A DNA stretch of 38,162 nucleotides, from NCBI GenBank assembly GCA_947581795.1, contig CANPVS010000020.1, forward strand, positions 1-38,162, read 5' to 3'. The notes under the pieces are model-generated. The model saw only the letters and a list, made by a program, of their open reading frames with translations. It was not told where the DNA came from and did not search any database. The position numbers were made by a program, and so were the translations under genes. Position 1 is the stretch's first letter. Every line of letters starts with the position of its first letter. Positions 1 to 38,162 of the stretch are shown here, one piece after another. The DNA comes from an uncultured Oscillospiraceae bacterium. GTDB taxonomy: Bacteria > Bacillota > Clostridia > Oscillospirales > Oscillospiraceae.

Positions 1-866
1 CCGGCGTATTTCTCATAAGCCTGCCCGATCTTCCTGATCCGCTTCAGAACGCCGCTGTGATTCTTGTAGCCAAGCTCCGCCGCAATGTCCTCCAGAGTCC
101 TGCCCTCCATCCGCATTTGCAGCATCTGCTTGTCCTTATCGGAGAGCGTGGATAGGAACTCGTCTACCTGTACCTGTGCTGTGACTTCAGGCTCGATCTC
201 AACACGCTCATCCATACAGTCCCATTCTTGTCCGTCGTGGTCTTCTGAATACTCCTCCTGCAGTTGTTCAAGGGACATCATGGGATGCCGGGTGCGGGTA
301 TGATACCACCGGCGGTAGAAGTCGGTCTTCTGCCGGCTGCTCCGGTAGTCGAAATCCTCAAAGCACCGGTATTCATCCGCCGCTTCAATGACCTCGTTCA
401 TATGGTGGCGTTCCATCACCTGCGGAACGAGCCATCTGAAAAGAAGGGCGATGGCGTCATCCGTCACATAGCCGAGGGGTTTGTCCATATCGCTGCTTCG
501 GAAAAGCGCCTCCACCGTAGGGATGATCCCCATGTCGGTCATCTCCTGTACCCAAAAGCTGGGAGAGTGGGCCAGGACCCATGACGGCTCGTAGCCGGAA
601 TATATCTCCCGCTTGACGCCCGGCATCATATAAGGCCAGACCATATAGGCGTAGGCGTCTATGATGAGCAGCTGGAACAGATCGCTTTCCACCAACGCTA
701 TCGCGTCCCAGCTGCGCAATATCTGTTTCGGATTACGCGGGAGGCTGTTTAGCTCCTTGCCGCAGCCGTCCAAAACGGACTTTGGGATGAAATAGTAGGC
801 AGGGATATACTCTGCGTTGCGAAACGGGGTGATCTCGCCGTTTTTCCGTTTCAATCTAATAGGCAT
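1..866 (-). CDS. Sigma-region-4-like DNA-binding protein of a mobile element (partial, runs off left edge)
   Basis: An open frame on the minus strand begins with ATG at 866, preceded by a strong AAGGAGG box about 8 bases upstream, and stays open for 288 codons to base 1, so the C-terminus is missing. The first 200 or so residues match nothing I recognise; they are rich in aromatic residues. The visible end (about residues 240-288) has the pattern of a sigma-70 region 4 helix-turn-helix: 'LSDKDKQMLQMRMEG' followed by 'LEDIAAELGYKN' and a basic recognition helix 'VLKRIRKIG'. Such sigma-like proteins are common in clostridial integrative elements, and the neighbouring tnpV fits this. It probably binds DNA or RNA polymerase to control element genes, but that is inference. 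Confidence 0.75.
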   Translation of the reverse strand, partial: MPIRLKRKNGEITPFRNAEYIPAYYFIPKSVLDGCGKELNSLPRNPKQILRSWDAIALVESDLFQLLIIDAYAYMVWPYMMPGVKREIYSGYEPSWVLAHSPSFWVQEMTDMGIIPTVEALFRSSDMDKPLGYVTDDAIALLFRWLVPQVMERHHMNEVIEAADEYRCFEDFDYRSSRQKTDFYRRWYHTRTRHPMMSLEQLQEEYSEDHDGQEWDCMDERVEIEPEVTAQVQVDEFLSTLSDKDKQMLQMRMEGRTLEDIAAELGYKNHSGVLKRIRKIGQAYEKYA

Positions 867-950
867 ATATGTTTGCCTCCTTCCTGGGGATGTGTCCTCC
901 ATTTTATAAACGACATTGAAAATAGACGATTGTTCCTAGATGTTGAAAAA

Positions 951-979
951 ATTATAGCAAATTTTTCAATGGATGTACA
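951..979 (-). promoter_or_regulatory. Promoter of the sigma-like gene
   Basis: Reading the minus strand, a -35 TGTACA (974-979) is followed after 17 bases by a perfect -10 TATAAT (951-956). The leader to the ATG at 866 would be about 75 bases. The region is AT-rich compared with its surroundings. Confidence 0.55.
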
Positions 980-1017
980 GAAAAACGGTTCGTCCCATTT
1001 CGAGCCCAAACGACAAA

Positions 1018-1074
1018 GGGGCTGCGGCCTATGCCGCAGCCCCGCATATCGGTGCTGTTCATAGAGAACAGCAC
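1018..1074 (-). terminator. Two tandem hairpins after tnpV
   Basis: Directly downstream of the tnpV stop (minus strand) are two perfect hairpins: a 9-bp stem at 1052-1060/1066-1074 with a 5-base loop, and an 11-bp GC-rich stem at 1018-1028/1033-1043 with loop CTAT. On the minus strand the second stem is followed by a modest T-rich run (CCCTTTGTCGTTT), so this is probably the tnpV terminator, although the T tract is weak. Confidence 0.55.
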
Positions 1075-1080
1075 ACGCCC

Positions 1081-1452
1081 TCATGTGTAGATGATCTCCT
1101 GGAGGATGATTTCTTCCGCACGGTTTTTAATGTTGTTCATCCTGCGGACCCACTCCATCTGATCTGTGGCCTTGAGTTCCTCCGTGACCCCCTCTTGTTC
1201 GGCCATGGCCGGTATAAGGGTATCCAGTCGATCACGGCAGGCGGCGTCGATGTCCGCAATATGCTTTGCCAGCGTCTCATTGGTGAGCATGATGTTAAAC
1301 AGCACTCTGCGGTGCTCCTTCAGGTAGCGGTGGCGCATGTGTCCATATTTGCCTACATGATAATCGGTGGTGTCTGACAGCACCAAGTCTGGGATGAGGA
1401 AGTCACCCTCCCAATGATAGGTGATGCCCATTCGTTCGATCAGAGATTCCAT
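1081..1452 (-). CDS. tnpV: TnpV family transposon-encoded protein
   Basis: A 123-residue protein with the typical TnpV layout: an N-terminal 'GDFLIPDL' segment, then 'GKYGHMRHRYLKEHRR', then 'LAEHI'-like helices ('LAKHIADIDAAC'), and a C-terminal 'MAEQEGVTEELKATDQMEWVRRMNNI' region of which the EGVTE..LKA.DQM core is the family hallmark. TnpV proteins occur in Tn4451/Tn4453-type and other clostridial integrative elements. Their biochemical role is not established; they are not needed for the recombination carried out by the large serine recombinase TnpX. The start at 1452 has AAAGGAG 7 bases upstream. Length agrees with the family. It lies beside the element border, facing into the element. 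No recombinase is visible in the window, so it must lie further left if the element is intact. Confidence 0.85.
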   Translation of the reverse strand: MESLIERMGITYHWEGDFLIPDLVLSDTTDYHVGKYGHMRHRYLKEHRRVLFNIMLTNETLAKHIADIDAACRDRLDTLIPAMAEQEGVTEELKATDQMEWVRRMNNIKNRAEEIILQEIIYT

Positions 1453-1556
1453 TGCTGACTCCTTTCGTCGTGATAATGCTTACAGTTGCAAGGGTTTGCG
1501 CGATTTCGCTCCTTTCCCATAACTGCACTTCAATCTACCACTAATGAGCCGCAGTC

Positions 1557-1596
1557 ATGTTGTATTAGGTGATGTGAAAATCACCCTTTACAACAT
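1557..1596. repeat. 40-bp interrupted inverted repeat at the element tip
   Basis: ATGTTGTA (1557-1564) pairs with TACAACAT (1589-1596), and inside it GGTGAT (1568-1573) pairs with ATCACC (1580-1585) around the loop GTGAAA. It lies within a few bases of the inferred junction between the mobile element and the GH42 gene. It could be a recombinase recognition site at the element end, or a terminator-like hairpin; there is no T run in either direction, so I favour the first. Confidence 0.5.
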
Positions 1597-2327
1597 ACAT
1601 CTTCAAAGTTGTGGGTCACGAATTGGTCCGGCCGCCGGTACTCGTCCACGATGGACCGCTGCCATATGAGGAATTCTGTCACCAAATGGCGCTGGAAGGC
1701 CTGATACTCCGCGCCCAGGCTGCCGTTGATAGTGCCCCGCACGTCGGGCAGGTCGTCCCAGTCCGAGATGGAGTTGGACCAATAGGCCAGGCCCATCTCT
1801 CGGTTCAGGGTTTCCACAGTGCCGAAACGGTCCTTGAGCCAGTCCTTGAAGAGGCTCTGGGCCCGTGGGGAGCAGGTGTCATAGGGTTTTGTCTCGTTGT
1901 CCAGCTGGTAGCCGATGACGGCGGAGTGGCCGCTCACAGCCTCCAAAAGCTTGCGGATGACGCGCTTGGCGTGGAAGCGGTAGCCGGGATGGGTGATGTC
2001 GAAGTTCTGCCGGGGGCCGTACCTACAGGGGCCGGCGTGGGTGTCGGAGAGGATATCCGGATACTTCTTCGCCAGCCAGGGAGGGATGGCATAGGTGGGC
2101 GTGCCCACGATCACAGAGATGCCATGTGTGTGGGCCGCGTCCAGGACCTTTGTGAGGAGGGAGAAGTCAAATTCTCCGTCCCGGGGCTCCCATGTGCTCC
2201 AGGCCGATTCCGCCACCCGGATGAGGTTGAAGCCTGCCTCGGCCATGAGGGCCATGTCTTTTTCGATGCGCTCCTCAGGCATGTATTCGGTGTAGTAGGC
2301 CGCGCCGAACAGCAATTTGTCTTTCAT
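1581..2327 (-). pseudogene. GH42 beta-galactosidase, 3' part cut off by the mobile element
   Basis: The 248-residue product starts 'MKDKLLFGAAYYTEYMP', the standard GH42 opening, followed by 'MAEAGFNLIRVAESAWS', 'DGEFDFSLL', 'VIVGTPTYAIPPWLAKKYP' and 'VIGYQLDNETKPYD', where NE holds the expected acid/base glutamate. GH42 enzymes are usually 650-690 residues; here the barrel stops at 'QFVTHNFED', then 'VCCKG' and a stop. The nucleophile glutamate and the trimerisation domains are absent, so the remnant should be inactive. Start chosen at 2327 because GGAGG lies 8 bases upstream; the longer open frame further upstream is antisense to the next gene. GH42 enzymes remove terminal galactose from galacto-oligosaccharides, fitting the divergent GH53 galactanase operon. 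The missing part should lie on the other side of the element. Confidence 0.8.
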
Positions 2328-2341
2328 ATCGACACCTCCAC

Positions 2342-2379
2342 TTGACGGGGCGAGGGAATGTTGGTATAACATGATTATA
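2342..2379. promoter_or_regulatory. Overlapping divergent promoters, GH42 gene and galactanase operon
   Basis: Plus strand: TTGACG (2342-2347), 17-base spacer, TATAAC (2365-2370), serving the operon that starts at 2442. Minus strand: TATAAT at 2374-2379 with a poor -35 (TTTCCC, 2397-2402), serving the GH42 gene. The two -10 boxes are four bases apart, so one regulator could act on both. In the plus leader a 7-bp stem, 2393-2399/2414-2420, sits just upstream of the ribosome binding site. Confidence 0.6.
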
Positions 2380-2441
2380 CACCAGAATCTGCCGCGGGGA
2401 AAGAGCGCATTTGCCCCGCGCGGCGTAAGGAGGAACTGCCT

Positions 2442-4280
2442 ATGGACCAGTTCATCGTCAACATCATACACCGGCCGGAGATGGTGCCGGAGTACGCTGA
2501 AAAGGTCACCGGCCAGGGCAAGGCCGAGGACATCGGCCGCAAGGCGCTGCTCACCGAGAGCCTGGACATCTTCAAGACCCAGCAGGAGATCGCCCACAAA
2601 AACGGCCTGAAGACCACCATCCAAATGACCTACGCCAGCCTCTTCAACGACGAGGCGGTGGTCCTGGCCAAGGAGCACCACGAAAAATACGGCGACGAGA
2701 TCGCCCTGAGCCTTCTGGGGCTTCCCTGCGAGCAGTTTAGGGAGAAGTACAAGACCAAGGACTTCTGCATCTGGATGTTCTCCATGGAGGACAAGAAGGC
2801 CATCGTCCGGGACGTGTTCGGGAAGTTCTACGAGCGGTTCGGGTTTTATCCCGAGTCCACCGGCTCCTATTACATGGATGCGGACCTCATCAACTTCGTG
2901 AAGGCGGAGTACCCCAGCGTGAAGTGCGCTGTGGCCACCTGCTGGGAGGAGGGCCCCAAGGCCTACCACACCTGCAACAACTCCTGGTACACGCTGATGG
3001 ACGGCGGCCCCTGGGCGCCCTGGATACCCTCCAAACAGAACACTCACGCCCCCGCCGCGAACGAGACGGAGGACAGCGGCATCGTGGCGATACCACACCT
3101 TTCCCGTGACCTGCTGGCCTGCTACGACGGCAACGGCTCCAACTTTGGAACCCACCCCCAGAACGTGCTCCGGGGCATGATCTACGACTCGGACACCTGG
3201 GAGTATCCCTATCTCTACAATCTGATCGACCAGTACCGGTATCTGGCCAAGTTCAACAACGGCTACGCCTATAACATGATGTTCGTGGGCCCGGGCTGGA
3301 TGAACAAGATGGGCCGCTGGGAGGCCCCCTATGAGCTTCTGAAGAAGTCCTATGAGGACGGCTGCGCCTATTACGGCAAGCTGAAGAAGGAGGGCAAGCT
3401 CCTGGATATGACCATGAGCGAGTTTGCCGACTTCTATCGCCAGAAGAAGCACTACACCGAGCCGGAATGCGCCCTGTGGCGGGACATCCTCTACGGCAGC
3501 GACAAGCAGATCTTCTGGTACTGCGACCCCTATATGCGCGCCTGTGTAAACATGGACCAGGGCGGCGCCATCGTGGATCTGCGGCCGTATGCCGCGAAGC
3601 TGGAGTGGCCCGTGGGCATCGGCACCAAGCACGTCCAGGACGCCAGCTACCCGTTCCTCATCCAGGAAAAGTACCGGGCGGGCTACTTCACCCACTACGC
3701 CGGAGAGGGCACTGTCCGCAGCGCCAAGATCTGCCACAACGGGGAAGAGGTGGACCTGTGTCTCTGCCGGACGAAGGCCCATTTCTCGGAGGAAAACGGC
3801 GTGCGTGCCCTGACCCTGGACCCGGTGGAGATAGAGTTCGCCGACCTCACCGTGAAGCTGCAGAGCGTCATCTCCTTCCCGGAGGGGACGGGAGACATCA
3901 AGATCGAGCGGAAAGTGCTGGCCATGAGCGACCCCGCCGCCGAGGTCACCATCAACGAGTACATGGTGGCCTGCTATGGCACCACCGAGTACCCGGAGGA
4001 TATGACGAGCCTCAAGCTGGCGGTGGAGGCGGGGGACAAGAGCGCGTCCATCGATTACGAATATAAATGCCGGGAGGCGTCCGCGGCCGGCGCGGAGGCG
4101 GTCAGCTGCGTGCTGCCGCCCATCGAGACGAAGGTGTCCATGACCTGTGAGGGCCGGGACAAGGTAGGCTTCATCCGGGAGGGCTACGCGTTCAGCCCCA
4201 TGTTCACCCTGGGCTATCAGGGCACACTGAAAGAGAAGGAGGTGTTCACCACATGGCTCAGGCTGGAAAAGGCAGACTGA
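2442..4280 (+). CDS. Large uncharacterised cytoplasmic protein, possible carbohydrate-active barrel
   Basis: A 612-residue protein with no signal peptide or membrane segment, started by ATG with AAGGAGG upstream. The first 380 or so residues alternate predicted strands and helices ('LKTTIQMTYASLF', 'ESTGSYYMDADLI', 'PSVKCAVATCWEEGP', 'MFVGPGWMN') in a way that suggests a (beta/alpha) barrel of the polysaccharide-deacetylase/GH57-like kind. The rest is strand-rich and looks like a beta-sandwich. I am reminded of the paired DUF3863/DUF3864 families from gut bacteria, but cannot confirm this. It is the first gene of an operon with a zinc-ribbon protein and a GH53 galactanase, and is divergent from a GH42 gene, so a role in galactan or galactoside breakdown is a reasonable inference. 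No catalytic residues can be assigned. Confidence 0.7.
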   Translation: MDQFIVNIIHRPEMVPEYAEKVTGQGKAEDIGRKALLTESLDIFKTQQEIAHKNGLKTTIQMTYASLFNDEAVVLAKEHHEKYGDEIALSLLGLPCEQFREKYKTKDFCIWMFSMEDKKAIVRDVFGKFYERFGFYPESTGSYYMDADLINFVKAEYPSVKCAVATCWEEGPKAYHTCNNSWYTLMDGGPWAPWIPSKQNTHAPAANETEDSGIVAIPHLSRDLLACYDGNGSNFGTHPQNVLRGMIYDSDTWEYPYLYNLIDQYRYLAKFNNGYAYNMMFVGPGWMNKMGRWEAPYELLKKSYEDGCAYYGKLKKEGKLLDMTMSEFADFYRQKKHYTEPECALWRDILYGSDKQIFWYCDPYMRACVNMDQGGAIVDLRPYAAKLEWPVGIGTKHVQDASYPFLIQEKYRAGYFTHYAGEGTVRSAKICHNGEEVDLCLCRTKAHFSEENGVRALTLDPVEIEFADLTVKLQSVISFPEGTGDIKIERKVLAMSDPAAEVTINEYMVACYGTTEYPEDMTSLKLAVEAGDKSASIDYEYKCREASAAGAEAVSCVLPPIETKVSMTCEGRDKVGFIREGYAFSPMFTLGYQGTLKEKEVFTTWLRLEKAD

Positions 4281-4492
4281 ACTACCGCTGCCCCTCCTGC
4301 TTCATGCGGGATCTGGACATCGACATGTTCTACGACAAGGATAAGGACGAGTATTTCTGCATCCGCTGCCAGTACCGGGGCAATGAGGCGGACGTGCTGG
4401 AGAAGAACCAGCTGGCCCGGTTCCGGTACGGGGCCATGATGCGCCGGTTCACGGACTTTGAGGATTTCTCCCAGGAGGGCGGCAAGACCTGA
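4253..4492 (+). CDS. Small zinc-ribbon protein
   Basis: A 79-residue protein with two CXXC pairs, 'CPSC' near residue 13 and 'CIRC' near residue 37, spaced as a four-cysteine zinc ribbon, followed by a basic, arginine-rich tail. It starts 28 bases inside the preceding gene with GGAGG 11 bases upstream, and its stop overlaps the next start (TGATG), so all three genes are translationally coupled. No function is known to me. Its place between two putative carbohydrate genes suggests a regulator or accessory factor, or only a conserved passenger. The frame avoids stops and keeps the Cys spacing, so I regard it as real. Confidence 0.7.
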   Translation: MAQAGKGRLNYRCPSCFMRDLDIDMFYDKDKDEYFCIRCQYRGNEADVLEKNQLARFRYGAMMRRFTDFEDFSQEGGKT

Positions 4493-5595
4493 TGGCGCTC
4501 ATAAAGGGAATGGACCTGTCCACCCTGCGGGAGGTGGAGGCCTGCGGGGGCCGGTTCTCCGACGAGAACGGCCCCGGCGACGCCATGGAGATCCTCCGCC
4601 GCCACGGGATGGACCTGGTGCGGCTGCGGCTGTGGAACGACCCTTACGATGAGAACGGCGAGCCTTACGGCGCGGGGACATGCGACCTGGAGACGGTCAT
4701 GGCCCTGGCCCGGCGGGCCAAAGCGCTGGGCTGTAAATGGATGCTGGATTTCCACTACAGCGACTTCTGGGCCGACCCGGGCAAGCAGATAACGCCCAAG
4801 GCCTGGCGAGGCCTGGACGAGGGAGAGCTGGAAAAAGCGGTGTATGAGTATACCCGTGAGGTGCTCCAAAAGCTCACGGCGGAGGACCTGGCCCCGGACA
4901 TGGTGTCCGTGGGCAACGAGATCACCAACGGCCTTCTCTGGCCTGTAGGGAGGGCCTCCATGGACAATGTCGTCCGGTTCGTCAACGCCGGCCTGCGAGC
5001 CGTGGAGGAGATCTGTCCTCATGCGGAGACGGTGATCCATCTGGACAACGGCCCCGATGAGGGCCAGTACCGGGCCTGGTTCAAGGCCTATTTTGCCGCA
5101 GGCGGCATGGACTTCGATGTGGTGGGCATGAGCTACTACCCCTTCTGGAACGGGCCCATGAGTGGCCTTGCCGAGAGCATGGCCGATGAGGCGGCCCATT
5201 TCGGAAAGGATATCATCATCGCGGAGACCTCCATGGGCTTTTCTCTCGCGGATTATGCGGCCTACGAAAAGCTGGGCCCCGGCGAGCGCAAGGGCATGGC
5301 CGCCAAGGCGGCTCTCGCGGCAGGGATAGACTATCCCATGACGCCCCAGGGACAGAGCGATTTCATCCGGGACCTGGCGGCGGCCATCCAGGCCGTGCCG
5401 GACGGAAAGGGCAGGGGCTTCATCTGGTGGGAGGCGGCCTGGATACCTGTGCCCGGCAGCGGCTGGGCCACGGAGGCGGCGCTGCGATATACGGGCGAAA
5501 AAGGCCCCGGCGGCAACGAGTGGGCTAACCAGGCGCTGTTCGACTATGAGGGAAAGGCGCTGCCCGCTCTGGAGACCATCCGGGCGATGAAATAG
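4492..5595 (+). CDS. GH53 arabinogalactan endo-beta-1,4-galactanase, intracellular form
   Basis: A 367-residue GH53 enzyme that cleaves beta-1,4-galactan to galacto-oligosaccharides. It begins with the family opening 'IKGMDLSTLREVE', then 'LVRLRLWNDP', 'LDFHYSDFWADPGKQ' and 'SVGNEITNGLLWP', where Glu143 is the expected acid/base, and 'IIAETSMGF', where Glu245 is the expected nucleophile; 'FIWWEAAWIP' matches the last barrel strand. There is no signal peptide, unlike most GH53 galactanases, so it must act on imported oligosaccharides in the cytoplasm. ATG overlaps the stop of the preceding gene. With the GH42 enzyme, products would go to galactose; with GH42 broken, this last step may be lost or taken over elsewhere. 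Confidence 0.9.
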   Translation: MALIKGMDLSTLREVEACGGRFSDENGPGDAMEILRRHGMDLVRLRLWNDPYDENGEPYGAGTCDLETVMALARRAKALGCKWMLDFHYSDFWADPGKQITPKAWRGLDEGELEKAVYEYTREVLQKLTAEDLAPDMVSVGNEITNGLLWPVGRASMDNVVRFVNAGLRAVEEICPHAETVIHLDNGPDEGQYRAWFKAYFAAGGMDFDVVGMSYYPFWNGPMSGLAESMADEAAHFGKDIIIAETSMGFSLADYAAYEKLGPGERKGMAAKAALAAGIDYPMTPQGQSDFIRDLAAAIQAVPDGKGRGFIWWEAAWIPVPGSGWATEAALRYTGEKGPGGNEWANQALFDYEGKALPALETIRAMK

Positions 5596-5606
5596 CAATA
5601 TTATAG

Positions 5607-5638
5607 AAAGAGGACGCACTGGAAAGTGCGTCCTCTTT
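5607..5638. terminator. Bidirectional terminator between galactanase and livF
   Basis: A perfect 14-bp stem (5607-5620/5625-5638) with a GGAA loop. Its arms start and end with AAA/TTT, and it lies between two convergent genes, so it can serve both. Confidence 0.85.
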
Positions 5639-5655
5639 ACTTGATTGCATGTGGG

Positions 5656-6360
5656 TCAGCCGCCCAGATAGGCCTTTTTGATGTCGTCGCTCTCGGCCAG
5701 CTCTTTACCGGTGCCGGACAGGGCGATCTTTCCTGTCTCCAGCACGTAGCCCCGGTCCGCCACAGACAGGGCCATGCGGGCGTTTTGCTCCACCAGGAGG
5801 ATGGTTGTGCCTGCCTTGTGCAGGGAGGCGATGATCTCGAATATCTGCTCCACCAGAATGGGGGCAAGGCCCATGGAGGGTTCGTCCAGCATGAGGAGCT
5901 TGGGGTCCGACATGAGGCCCCGGCCCATGGCCAGCATCTGCTGCTCGCCGCCGGAGAGGGTGCCCGCCACCTGACGGCGGCGCTCCTTCAGCCGGGGGAA
6001 CTGCTCGTAGACCCGTTCCAAATGGTCGGCTACGCCGCTGTTGGGCCGGGTGTAGGCGCCCATCTCCAGGTTCTCCTCCACCGACATAGTAAGAAACACC
6101 CGCCGGCCCTCCGGCACATGGGCAATGCCCTGTTCCACGATCTTGTGGGCGGGCACGCCGCCAAGGGGCTTGCCCAGGAACTCGATGGACCCGGTCTTGG
6201 ATTTGAGAAGGCCGGAGACGGTGTTCAGGATGGTGGACTTGCCCGCGCCGTTGGCGCCGATCAGGGTCACGATCTCGCCCTCGTTGACCTCAAAGGAGAC
6301 GCCCTTGATGGCGTGGATAGCCCCGTAATAGACGTTAATGTCGTTGACTTTCAGCATCAT
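5656..6360 (-). CDS. livF: Branched-chain amino acid ABC transporter ATPase LivF
   Basis: A 234-residue ABC ATPase. It has Walker A 'GANGAGKST', signature 'LSGGEQQMLAMGRGLM', Walker B 'LLMLDEPSMGLAP' and the switch region 'LLVEQNARMAL', all typical of LivF rather than LivG. It powers uptake of branched-chain or related amino acids together with LivG and the LivHM permease. GAGGAGG lies upstream of two possible ATGs (6360 and 6357). It is the last gene of the leftward operon and ends at the shared terminator. Confidence 0.93.
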   Translation of the reverse strand: MMLKVNDINVYYGAIHAIKGVSFEVNEGEIVTLIGANGAGKSTILNTVSGLLKSKTGSIEFLGKPLGGVPAHKIVEQGIAHVPEGRRVFLTMSVEENLEMGAYTRPNSGVADHLERVYEQFPRLKERRRQVAGTLSGGEQQMLAMGRGLMSDPKLLMLDEPSMGLAPILVEQIFEIIASLHKAGTTILLVEQNARMALSVADRGYVLETGKIALSGTGKELAESDDIKKAYLGG

Positions 6361-6373
6361 GTCCCGCGCCTCC

Positions 6374-7222
6374 TCACTGCTGCTTGCCCAGATAGGCCTC
6401 GATGACCGTGGGGTTCGACTGGATCTCCTCGGCGGTGCCCTTGGCGATGACCTGGCCGAAGTTCAGCACCACGATACCCTCGCAGATGCCCATGACCAGG
6501 TTCATGTCATGCTCGATGAGCAGCACCGCGATGTTGAAGGTATCCCGGATCTTCACGATGTTCTCCATAAGCTCCGCCGTCTCGGAGGGGTTCATGCCGG
6601 CAGCGGGCTCATCCAGGAGCAGCAGACTGGGGTTGGTGGCCAGGGCCCGGAGGATCTCCAGCCGGCGCTGGGCGCCGTAGGGGAGGGAACCGGCCACGGC
6701 GTCGGCGGTGTCCTCCATGCCGAAGATGCTCAGAAGCTCCATGGCCCGCTCCCGGGCGATGCGCTCGCTGCGGAAGAAGGCGGGCAGCCGCAGGATACCG
6801 GTGAGGGCGTTATAGGTCATCTCTTTATGAAGCCCCACCAGGATGTTCTCCATCACAGTCATGTTGGAGAAGAGCCGGATGTTCTGGAAAGTGCGGGCAA
6901 TGCCCATGTGGTTTATCTGCGCCGTGGTCTTGCCGGCGGTGTCCATGCCGTCCAGCAATATGGTGCCGCGGGTGGGCTGATAGACCTTGGTGAGCAGGTT
7001 AAACACCGTGGTCTTGCCCGCGCCGTTGGGGCCAATGAGGCCCGCGATCTCCGTGCGGCCAATGGTCAGATTGAAGTCGTCCACCGCCCGCAGGCCGCCG
7101 AAGTCGATGCCCAGGTGGCTGCACTCCAGGATGGGGGCCTTGTCGATGTCCCGTTCGGGGATGATGGCCTTGCTGGGAACGGGGACCATTTTAGCCTTGT
7201 TCATGCGTTTTTTCTCATTCAT
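6374..7222 (-). CDS. livG: Branched-chain amino acid ABC transporter ATPase LivG
   Basis: A 282-residue ATPase with Walker A 'GPNGAGKTT', the LivG-type 'GIARTFQNIRLF', a signature written 'LPYGAQRRLEI' in place of LSGG, Walker B 'LLLLDEPAAGMNP' and 'IEHDMNLVMGI'. Before the ATPase domain are about 30 extra lysine-rich residues. Start set at 7222 because AAGGAGG is 10 bases upstream and the ATG overlaps the livM stop; the open frame continues upstream but only antisense of livM. It forms the ATPase pair with LivF. Confidence 0.92.
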   Translation of the reverse strand: MNEKKRMNKAKMVPVPSKAIIPERDIDKAPILECSHLGIDFGGLRAVDDFNLTIGRTEIAGLIGPNGAGKTTVFNLLTKVYQPTRGTILLDGMDTAGKTTAQINHMGIARTFQNIRLFSNMTVMENILVGLHKEMTYNALTGILRLPAFFRSERIARERAMELLSIFGMEDTADAVAGSLPYGAQRRLEILRALATNPSLLLLDEPAAGMNPSETAELMENIVKIRDTFNIAVLLIEHDMNLVMGICEGIVVLNFGQVIAKGTAEEIQSNPTVIEAYLGKQQ

Positions 7223-8273
7223 TGTCCGCGGCCTCCTTCTTATGAGGGATGATGCGGGAGAACAGGCTCTTGAGCTGGGCGTTGTTGGTGACCAGCATGA
7301 CAAGGATCAGGATGATCGCGTAGATGAGCATCCGGTAATCCTGGAGGGAACGGAGCATCTCGGGGAGGATGGTCAGGGCCGCGGCGGCGATGATGGAGCC
7401 CAGCATATTGCCCAGACCGCCCAGCACCACGAACACCAGGATCAGGATGGAGGTGTTGAAGTCGAACTTGTTGGCGATGATGGTGGAATAATTCATGGCG
7501 AACAGGGTGCCCGCAGCGCCCGCCAGGGCGGCGGAGGTGACAAAGGCCATGAGCCTGTATTTCACCACGTTCAGACCCACGGACTCGGCCGCGATCCGAT
7601 TGTCACGGATGGCCATGAAAGCCCGGCCGGAGCGGCTGTTGACCAGGTTGAACACGATGATCAGCGTGACCATCACCAGCAGGAAGCCCGCCGTGAAGGT
7701 AGAGAGCTTTTCGATGGTGGTGATGCCCATGGGGCCGTTGATGATGATCCGACCTATCTCGTCCATAGCCATCTTATTGGTCAGGATGCTGAAGTGGAGA
7801 CCGCTGCCGTCCACGCCCACATAGAGGTTATTGATGAGGCTCTTGATGATCTCGCCGAAGGCCAGAGTCACGATAGCCAGATAGTCGCCCTTCAGACGCA
7901 GCACCGGGATGCCGATGAGCACGCCCGCGATGGCGGCAAAGACGGCGCCCACCGCCATGCCGATGAGAAGGCGCAGGGGACCGGAGGCGACCACTCCCTG
8001 CAGGGCCAGGGCGGCGGTGACGCCGGTGAAAGCGCCCACGCTCATGAAGCCGGCGTGGCCCAGGCTCAGCTCGCCCAGCACGCCCACGGTCAGGTTCAGG
8101 CTCACGGCCATGACCACGTAGGCGCAGATGGGCACCAGCATGCCCTTCAGGGAGGAGGAGATGGAGCCGGTTGTGACCATAGTCTGCAAAATGACGTAGG
8201 CCACTATGACCACCCCGTATGTGACGAAGTTCATACGGGTGTTTTTATTCAAAGTCAGTTTCTTTGTCTTCAT
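7215..8273 (-). CDS. livM: Branched-chain amino acid ABC transporter permease LivM
   Basis: A 352-residue permease with about nine or ten hydrophobic segments. The LivM signatures 'LSLGHAGFMSVGAF', 'GIPVLRLKGDYLAIVTLAFGE' and 'VLGGLGNMLGSIIAA' are present. It forms the membrane channel with LivH. AGGTGGG lies 6 bases before the ATG, and the livH stop is 9 bases upstream. Length is usual for the family. Confidence 0.93.
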   Translation of the reverse strand: MKTKKLTLNKNTRMNFVTYGVVIVAYVILQTMVTTGSISSSLKGMLVPICAYVVMAVSLNLTVGVLGELSLGHAGFMSVGAFTGVTAALALQGVVASGPLRLLIGMAVGAVFAAIAGVLIGIPVLRLKGDYLAIVTLAFGEIIKSLINNLYVGVDGSGLHFSILTNKMAMDEIGRIIINGPMGITTIEKLSTFTAGFLLVMVTLIIVFNLVNSRSGRAFMAIRDNRIAAESVGLNVVKYRLMAFVTSAALAGAAGTLFAMNYSTIIANKFDFNTSILILVFVVLGGLGNMLGSIIAAAALTILPEMLRSLQDYRMLIYAIILILVMLVTNNAQLKSLFSRIIPHKKEAADNE

Positions 8274-8282
8274 GTTCCCACC

Positions 8283-9164
8283 TCAGACTTTCTCGCTGAC
8301 CTTCTTGCCCAGCAGCCCGGCGGGCTTCACAAGAAGGACCACGATCAGTACGGCGAAGACGACGGCGTCGGAGAGCTGCGTGGAGATATAGGCCTTGGCA
8401 AATATTTCGATCATGCCCAGAAGCAGACCGCCGACAAAGGCGCCGGGGATGGAGCCGATGCCGCCAAACACGGCGGCGGTGAAGGCCTTGATGCCCGGCA
8501 TGGAGCCGGTGGTTGGCACCAGGGTGGGGTAGGCCGAGCACAGCAGCACGCCGGCGATGGCCGCCAAAGCGGAGCCGATGGCAAAGGTGACGGAGATGGT
8601 GGAGTTGACGTTGATGCCCATGAGCTGGGCGGCGCCCTTGTCCTCCGAGCAGGCCCGCATGGCCTTGCCCATCTTCGTGTTGCCCGTGAACCAGGTCAGG
8701 GCGATCATGATGACGATGCAGGAGACGATGGTGGTGATGGTCACATAGGAGACCGTGAGCTGTCCGCCGAACAGGGCCAGCCGGCCGGTACCCACCACGG
8801 AGGAGAACACCTTGGGGTTGGGCGTCCAGAGAAGCTGCGCGCCGTTCTGCAGGAAGTAGCTCACGCCGATGGCGGTGATCAGCACCGCCAGGGAGGGGGC
8901 AGCGCGCAGGGGCTTATAGGCCAGGCGCTCCACCACGATGCCCAGCACGGTGCATACGGCCATGGCGGCCAGCACGCCTACCACGGGCGGCAGGTGGTAG
9001 CGGGACACGGCGAAGAAACATATGTACGCGCCCACCATGATCACGTCGCCGTGAGCGAAGTTCAGCATCTTGGCGATGCCGTAGACCATTGTGTAGCCCA
9101 GGGCGATGATGGCGTATATACTGCCCAGGCTGATACCGCTGAGCAGATAGTTCAAAAAGGTCAT
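8283..9164 (-). CDS. livH: Branched-chain amino acid ABC transporter permease LivH
   Basis: A 293-residue permease with about eight membrane segments. It begins 'MTFLNYLLSGISLGSIYAIIALGYTMVYGIAKMLNFAHG', a typical LivH opening (shown in two parts: residues 1-20 and the conserved 'NFAHGD'), and ends with 'AVFGGIGSIPGAFVGGLLLG'. It partners LivM. AGGGGG lies 8 bases upstream of the ATG. It is separated from the binding-protein gene by a strong stem-loop at 9224-9258. Confidence 0.93.
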   Translation of the reverse strand: MTFLNYLLSGISLGSIYAIIALGYTMVYGIAKMLNFAHGDVIMVGAYICFFAVSRYHLPPVVGVLAAMAVCTVLGIVVERLAYKPLRAAPSLAVLITAIGVSYFLQNGAQLLWTPNPKVFSSVVGTGRLALFGGQLTVSYVTITTIVSCIVIMIALTWFTGNTKMGKAMRACSEDKGAAQLMGINVNSTISVTFAIGSALAAIAGVLLCSAYPTLVPTTGSMPGIKAFTAAVFGGIGSIPGAFVGGLLLGMIEIFAKAYISTQLSDAVVFAVLIVVLLVKPAGLLGKKVSEKV

Positions 9165-9223
9165 ACTTTTGCCCCCTTAGAGGTCATTTGGCAGGGATAG
9201 GGGAGTGCGGAAAAATCCGGCAA

Positions 9224-9258
9224 GGCCGGAGCAGATGCAATATGCCTCTGCTCCGGCC
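9224..9258 (-). promoter_or_regulatory. Intercistronic stem-loop between livK and livH
   Basis: A 12-bp perfect stem (9224-9235/9247-9258) with an 11-base loop, followed on the minus strand by TTGCCGGATTTTT. It is probably a partial terminator or 3'-end stabiliser that raises the amount of binding protein over permease, as is common after binding-protein genes. The function is inference; the hairpin is visible. Confidence 0.65.
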
Positions 9259-9280
9259 GCGTTGGAAAAATTAAGGTCTA

Positions 9281-10429
9281 TCAGTCAAGGCCGACGTAAG
9301 CGCCATTCTCGATGACGCAGCCGTGAGCACCCTTGCTCACCGCGCCGGTCTCGTCCCAGGTCATGCCGGTACCGGTCAGGCCGTCAAAGGTCATGGTGGT
9401 GAACTGCTCAATCATGAGGTCGTTCAGCTCCTCATTGGTCATGTCGGGGGTGGCGCCGGCGGCCTCCAGGGCCTGCTTGTAGGCGTAGACGCAGTCATAA
9501 GCGTCAGCGGCGAACTGGTTGGGGGTCTCGCCGTAGAGTTCCTGATACTTCTCGACGAAAGCCACGGTAGCGGGATCCTCGGAGTCGGCGTTGAAGGGGG
9601 TCAGCAGCATGACGCCCTCGGCCAGGGCGGGATCAAAGCCTTCCATGGTCAGGATGCCGTCCATACCGTCCACACCGAACCACTTGGGGGTATAGCCCAT
9701 AGCGGCGGCCTGGGACAGGATGAGGGAGGCGGGCTGATAGTACATGGGCAGGAACACCAGCTCGGCGCCGGCGTTCTGCATCTCGGTCAGCTGCACGGAG
9801 AAGTCGGTGTCGTTGCCGGCGGCGAAGGTGGTCTCAGCCACGATCTCCAGACCCAGCTCAGCGGCGGTATCCACGAAGGAGTTGCGAAGGCCGGTGGAGT
9901 AGTCCTCGTCGTTCTTCCAGATGATGCCTACCTTCTCAGCAAGACCCATGCTGCTGATGTACTGGGCAGAAGCACCGCCCTGGGTGGGATAGTCCAGGAA
10001 GCACATCTGGAACACGTTGTCCTTGCCGTCGATGACGGTGGGCGCGGAAGCGGAGGGGGTCAGGGCGAAGATACGGTCAGCGAAGTTCTCCGCGGAGGTG
10101 GCGTTGGCAGGAGCGGAGGTGACAGAGCCCAGGGAGAGCTGCATGCCCCAGTCCTTCAGGGCATTGTAAGCGTTGACGGCCTTCTCGGCGTCATGGGTGT
10201 CGTCCTCATACTTCAGCTCGAACTGGATGCCGCCCTCGGCGTTGATCTCATCCACAGCGATCTGCGCGCCGTTGGCAGCCGCATTGCCGTAAATAGCAGC
10301 ACCGCCAGTCAGGGGGCCGGTTCCGCCCAGCTTGAAGGCCTCGCCGTCAGCCAGCGCGGAAACGGAGCACAGGGCCAGGATCATGGTCACGACCATGATA
10401 AAGGAGATGAGCTTCTTGGTGTTCTTCAT
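9281..10429 (-). CDS. livK: Branched-chain amino acid ABC transporter substrate-binding protein
   Basis: A 382-residue binding protein of the type I periplasmic-binding fold (LivJ/LivK type): 'LGGTGPLTGGAAIYGNAAANGAQIAVDEIN' spans the first lobe, and 'YDCVYAYKQALEAAG' is near the end. The N-terminus is a signal peptide with cleavage likely after 'VSALA' near residue 27. It contains a cysteine ('LALCSVS') but the residue before it is Leu, so it is not a good lipobox; a Gram-positive binding protein would normally be lipid-anchored. Start set at 10429; an upstream in-leader ATG stops after three codons. It is first in the operon. The ligand cannot be read from sequence alone. Confidence 0.9.
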   Translation of the reverse strand: MKNTKKLISFIMVVTMILALCSVSALADGEAFKLGGTGPLTGGAAIYGNAAANGAQIAVDEINAEGGIQFELKYEDDTHDAEKAVNAYNALKDWGMQLSLGSVTSAPANATSAENFADRIFALTPSASAPTVIDGKDNVFQMCFLDYPTQGGASAQYISSMGLAEKVGIIWKNDEDYSTGLRNSFVDTAAELGLEIVAETTFAAGNDTDFSVQLTEMQNAGAELVFLPMYYQPASLILSQAAAMGYTPKWFGVDGMDGILTMEGFDPALAEGVMLLTPFNADSEDPATVAFVEKYQELYGETPNQFAADAYDCVYAYKQALEAAGATPDMTNEELNDLMIEQFTTMTFDGLTGTGMTWDETGAVSKGAHGCVIENGAYVGLD

Positions 10430-10506
10430 TTCTTCATACCTCTTTCCTAAGAATTTATATTCTCCCCGGCGGTGTGCCTTGAGGTGAATACAGAAGATTA
10501 ATGTTA

Positions 10507-10535
10507 AATATAGAGTGAAAAAAAGTAAAAGTCAA
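10507..10535 (-). promoter_or_regulatory. Promoter of the liv operon
   Basis: On the minus strand TTGACT (10530-10535), a 17-base T-rich spacer and TATATT (10507-10512). The leader is about 70 bases. I see no other strong promoter before livF, so the five genes are probably one transcript. Confidence 0.8.
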
Positions 10536-10701
10536 TGCGCCAAAACTATGTTTGTAGGATGTGTGCGTGGGAGCGGGTCGGGCCTTTTAGCTTTTTAGTA
10601 AATAAAACGAATAAAGAACGACACGAACGGCGCAAATGTCCATGCTGTGGGGAATAGAGGATATTATTGTCACTTTGGCGGCTGTGTCAGACATAAATAA
10701 A

Positions 10702-10727
10702 CGGCCCTTTTCCGGAGGAAAGGGCCG
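10702..10727 (-). terminator. Terminator of the glycosyltransferase gene
   Basis: A 9-bp stem (10702-10710/10719-10727) followed on the minus strand by TTTATTTATG. It lies 16 bases after the stop codon. Confidence 0.8.
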
Positions 10728-10742
10728 CTGTATGCAGTTGAC

Positions 10743-11492
10743 TCAGAACAGCCGCTCTGTGATATGGGGATCCGGGGGCTTGGGTGCGTCCTGGGGCTTG
10801 GTACGGGCGGTGGTGACGCTGTGCACTGCCAGCTTTACCATCTTCTTGAGGGTGTATTTGCTCTCGCCGGCGGCCCGAGGCGCCCTCTCATATTCCACCG
10901 TGGCGATGGGAAGGTCCAGGCGGGTGGCGAGGGCCCGGAGGAAGGGGGTGTCCTGGTGGTAATGGGACAGCCGTTCCAGCGCTTGGGCGTCCATGAGCCG
11001 GTAGTCCGCATGGTCATAGATGAGCTTGGCGCCGAAGAGGTTCATAAGGCCGTAATACATATGGGCGGTGGTGCGCTTGAAGAAGGTATCCGTATCACGG
11101 CGGGAGCGGACGCCGCAGACGATGGGGAAGCCCTCGGAATGCTTTTTCATCATCTCGTCCATAGCCTCGATGTCGTCCTGCAGATCCGCGTCGATGCTGA
11201 TGGTCACGTCCGCGCGGGCGCGGGCTTCCATGAGCCCGACCATCACCGCGTTCTGATGGCCCCGGTTGGGCTGGAGCCGCAGACCGGCAAAGCAGGCGTC
11301 CTCATTGTGGAGCGAGGTTATAAGGTCCCAGGTGCCGTCGGCGGAGCCGTCGTCCACCAGCAGGACCCGGCTGTCCGGGGAGGCGAGACCGGCGTCCATG
11401 AGCTGGCCCAGCTTCCGGCGGAAGACCGGCGCCGTCTTGGGCAGGCAGTCCGCCTCATTATAGCAGGGGACAACAATATATAATGTATCCAT
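10743..11492 (-). CDS. Family 2 glycosyltransferase, short DPM1/GtrB-like form
   Basis: A 249-residue GT-A fold enzyme. It shows 'YIVVPCYNEADCLP', 'VLLVDDGSADGTW', 'LQPNRGHQNAVMVGL' and 'ISIDADLQDD', where the DAD is the metal-binding motif, and the acceptor-side 'HADYRLMDAQALERL'. These are features of enzymes that move a sugar from a nucleotide donor to polyprenyl phosphate (GtrB/DPM1). The usual bacterial protein continues past 'KMVKLA' with 'TSFSTKPLR' and two membrane helices (total 310-330). Here the end is 'VTTARTKPQDAPKPPDPH' and stop, with a terminator right behind, so there is no membrane anchor. It may be a naturally soluble form or a trimmed gene. A strong promoter at 11519-11547 drives it. 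Confidence 0.85.
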   Translation of the reverse strand: MDTLYIVVPCYNEADCLPKTAPVFRRKLGQLMDAGLASPDSRVLLVDDGSADGTWDLITSLHNEDACFAGLRLQPNRGHQNAVMVGLMEARARADVTISIDADLQDDIEAMDEMMKKHSEGFPIVCGVRSRRDTDTFFKRTTAHMYYGLMNLFGAKLIYDHADYRLMDAQALERLSHYHQDTPFLRALATRLDLPIATVEYERAPRAAGESKYTLKKMVKLAVHSVTTARTKPQDAPKPPDPHITERLF

Positions 11493-11518
11493 AAAGTCAC
11501 CTCGGTGGTCTTTCTGTT

Positions 11519-11547
11519 ATTATAGTCAGATATCGCCGGTTTTTCAA
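11519..11547 (-). promoter_or_regulatory. Promoter of the glycosyltransferase gene
   Basis: On the minus strand TTGAAA (11542-11547), 17 bases, TATAAT (11519-11524). The ATG at 11492 follows with an AGGTGA box. Confidence 0.8.
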
Positions 11548-11576
11548 CATGAAATCGTGGCGGCGGAAAGTTCCCC

Positions 11577-11604
11577 TTGAAAAAAACGCCGGATGGTATA
11601 TAAT
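11577..11604 (+). promoter_or_regulatory. Promoter of trmL and the glycolysis genes
   Basis: TTGAAA (11577-11582), 16-base spacer, TATAAT (11599-11604). It is divergent from the glycosyltransferase promoter, 30 bases away. No clear separate promoter is seen between trmL and pgk, so this may be the main promoter for the whole run to gpmI. Confidence 0.7.
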
Positions 11605-11657
11605 GGCTTACGTATAAGATACTGGAGAAATAGGCGGTTTTGGGAGACACCACAGTT

Positions 11658-12149
11658 ATGAACAGCATCGTCCTGTACGCCCCGGAAATCCCCCAGAACA
11701 CGGGGGCCATCGCCCGGACCTGCGCCGCCACCGGCGCCAGCCTGCACCTCATAAAGCCCTTGGGATTTGATATCTCCGACGCGGCCGTGAAGCGGGCGGG
11801 CCTGGACTACTGGCACCTGGTGGACGTACACGTGTACGAGAGCCTAGAGGAGTACCTGGCGAAGAACGGGGACGAGCATCTGTGGCTCCTCTCCACCAAG
11901 GCGCCCCGGTGCTATACCGAGGCGGATTTCGGGGAGAACACCGCCCTGATGTTCGGGCGGGAGACATCGGGTCTTCCGGAGGAGCTCATGGACCGGTACT
12001 ATGACCGGTGCGTGCGCATCCCCATGAAGCCCCGGGCCCGGAGCCTCAACCTGGCCAGCTCCGCCTCCATCATCTTATATGACGTGCTCCGGCGCCAGGG
12101 GTTCCCCGGTCTGCTGGAGACGGGGATCATGGCCGTGGGCCGGGAATGA
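11658..12149 (+). CDS. trmL: tRNA (cytidine/uridine-34-2'-O)-methyltransferase TrmL
   Basis: A 163-residue SPOUT methyltransferase that modifies the wobble base of tRNA-Leu with S-adenosylmethionine. It opens 'SIVLYAPEIPQNTGAIARTCAATG', a family hallmark (conserved core 'PEIPQNTG'), and carries the knot motifs 'LMFGRETSGLPEEL' and 'RIPMKPRARSLNLASSASI'. I chose ATG 11658 over the upstream TTG 11640 because the family starts two residues before this motif; GGGAG lies 11 bases upstream. Its stop is 41 bases before pgk, so it may be co-transcribed with the glycolysis genes. Confidence 0.93.
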   Translation: MNSIVLYAPEIPQNTGAIARTCAATGASLHLIKPLGFDISDAAVKRAGLDYWHLVDVHVYESLEEYLAKNGDEHLWLLSTKAPRCYTEADFGENTALMFGRETSGLPEELMDRYYDRCVRIPMKPRARSLNLASSASIILYDVLRRQGFPGLLETGIMAVGRE

Positions 12150-12190
12150 GTTTAAAACCATTTTGCAAATTTTAAATGGAGGATATACAC

Positions 12191-13459
12191 ATGAACTACA
12201 ACAAGAAAAATGTGACCCAGGTCGATGTGAAGGGCAAGAAGGTCCTTCTGCGCTGCGACTTCAACGTCCCCCGCGACAAGAAGACCAACGCCATTACGGA
12301 CGACAAGCGCATCCGCGCCGCTCTGCCCACCATCCAGTATCTGCTGGACAACGGCGCCGCCGTCATCGCCTGTTCCCATCTGGGCAAGCCCGAGCCCAAC
12401 TTTGAAAAGTGGGTGAAGAAGCAGACTGAGAAGGGCAAGGACCCCGCCACCCTCACCGAGGAGAAGTGGAAGAAGTCCCTGGATGAGCTGCGTATGGAGC
12501 CCGTGGCCGCCCGCCTGGGCGAGCTGCTGGGCAAGAACGTCATCCTGGCCGACGACGTAGTGGGCCCCGACGCCAAGGCCAAGGCCGCCGCGCTGAAGCC
12601 CGGCGAGATCATGCTTCTGCAGAACACCCGCTTTGAGAAGGGCGAGACCAAAAACGACCCCGCCCTGGCAAAGGAGCTGGCCAGCATGGCCGAGCTGTTC
12701 GTGTCCGACGCCTTCGGCACCGTTCACCGCGCTCACGCCACCACTGCCGGCGTGGCCGAGTATCTGCCCGCTGTCAGCGGTTTCCTGATTGGCAAGGAGC
12801 TGTCCGTTATGGGCAAGGCCCTGGACGATCCCGCCCGTCCCTTCGTGGCCATCCTGGGCGGCGCCAAGGTCTCCGATAAGATCGGCGTCATCGAGAACCT
12901 GCTGAACAAGGCCGACAAGATTATCATCGGCGGCGGCATGGCCTACACCTTCATCAAGGCCCAGGGCTATGAGGTGGGCGACAGCCTCCTGGAGGAGGAT
13001 AAGGTGGATTTCGCCAAGCAGATGATCGACACCGCCAAGGCCAAGGGCGTGGAGCTGCTCCTGCCCGAGGACACCGTCATCGCCAAGGAGTTTGCCGCGG
13101 ACGCGGAGAGCAAGATCGTCCCCTCCAGCGCCATCCCCGCCGGCTGGCAGGGCCTGGATATCGGCGTGAAGACCCGGGAGAAGTTCGCCGCCGCCGTCAA
13201 GGGCGCCGGCACCGTGGTCTGGAACGGCCCCATGGGCGTGTTCGAGTTCGATAAGTTCGCCGAGGGCACCCGGGCCGTGGCCCGCGCCGTGGCCGAGTCC
13301 GGCGCCGTGAGCATCATCGGCGGCGGCGACTCCGCGGCGGCTGTGGAGCAGCTGGGCTTCGCCGACAAGATCACCCACATCTCTACCGGCGGCGGCGCCT
13401 CCCTGGAGTTCCTGGAGGGCAAGGCCCTTCCCGGCGTGGTGGCCCTGCAGGACGCGTAA
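12191..13459 (+). CDS. pgk: Phosphoglycerate kinase
   Basis: A 422-residue kinase that turns 1,3-bisphosphoglycerate and ADP into 3-phosphoglycerate and ATP. It shows '[10 protein letters not shown]', 'SHLGKP', '[15 protein letters not shown]', '[11 protein letters not shown]', '[10 protein letters not shown]' and '[14 protein letters not shown]' with '[13 protein letters not shown]'. Most bacterial PGKs are 390-400 residues. The excess lies between 'SHLGKP' and '[11 protein letters not shown]' (about residues 68-99), where a lysine-rich, helix-like stretch replaces a short linker in the N-terminal substrate domain. The start at 12191 has GGAGG 8 bases upstream; a closer in-frame ATG at 12176 lacks one. 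It leads pgk-tpiA-gpmI. Confidence 0.96.
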
Positions 13460-13471
13460 GGAGAGAAGAAC

Positions 13472-14239
13472 ATGGATAAGAAATATCGCAATGCCCTCAT
13501 CGCGGGCAACTGGAAGATGAACAAGCTGGCCAGCGAGGTGCCCGATTTCGTGGAGGAGCTGGCATCTCTGGCCGATCTGGGCAAGGGCGTGGAGAGCGCG
13601 CTGTGCGTGCCGTTCCCCCTGATCCCGGCCATGAAGGACGCCGCCGACGGCACCCGGATCAAAGTTGGCGCGCAGGACGTGTCCAGCCACGACAAGGGCG
13701 CGTACACCGGCGAGGTATCCGCCGCCATGCTGGCGGACCTGGGCGTGGACTACTGCATCATCGGCCACTCCGAGCGCCGGGCCTATCACGCCGAGAGCGA
13801 CGAACTGGTGAACGCCAAGCTGAAGGCCCTGCTGGGCGCGGGCATCACCCCGATCATGTGCTGCGGCGAGAGCCTGGAGCAGAGGGACGCGGGCGTGACC
13901 CTCTCCTTCGTGGAGAGCCAAATCAAGGGCGGCCTGGCCGGCGTCACTCCTGAGGAGATGAAGAAGGTCGTCATCGCCTATGAGCCCATCTGGGCCATCG
14001 GCACCGGCCGCACCGCCACCGCGGAGCAGGCCCAGGAGGTCTGCGGTTTTATCCGCAAGGTCCTGGCGGGCCTCTACGGCGAGGAGCTGGCCAAGGGCGT
14101 GCAGGTCCTGTACGGCGGCAGCATGAACGGCAAGAACGCTGCCGAGCTGCTGGCCCAGCCCGACATCGACGGCGGCCTCATCGGCGGCGCCAGCCTGAAG
14201 ATGGAGTTCGCGGACATCATTGGTGCTGCCAATGAGTAA
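13472..14239 (+). CDS. tpiA: Triosephosphate isomerase
   Basis: A 255-residue TIM barrel that interconverts dihydroxyacetone phosphate and glyceraldehyde 3-phosphate. Catalytic Lys15 lies in 'GNWKMN', His99 in 'IIGHSERR' and Glu171 in 'AYEPIWAIGTG'; the phosphate-binding 'YGGSMNGKNA' and 'GGLIGGASL' are present. AAGGAGAG precedes the ATG by 8 bases, 12 bases after pgk ends. Length and motifs are normal. Confidence 0.97.
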   Translation: MDKKYRNALIAGNWKMNKLASEVPDFVEELASLADLGKGVESALCVPFPLIPAMKDAADGTRIKVGAQDVSSHDKGAYTGEVSAAMLADLGVDYCIIGHSERRAYHAESDELVNAKLKALLGAGITPIMCCGESLEQRDAGVTLSFVESQIKGGLAGVTPEEMKKVVIAYEPIWAIGTGRTATAEQAQEVCGFIRKVLAGLYGEELAKGVQVLYGGSMNGKNAAELLAQPDIDGGLIGGASLKMEFADIIGAANE

Positions 14240-15755
14240 GAAGCCCGTTGTTCTTCTGATCATGGACGGGTTCGGCCTGGCCGAACCCGGTCCCTGGAAC
14301 GCCGTCTATGTGGCGAAGACTCCCGTCCTGGACGGTATGTTCGCCCAGTTCCCCAACACCCAGCTGCAAGCCAGCGGCGAGGATGTGGGCCTGCCCGCCG
14401 GCCAGATCGGCAACTCCGAGGTGGGCCACACCAACATCGGCGCGGGCCGGGTGGTGTTCCAGCCCCTGCCCCGCATCAGCCGGGCGGTGGACGACGGCAG
14501 CTTCTTTGAAAATCCTGCCTACGCCCACGCCATGGACGAGGCCGCGAAAACGAACCATCCTGTCCATGTGATGGGCCTTTTGTCCGACGGCGGTGTTCAC
14601 AGCCACATCAAGCACATCTTCGCCCTGGTGGACATGGCGAAGAAGCGGGGCGTGAAGCAGTGCTACGTCCACTGCTTCCTGGACGGCCGCGACGTGCCGC
14701 CCTCCTCCGGACAAGGCTACGTGCAGCAGCTTGCCGACCACTGCAAGGATATCGGCTATGGCAGGATCGCCACGATCCAGGGCCGCTTCTGGGGCATGGA
14801 CCGTGACAAACGCTGGGAGCGCGTGGAGAAGGGCTACAAGGCCATCGTCTGCGGCGAGGGCGTACAGGAGCCCGACCCGGTGAAGGCCGTGGGCGATAGT
14901 TACGCCAACGGCGTGACCGACGAGTTCGTGGAGCCCATCGTCTGCGCCCCCGAGGGGACCATCAAGGCTGGCGACAGCGTGATCTTCGCCAACTTCCGGC
15001 CCGACCGGGCCCGGGAGATGACCTGGGCGCTGATGAAGCCCGACTTCGACGGCTTCCCTCTGCCCAAGGGCCACTTCCCCCTGAACTACGTGTGCACGGC
15101 CCAGTACGACGAGGCCATGACCGAGCTGCCCATCGCGTTCCCGCCGGTGATCCTGGAGGACACCTTCGGTGAGATCGTGTCCAACCACGATATGACCCAG
15201 CTGCGCATCGCGGAGACCGAGAAGTACGCCCATGTGACGTTCTTCTTCAACGGCGGTGTGGAGCGGACCTATCCCGGCGAGGACCGGGTGCTAGTCCCGT
15301 CCCCCAAGGAGTATCCCACCTATGACCTGATCCCCCAGATGAGCGCGGAGGAGGTCACGGACAAGGCCGTGGAGCGCATCGAGTCCGGCAAGTACGACAC
15401 GGTCATCATGAACCTGGCCAACTGCGACATGGTGGGCCATACCGGCGTCATGGAGGCGGCGGTGAAGGCCGTGGAGACCGTGGATGCCTGCGTGGGCAGG
15501 GTCTGGGACGCGGTACAGAAGATGGGCGGCGTGCTCCTGGTGACCGCCGACCACGGCAACGCGGACAAGATGCGCGCCGAGGACGGCTCGCCTCATACGG
15601 CACACACCACCAACCCCGTGCCATTCATCGTCTGCGGCGCGGGCGATGTGAAGCTCCATCCCGGACGCCTGGCGGATATCGCGCCCACCATGCTCCATCT
15701 GATGGGTCTGAAGCAGCCCGACGTCATGGACGGCGAGTGCCTTATCGGGAAGTAA
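14232..15755 (+). CDS. gpmI: Cofactor-independent phosphoglycerate mutase
   Basis: A 507-residue, manganese-dependent enzyme that interconverts 3- and 2-phosphoglycerate through a phosphoserine. Ser62 sits in 'GQIGNSEVGHTNIGAGR' as expected; metal ligands are visible in 'LLIMDGFG', 'MNLANCDMVGHTG' and 'TADHGNAD', and 'FLDGRDVPPSSG' and 'NFRPDRAREM' are in place. The ATG at 14232 overlaps the tpiA stop by 8 bases and has no good ribosome binding site, so translation is probably coupled. The in-frame ATG at 14220 is less likely by homology. Operon ends in a strong terminator. Confidence 0.97.
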   Translation: MSKKPVVLLIMDGFGLAEPGPWNAVYVAKTPVLDGMFAQFPNTQLQASGEDVGLPAGQIGNSEVGHTNIGAGRVVFQPLPRISRAVDDGSFFENPAYAHAMDEAAKTNHPVHVMGLLSDGGVHSHIKHIFALVDMAKKRGVKQCYVHCFLDGRDVPPSSGQGYVQQLADHCKDIGYGRIATIQGRFWGMDRDKRWERVEKGYKAIVCGEGVQEPDPVKAVGDSYANGVTDEFVEPIVCAPEGTIKAGDSVIFANFRPDRAREMTWALMKPDFDGFPLPKGHFPLNYVCTAQYDEAMTELPIAFPPVILEDTFGEIVSNHDMTQLRIAETEKYAHVTFFFNGGVERTYPGEDRVLVPSPKEYPTYDLIPQMSAEEVTDKAVERIESGKYDTVIMNLANCDMVGHTGVMEAAVKAVETVDACVGRVWDAVQKMGGVLLVTADHGNADKMRAEDGSPHTAHTTNPVPFIVCGAGDVKLHPGRLADIAPTMLHLMGLKQPDVMDGECLIGK

Positions 15756-15784
15756 AAAGTCAACACTGACCCCAAAAGCTGTAT

Positions 15785-15837
15785 AAATTGGTGTTTCCAG
15801 GGCAACAATACCCTTCGGAAACACCAATTTTTTTGGA
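15785..15837 (+). terminator. Terminator of the glycolysis operon
   Basis: A perfect 14-bp stem (15785-15798/15817-15830) whose loop carries a further AGGG/CCCT pairing, followed by seven Ts. The ribosome binding site of the next gene starts immediately after the T run, so that gene depends on readthrough or on a promoter within or before the hairpin (TATAAA at 15782-15787). Confidence 0.9.
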
Positions 15838-15849
15838 GGGTCAACACAA

Positions 15850-16635
15850 ATGGAAAACAAGCATGGGTCCGGCAGAGCCGGGTCCCTGGGGGGAAAGGGC
15901 TTCTACATAGTCCTTTTCCTGTGCGCGGCGGTGATCGGTATATCCGTCTGGATCCTGTTCACCGAAGCGGGGACTAATGTAGAAGACGTGACGGCAGAGG
16001 AACCGGTGGAGCAGGTCTCCGGCGTGTTCAGCACCATGATCCCGGCGGAGGATACATTGCAAAACGCGCCGGCGCCTACGGCGGAGACAGTGACTTCCTC
16101 CGACGGCTCTGAGGCCGATGAGACCGGGGTGAATGATGAGACCGGCGAGGCGGCGGACAGCGAGACCGAGGCTCTGGAGGAGCCCCAGGCACAGGCTGTC
16201 TTCAACGAGACGGTGACGGAGTATATCTGGCCTGTCCAGGGCACGGTCGATCGCCCCTGGTCCATCCAGACGCTGCTGTACGACAGCACCATGGGCGACT
16301 GGCGCACCCATGACGGCCTGGACATCACCTGCGCCGCGGGTACCGCGGTGCTGGCGTCCGCCGGCGGCACTGTGACACGGGTGGAGAACGAGGACCTTAT
16401 GGGCACCACCGTGGAGATTGACCACGGCAACGGTGTGCACAGCGTGTACTCCAACCTGGCGGACCAGCCCCCGGTAGTGGCCGGTCAGGTGGTGGCCATG
16501 GGCGATGTGCTGGGATCCGTAGGCGCCACGGCCCTGGGCGAAGTGAATCAGGTGGGCCACCTGCACTTTGCCATGACCCGGGACGGCATCTCTGTGGACC
16601 CCACGGAGTATATGCCCGGCGACGGCCTGGAGTAA
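15850..16635 (+). CDS. M23 peptidase-domain membrane protein, SpoIIQ-like
   Basis: A 261-residue protein with one membrane helix (about 17-37), an acidic low-complexity linker (45-115) and a C-terminal LytM/M23 domain. The zinc site is complete: His154 and Asp158 in 'WRTHDGLDI', and His239 in 'GHLHF'. The stretch 'LLYDSTMGDWRTHDGLDI' is the form seen in SpoIIQ, the forespore protein that meets SpoIIIAH across the septal space during engulfment. B. subtilis SpoIIQ has a degenerate site; several clostridial ones keep it, as here. I infer a sporulation role from this stretch and the layout; another M23 peptidoglycan hydrolase remains possible. GGAGG is 10 bases before the ATG. Confidence 0.75.
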   Translation: MENKHGSGRAGSLGGKGFYIVLFLCAAVIGISVWILFTEAGTNVEDVTAEEPVEQVSGVFSTMIPAEDTLQNAPAPTAETVTSSDGSEADETGVNDETGEAADSETEALEEPQAQAVFNETVTEYIWPVQGTVDRPWSIQTLLYDSTMGDWRTHDGLDITCAAGTAVLASAGGTVTRVENEDLMGTTVEIDHGNGVHSVYSNLADQPPVVAGQVVAMGDVLGSVGATALGEVNQVGHLHFAMTRDGISVDPTEYMPGDGLE

Positions 16636-16647
16636 AATTGAGGAATG

Positions 16648-16678
16648 CGCGGCGGGAAATGCTCCCGCCGCGTTTTTT
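16648..16678 (+). terminator. Terminator after the SpoIIQ-like gene
   Basis: A 10-bp GC-rich stem (16648-16657/16663-16672), 5-base loop, then six Ts. Confidence 0.9.
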
Positions 16679-16685
16679 ATAGTCA

Positions 16686-16714
16686 TTGCGTAGTAAAGAA
16701 AACCGTGCTATACT
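16686..16714 (+). promoter_or_regulatory. Promoter of proBA
   Basis: TTGCGT (16686-16691), 17 bases, TATACT (16709-16714) with an extended -10 TGC just before it. The leader is about 33 bases and shows no riboswitch or T-box. Confidence 0.65.
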
Positions 16715-16752
16715 GCTGAATCGTGGACAACTGATAAAGGCAGGGACAGGAC

Positions 16753-17535
16753 ATGACCGTTGTCATCAAGATAGGCACATCCACCATCGCCCACGCAACA
16801 GGGCACCTGAACATCCGCCACATGGAGTCGCTGGTAAAGGTGATCAGCGACCTGAAAAACGCCGGTCACAAGATCGTTCTTGTGTCCTCCGGCGCCATCG
16901 GCATGGGCGTGGGGAAGCTGGGGCTGCCCGGACGGCCGGAGGACATGCCCGGCAAGCAGGCGGCCGCCGCCGTGGGCCAGTGCGAGCTCATGTACATATA
17001 CGACAAGCTGTTTTCCGAGTACAACCACGTGGTGGCTCAGGTGCTCCTTACCGGCAGCGACGTGGAGAACGACCACCGGCGGGGAAATTTTGAGAACACC
17101 ATGTCCCGGCTCCTGGAGCTGGGCGCCCTGCCCATCATCAACGAAAACGACACCGTTGCCACCGAGGAGATAACCGTGGGCGACAACGACACCCTGGGCG
17201 CTATCGTGGCCTGCGCCATCAAGGCGGACCTGCTGGTGCTTTTGAGCGACATCGAAGGGCTCTACACCGCCGACCCCCGCCATGACCCCGCCGCCCGGCT
17301 CATCCCCGTGGTGGAGACCATCACCCCGGAGATCGAGGCGCTGGCGGGCGAGAAGGGGAGCGGCCTCGCCGTGGGCGGCATGGCCACCAAGCTGAAGGCC
17401 GCGAAAATGGCTGTCGCCCAGGGCATTGATATGGTCATCGCCAACGGGGCGGAACCGGAACTTTTGTATGACATCCTGGAGGGGAAAGCCGTGGGGACGC
17501 GGTTTCTCGGCCAGGGAAAGGAGAAGCGGAAATGA
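16753..17535 (+). CDS. proB: Glutamate 5-kinase
   Basis: A 260-residue amino-acid kinase that phosphorylates glutamate in the first step of proline synthesis. It has 'VIKIGTSTI', '[17 protein letters not shown]', '[10 protein letters not shown]', '[11 protein letters not shown]', '[14 protein letters not shown]' and '[13 protein letters not shown]'. It lacks the C-terminal PUA domain of the 367-residue E. coli enzyme; this short form is common in Firmicutes. It overlaps proA by four bases (ATGA). Confidence 0.96.
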
Positions 17536-18788
17536 CGACCCATGAGATGCTTTTGAAGGCCCAGACGGCGAAGCCGGCTCTGACCCGCGCGGGGGAGCAG
17601 GGCAGGACAAAGGCGCTGCTGGCCATGGCGGACAGCCTTTTAAAACATACGGACGACATCCTGGCCGCCAACGCGGAGGATATGGCGGCGGCCAAAGGCA
17701 CCATGTCCGACGTGATGCTGGACCGGCTCATGCTGAACGCAGACCGTATCGCCGGTATGGCCCAGGGCGTCCGGGACGCGGCGGCCCTGCCGGACCCGGT
17801 GGGGAAGGTGCTGCGCCATGTGGAGCGGCCCAACGGCCTCGTCATTGAGCGGGTGAGCGTGCCCCTGGGCGTGGTGGCCATCATCTACGAGAGCCGGCCC
17901 AACGTGACCAGCGACGCGGCGGCCCTGGCCGTAAAGAGCGGCAACGTGTGCATCCTCCGGGGCGGCCGGGAGGCCTGGCGCAGCTGTCATGCCATCACCG
18001 AAGCCCTGCGGGAGGGCCTGGAGGCGGCGGGTCTGCCCAGGGAGACGGTGAGCCTGGTGGAGGATACCTCCCGGGCCAGCGCCACCGAGCTCATGACCGC
18101 GTCGGGGCTCATTGACCTGCTGATCCCCCGGGGCGGGGCGGGCCTCATCCGGGCCTGCGTGGAGAACGCCACCGTGCCCTGCATCCAGACAGGCACCGGG
18201 ATATGCCACATATACGTGGACAAGGCGGCGGACCTTTCCAAGGCCCTGGACATCATCGAAAACGCCAAGACCAGCCGGCCCAGCGTCTGCAACGCCGAGG
18301 AGGTGCTGCTGGTCCACGAGGCTGTGGCGGAAAAGTTCCTGCCTATGCTCAAAAAGCGGCTGGTGGACGACCGCGAGGCGGCGGGAAAGCCCCCTGTGGA
18401 GCTGCGCCTGGACAAGGACGCGGCGGCCATCATCCCCGGCACGAGAGCGGGAGAGGGGGACTTCGACAGGGAGTTCCTCGACTACATCCTGGCCGTGGCG
18501 GTGGTAAAGGACGTATCCGCGGCCATTGGCCACATCGCCGCCCACTCCACCGGCCACTCGGACGCCATCCTCACGGAGGACGAGACCGCCGCGGCGCTCT
18601 TCACGGAGGCGGTGGACAGCGCGGCGGTATATGTGAACGCCTCCACCCGGTTCACCGACGGCGGGGAGTTTGGTCTGGGCTGCGAGATGGGCATCTCCAC
18701 CCAGAAGCTCCACGCCCGGGGCCCCATGGGCCTGGAGGAGCTGTGCTCCTATAAGTACGTCATCCGCGGCAGCGGACAAGTGAGATAG
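17532..18788 (+). CDS. proA: Glutamate-5-semialdehyde dehydrogenase (gamma-glutamyl phosphate reductase)
   Basis: A 418-residue NADPH-dependent enzyme that reduces glutamyl 5-phosphate in proline synthesis. Signature '[19 protein letters not shown]' (core 'YESRPNVT'), '[10 protein letters not shown]', and the catalytic Cys253 in '[13 protein letters not shown]' are all present; it ends '[12 protein letters not shown]...[12 protein letters not shown]', as usual. Its TAG stop shares its last two bases with the start of the structured repeat at 18787. No standard terminator follows; the repeat forms the 3' untranslated region. Confidence 0.97.
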
Positions 18789-18968
18789 CCTCGCAGAGTT
18801 CGCGCCCGCAGGTGCGAAAAAAGTGGGATGTTTTTTCCGGGGGCGTGTACCTCGGAAAAAACTCTTATCGGCCCGCAAACGTGAACGCCCCCATCCATCG
18901 GATGGGGGCGCTTTGCGCTGCAGCGGGCCGCAGCCTTCTCGTTTGAAAGGGTCTCCCTTTCAAACGAC
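18787..18968 (+). repeat. Structured dispersed repeat, copy 1
   Basis: This 182-base element shares long blocks with 25040-25205. It folds into four consecutive hairpins: A, 18799-18806/18811-18818; B, 12 pairs, 18831-18842/18850-18861; C, outer stem 18869-18876/18923-18930 enclosing an 11-bp stem 18886-18896/18900-18910; D, 12 bp, 18940-18951/18955-18966 with loop TCT. Compared with copy 2, stems A, B and C change bases on both sides and stay paired, while D is identical. Two pairs (18804/18813, 18840/18852) are G-T on the plus strand and would be C-A mismatches on the minus strand, so the RNA is most likely the plus strand. It fills the whole gap between proA and a convergent coat gene. Confidence 0.85.
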
Positions 18969-18969
18969 A

Positions 18970-19218
18970 TCAGCAGGTGGGACTGTACTTCTGTTTCGTC
19001 TGCTGGACCTGCTGCTGGGGGGCGTTGTCGGTCTGGTACCAGCCCTTGGAGGTCATCTGCTTGTAGATGTTGTCCTGCATGTTCAGGGTGTCGTCGAAGG
19101 CGCTGGAGAAGGCCTGGTGGATGTTGGCGGTGCTGGATTCGATGGCGCCGTGCATATACAGGTCGATGACGCCCTTGGTGGTGAGGAGAAGGTTCTCCAT
19201 GATGCATTTGTCGTCCAT
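18970..19218 (-). CDS. CotF-like spore coat protein
   Basis: An 82-residue protein, 'MDDKCIMENLLLTTKGVIDLYMHG', followed by 'SSTANIHQAFSSAFDDTLNMQDNIYKQM' and 'KGWYQTDNAPQQQVQQ' (each only part of the helical pair). This is the pattern of the CotF/ferritin-like coat family of clostridia: 'ENLLLTTKG', 'HGAIES', 'M...GWY...'. Such proteins sit in the spore coat; their exact role is unknown. Start at 19218 by homology and by AAGGAGC upstream; the frame is open further upstream but there overlaps the next small gene in another frame. Its stop is one base from the structured repeat. Confidence 0.85.
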   Translation of the reverse strand: MDDKCIMENLLLTTKGVIDLYMHGAIESSTANIHQAFSSAFDDTLNMQDNIYKQMTSKGWYQTDNAPQQQVQQTKQKYSPTC

Positions 19219-19229
19219 TTTTGCGCTCC

Positions 19230-19403
19230 TTACACGAGATCGTAGAATTTGCGGTAGACCTGGCGGTGGCGGTCGGCCATCTGCTGCGCCTGCTGCTTGA
19301 GCGTGGCGTCCTGCAGCTTGGCGGCCGCGTCCTCGCACTGGGTCACCAGAAACATGGCGTGGCCCAGGGCGTCGTCTACATAGAGAAGTTCTTTCGTTGT
19401 CAT
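19230..19403 (-). CDS. Small coat-associated helical protein (57 residues)
   Basis: A short minus-strand gene starting 'MTTKELLYVDDALGHAMFL' and ending 'RQVYRKFYDLV'. It has a good GAGGTG box 8 bases upstream, and its TAA stop is part of the ribosome binding site (TAAGGAG) of the CotF-like gene, so the two are coupled. The sequence is helical, with 'LKQQAQQMADRHRQVY' resembling the second half of CotF/ferritin-like helices. It probably pairs with the next product. It is likely to be missed by length cut-offs, but start site, coupling and composition support it. Confidence 0.8.
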   Translation of the reverse strand: MTTKELLYVDDALGHAMFLVTQCEDAAAKLQDATLKQQAQQMADRHRQVYRKFYDLV

Positions 19404-19423
19404 TATTGATCACCTCATAGTAA

Positions 19424-19438
19424 GTATTTCCTAAATAC
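19424..19438. promoter_or_regulatory. Palindrome upstream of the coat genes
   Basis: GTATTT-CCT-AAATAC is a 15-base palindrome 21 bases before the start of the 57-residue gene and 144 bases before the divergent lysR gene. It could be an operator for that regulator (LysR sites are often interrupted palindromes), but this is a guess. Confidence 0.35.
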
Positions 19439-19492
19439 GGCGTTCTATGAGCCAAGGAACATAAGATTTTTTATGAAAAAGTGAAAAACTAC

Positions 19493-19521
19493 TTGTCCAA
19501 TTGGATTTGGAAGTATATAAT
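19493..19521 (+). promoter_or_regulatory. Promoter of the LysR gene
   Basis: TTGTCC (19493-19498), 17-base spacer, TATAAT (19516-19521). The leader to the chosen start is about 55 bases. Confidence 0.65.
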
Positions 19522-19581
19522 GGCCCATATCCAGGTTAGCTTTTGTGAAATGCCGAATTAGCGCGTCTTATGAGGTGCCTT

Positions 19582-20460
19582 ATGAGAACATCCAGATATG
19601 AGGTATTTTTGAAGATCGTTGAGACGAAGAGCCTGACCCGCACGGCGGCTTTCTTCGGCTGCACCCAGTCTGCGGTGAGCCAGCTTGTGCGCGCGCTGGA
19701 GTCGGACTTGGGCGTGACGCTCCTGGCCCGGAACAAGAGCGGCGTCCGTCTGACCCCGGAGGGGGAGTACCTGCTGCCCAGTATGCGCCAAATCGTGGTG
19801 GGGGAACGGGACGTGTTCGAGAAGTCCCTGGAACTGCAGAACCTGAACGCTGGCCTGATCCGCATCGGCATCTTTACCAGCCTCTCCTGCCAGTGGCTGC
19901 CGCCCCATCTGAAATCCTTCCGGGAGAGCTATCCCAACATCGGCTTTGAGCTGCTGCAGGGGGACATGCTCCAGATCTGCGAGTGGCTGCGCAACGGCAT
20001 GGTGGACGTGGGTTTTATGACCAAGCCGGACGGGGATGAGTTCGTCTTCAAAGAGCTTCTTGCTGATAGAATGAACATCGTTCTGCCCAAGGGCCACCCC
20101 CTGGAGGACAAGAAGGACCTGAACCTGAAGGACCTGGCGGACGAGACCTTTGTCCTGCTGGAATCCGGCTACAGCCAGATCGTGGAGAAGATGTTCTCCG
20201 ACGCGGGCATCCGGCCCAAGCGCCAGTACACCGTGAAGGACGACTACACCGTCATGAGCATGGTGGAGAGCGGCCTGGGCGTGACGCTGCTGCCGGAGCT
20301 GGTGTTCCAGCGCACACCTTACGCGCTGGTGGGCGTGCCGGCGGAGCCTGCCTATTACCGGCGGCTGGGCGTGTCCTGGATGAAGAAGGAGCACGGCTCC
20401 ATCGCCGTGAATAAATTTGTCCAGCATCTCTTTGGGGAGATGGGCATCAGCGCCGAATAA
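19582..20460 (+). CDS. LysR family transcriptional regulator
   Basis: A 292-residue regulator. The N-terminal winged helix-turn-helix reads 'YEVFLKIVETKSLTRTAAFFGCTQSAVSQLVRALE' in family form (recognition helix near 'TQSAVSQLVRAL'), followed by an effector-binding domain from about residue 88 ('LIRIGIFTSLSCQWLP', 'MVDVGFMTKPDGDEF', 'GLGVTLLPELV'). The ligand is unknown. I chose the second ATG, 19582, because GAGGTG is 5 bases upstream and because family members start so; the ATG at 19570 lacks such a site. Divergent from the two coat genes. A terminator follows. Confidence 0.92.
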   Translation: MRTSRYEVFLKIVETKSLTRTAAFFGCTQSAVSQLVRALESDLGVTLLARNKSGVRLTPEGEYLLPSMRQIVVGERDVFEKSLELQNLNAGLIRIGIFTSLSCQWLPPHLKSFRESYPNIGFELLQGDMLQICEWLRNGMVDVGFMTKPDGDEFVFKELLADRMNIVLPKGHPLEDKKDLNLKDLADETFVLLESGYSQIVEKMFSDAGIRPKRQYTVKDDYTVMSMVESGLGVTLLPELVFQRTPYALVGVPAEPAYYRRLGVSWMKKEHGSIAVNKFVQHLFGEMGISAE

Positions 20461-20470
20461 ACGGCTTTTC

Positions 20471-20505
20471 CCGCCCGGCGGGACCTCTGCCGGGCGGCAG
20501 TTTTT
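20471..20505 (+). terminator. Terminator after the LysR gene
   Basis: A 9-bp GC stem (20471-20479/20489-20497), then CAG and five Ts. Confidence 0.85.
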
Positions 20506-20529
20506 ATGGTGATTTTGCCGCGGAAACGC

Positions 20530-20558
20530 TTGACAATGGGAATACTATCTTGTATAAT
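20530..20558 (+). promoter_or_regulatory. Consensus promoter of the tRNA operon
   Basis: A perfect TTGACA (20530-20535) and TATAAT (20553-20558) 17 bases apart, plus TG at -14. Transcription would start about 7 bases before the first tRNA. Confidence 0.93.
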
Positions 20559-20571
20559 AAGCAAGCTGTTT

Positions 20572-20648
20572 GGCGGCGTAGCTCAGTTGGCTAGAGCATG
20601 CGGTTCATACCCGCAGTGTCACCGGTTCGAATCCAGTCGCCGCTACCA
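20572..20648 (+). tRNA. tRNA-Met (CAT)
   Basis: 77 bases with encoded CCA. Acceptor GGCGGCG pairs with CGCCGCT (first pair G-T); D loop 'AGCTCAGTTGGCTAGAGC'; anticodon loop TTCATAC; T arm with GGTTCGAATCC. The acceptor, D arm and anticodon stem fit elongator tRNA-Met better than initiator tRNA or the CAT-reading tRNA-Ile. Confidence 0.93.
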
Positions 20649-20677
20649 TGGGAGTGGCCCCGCCTCTCCCGTTCTAT

Positions 20678-20754
20678 GGAGGCTTAGCTCAGCAGGTTAG
20701 AGCGCATGCTTCACACGCATGAGGTCGCGCGTTCGAGTCGCGCAGTCTCCACCA
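20678..20754 (+). tRNA. tRNA-Val (CAC)
   Basis: 77 bases with encoded CCA. Acceptor GGAGGCT/AGTCTCC; anticodon stem CATGC/GCATG around loop TTCACAC, giving anticodon CAC for GTG codons; T arm GCGCG-TTCGAGT-CGCGC. Thirty bases after tRNA-Met. Confidence 0.93.
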
Positions 20755-20761
20755 TTTTTTT

Positions 20762-20836
20762 GGCCCGTTGGTCAAGTGGTTAAGACACCGCCCTTTCACG
20801 GCGGTAACATGGGTTCGAGTCCCGTACGGGTCACCA
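20762..20836 (+). tRNA. tRNA-Glu (TTC)
   Basis: 75 bases with encoded CCA. Acceptor GGCCCGT/ACGGGTC with the discriminator A; anticodon stem CCGCC/GGCGG around loop CTTTCAC, anticodon TTC. It begins seven bases after tRNA-Val. It is the last gene before an AT-rich islet. Confidence 0.95.
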
Positions 20837-20840
20837 CGTC

Positions 20841-20945
20841 GAAATGCTTTTGAAGACGGAGGGAGCCCCCGAGCGGGCTCCCTCCCGTCGGTCAAAAGCA
20901 TTTCTCCTTTTCAAACCGCAACCGCTGTGCTGGGTTGCGGTTTGA
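20841..20945 (+). terminator. Two long hairpins after the tRNA operon
   Basis: The first is a long imperfect palindrome: a 13-bp outer stem (20841-20853/20892-20904) around a GC-rich stem of about 14 pairs, then TCCTTTT. The second is a perfect 13-bp stem (20911-20923/20933-20945). The first probably ends tRNA transcription; the second has no T run and may be a separate element. Confidence 0.6.
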
Positions 20946-21069
20946 GCCGTTTACGGGGATTCGTGAGCCACAAAATGCTAACTAAATGCTAACTGGAAGC
21001 CGGGGACTAATATGTAGTTTTCGGACTTTTTTCACCTATCAGTGCTAAAGGGCGTGTCAGAGCCCACAC
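20946..21069. other. Gap with an 11-bp tandem duplication
   Basis: AAATGCTAACT occurs twice in direct tandem (20973-20983 and 20984-20994), about 140 bases beyond tRNA-Glu. Short repeats close to a tRNA 3' end are typical of integrase-related scars, but no integrase is present. The rest of the gap shows no gene. Confidence 0.4.
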
Positions 21070-21414
21070 TCAATCAGGAGCGCGAGACACGTCCGTTAGT
21101 TGTGACTTTTCTGATATTTGTTCTGTGTGTTTCGTTTGTTGCGGTTGCTGGTTTCTTATCGTTATCACTCCTATTGTGATTGTGGCGAGCAAGGTCAGGG
21201 CAGCAATAGTCACGGTGATGATGTCGCGTTTCTTCGATGAACGACTCTCGGCCTCTAATTTTTCATTCATGGCTTTCAACTGCTGTGGCACTTCGAGGAC
21301 AGCGTTAAAAGCCTTTTCACTATCCTCGGCCATGTCGTCAAATACTTTTTGCCTTTCTTCTTGACTCTTTTGCAGTTGGCGGCTGATGTAGTTGGTATCA
21401 AACAAACGAATCAC
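21070..21414 (-). CDS. Coiled-coil protein with one membrane helix
   Basis: Up to 114 residues. Residues about 10-60 are charged and form a likely coiled coil ('LQKSQEERQKVFDDMAED', 'QQLKAMNEKLEAESR'), followed by a hydrophobic helix ('IITVTIAALTLLATITIGVI') and a polar tail. I do not recognise the family; the layout recalls small membrane-anchored proteins of phage and islands. The frame opens with GTG at 21414; a TTG at 21405 is better placed behind GAGAGGTG. The composition is more AT-rich than the neighbouring core genes. It diverges from the secreted protein gene. Confidence 0.6.
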   Translation of the reverse strand: MIRLFDTNYISRQLQKSQEERQKVFDDMAEDSEKAFNAVLEVPQQLKAMNEKLEAESRSSKKRDIITVTIAALTLLATITIGVITIRNQQPQQTKHTEQISEKSQLTDVSRAPD

Positions 21415-21485
21415 CTCTCACACATAGTACCACAAAACGCAGAACTGGTAAACCGGAAGCGGACAGCGGAAACTTCGATTCGCTC

Positions 21486-21514
21486 TTGCTTGGCTCGGTG
21501 AGGTGTGGTATCAT
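21486..21514 (+). promoter_or_regulatory. Promoter of the secreted repeat protein
   Basis: TTGCTT (21486-21491), 17 bases, TATCAT (21509-21514). AAGGAGGG follows at 21521. Confidence 0.55.
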
Positions 21515-21532
21515 CGGTCCAAGGAGGGTTGA

Positions 21533-22483
21533 ATGATGAAAAAGATCATATGTGTAATTCTTTTGATGGCCTTAATCCTTTCTTCTTCTGTTATGGCATA
21601 TGCTTCTAGTTCTAATGATGCAGAGATTGTGAGGGAAGAAACATATAAAATTGATGAAGGAACAGTTTTTTCAATCGAGACTGTAAGATTGAATGGAATG
21701 ACGGGGTACTATTGGCACGTTGATTCTAATTCTGCAAATACAGCTGCATGTGCTTTTATATATCTGAAACTATTTGCAGAAGCATATACGAGTTCGTTGC
21801 ATCTTGTTGTGGCATCTTGCGGGAATGACATGGCTTATTATAGCAACGGCATTACCGGAGGAACGGCAGTAGTTGACGGAGTACCCGATTGGGTTAACAA
21901 TGCGCTCATATCTGCATCTGATGAAGAAGTTGACCAGGTAAAAAATAACTTTGAAAACAAGATTAATGAGTATCTTGGCAATGTTTCTGAAGAGCAACCT
22001 GAGAAAGAAGATAAGTATGGGTTAGGCGTGATAGGTTACGATCCGGGGCAATACAAGGTCGGATTTGACATTCCAGCAGGCGAATATGTCCTACTTGCAA
22101 CGGATGGTTCGGGATATTTTTCTGTGACGAGTGATGCCAATGGAAACGACATAGTGTTTAATGACAATTTTGATGTTTCGAGCATAGTAACAGTACTTGA
22201 TGGAGAATATATAACGCTCAAGCGCTGTGCAGCATTTCCGTCCTCCGAATTCTATGAGAAGAAGACCATTAACGTAAAGCCGGGAACTATGTTGAAAGTT
22301 GGATATGATATTCAGCCAGGGGAGTATAGACTTGTTGCGAACGATGGAGATCGGGGCTACTATTGCATATATGCTAGTAGCAGACAAGATGATATCATAT
22401 CTAATGATAATTTTGAGCAATCTACATATATAACGCTGACTGAAGGTCAATACCTAGTATTAAGCAGATGTACAGTCGGCTAA
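21533..22483 (+). CDS. Secreted protein with two tandem C-terminal domains
   Basis: A 316-residue protein with a signal peptide (about 1-25, cleavage after 'MAYA'). Residues 30-150 are unrecognised. The C-terminal half is a clear tandem duplication: 172-233 ('GQYKVGFDIPAGEYVL', 'NDNFDVSS', 'DGEYITLKRC') and 251-314 ('GTMLKVGYDIQPGEYRL', 'NDNFEQST', 'EGQYLVLSRC'). This 'DIPAGEY' domain is found repeated in secreted Firmicutes proteins and looks like a small beta-sandwich; its ligand is not known to me. Codon use is visibly AT-rich compared with nearby core genes, which suggests transfer. Two ATGs (21533, 21536) fit the AAGGAGGG box. Cell-surface or secreted role inferred. Confidence 0.85.
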   Translation: MMKKIICVILLMALILSSSVMAYASSSNDAEIVREETYKIDEGTVFSIETVRLNGMTGYYWHVDSNSANTAACAFIYLKLFAEAYTSSLHLVVASCGNDMAYYSNGITGGTAVVDGVPDWVNNALISASDEEVDQVKNNFENKINEYLGNVSEEQPEKEDKYGLGVIGYDPGQYKVGFDIPAGEYVLLATDGSGYFSVTSDANGNDIVFNDNFDVSSIVTVLDGEYITLKRCAAFPSSEFYEKKTINVKPGTMLKVGYDIQPGEYRLVANDGDRGYYCIYASSRQDDIISNDNFEQSTYITLTEGQYLVLSRCTVG

Positions 22484-22604
22484 ATGGTCGATCCGCCATG
22501 TTTCGACATAGCGGATCTCCTTATTATTTACACTTTGTTAAACACAAGCGCAAAGGAATGAGGTATCCTTATGATACATCATTCTTTGGAATAAAGGTGA
22601 TCCC

Positions 22605-23021
22605 ATGAATTTCAGACAAAGGCTCGCGCAGTTCATGTACGGCCGCAACGGATACGACGCGTTCAACCAGTTTCTGCTCATTGCCTCTATCGCGTGCATC
22701 ATGCTGGGGATGCTGTTTGCCCGGGTGCCGGTCCTGGCCATGCTGTTCAATCTGGCCGAGTGGGCCGCGCTCATATACTGCCTTTTCCGCACCTTCTCTC
22801 GGGACCTCTACAAGCGTCAGAAGGAGAACGCTTGGTATTACGCCAAGCGCCAGGCCGTCGGCCGCTGGTTCCGGTCTCTGAAAGACCGCTGGCAGCAGAG
22901 GAAGGACTACAAGTTTTTCCGCTGCCCCTCCTGCCACGCGCTGCTGCGCGTACCCCGTGGAAAGGGAAAGCTGGTGCTCACCTGCCGGAAGTGCGGCAAC
23001 CGCTTTGAGCGCAAAACGTGA
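22605..23021 (+). CDS. Membrane protein with C-terminal zinc ribbon
   Basis: A 138-residue protein with two close membrane helices (about 22-40 and 43-62), a basic stretch, and a zinc ribbon at the end: 'CPSC' near residue 107 and 'CRKCGNRF' near 127. AAAGGTGAT lies before the ATG. Its stop overlaps the GTG start of the J-domain gene, so the two are coupled and probably work together. I do not recognise a named family; its partner suggests a chaperone-linked membrane function. Confidence 0.75.
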   Translation: MNFRQRLAQFMYGRNGYDAFNQFLLIASIACIMLGMLFARVPVLAMLFNLAEWAALIYCLFRTFSRDLYKRQKENAWYYAKRQAVGRWFRSLKDRWQQRKDYKFFRCPSCHALLRVPRGKGKLVLTCRKCGNRFERKT

Positions 23022-23434
23022 ATCCATACGACATCTTGGGCGTTGCGCCGGACGCCAGCGACGAGGAGATCGCGAAAGCCTATAAGCGCCTGGCAAAGCG
23101 CTACCACCCGGACCTGAATCCGGGAGACGCCGCGGCGGCGGAGCGGATGGGCCGCATCAACCAGGCCTACGACCAGATCAAGGCCATGCGCCAGCGGGGC
23201 GGGGCCTATAGCGGCCAGACCGGCGGGCAGTACGGCCCGTCCTACACCTACTCCTATAACTACAGCTATACGCCCCGACGGCGCAGTCCCATCGGCATGA
23301 TCATCGCCGTGGTGGTGATGTTCTTCCTCATCCGGCTGGTGCTGAGCCTCCTGTTCGGCGGCTACAGCCGGGCCTACACGGTCCCCGGCTACTATCCCGG
23401 CTATTACGGCTATTACCAAGTCATTCCCCGATGA
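23018..23434 (+). CDS. Membrane-anchored J-domain (DnaJ-like) protein
   Basis: A 138-residue protein. Residues 1-62 are a J domain ('PYDILGVAPDASDEEIAKAY', with HPD at 30-32) that would stimulate an Hsp70 such as DnaK. A tyrosine/glycine-rich linker follows (66-88), then a membrane helix (about 94-112) and a tyrosine-rich tail. It lacks the Gly/Phe, zinc and substrate domains of DnaJ, so it probably recruits Hsp70 to the membrane. GTG start, chosen because it overlaps the preceding stop and because 'NPYDILG' is the usual opening. Confidence 0.88.
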   Translation: MNPYDILGVAPDASDEEIAKAYKRLAKRYHPDLNPGDAAAAERMGRINQAYDQIKAMRQRGGAYSGQTGGQYGPSYTYSYNYSYTPRRRSPIGMIIAVVVMFFLIRLVLSLLFGGYSRAYTVPGYYPGYYGYYQVIPR

Positions 23435-23466
23435 AAAACGACCTGTCCAGTCGGACAGGTCGTTTT
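23435..23466. terminator. Bidirectional terminator between J-domain gene and TPM gene
   Basis: A perfect 14-bp stem (23435-23448/23453-23466) with AGTC loop and AAAA/TTTT ends, between convergent genes. Confidence 0.9.
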
Positions 23467-23476
23467 GCATATGCGT

Positions 23477-24457
23477 TTATCTTCTGCCGCGGAAACCGCC
23501 GCCGCCGTGGCCGCCGAAGCCGCCGCCTCTGGTGCCGCCGGAGGAGGGACGGCTGGACCCGCCGAAGCCCCCGCTGCGGGGACGGCTGCTGCTGGTGAAG
23601 CCGGAGCGGCGGGTGGGTGCGCTTCGGAAGGCGCCCGGTCCGGGACCGGGGCCAGGTCCGGGGCCGAAACCGCCGCCGGGCGGGGGAGGCGGGGGCTGAC
23701 GCCGGTACCACTCCCGATAGCGCCGCCGGCCGCCGGGCAGGAAAATGGGCATGAATCCGCCGGTATAGCCCCACCGGCTCATACGGACGAACCGGCTGGC
23801 CGCGCCGATCACCCAGAAAACGACCAGAGCGAGAAGGATCAGCACAACGATGCCGATGATGGAGGAGCCGCGGCTCACCGGCTGCGGCGGCTCATAGCCA
23901 TAGTCGTAACCGTACCCATAGCTGCCGCCGTTGTTCACCGGCTCCTCGGCCACTGGCTCCACGCCGTAGTAGTCCAGATACCAGTCGTAGATATGACCGG
24001 CCAGGGTGCGGACTGCCTCGTCGAACCGGTCAGCGTCCACATCGTCCCAGAAGTCGTCGTACCAGCTCTCTTTGAAGCCGTCGTAGAAGGCCTCGTCCAG
24101 GCCGTCGCCCACGGTGACGCCGCCCCGATACTCCTCGGTGACCAGCAGGATGAGCGCGCCGTTGGACTCGCTGGCGCTGCCCACGCCCCAGTCGTTCAGA
24201 AGCCTGGTGGCGTACACGTCCGCGTCCTCGTCCAGATAGGTGACCGTGGCCACCACCAGCTGGGCGTTGTGGCACTGGTTTTCCAGCACATCGTTGTATT
24301 CGACGAGCAGTTCCTCCGTCTCGGCGGAGAGGACGTTGGCGTTGTCCACGGCGTAAAAGCCGTCGCCGGTGCCGGCGGGCAGCGCCGCGAAGGCGGGACT
24401 GGCCAGAAGCGCCAGGCCTATGGTCGCCGCGATAAGGCAGGTGAATAGTCTCTTCAT
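23477..24457 (-). CDS. TPM domain (YgcG-type) membrane protein
   Basis: A 326-residue protein: signal peptide (1-24), TPM domain (about 35-160; 'VDNANVLSAETEELL', 'LLNDWGVGSASESNGALILL', 'EYRGGVTVGDGLDE'), tyrosine-rich linker, one membrane helix (about 203-225), and a low-complexity tail rich in Pro, Gly, Ser and Arg. TPM proteins of this shape commonly sit next to LemA proteins, as here. Their function is poorly known; roles in photosystem repair (plants) and cell envelope upkeep have been proposed. The ATG has a GAGGTGATGGG box. Confidence 0.88.
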   Translation of the reverse strand: MKRLFTCLIAATIGLALLASPAFAALPAGTGDGFYAVDNANVLSAETEELLVEYNDVLENQCHNAQLVVATVTYLDEDADVYATRLLNDWGVGSASESNGALILLVTEEYRGGVTVGDGLDEAFYDGFKESWYDDFWDDVDADRFDEAVRTLAGHIYDWYLDYYGVEPVAEEPVNNGGSYGYGYDYGYEPPQPVSRGSSIIGIVVLILLALVVFWVIGAASRFVRMSRWGYTGGFMPIFLPGGRRRYREWYRRQPPPPPPGGGFGPGPGPGPGPGAFRSAPTRRSGFTSSSRPRSGGFGGSSRPSSGGTRGGGFGGHGGGGFRGRR

Positions 24458-24466
24458 CCCATCACC

Positions 24467-25036
24467 TCATGGAAAGGTCTCCGGCGCGTCCACGCCCACC
24501 ACGTGCCGGAGGATATTGGCGGGGAAGGCGCCCAGCACCTCGTCCCGGAAGGCCAGGATGTGGCTGCTGTAGGCGCTGCTGTCCAGCTCGGACTGGGCGC
24601 TGTGGAAGTCGGAGAGGATGGCGTCATAGTCGTCGTGGCTCTCCGGCAGGGCTGCGCCGGACGCTTTGACCGCCTCCACCTGGGCCACTGCCTCCGCCAG
24701 GGCCTGATTGGCCTGGGCGATAGCGGAGATGTCCCTGGCGGCGAGGGCGTCGTCCAGGGCCACACGGGCCGTGTTCACGGCCTGGTAAGCCTCCGCCCAT
24801 TCGCCGTCTGTGCCGATGACGGACAGCAGCCGGGTGGACAGGGCCACGCAGTTTTCCAGGTGGTCCGCCGGGGCGGACCAGCCGCCGTCCTCCTTGAGAA
24901 GGCTCCGGTCAAAGAAGGCCTCCTCCGCGTCCCGGCATGCCTTGTTCAGGCTCCGCTTGCAGCCCAGGAAAGAAAACAGGACTACCACGACTACAAATAC
25001 AACGATGGCTGTAGAACGTCTTTTAAAGATACTCAT
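24467..25036 (-). CDS. LemA-like membrane-anchored protein
   Basis: A 189-residue protein with a short basic N-terminus, one membrane helix (about 10-25) and helical repeats. The end, 'ILAFRDEVLGAFPANILRHVVGVD', and the 'HDDYDAILSDFHSAQ' helix fit the LemA family, although the N-terminal 'LV..RN.....L' motif is degenerate. The 'FLGC' at the end of the helix could serve as a lipobox. It is followed 9 bases on by the TPM gene. The ATG at 25036 is only 4 bases from the structured repeat; the GAGG that serves as ribosome binding site belongs to the repeat's minus strand. Confidence 0.75.
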   Translation of the reverse strand: MSIFKRRSTAIVVFVVVVVLFSFLGCKRSLNKACRDAEEAFFDRSLLKEDGGWSAPADHLENCVALSTRLLSVIGTDGEWAEAYQAVNTARVALDDALAARDISAIAQANQALAEAVAQVEAVKASGAALPESHDDYDAILSDFHSAQSELDSSAYSSHILAFRDEVLGAFPANILRHVVGVDAPETFP

Positions 25037-25039
25037 AAA

Positions 25040-25205
25040 AGCCTCGCAGAGTTCGCCGCCGGAGCGGCGAATAAAGTGGGATGATTTTTCCGGGGGCGTG
25101 TACCTCGGAAAAATCTCTTATCGGCTCACGAAGTGTGCGAGCGCAGCGAGTGCGCGTATGTGAGCCGCAGCCTTCTCGTTTGAAAGGGTCTCCCTTTCAA
25201 ACGAC
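25040..25205 (+). repeat. Structured dispersed repeat, copy 2
   Basis: A 166-base element matching copy 1 at 18787-18968 in blocks. Hairpins: A, 25052-25059/25064-25071, perfect; B, 25084-25095/25103-25114, with an A-T outer pair where copy 1 has T-A; C, 25122-25129/25160-25167, with two pairs replaced (C-G to T-A, G-C to A-T) and a different inner part; D, 25177-25188/25192-25203, identical. Its RNA strand (plus, by G-T pairs in B and in copy 1) is opposite to the flanking telA and lemA-like genes, so it is not simply their untranslated region. It ends exactly at the telA stop codon. Confidence 0.85.
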
Positions 25206-26420
25206 TTATCCGCGCATGTCCAGCAGCTTCTGCTTCAGCTCGCCTTCGATGCGGCCAAGCTCCACCTCGGCCTGGGCCCGGCGGGCACGGCCGTCGTCCT
25301 GGATCTTGCGCACATCCTCCAGGGTCTGGATGAGCTCCTTGTTGGTCTCCTGCAGGGTCTCCAGGTCCACGATGCCCCGCTCGGCCTCCTGGGCCACGCC
25401 CACGGACCCGGTGTGCAGGGCGGCGGCGTTCTTGCGCAGCAGCTCGTTGGTGACTTCACTGACCTCATGGGTGGCCTCCATGGCCTGCTGGGAGTTGTAC
25501 ATACTCAGGGCCAGGACCATCTGGCTCTTCCACAGGGGGATGGTGTTGTCGATGGCGGTCTGGATCTTCTCAACCATGAGGGAGTCGTTGTTCTGGATAA
25601 GGCGGATCTGGGGGCTCATCTGGATGGAGATCATCCGGGTCAGCTCCAGGTCGTGGATCTTCTTCTCGAAGCGGCCCAGCATGGAGGCGTAGTCGTTGGC
25701 GGCCTGGGCGTCCTCGGGGGCTCCGGTCTCGGCGGCCTTCTTCTGCAGGGCGGGCAGCTCCGTGGCCTTCAGCTCCTCCAGGCGGAGCTTGCCGGCGATG
25801 ATATACATGGTCAGCTCCTTGAAGTACGCCTGGTTCATCTCGTACATGTTGTCCATGGTGACGATGTCTTTGTTCAGGGTGATCCAGTGCTGGTTGAGGG
25901 CCTCGGTGATCTTGTTCACGTTGACCTCGGCCTTGTCGTACTTCACCTTCATGTCGGAAAAGCTACGGGCGGCCTTCTTGAAGAGGCCTTTGAGGCCCTT
26001 GGGCTGTTCCGTGGATACATCCAGGCCGTTCAGCTCGCCCACCAGGTCGGAGAGCATATCGCCCACCTCGCCCAGGTCCTTGGTGCGGACCTGCTCCAGC
26101 GCCTGAGCGGAGAAATCGGCGATGTTCTTCTGGGCGGCGGAGCCGTAGGAAAGCACCTGGGCGGAGTTGGTCACGTCGATCTTCTTGGCGAACTCCCGGA
26201 CGGCGGCCTGCTCCTCGGGGGCCAGGTCGTTGATGTCCAGCTTTTCCACGGGGGCCTCCGCCTCGGCCTGGTTGGCAACGGCTTCGGCGGCGGGAGCGGT
26301 CTGCACGGCGGCAGCCGTAGCCGCAGGGGCGTCGGGGGCGGCAGTGGGGTCAGGCGCGGCGGGCGCCTCGGGGGTGGGATCCAGCGTCAGGTTGAACTCA
26401 TACTTTTTCTCGTCGGCCAT
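25206..26420 (-). CDS. telA: TelA/KlaA family protein
   Basis: A 404-residue protein of the TelA (toxic anion resistance) family. An alanine/proline-rich N-terminus (1-60) precedes a long helical, probably coiled-coil domain; 'LTRMISIQMSPQIRLIQNND' with 'VEKIQTAIDNTIPLWKSQM' forms the family core, and 'AVKYDKAEVNVNKITEAL'-like helices come before it. TelA proteins are linked to tellurite and antimicrobial tolerance, but the mechanism is unknown. No signal peptide or membrane helix. It follows xpaC on the same strand after 40 bases, the usual pairing in Firmicutes. Confidence 0.93.
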   Translation of the reverse strand: MADEKKYEFNLTLDPTPEAPAAPDPTAAPDAPAATAAAVQTAPAAEAVANQAEAEAPVEKLDINDLAPEEQAAVREFAKKIDVTNSAQVLSYGSAAQKNIADFSAQALEQVRTKDLGEVGDMLSDLVGELNGLDVSTEQPKGLKGLFKKAARSFSDMKVKYDKAEVNVNKITEALNQHWITLNKDIVTMDNMYEMNQAYFKELTMYIIAGKLRLEELKATELPALQKKAAETGAPEDAQAANDYASMLGRFEKKIHDLELTRMISIQMSPQIRLIQNNDSLMVEKIQTAIDNTIPLWKSQMVLALSMYNSQQAMEATHEVSEVTNELLRKNAAALHTGSVGVAQEAERGIVDLETLQETNKELIQTLEDVRKIQDDGRARRAQAEVELGRIEGELKQKLLDMRG

Positions 26421-26460
26421 GATAGTAATCCTTTCCGTATATCGTATTTTCTCTTTTGCG

Positions 26461-27135
26461 TTAGTTTTCCTTGGCTTTTTTCAGGAATTCCTGCAGGTCG
26501 TCGTCCTTGCCCAGACCCTCCCGGGACAGCAGGTTCTCCATCACCTTGATGTCGGCGTCCACGTCCATGGCGTCGTTCTTATAGAGGGCGTCCAGCTGCT
26601 TCTGGAAGGCGTCGGCCTCCGTCTGGAGCATGTCCGCGATGCGGCCCTTGGCGCCGGAGATGTTCTCGCCGTCCACACCTACGCCGCTCATGCGGTCGTA
26701 TGCCTCCAAAAGCTGGATGGTGGAGGGGAGGAAGTAGCTCTGGAACTTCTGGATCTGGGGCACGTCAGAGGCGTCCTGGACAGCGTCCTGGGCGATGGCG
26801 TCGCTCAAGGAAATGAGCTTTTCGATCTTCGCCTTTACGCCGGCGTCGGCGATGGACCCGGCCAGCCGCTCCATCTCGCCCTTTGCCCTGGCCGCCTCCG
26901 CCAGGATGGCGTCCACGGTTGCGCCGTAGCTCACGGGTTCCGGCTCCGGCTCGGGGACATACTCGATCTTCGGCTTGATGAGCTTGTCCGCCAGAAGCCA
27001 TGCCGCCGCCGTCACCAGCGCGGCGATGAGAAAGTGCTTCCAGGCGTACAGGGGGAACACCAGGGCGTATACCGCGAACACCGCCGCGGCGATATACACC
27101 GGTATAGGGGACCTGCGCTTTACTTCTCGCATCAT
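26461..27135 (-). CDS. xpaC: XpaC family protein (5-bromo-4-chloroindolyl phosphate hydrolysis type)
   Basis: A 224-residue protein with two membrane helices near the N-terminus (about 12-30 and 34-50) and a helical cytoplasmic domain ('LISLSDAIAQDAVQDASD', 'KFQSYFLPSTIQLLEAYDRM', 'LYKNDAMDVDADIKVMENLL'). The 'YFLPSTIQLLEAYDRM' core is typical of XpaC. The named hydrolytic activity is old and doubtful; the consistent fact is the genetic link with telA, seen here. Start at 27135 or 27132, both behind GGAGG. Confidence 0.88.
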   Translation of the reverse strand: MMREVKRRSPIPVYIAAAVFAVYALVFPLYAWKHFLIAALVTAAAWLLADKLIKPKIEYVPEPEPEPVSYGATVDAILAEAARAKGEMERLAGSIADAGVKAKIEKLISLSDAIAQDAVQDASDVPQIQKFQSYFLPSTIQLLEAYDRMSGVGVDGENISGAKGRIADMLQTEADAFQKQLDALYKNDAMDVDADIKVMENLLSREGLGKDDDLQEFLKKAKEN

Positions 27136-27157
27136 ATCGCCTCCCTGGAGGGTACAA

Positions 27158-27195
27158 TTTATAATTATTTTATGCTGAATCATCAATTCCGTCAA
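27158..27195 (-). promoter_or_regulatory. Promoter(s) of the xpaC-telA cluster
   Basis: Two overlapping candidates on the minus strand, each with 17-base spacing: TTGACG (27190-27195) with TAAAAT (27167-27172), and TTGATG (27181-27186) with TATAAA (27158-27163). Confidence 0.65.
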
Positions 27196-27202
27196 GGATT
27201 AC

Positions 27203-27232
27203 TTGCTAGAACCGCCTATCTCATGGTATACT
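27203..27232 (+). promoter_or_regulatory. Possible promoter of rpe-recR
   Basis: TTGCTA (27203-27208), 18 bases, TATACT (27227-27232). The leader to rpe would be about 119 bases. Divergent from the xpaC promoter, 8 bases away. Confidence 0.5.
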
Positions 27233-27357
27233 ACTTTCAGGCAGATATTTCCACAGGCAAAACGGTGGGGACAGACCGGACAGGCCGGCCCATCCCCTAT
27301 ATAAAAGCCTTGTCGCGCGCGGCGCGGCTGGACCATATTATGCGGTGGGGGAGCCAT

Positions 27358-28020
27358 ATGACAAACATAAAGATCGCACCCTCCATCCTCGCGGCGGATT
27401 TTACGCGGCTGGATGATGAGATAGAGCGCGTCCTGAAAGCCGGGGCGGATTATATCCATATCGATGTGATGGACGGCCAGTTCGTGCCCAACATCTCCAT
27501 GGGCGTGCCCGTGGTGGAGAGCATCCGCAAGACGTTCCCGGACGCCTTTTTGGACGTGCATCTCATGATCGTCAATCCCAGCGACTACGTGGAGGCGTTC
27601 GCCAAGGCCGGCGCCAGCCACATCACGGTCCACCTGGAAGCCGACAAACCGGAGGATATATCCCTGGCTCTGAACATGGCCCGGAACTGCGGGGTGCGCA
27701 CCGGCCTCTCCGTCAAGCCCGTCACGCCGGCGGTAGCGTTGGAGCCCTGGCTCGCGGAGTTGGACATGGTTCTGGTGATGACGGTGGAGCCTGGTTTCGG
27801 CGCACAGCCGTTCATGTATGACCAGATGAAGAAGGTCGCCGCCATCCGCAAGCGCCTGGACGAGGTGAACCCGGCCTGCGACGTGGAGGTGGACGGGGGT
27901 ATCAAGCCCGACACCGCCCCCATCGCCCGGGAGGCGGGGGCCAACGTGCTGGTGGCCGGGTCCGCCATTTTTGGTAAGGAGGACTACGCCGCCGTTATCA
28001 AAGAACTGCGCGGCAGGTGA
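27358..28020 (+). CDS. rpe: Ribulose-phosphate 3-epimerase
   Basis: A 220-residue TIM barrel that interconverts ribulose 5-phosphate and xylulose 5-phosphate in the pentose phosphate pathway. Motifs: 'IAPSILAADFTRL', 'IHIDVMDGQFVPNIS', 'LDVHLMIVNP', 'VMTVEPGFGAQPF', 'VEVDGGIKPDT' and 'VLVAGSAIFG', with the metal-binding His and Asp in place. The long frame upstream is antisense to xpaC and telA; the real start at 27358 has GGGGGAG. It ends 6 bases before recR. Confidence 0.96.
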   Translation: MTNIKIAPSILAADFTRLDDEIERVLKAGADYIHIDVMDGQFVPNISMGVPVVESIRKTFPDAFLDVHLMIVNPSDYVEAFAKAGASHITVHLEADKPEDISLALNMARNCGVRTGLSVKPVTPAVALEPWLAELDMVLVMTVEPGFGAQPFMYDQMKKVAAIRKRLDEVNPACDVEVDGGIKPDTAPIAREAGANVLVAGSAIFGKEDYAAVIKELRGR

Positions 28021-28026
28021 GAAGAT

Positions 28027-28626
28027 ATGCCCTTTTTTCCCGTACCCTTTGAAGAACTGATAGACCGCTTCGCCTCTCTTCCCGGCATAGGCCGCAAGAG
28101 CGCCCAGCGCCTGGCCTTTCACGTGCTGGCGCTGCCGGAGGGGGAGGCGGAGGCTTTCGCCGAGACCATCCTCCGGGCCCGGCGGACCGTACATACCTGC
28201 CCCATATGCCAGAACCTGACGGACGGGGAGATCTGCTCTGTCTGCGCCGACGAGCGGCGGGACAGGTCCGTCATATGCGTGGTGGCGGAGGCCCGTGACG
28301 TGGCCAGCCTTGAACGGAGCCGGGAGTATAACGGCGTGTATCACGTGCTCCACGGCGTGCTGTCCCCCATGAGCCACATCGGCCCCGACGACATCCGCAT
28401 CTCGGAGCTGGTGAAGCGGGTAGCGGAAGGGGACGTGAAGGAGGTCATCATGGCCACCAATCCCGACACCGAGGGGGACGCCACGGCCATGTATATCGCC
28501 CGGCTCCTGAAGCCCTTCGACGTACGGGTGACCCGCCTCGCCTACGGTATCCCCGTGGGCTCCAATCTGGAATTTACCGACGACGCGACTTTGGTCCGGG
28601 CGTTGGAGGGCCGCCGCGACATGTGA
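28027..28626 (+). CDS. recR: Recombination protein RecR
   Basis: A 199-residue protein for RecFOR-dependent loading of RecA at gaps. It has the helix-hairpin-helix 'FASLPGIGRKSAQRLAFH', the zinc finger 'CPICQNLTDGEICSVC' at about 58-73, the Toprim region ('ICVVAEARDVASLE', 'IMATNPDTEGDATA') and the C-terminal 'VTRLAYGIPVGSNLEFTDDATL' (split core 'RLAYGIPVGS'). Length is standard. It usually lies next to dnaX and an YbaB gene; here it follows rpe. Confidence 0.96.
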   Translation: MPFFPVPFEELIDRFASLPGIGRKSAQRLAFHVLALPEGEAEAFAETILRARRTVHTCPICQNLTDGEICSVCADERRDRSVICVVAEARDVASLERSREYNGVYHVLHGVLSPMSHIGPDDIRISELVKRVAEGDVKEVIMATNPDTEGDATAMYIARLLKPFDVRVTRLAYGIPVGSNLEFTDDATLVRALEGRRDM

Positions 28627-28727
28627 GCGGTCCATCGGAATATTTTTCCCACATACGGTTATGATCATTACGGACAGGCGCCGCCTGTCCGAACTGGTGT
28701 TACATATTGCAAGGAGTATAAAGTTTC

Positions 28728-30386
28728 ATGGCACAAAAATTGAAGATCATGGCGCTTGGCGGTCTGGACGAGATCGGCAAGAATCTCTATGTTTACGAGT
28801 ACGGCAAGGACATCCTGGTGGTGGACTGCGGTATGGGCTTTCCCGACGAGGACATGTACGGCATTGACACGGTGGTGCCGGACGTGACATACCTGGTGCA
28901 GAACAAGGACCGGGTCCGGGGCATGGTCCTGACCCATGGCCACGAGGACCACATCGGCGCGGTGCCCTATGTGATGAGCCGCATCGACTGCCCTATATAC
29001 GCCACCCGCCTCACGGCTGGGCTGGTGCGGCTGAAGCTGGAGGAGCACGGCCTGGCCGACCGGGTGAAGCTGGTCACCTGCTCGGCAGGTGACACCTTCA
29101 AGGTGGGCAGCGCCTTCACCTGCGAGCTCATCCACGTGAACCACTCCATCGCCGACAGCGTGGCGGTGGCGATCAAGACGCCCATCGGCACGCTCATCCA
29201 CACCGGCGACTTCAAGATAGACCTGACCCCCATCGAGGGCGGCGTGTTCGACTTCCACCGGTTCGCGGAGCTGGGGAAGGAGGGCGTGCTGGCGCTGCTT
29301 TCCGACTCCACCAACGTGGAGCGGCCGGGCTACTCCGACTCGGAGCGGCATGTGGGGGAGAGCATGGAACGGCTGTTCCGGGGCTGCGACAAGCGCATCA
29401 TCGTCACCACCTTCGCCTCCAACGTCCACCGCATCCAGCAGATCGTGAACTGCGCAGCCAAGTATAAGCGCAAGGTCTGCGTCACGGGCAGGAGCATGGA
29501 AAACGTGATCCGCCTGGCGGTGGAGGAGGGCTATCTCACCGTCCCCAAGGACGTGCTGGTGGACATCAACCACATCAACTCCCTGAACCCCGCCAAAGTG
29601 GTCATCATCACCACCGGCAGCCAGGGGGAGAACATGTCGGCCCTGTACCGCATGGCCTTCTCCGAGCACCGGCAGGTGAAGATCGGCGCGGGGGACCGGG
29701 TCATCATCTCCGCCTCCGCCATCCCCGGTAATGAGCGCACCGTGACCCGGGTCATCGACGAGCTGTTCTCCAAAGGCGCCGAGGTCATCTACGACCGGAG
29801 CATCGATATCCACGTGTCCGGCCACGCCTGCCAGCAGGAGCAGAAGACCATGCTGGCCCTGACCAAGCCCCGGTTTTTCATCCCCGTCCACGGGGAGCAC
29901 CGGATGCTCTGCCGCCACCGGGACCTGGCCGAAGAGATGGGCATGCGCCCGGCGGATATCATGATCGCCGGCATCGGCGACGTCATCGAGCTGACCGCCA
30001 AGCGTATCACGAAAAACGGCACCGTGCCCTCCGGGCGCGTGCTGGTGGACGGCACGGACGACAGCGGCGTGGAGAACGCGGTCATGCGTGATCGGCAGCA
30101 CCTGGCCCAGGACGGCATGGTGGTGGTGGTCATGACCATGTCCCAGGACGGGGAACTTCTGGCCGAGCCGGAGATCATCACCCGGGGCTTCGTATATGTC
30201 CGGGACAACGCCGAGCTCATGGAGGAGATGCGCCGGGTGGTGTATGAGAGCATCCTGTCCTGCCAGCGGGCCCGCATCAACGACTGGGCGGAGATCAAGG
30301 GCCGCATCAAGAGCCAGCTCAGCGGCTATCTCTATAAGGTCACCCGCCGCAGTCCCATGATCCTCCCTGTCATCACGGAAGTGTGA
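28728..30386 (+). CDS. rnj: Ribonuclease J
   Basis: A 552-residue metallo-beta-lactamase/beta-CASP nuclease for mRNA decay and rRNA processing, with endonuclease and 5'-3' exonuclease action. The zinc site 'LTHGHEDHIG' (HXHXDH) is complete; 'HTGDFKID', 'LLSDSTNVERPG', 'TTGSQGENMSAL' and 'PVHGEHRML' follow, with a C-terminal domain. AAGGAG lies 11 bases upstream of ATG. A 10-bp hairpin at 28671-28691 sits in the gap after recR but lacks a T run. Confidence 0.95.
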   Translation: MAQKLKIMALGGLDEIGKNLYVYEYGKDILVVDCGMGFPDEDMYGIDTVVPDVTYLVQNKDRVRGMVLTHGHEDHIGAVPYVMSRIDCPIYATRLTAGLVRLKLEEHGLADRVKLVTCSAGDTFKVGSAFTCELIHVNHSIADSVAVAIKTPIGTLIHTGDFKIDLTPIEGGVFDFHRFAELGKEGVLALLSDSTNVERPGYSDSERHVGESMERLFRGCDKRIIVTTFASNVHRIQQIVNCAAKYKRKVCVTGRSMENVIRLAVEEGYLTVPKDVLVDINHINSLNPAKVVIITTGSQGENMSALYRMAFSEHRQVKIGAGDRVIISASAIPGNERTVTRVIDELFSKGAEVIYDRSIDIHVSGHACQQEQKTMLALTKPRFFIPVHGEHRMLCRHRDLAEEMGMRPADIMIAGIGDVIELTAKRITKNGTVPSGRVLVDGTDDSGVENAVMRDRQHLAQDGMVVVVMTMSQDGELLAEPEIITRGFVYVRDNAELMEEMRRVVYESILSCQRARINDWAEIKGRIKSQLSGYLYKVTRRSPMILPVITEV

Positions 30387-30387
30387 A

Positions 30388-31791
30388 ATGAACGCAGTGA
30401 AAAGCGACAGAACAGCGGTATTTGAGACCATGCCAGTGCCTCGGGCGGTCTGGACCATGGTCCTGCCGGCCATCATCAGCCAGCTGATCGTGCTGATCTA
30501 CAACATGGCCGACACGTTCTTCATCGGCCGCACCAACGACCCCTATATGGTGGCCGGGGCGTCGCTGATCCTGCCGCTGTTCAACATCACGGTGGCGCTG
30601 GCTGGCCTGTCCGGCGTGGGCGGCGGGGCGCTGATCTCCCGGCTGCTGGGGCAGAAGCGGGCGGACGAGGCCCGGCGGGTGTACAGCTTTTGCGTTTATC
30701 TGGCGCTGGCCGTGTCGGCGCTGTTCTCCCTGGGGACGCTGGCGTTCATGCGGCCGCTGATGGACCTTCTTGGCGCCGGGGACGATACCCGGGCCTTCGC
30801 GACCGGCTACGCTTTTTGCGTGATCGTCTGCGGCGGGGTGCCCACAGTGCTTTCCAACACGCTGGCCACACTGATCCGCAGCATCGGCGAGTCCGGGAAG
30901 GCCGGCTTCGGTATCACCATGGGCGGCGTCATCAATATCGCTCTGGACCCGCTTTTCATGTTCGTGCTGTTGCCGAAGGGACATGAGATCATGGGCGCTG
31001 GCATCGCCACATGCCTTTCCAACTGCATCGCCTGCGGCTATTTCATCGTGGTGCTGAGAAGGCTGAAGACAAACGGCGTCCTGCGCCTGGGAAGGCTCAC
31101 AGAGCTGCCGGAGAAGGCGAGCCTCAAGTCCATTTTCTCTGTGGGCGTGCCCTCGTCCATCACCTCGCTGCTGTTCGACCTGGACTACATCGTCATCGAC
31201 CGGCTCATGACCGGCTACAGCGACATCGCTCTGGCCGCAGTGGGCATCGTTCTGAAGGTGGAGCGGCTGCCGCTCAATACCGGCGTGGGGATATGCCTGG
31301 GCATGACGCCCATCGTCGCTTACAACTTCTCGGCCCGCAACTATGAGCGGATGAACGCCGTCAAACGCTATTCCCTGAAGATCGGCCTACTATGCGCGGC
31401 TGTGAGCATCGTATTGTATGAGCTTTTCGCCGGGCAGATCATGAGCATATTCATCCGGGACGAGCAGACAGTGGCTCTGGGCACGGGGTTCCTCCGGGCC
31501 CGCATCCTGGCCACGCCGCTGATGTTTTTGAGCTTCTTCCATGTCCACCTGTTCAACGGCTTCGGGGAGGGCGGCCACGCGCTGTTTCTGGGCGTTGTCC
31601 GCTGGCTGGGGCTCAACATTCCCATGCTGTTTTTGCTGAACCGGCTGGTGGGCATGAACGGCATCGTCTGGTCACAGTTCGTCGCGGACGCGCTGAACGT
31701 GATGCTGTGCTTCGCCGTCTACCGGCGGTATGCCCACAGTGCTTTTCCCGGCGGCGGGAGCAATAAACTTGTGAAGGAGAAAACAGTATGA
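30388..31791 (+). CDS. MATE family efflux transporter
   Basis: A 467-residue membrane protein with 12 predicted helices. It opens with 'WTMVLPAIISQLIVLIYNMADTFFIG', the usual MATE helix 1 (core 'YNMADTFFIG'), with 'GVGGGALISRLLG' and 'NIALDPLFMFVL' later. It would export drugs or metabolites using a Na+ or H+ gradient. The start is 1 base after rnj ends, so it is expressed with it. Its stop overlaps the start of the next gene. Confidence 0.93.
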   Translation: MNAVKSDRTAVFETMPVPRAVWTMVLPAIISQLIVLIYNMADTFFIGRTNDPYMVAGASLILPLFNITVALAGLSGVGGGALISRLLGQKRADEARRVYSFCVYLALAVSALFSLGTLAFMRPLMDLLGAGDDTRAFATGYAFCVIVCGGVPTVLSNTLATLIRSIGESGKAGFGITMGGVINIALDPLFMFVLLPKGHEIMGAGIATCLSNCIACGYFIVVLRRLKTNGVLRLGRLTELPEKASLKSIFSVGVPSSITSLLFDLDYIVIDRLMTGYSDIALAAVGIVLKVERLPLNTGVGICLGMTPIVAYNFSARNYERMNAVKRYSLKIGLLCAAVSIVLYELFAGQIMSIFIRDEQTVALGTGFLRARILATPLMFLSFFHVHLFNGFGEGGHALFLGVVRWLGLNIPMLFLLNRLVGMNGIVWSQFVADALNVMLCFAVYRRYAHSAFPGGGSNKLVKEKTV

Positions 31792-32399
31792 TCGATCTGA
31801 GCCAATGGGAGTGGACGCGGGAGCCTGCGTCCTGCACCATTGCGGGAGGCCGCCTGGAGGTGGTCACCAGGCCCCACACGGATCTGTGGCAGCGTACATA
31901 TTATCACTTCCGCAACGACAACGCTCCGGTCTTTCAGATGCGCACGGAGGAAAAGTTCTTCTCCTTCACGGTGAGGACGGCTTTTGAAAGCGCCCACCAC
32001 CGCTTTGACCAGTGCGGCGTGGTGGTGTACCTGGACAGCGAGAACTGGCTCAAAGGCTCCATCGAGTACGAGAACGAGCGGTTCCAGCACCTGGGCAGCG
32101 TGGTCACCAACGGCGGCTGGTCGGACTGGGCCACCACGGAGATCAGCGCTTCCGTCAAGAGCATGTGGTACCGCCTCAGCCGGCGGGAGGACGATTTCTG
32201 CATCGAGTGCTCGCCCGACGGCGTCCGCTTTTCCCAGATGCGTGTGTGTCATATGAGCGCGGCGAAGGGCGAGGTCCGCTTTGGCGTCTATGCCTGCAGC
32301 CCGGAGGACTCGTCTTTCAAAGCTGTGTTCACGAATATGGAACTGACAGAGTGCAAGTGGCCGGCTCACGACGGCCAGCAGCCGGACGATGACGTCTGA
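31788..32399 (+). CDS. DUF1349 (concanavalin-like) protein
   Basis: A 203-residue cytoplasmic protein of the DUF1349 family, a beta-sandwich of concanavalin type. Typical stretches: 'FFSFTVRTAFESAHHRFDQCG', 'VVVYLDSENWLKGSIEYEN' and 'LGSVVTNGGWSDWATTEI' (parts of the core strands). A carbohydrate-binding role is suspected for the fold, not shown. ATG overlaps the preceding stop (ATGA). Confidence 0.88.
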   Translation: MIDLSQWEWTREPASCTIAGGRLEVVTRPHTDLWQRTYYHFRNDNAPVFQMRTEEKFFSFTVRTAFESAHHRFDQCGVVVYLDSENWLKGSIEYENERFQHLGSVVTNGGWSDWATTEISASVKSMWYRLSRREDDFCIECSPDGVRFSQMRVCHMSAAKGEVRFGVYACSPEDSSFKAVFTNMELTECKWPAHDGQQPDDDV

Positions 32400-32416
32400 T
32401 AGCGGAGGCGGCGATT

Positions 32417-33061
32417 ATGGCGTTTGATTTTAAAAAGGAATACAGAGAATTCTATATGCCGGGGAGCAGGCCGGAGATCGTCGACGTCCCCAGGATGAAC
32501 TATGTCGCCGTGAGAGGCAGGGGAAACCCCAATGAGGAAGGCGGGGCTTACCAGCGGGCGATGGGCGTTTTGTACACGGTTGCGTATACCTTGAAAATGA
32601 GCTATAAGACAGACCATCGGATTGAGGGGTTCTATGAGTACGTGGTGCCGCCGCTGGAGGGGTTCTGGTGGCAGGACGGCGTGGATGGTCTCGACTACGG
32701 GGATAAATCCGCGTTCAACTGGATATCCGCGATCCGCCTGCCGGACTTCATAACCGAGGCGGACTTTGCCTGGGCGGTGGAGACGGCGGGCAGAAAGAAA
32801 GAGCTGGACTGTTCCTCCGCGGAGTTCTTGACGGTGGAGGAGGGCCTTTGCGTGCAGATCATGCACCTGGGCTCCTTTGACGACGAGCCCGCGACAGTGG
32901 CATTGATGGACGCCTATCTTGCGCAGAACGGATATGTGAACGATTTGGGTGAACACCGGCTGCACCACGAGATCTACATGTCCGACGCCAGAAGGGTCCC
33001 GCCTGCGAAATGGAAAACGGTCATCCGCCATCCGATCAAAAAGTGTGAGGAACATTTATGA
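32417..33061 (+). CDS. GyrI-like small-molecule-binding protein
   Basis: A 214-residue protein of the stand-alone GyrI-like (SBMC/BmrR effector-domain) type: 'PRMNYVAVRGRGNPNEEGGAY' at the start, 'YEYVVPPLEGFWWQDG', 'CVQIMHLGSFDDEPATV' and 'HHEIYMSDARRVPPAKWKT' near the end. These proteins bind or hydrolyse hydrophobic compounds and may help resist toxins, which fits the nearby MATE pump. GGAGG is 8 bases upstream of ATG; its stop overlaps the next start. Confidence 0.88.
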   Translation: MAFDFKKEYREFYMPGSRPEIVDVPRMNYVAVRGRGNPNEEGGAYQRAMGVLYTVAYTLKMSYKTDHRIEGFYEYVVPPLEGFWWQDGVDGLDYGDKSAFNWISAIRLPDFITEADFAWAVETAGRKKELDCSSAEFLTVEEGLCVQIMHLGSFDDEPATVALMDAYLAQNGYVNDLGEHRLHHEIYMSDARRVPPAKWKTVIRHPIKKCEEHL

Positions 33062-33375
33062 ACATCCAGATATTCGGCAAGAACAAGTGTTTTGACACGA
33101 AGAAGGCCCAGCGGTACTTCAAGGAGCGGCGGATCAAGTTCCAATATGTGGACATCATCCAGTACGGCATGAGCCGGGGTGAGCTTACCAGCGTGAAAAA
33201 CGTGGTGGGCCTCGCCGCCATGAGCGAAGCGCCGGAGATCAGCTATCTTGCCTACGATGAGGACAAGCTGGAGAAGCTCTTTGAGTACCCGGAGCTTTTG
33301 AAGACCCCCATCGTGCGAAACGGAAAACAGGCCACCGTGGGCTACTGCCCGAACGTGTGGAAGACTTGGGAGTGA
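33058..33375 (+). CDS. ArsC/Spx-family thioredoxin-fold protein
   Basis: A 105-residue protein of the ArsC/YffB family. It has 'IFGKNKCFDTKKAQRYFKER' with a single cysteine near residue 11 in place of the CXXC of Spx, and 'LLKTPIVRNGKQATVGYCP' with the cis-proline 'TPIVR'. The three arginines of true arsenate reductases are not all evident, so arsenate activity is doubtful; a redox or glutathione-like reductase role is possible. Overlaps the preceding stop (ATGA). Confidence 0.85.
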   Translation: MNIQIFGKNKCFDTKKAQRYFKERRIKFQYVDIIQYGMSRGELTSVKNVVGLAAMSEAPEISYLAYDEDKLEKLFEYPELLKTPIVRNGKQATVGYCPNVWKTWE

Positions 33376-33385
33376 TAAGATCGCT

Positions 33386-34402
33386 ATGGAGATATTCGTA
33401 TTCGGAAGCGGCGCCTGGGGCACGGCCCTTTCCATGCTGCTCGTTGATAACGGCCACCACGTGACGCTGTGGACCCACGACCCGGAGAAGGCCGCGGCCA
33501 TGGCCAAGAGGCGGAAAAACCCCGCTATGGCCGGCGCCATCCTGCCCCAGGCACTGGACATCACCAGCGACCCGGCGGGCGCGGAGAAAGCGGAGCTTGT
33601 GCTGTTCGCGTCTCCGTCCAATATCCTCCGGCGCACGGCGAAGACCGCCGCGCCCCACATCAAGCCGGGGACCGTGCTTGTCTCCGCCACCAAGGGCATC
33701 GAGGCGGGCACGGAATACCGCATGAGCCAGGTCATCCGGGAGGAAGTGGGGAAGGACTGCCCCGTGGCGGTGCTGTCCGGCCCGTCTCACGCGGAGGAGG
33801 TCTCCCGCCGGATGGCCACGGGCTGTGTGGCTGCCTGCGAAGATCAGGCGGTGGCGGAGCTGGTCCAGCGGGTATTCATGAACGACATGTTCCGGGTCTA
33901 TGTGAACCTGGATGTGGTGGGCGTAGAGCTGTGCGGCGCGGTGAAGAACATCATCGCCTTGGGCGTGGGCATCATGGACGGCTTAGGCCTGGGCGACAAC
34001 GCCAAGGCCCTGTTTATGACCCGCGCCATGGCGGAGATCGCTGTCCTCTGTCAGGCGGCGGGGGGCGACCGCACCACCTGCTCCGGCCTCGCCGGCATGG
34101 GGGACCTGATCGTCACGTGCCTGTCCGGCCATTCCCGGAACCGCCAGGCCGGCCTTCTCATCGGCCGGGGCGCGCCGGTGGCTATCGCCCTGCGGGAGGT
34201 AGGCGCCGTGGTGGAGGGCTACTACGCCGCCGCCAGCGTCATGACCCTTTCTCAGCGGCTGCATACCGAGATGCCCATCTGCAGGAGCATCTACGGTATC
34301 CTCTACGAGGATATGGAGCCGGAGGATGTGTTCCGGGGCCTTATGAACCGTGACCGGCGCAGCGAGTTCGACCGGGGCTGGGACACGGCCGGGAGGACAT
34401 GA
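33386..34402 (+). CDS. gpsA: NAD(P)-dependent glycerol-3-phosphate dehydrogenase
   Basis: A 338-residue enzyme that makes sn-glycerol 3-phosphate for phospholipids. Nucleotide-binding 'VFGSGAWGTALSMLL', then 'FASPSNILRR', 'SATKGIE', 'LSGPSHAEEV', 'GVELCGAVKNIIALGVGI' with the catalytic lysine, and 'GLAGMGDLIVTCLSGHSRN'. Length is normal. The ribosome binding site is weak (GGGAG, 12 bases away). It is followed at once by the LD-carboxypeptidase. Confidence 0.96.
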   Translation: MEIFVFGSGAWGTALSMLLVDNGHHVTLWTHDPEKAAAMAKRRKNPAMAGAILPQALDITSDPAGAEKAELVLFASPSNILRRTAKTAAPHIKPGTVLVSATKGIEAGTEYRMSQVIREEVGKDCPVAVLSGPSHAEEVSRRMATGCVAACEDQAVAELVQRVFMNDMFRVYVNLDVVGVELCGAVKNIIALGVGIMDGLGLGDNAKALFMTRAMAEIAVLCQAAGGDRTTCSGLAGMGDLIVTCLSGHSRNRQAGLLIGRGAPVAIALREVGAVVEGYYAAASVMTLSQRLHTEMPICRSIYGILYEDMEPEDVFRGLMNRDRRSEFDRGWDTAGRT

Positions 34403-34403
34403 T

Positions 34404-35459
34404 ATGGTTCCCGGAATGATAAAGCCAAAACACCTGGAACGGGGCGATACGGTGGCCGTGGTGAGCCTCTCGGCGGGCACGCTGGGGGAACCATGGGCCA
34501 TCCACAAGCTGGACATCGCGAGAGAGCGGCTGGAAGGGGACTACGGGCTGAAGGTCAAGGTCATGCCCAACGCCCTGAAGGGCCGGGACTATCTCTATGA
34601 ACACCCGGAGGCCCGGGCGGCGGACATGATGGACGCCTTCCGGGATAAGAGCGTGAAGGCCATTTTCAACGCCATCGGCGGGGACGACACCATCCGGCTG
34701 CTGCCATATATCGATTTTGATGTCATCCGGGATAACCCCAAGATATTCACCGGCTTTTCCGACACCACCACCAACCACCTGATGTGCTATAAGGCCGGGC
34801 TCGTGTCCTATTACGGGGCCAGCCTCATGAACAACTTCTCTGAGTACGTCCGCATCAACGACTACACCGCCGCCAGCATCCGGGACACGCTCTTTGAGCC
34901 CAAGCCCACTCTGGACATTCCCTCTGCGCCTTACTGGTATGATGACGAGGACGAGAAGATATGGTGGAAGCCGGAGAACATGCACAGGCTCAAAGCCTAT
35001 CACTCGGAGACGGTGGGCTATGAGGTCATCCAAGGCTCTGGCGTCGTGGAGGGCGAGCTTCTCGGCGGATGCGTGGACGTGTTCCCCGAGGTGGTGGGGA
35101 CCGCCATCTGGCCCTCCAAGGAGGAATGGGCGGGAAAGCTCATGTTCCTGGAGACAAGCGAGGAGGATATATCCTGTGACTATCTCACCTGGTACCTCCG
35201 GAACCTGGCCGCCCAGGGGCTGTTCGACGTGATCCACGGCATCCTTGTGGGAAAGCCTGCCCGCCGCAGCAAGTACGAGCCCTACAAAGAGGCGTACCGG
35301 AAAGTCGTCGGCGGTGAGGCGGGACACCCGGAGATACCTATCTTATATAACGTGAACTTCGGCCACGCGGAGCCCATCGGCGTGCTCCCTTACGGGCTCA
35401 AATGCCGCCTGGACGCGGACAACAAAAAGCTCACGCTCCTGGAACCGGCCACCGCGTGA
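34404..35459 (+). CDS. LD-carboxypeptidase / MccF-like S66 peptidase
   Basis: A 351-residue S66 family serine peptidase. It opens 'KHLERGDTVAVVSLSAG', has 'IFNAIGGDDTIRLLPYIDF', the nucleophile serine in 'FTGFSDTTTNHLM', 'VEGELLGGCVDVF' with the likely triad Glu, and the triad His near the end in 'NVNFGHAEPIGVLPYG'. Family members trim LD-bonds in peptidoglycan or cleave microcin C-like peptides (self-immunity). Which applies here cannot be told. ATG 34404 has GGGAGG at 7 bases. Confidence 0.9.
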   Translation: MVPGMIKPKHLERGDTVAVVSLSAGTLGEPWAIHKLDIARERLEGDYGLKVKVMPNALKGRDYLYEHPEARAADMMDAFRDKSVKAIFNAIGGDDTIRLLPYIDFDVIRDNPKIFTGFSDTTTNHLMCYKAGLVSYYGASLMNNFSEYVRINDYTAASIRDTLFEPKPTLDIPSAPYWYDDEDEKIWWKPENMHRLKAYHSETVGYEVIQGSGVVEGELLGGCVDVFPEVVGTAIWPSKEEWAGKLMFLETSEEDISCDYLTWYLRNLAAQGLFDVIHGILVGKPARRSKYEPYKEAYRKVVGGEAGHPEIPILYNVNFGHAEPIGVLPYGLKCRLDADNKKLTLLEPATA

Positions 35460-35476
35460 GAAAAGAACATAAAAAC

Positions 35477-35500
35477 AGCGCCGCTCAACCGAGCGGCGCT
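35477..35500 (-). terminator. Terminator of secG (may also serve the peptidase)
   Basis: A perfect 10-bp GC stem (35477-35486/35491-35500), followed on the minus strand by GTTTTTATG. Convergent genes meet here. Confidence 0.85.
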
Positions 35501-35521
35501 GCGCCTGTCTATATGCAGTTA

Positions 35522-35749
35522 TCAGATGAAGTTCAGGACCAGGGTCAACAGCACGAAGACGATGGCCACCCACTTGGTCATCTTAGCCAGCTTCGCGTCC
35601 CAGGTCTTGGCCTTGCTCTTGGTCATGAAGGTATCCGCGCCGCCGGCGATGGCGCCGGAAAGCCCGGAGCGCTTACCGCTCTGGAACAGGATCACAACGA
35701 TGAGGAAGAGATCCGCAATGAGCTGCAGTACAGAAAGAGCAATAGTCAT
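35522..35749 (-). CDS. secG: Preprotein translocase subunit SecG
   Basis: A 75-residue protein with two membrane helices (about 3-22 and 55-74) around the SecG motif 'ILFQSGKRSGLSGAIAGGAD'. It is the small accessory subunit of SecYEG. AAGGAT lies before the ATG. Clostridial secG is often followed by rnr and smpB; here it is alone. Confidence 0.95.
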   Translation of the reverse strand: MTIALSVLQLIADLFLIVVILFQSGKRSGLSGAIAGGADTFMTKSKAKTWDAKLAKMTKWVAIVFVLLTLVLNFI

Positions 35750-35782
35750 GACAATTCATCCTTTTCCAAAATTCGCTCAATT

Positions 35783-35811
35783 ACTATACCATACCTGTCC
35801 CATGAAATCAA
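35783..35811 (-). promoter_or_regulatory. Promoter of secG
   Basis: On the minus strand TTGATT (35806-35811), 17 bases, TATAGT (35783-35788). Confidence 0.75.
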
Positions 35812-35848
35812 GAGGTTTTTCAGCTTTTTTTGCATATTCGTCTTGCTC

Positions 35849-35877
35849 TTGAGAACAGCCGTACAATGGCTTATAAT
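35849..35877 (+). promoter_or_regulatory. Promoter of the pseudouridine synthase gene
   Basis: TTGAGA (35849-35854), 17 bases, TATAAT (35872-35877). Transcription would start about 17 bases before the GTG start codon. Confidence 0.75.
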
Positions 35878-35901
35878 GGTGGCAGGGAAGGAGGCCGCGC
35901 C

Positions 35902-36555
35902 GTGGAGATACTATATCTTGATAAACGCATCGTGGTTTGCGTAAAGCCCGCGGGGGTGCTGTCCACCGACGAGCCGGGCGGGATGCCATCTCTGGTGCGG
36001 CAGGAATTGGGGGACGAGCACGCCTGCGTGCGCACGATCCACCGGCTGGACCGGCCCGTGGGAGGGGTCATGGTCCTGGCTCGCAGCGCGAAGGCGGCCT
36101 CCGAGCTGAGCCGTCAGGTGCGGGAGGGCATATTAAAAAAGGAGTACCTTGCTGTGGTCCATGGCGTACCGGAGCCGGCCCGGGGGAGGATGGAGGACCT
36201 GCTTTACCGTGACAGGGCGAGGCGCATGACCTTCGTCACCGAGACGCCCGGCCCGGAGGCACGGCTGGCCGTATTGGAATATGAGACGCTGGCGAGCATT
36301 GACGGCATGAGCCTGGTATCGGTGAAGCTCCTCACTGGCCGCACCCACCAGATCCGCTGCCAGTTCGCCAGCCGGAGCCTGCCCTTGACCGGGGACCGTA
36401 AATATGGCCTTCAAACCGATAAATGCGATCTTGCATTATGGTCGCATAAACTGTCGTTTATCCATCCGGAGACAGACGAACCAATGACCTTCATGCAGAG
36501 AATGCCGGAAATTTATCCGTTTACGCTGTTTTCTGCCCAGAACATCGATGAATAA
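35902..36555 (+). CDS. RluA family pseudouridine synthase
   Basis: A 217-residue enzyme that isomerises uridine in rRNA or tRNA. The catalytic Asp is in 'TIHRLDRPVGGVMVLA', and 'KEYLAVVHG', 'LLTGRTHQIRCQFAS' and 'GDRKYG' follow. There is no S4 domain, so it is the short RluA/YhcT-like type; the target base cannot be named. GTG 35902 was chosen because AAGGAGG lies 7 bases upstream and the first residues then match the family; the ATG further upstream lies before the promoter's start point. Confidence 0.93.
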   Translation: MEILYLDKRIVVCVKPAGVLSTDEPGGMPSLVRQELGDEHACVRTIHRLDRPVGGVMVLARSAKAASELSRQVREGILKKEYLAVVHGVPEPARGRMEDLLYRDRARRMTFVTETPGPEARLAVLEYETLASIDGMSLVSVKLLTGRTHQIRCQFASRSLPLTGDRKYGLQTDKCDLALWSHKLSFIHPETDEPMTFMQRMPEIYPFTLFSAQNIDE

Positions 36556-36590
36556 TATACGAAACTATCCACTTTGTTTGTGGATGAGAT

Positions 36591-37433
36591 TCACTTAAGC
36601 TGGCCGGGATTGATCCCGAAGCTCTCCCGGAAGGCCCGAAAAAAGGTGGAGTAGTCCTCAAAACCGCTGTCCGCCGCGGCCTTGTTGGCGTTCACCCCCC
36701 GGCGGATGAGCTGGGCGGCGTATAAGAGCCGCCGCTGACGCACGTAGGCGTGGACGGAGGTGCCCGTCTGGGCCTTGAAAAGGCGCATGAAGTGGTATTT
36801 GCTGAGATAGATGCGCTCTGCCAGGTCCTCCACGGTGAGGGGCTGAGAAAGGTTTTCATTGATATAGGACAGTGCCTGGGCGATCTTGGGGTCGTACTGG
36901 GGCCCGGCCGGCTCCGCCGCCTCCCCGGCGGTGAGGGACAGGCGGTTCACCGCGATGAGCAGTTGTGTCACCAAGGTGTCCCGCAGTGCCTGGGCGCCGA
37001 ACTGGTCGTCCGCCGCGGCGATGTCCAGTGCTTTCAGCACGCCGGCGATGACCTGACGGCTTTCCTGGTCGGGGACCAGCAGGGGACGGCCCTGCCGGTC
37101 CGCCCGCTCGAAGCACTCCGCCAGGTTCGTCCCGTCCCCGGCCCGCTCCGGATACTTCCGGTCCAAATATAATATGACCCGCTCATAGGGCTGGGACTGG
37201 TCGATGAGGGCTTTATGGATGACATGGTGGCCGATGAGCAGGATGTCCCAGGGCTTCAGGGCGTAGGTGCTGCGCTCCACCAGATAGTCCACCCGGCCGG
37301 ACAGAAGGATCACCAGCTTGTCAAAGTCATGGAAGTGGAAGTCCCGCTCCTGGCCCGCGGTGTCCTTCAGATGGAAGTAGTGGTAGTTCTCTGTGAGGTA
37401 GCCCTCCCGGCTGTAGCTCCGTTCCCGGTCCAT
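36591..37433 (-). CDS. AraC family transcriptional regulator
   Basis: A 280-residue regulator: N-terminal cupin (about 10-110; 'DFHFHDFDKLVILLSGRVDY', 'KPWDILLIG') and a C-terminal double helix-turn-helix (about 180-278; 'LAERIYLSKYHFMRLFKAQTG', 'AADSGFEDYSTFFRAFRESFG'). Cupin-type AraC proteins often sense sugars or their derivatives, but the ligand here is unknown and no target operon lies beside it. AAGGAGC is 8 bases before the ATG. It diverges from nrdD. Confidence 0.93.
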   Translation of the reverse strand: MDRERSYSREGYLTENYHYFHLKDTAGQERDFHFHDFDKLVILLSGRVDYLVERSTYALKPWDILLIGHHVIHKALIDQSQPYERVILYLDRKYPERAGDGTNLAECFERADRQGRPLLVPDQESRQVIAGVLKALDIAAADDQFGAQALRDTLVTQLLIAVNRLSLTAGEAAEPAGPQYDPKIAQALSYINENLSQPLTVEDLAERIYLSKYHFMRLFKAQTGTSVHAYVRQRRLLYAAQLIRRGVNANKAAADSGFEDYSTFFRAFRESFGINPGQLK

Positions 37434-37462
37434 GGCGCGGCTCCTTTCCTGATAGTACCGTA

Positions 37463-37491
37463 AGCATACCGCATCTTTTGCAATATTTCAA
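37463..37491 (-). promoter_or_regulatory. Promoter of the AraC gene
   Basis: On the minus strand TTGAAA (37486-37491), 17 bases, TATGCT (37463-37468). Confidence 0.6.
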
Positions 37492-37629
37492 GCGTTCCCC
37501 GCGCTTTTCTTGCGTATGCGTATAGCCAAAAATTTTTTTCCGCCTCCTCGGCGGTCATACAATAATAGCAATTCCCGCGCCGGACCCGGAACAGTCGATG
37601 GTTTCAACGCTTTCCAGGATTTTGGAGCA

Positions 37630-37677
37630 TTACAAAATGTTGACGAAAAAGATGTTGACAGCCACAAGATATTGTGC
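37630..37677 (+). promoter_or_regulatory. Pair of NrdR boxes upstream of nrdD
   Basis: Box 2, CCACAAGATATTGTGC (37662-37677), agrees closely with the NrdR palindrome ACACAATATATTGTGT. Box 1, TTACAAAATGTTGACG (37630-37645), is a weaker match exactly 32 bases upstream, the three-turn spacing normal for NrdR. Box 2 fills the spacer between the -35 and -10 of the nrdD promoter, so NrdR binding would block it when dATP is plentiful. Confidence 0.75.
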
Positions 37678-37683
37678 TAGTAT
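37655..37683 (+). promoter_or_regulatory. Promoter of nrdD
   Basis: TTGACA (37655-37660), 17 bases, TAGTAT (37678-37683) with an extended TGC before it. It leaves a leader of about 80 bases. Confidence 0.7.
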
Positions 37684-37772
37684 TTCGGTTACCGGGATTA
37701 TGTAACCGCTCGCGCCTTTGCGGAAAGGCGCGTTATTTGCGAGAGAGAAATATAGAGGAGAGGGCGTCAGCT

Positions 37773-38162
37773 ATGAAGATCATAAAGAGAAACGGATCGG
37801 AAGTCCCCTTTGATATCACAAAGATCATCAACGCCATCGGCAAGGCCAACGACGTGGTGGACGAGGACCTGCGCATGACCAACACCCAGATCCACCGCAT
37901 CGCCGACTCGGTGGAGAAGGCCTGCATCGAACTGGGCCGTTCCCCCTCCGTGGAGGAGATCCAGGACATGGTGGAGGAGCAGATCATGGCCCACGGCGCC
38001 TATGAGGTGGCCAAGCGGTACATCACCTACCGCTACACCAGGAGCCTGGTCCGCCAGTCCAACACCACCGACGACCGCATCCTGTCCCTCATCGAGTGCA
38101 ACAACGAGGAGGCCAAGCAGGAGAACTCCAACAAAAACCCCGTGGTCAACTCCACCCAGCGG
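37773..38162 (+). CDS. nrdD: Anaerobic ribonucleoside-triphosphate reductase NrdD (5' part)
   Basis: 130 codons are visible before the window ends. The start 'MKIIKRNGSEVPFDITKIINAI' is the ATP-cone domain (about 1-92; core 'RNGSEVPFD'), which senses ATP/dATP to control activity; 'NKNPVVNSTQR' marks the start of the catalytic barrel of class III reductase. The enzyme makes dNTPs without oxygen by a glycyl radical installed by NrdG, which should be encoded downstream. AGGAGAGGG lies upstream of the ATG. NrdR boxes overlap its promoter. Confidence 0.93.
   Translation, partial: MKIIKRNGSEVPFDITKIINAIGKANDVVDEDLRMTNTQIHRIADSVEKACIELGRSPSVEEIQDMVEEQIMAHGAYEVAKRYITYRYTRSLVRQSNTTDDRILSLIECNNEEAKQENSNKNPVVNSTQR

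Follow-up and report, generated by a model that had tools for sequence, protein, structure and literature searches.

A scattered four-hairpin repeat in an Oscillospiraceae genus has two forms that match gene arrangement, suggesting use as a gene-end signal

A structured intergenic repeat of ~165–182 nt occurs in two forms that match the arrangement of the neighboring genes in its genus, and this pattern suggests that a scattered repeat has been recruited as a gene-end signal. The window, by which we mean the whole stretch of DNA analyzed (38,162 nt of contig CANPVS010000020.1, assembly GCA_947581795.1, from an uncultured Oscillospiraceae bacterium; all coordinates are on the forward strand), holds one copy of each form: copy 1 has a terminator-like (T) tip on hairpin C and is flanked by a ProA-like and a Coat F gene, and copy 2 has a short (N) tip and lies between telA and the next gene. 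Our preferred reading, which we consider probable but hold with reserve, is that a probably mobile repeat has been domesticated in this genus as a 3′-end module with T and N forms and a GAGG end. Under this model, a dispersed, nonautonomous intergenic repeat, probably mobile, of gut bacteria in the order around Oscillospiraceae would work in this genus as an exchangeable mRNA 3′-end module. Hairpin D, directly after the upstream stop codon, would form the 3′ end of a stable message; the T form of hairpin C would end transcription between convergent genes in place of the host terminator; the N form would let the transcript run on into the next codirectional gene; and the A-end GAGG would act as a ribosome-binding site if that gene begins within a few bases. 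A bolder version, which we entertain only tentatively, is that the repeat is a genome-wide gene-end cassette that replaces host terminators, with terminating and read-through isoforms matched to gene arrangement and whole stems swapped by conversion or hairpin-templated copying. The features of the two copies and their neighbors are as follows:

18788–18968, minus strand (inferred sense strand): copy 1, T form, between two convergent genes.
18788–18798: conserved A end, GCCTCGCAGAG, unpaired; its first G is the last base of the TAG stop codon of the plus-strand gene at 17532–18788.
18799–18818: hairpin A of copy 1, 8 bp, with a variable stem and strong covariation.
18830–18862: hairpin B of copy 1, 13 bp with a 7-nt loop and strong covariation.
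18869–18930: hairpin C of copy 1, with the outer stem CGGCCCGC/GCGGGCCG.
18884–18913, minus strand: T-form tip of hairpin C in copy 1, 30 nt, with an 11-bp GC-rich stem (18886–18896/18900–18910) and an interrupted T tract on either strand.
18939–18967: hairpin D of copy 1, perfectly palindromic; the minus-strand Coat F gene (18970–19455) has its stop codon 2 nt away.
25041–25205, minus strand: copy 2, N form, between telA (25206–26420, minus strand) and a codirectional gene at 24467–25036 (minus strand).
25042–25045, minus strand: GAGG in the A end of copy 2, 5 nt ahead of the ATG at 25036, a candidate Shine–Dalgarno sequence.
25052–25071: hairpin A of copy 2.
25083–25115: hairpin B of copy 2.
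25122–25167: hairpin C of copy 2, with a 13-nt N-form tip at 25138–25150.
25176–25204: hairpin D of copy 2, the same sequence as hairpin D of copy 1.
17532–18788, plus strand: neighbor of copy 1, an Aldedh-family gene that we take to be ProA-like, convergent with the Coat F gene.
25206–26420, minus strand: neighbor of copy 2, a TelA-family gene whose stop codon abuts copy 2.

An earlier, sequence-only reading of the window had paired these two copies through shared blocks and through differences that preserve base pairing. An unguided repeat search recovered the same blocks (18787–18879 with 25040–25132, 88%; 18914–18968 with 25151–25205, 89%), and each of the listed changes is present: 18804/18813 (G-T to C-G) and 18805/18812 (C-G to G-C) in hairpin A, the outer pair of hairpin B (T-A to A-T), and 18873/18926 (C-G to T-A) and 18875/18924 (G-C to A-T) in hairpin C. 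Hairpin D is likewise identical in the two copies (18939–18967 and 25176–25204). Both copies fold into four hairpins in the same order as claimed, except that the inner part of hairpin C differs, with a 30-nt terminator-like tip in one copy and a 13-nt tip in the other. Folding was stronger than in dinucleotide shuffles on the plus strand (150-nt pieces, z −6.3 and −4.0; 0 of 200 shuffles as good) and on the minus strand (136- and 146-nt pieces, z −7.0 and −5.3), the stretches folded on the two strands being different in extent.

We used a covariance model of hairpins A and B (R1, 95 positions), built from 10 copies, and the search proposed by that reading returned many copies in which pairing is kept through two-sided changes. 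In nine copies of this genome, aligned without reference to structure, 18 of 53 consensus pairs show a kept double change in at least one copy. A genus-wide alignment was assembled from 102 R1 matches, giving 97 distinct rows, three of which are incomplete or weak. In these rows hairpin A is 99.7% paired, hairpin B 99.5%, and the whole modeled structure 96.8%, falling to 38–51% when one arm is slid by 1–3 columns; two-sided changes occur at 14 of 26 modeled pairs, and the covariation score is 0.333 versus 0.101 in shuffles. This alignment was fitted to the model and is hence biased toward it, but the unfitted nine-copy alignment agrees. An extra outer helix around hairpin A predicted by RNAfold (columns 3–7 with 36–40) was rejected, being 85% paired with zero double changes. 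Separately, the loop of hairpin B in several genera is mostly GGCGTGTAC or GACATG(T/C)GC, with positions 2 and 8 switching jointly between G,A and A,G, which suggests a noncanonical pair or a binding site. In three genomes, G220 (loci L337–L346), G250, and G268, many copies have a further hairpin, GCGTGTCGA...TCGACACGC, after hairpin D, as if it were a lineage-specific fifth part of the element.

The manner in which the stems change limits what the covariation can be taken to count. By eye, the stems occur as a limited set of discrete alleles, and the pair table for hairpins A and B contains 300 two-sided cells, 9 one-sided cells (3 at one fixed G-U pair), and 8 unpaired cells, where cells are sequences rather than events. 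At the telA site, aligning the element of the window genome with that of genome G014 (164 bases) gives 21 differences and one gap, confined to hairpins A and C, with hairpins B and D identical. The element is 87.2% identical and its flanks 94.9% and 91.9%, so that the element is only somewhat more diverged, which counts against the preferred reading. Because one-sided intermediates are nearly absent, whole stems appear, from the aligned sequences, to have been swapped between copies rather than evolved pair by pair at each site, and the number of compensatory changes is therefore no count of independent events. The original argument that at least five such changes point to selection on, or descent of, a folded molecule holds for the pairs themselves and for a dispersed folded element. 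Wholesale stem changes that are almost never one-sided would also be expected of a single-stranded DNA element of the REP/RAYT or IS200/IS605-like kind, in which stems are kept for a nuclease and arms renewed by hairpin-templated copying, as would the behavior of hairpin D, which has 56 different arms in the 89 copies measured, 57 of them perfect by a crude measure. We nevertheless regard this explanation as very unlikely: no match to Y1 transposase (PF01797) or reverse transcriptase (PF00078) was found in G042, the copy-richest genome (98% complete), or in G002, G011, and G015, although draft genomes such as these are incomplete. A Y1/RAYT enzyme or reverse transcriptase was accordingly rejected as the mobilizer, and a search limited to these two families found no linked transposase or autonomous parent.

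The element is present in many copies and in nearly all genomes of its genus. A DNA search of the draft genome to which the window belongs (2.29 Mb, 62 contigs, 84% complete) gave 26 matches, some of them weak or palindromic halves of the same copies, of which ten are full or nearly full; R1 gave 12 matches there, 10 strong and 2 weak. At E ≤ 0.01, R1 matches 36 of 60 relatives. Within the genus these are 34 of 35 genomes, the window's own included; the remaining two are one of the two further genomes sampled from this family (E 1e-4) and G042, which belongs to another family. Positive genomes hold from 1 to 70 matches, with 20–23 each in G002, G011, and G015 and 70 in G042 when it is searched by itself. 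In G042, loci L158, L170, and L168 each show two R1 matches close by, those in L158 lying on opposite strands and overlapping at their A ends. Across the order, 50 of 394 genomes and 24 of 169 genera match at E ≤ 1e-4, whereas across the phylum only 2 of 398 sampled genomes match at E ≤ 0.001 (ten candidates were scored per genome in both scans, and order-level copy counts are lower bounds). The model is therefore specific, since the two phylum-level matches are the window's own genome and another of the same family. No phage record matched at E ≤ 0.01, and one plasmid record did, a Vescimonas fastidiosa plasmid, at 13 places. Three of five pattern-matched viral contigs (IMG/VR) contain R1 matches; these putative viral contigs, L304, L305, and L307, carry element copies, with two in L307.

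We also considered that the element might be transcribed by itself as a regulatory or trans-acting structured RNA, such as a leader, riboswitch, or small RNA. The strong folding and covariation are in keeping with this, as is the recurrence across genera, judged by eye, of GCCTCGCAGAG, CTTCTCAG, and the loop of hairpin B. Set against it are the copy number, the outcome of a scan that found no sigma-70-like promoter site around either copy, and the lack of an Rfam match. As the sequence-only reading had supposed, the element matches no Rfam family; a gathering-threshold scan of the whole window returned three tRNAs only, which are consecutive genes on the plus strand at 20572–20833 (RF00005), and a search of four loci against Rfam 15 at E up to 1 gave nothing on the element and one chance miRNA match away from it. 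We therefore think a self-standing structured RNA highly improbable.

Position relative to genes is strongly constrained in the genus. Genes around the 102 genus copies, which come mostly from the top of the score list, were called with a home-made codon-model caller started from eight Pfam-supported window ORFs (ten scanned). In all 97 copies with genes called on both sides, the D-side gene reads into hairpin D; the A-side gene is convergent in 40 and codirectional in 57 (all in one orientation), and no copy is divergent. Since the A-side gene is convergent in 40 copies, the element cannot be that gene's leader. On the sense strand the order is thus stop codon, hairpins D, C, B, and A, followed by the start codon of the next gene or, where a gene faces the element, by that gene's 3′ end. 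Because D follows a gene on that strand in 97 of 97 copies, the sense strand of both window copies is the window's minus strand, and the functional RNA is probably minus-strand as well. The idea of a folded RNA element was sound in that the repeat is dispersed, multicopy, constrained in fold, and without an Rfam match; the strand first shown is probably not that of the functional RNA, and the two forms of hairpin C had been missed. Wobble pairs were discarded as a test of strand, as their hints conflict and rest on fixed pairs: a G-U pair that is fixed in hairpin B (91 of 94) favors the plus strand as RNA, and T tips read as plus strand give 41 A-C and 1 G-T cells, which favors the minus strand.

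The fixed orientation is confined to this genus, being less fixed in G042 and free in other genera. Among 50 G042 copies with both neighbors, 18 are convergent, 28 codirectional (21:7 between the two orientations), and 4 divergent; in other genera together with three viral-contig copies, 24 are convergent, 34 codirectional at 17:17, and 1 divergent. Even so, 46 of the 50 G042 copies and 58 of the 59 others lie downstream of at least one gene.

Evidence for the proposed module comes from the match between the tip of hairpin C and gene arrangement, which we scored within this genus. Tips were extracted from 96 of 102 genus copies (six could not be parsed) and classed as T or N by how they begin; a few extractions overran the tip. 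T tips either have GC-rich stems, mostly of ≥9 bp (CGCCCCCATCC/GGATGGGGGCG in the window), or carry tracts of A and T on each side, and N tips are ~12–18 nt. Where the A-side gene is convergent, we found 37 T, 1 N, and 1 other tip; where it is codirectional, 11 T, 40 N, and 6 other (Fisher p = 5e-14 per copy, T and N only). With one vote per site, taken as the majority with three ties settled by order, the counts were 28 T and 1 N at convergent sites and 8 T and 22 N at codirectional sites (p = 1.5e-8). All 17 copies at the eight convergent sites found in more than one genome are T, and in the sole convergent N copy (L238) the hairpin at D is, by eye, long and terminator-like. Exceptions to the match exist, because four codirectional sites carry T in one genome and N in another. 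Among codirectional copies, the distance to the next start codon has a median of 108 nt for T versus 28 nt for N (p = 0.037, with some gaps miscalled), as would be expected if the gene after a T copy owned a promoter.

Whether the T tip would be recognized as a terminator depends on the rule applied. A strict scan (5 T in 8) did not call the T tip of copy 1 on either strand, its T tract being interrupted. Under a looser rule, chosen after seeing the data, 42 of 48 T copies versus 5 of 39 N copies had a terminator site on the sense strand, and the same post hoc rule gave no separation on the other strand (46 of 48 T versus 33 of 39 N). In G042 and the other genera, each genome appears by eye to use few tip forms. 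A third kind of tip, seen at L047, L049, L062, L239, L273, and partly L236, is >100 nt where extracted and shares a block, approximately TGGGG(T/C)CCCC...GGGGAGAGGAGG, at several sites; it may represent a second element lying within the hairpin C tip.

Comparison of orthologous sites with and without the element indicates what becomes of the host terminator. After the ProA-like gene (11 loci printed), the window and L076 carry T elements with no trace of an ordinary hairpin, two relatives (L068, 95% amino acid identity, and L069, 88%) show a short gap that contains a terminator-like hairpin of the ordinary kind, and the remaining loci have different neighbors or no element. After rpmE (30 loci printed), two loci have full T elements and no ordinary terminator alongside, L407 has kept an ordinary terminator next to an element reduced to A joined to D (B and C deleted), and 27 have no element, the majority showing, by eye, a simple GC hairpin with a T run. 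The stretch downstream of the thiolase gene (28 loci printed) holds full T elements at two loci, with no other terminator in the 300 nt printed; L443 retains D and the T tip with A and B lost, and 25 lack the element. At this site, as at rpmE, most relatives have an ordinary terminator in its place. It thus seems that each convergent site compared retains a single terminator, either the host's or the element's. After telA (28 loci printed, from 31 positive genomes), six full elements are all N, two loci hold remnants, and 20 lack the end motif, several with gaps of 0–3 nt; among these 20, some are followed by a different gene and two may carry faint traces of the element. On the TelA tree, full, remnant, and empty sites are intermixed; the label test on this tree compared full and remnant rows only.

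These observations bear most directly on the possibility that the repeat is selfish and nothing else, inserting anywhere and left by purifying selection in harmless placements without any host function. On that account, a T copy before a codirectional gene would be polar and lost, and a reversed copy would lose its ribosome-binding site and likewise be lost. Free orientation in other genera, the change of class tolerated at the four codirectional sites mentioned above, and the existence of remnants and internal deletions all fit such an account. However, 28 of 29 classified convergent sites are T, though N would be harmless there if the host terminator had stayed, and at each of the three sites compared no host terminator accompanies the T elements. 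T at convergent sites and the missing host terminator therefore point to use, at least as a substitute, and we consider a purely selfish repeat unlikely, though the most serious of the alternatives.

The A end may contribute to the 3′-end module in a second way. Read on the sense strand it is GCGAGGC, which can supply a candidate Shine–Dalgarno GAGG to the next gene. Of the codirectional copies, 24 were called no more than 25 nt from a start codon (one being a miscalled overlap); in these, the best Shine–Dalgarno match is the element's GAGG at 4–9 nt in 12, lies in the flank in 9, and is lacking in 3. The telA ortholog at L224 has the same GAGG-to-start spacing as copy 2. For copy 2 itself, a start called at 24988 for the gene after telA (gap 52) was judged an artifact, and the ATG at 25036 agrees with related loci.

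We conclude from the empty sites and the copy number that the element is probably mobile; many copies at unrelated sites, together with empty orthologous sites in relatives, are what defines a dispersed intergenic structured repeat of the bcr1, ERIC, or BOX kind, and the element shows both. A comparison by eye of filled with empty sites, made for telA, rpmE, and the ProA-like gene, showed AT-rich flanks, often TA, and no constant target-site duplication. The ends of the element, (G)TCG.. at D and GCCTCGCAGAG at A, show no inverted match by eye.

Several known repeats invite comparison. The bcr1 repeat of the Bacillus cereus group is ~155 nt, has a conserved secondary structure, and is presumed mobile. 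It resembles the present element in size, structure, and presumed mobility, and differs in host lineage. BOX elements of Streptococcus pneumoniae are modular. Like SPRITE of the same species, they are dispersed intergenic repeats, as here, in a different host, and the likeness is one of description rather than sequence. SPRITE is described, in passages of a recent review, as a dispersed intergenic repeat resembling a rho-independent terminator (PMC10969869). Other passages of the same review report that, in Yersinia, ERIC repeats located 3′ of genes change the levels of transcripts and that QMITE2 lies mainly in 3′ untranslated regions (PMC10969869); both are intergenic repeats at gene 3′ ends, as here, but MITEs are defined by terminal inverted repeats, whereas our element has unlike ends and four separate hairpins. 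REP and BIME sequences are extragenic palindromes that are suspected of acting in termination and in the stability of mRNA (PMC3733652, PMC12306157). They are palindromic like the present element, but REPs are given as 20–40 bp (PMC3733652), and G042 yielded no RAYT-type gene. By analogy, the element would work most like ERIC, BOX/SPRITE, QMITE2, and bcr1. A text search of the literature with pieces of the A-end sequence matched only papers that are by title on unrelated subjects (lung cancer, antiviral response, diatom, pineapple, and Arabidopsis), and as far as our literature searches reach, the element is unreported in print.

Regulation by terminators inside dispersed repeats has been called conceivable, and a T/N pair matched to gene arrangement does not appear in the passages of the review that describe such repeats (PMC10969869); the pattern reported here is evidence for regulation of this kind. 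If our reading is true, the element is a clear case in which transcription termination for part of a bacterial genome has passed to a scattered repeat, whose form distinguishes, site by site, convergent gene ends from codirectional junctions. It also offers a direct, countable test of whether bacterial repeats act in mRNA 3′ ends. Finally, it adds a new structured family in little-studied gut bacteria, whose terminator-like tip could aid the annotation of transcript ends.
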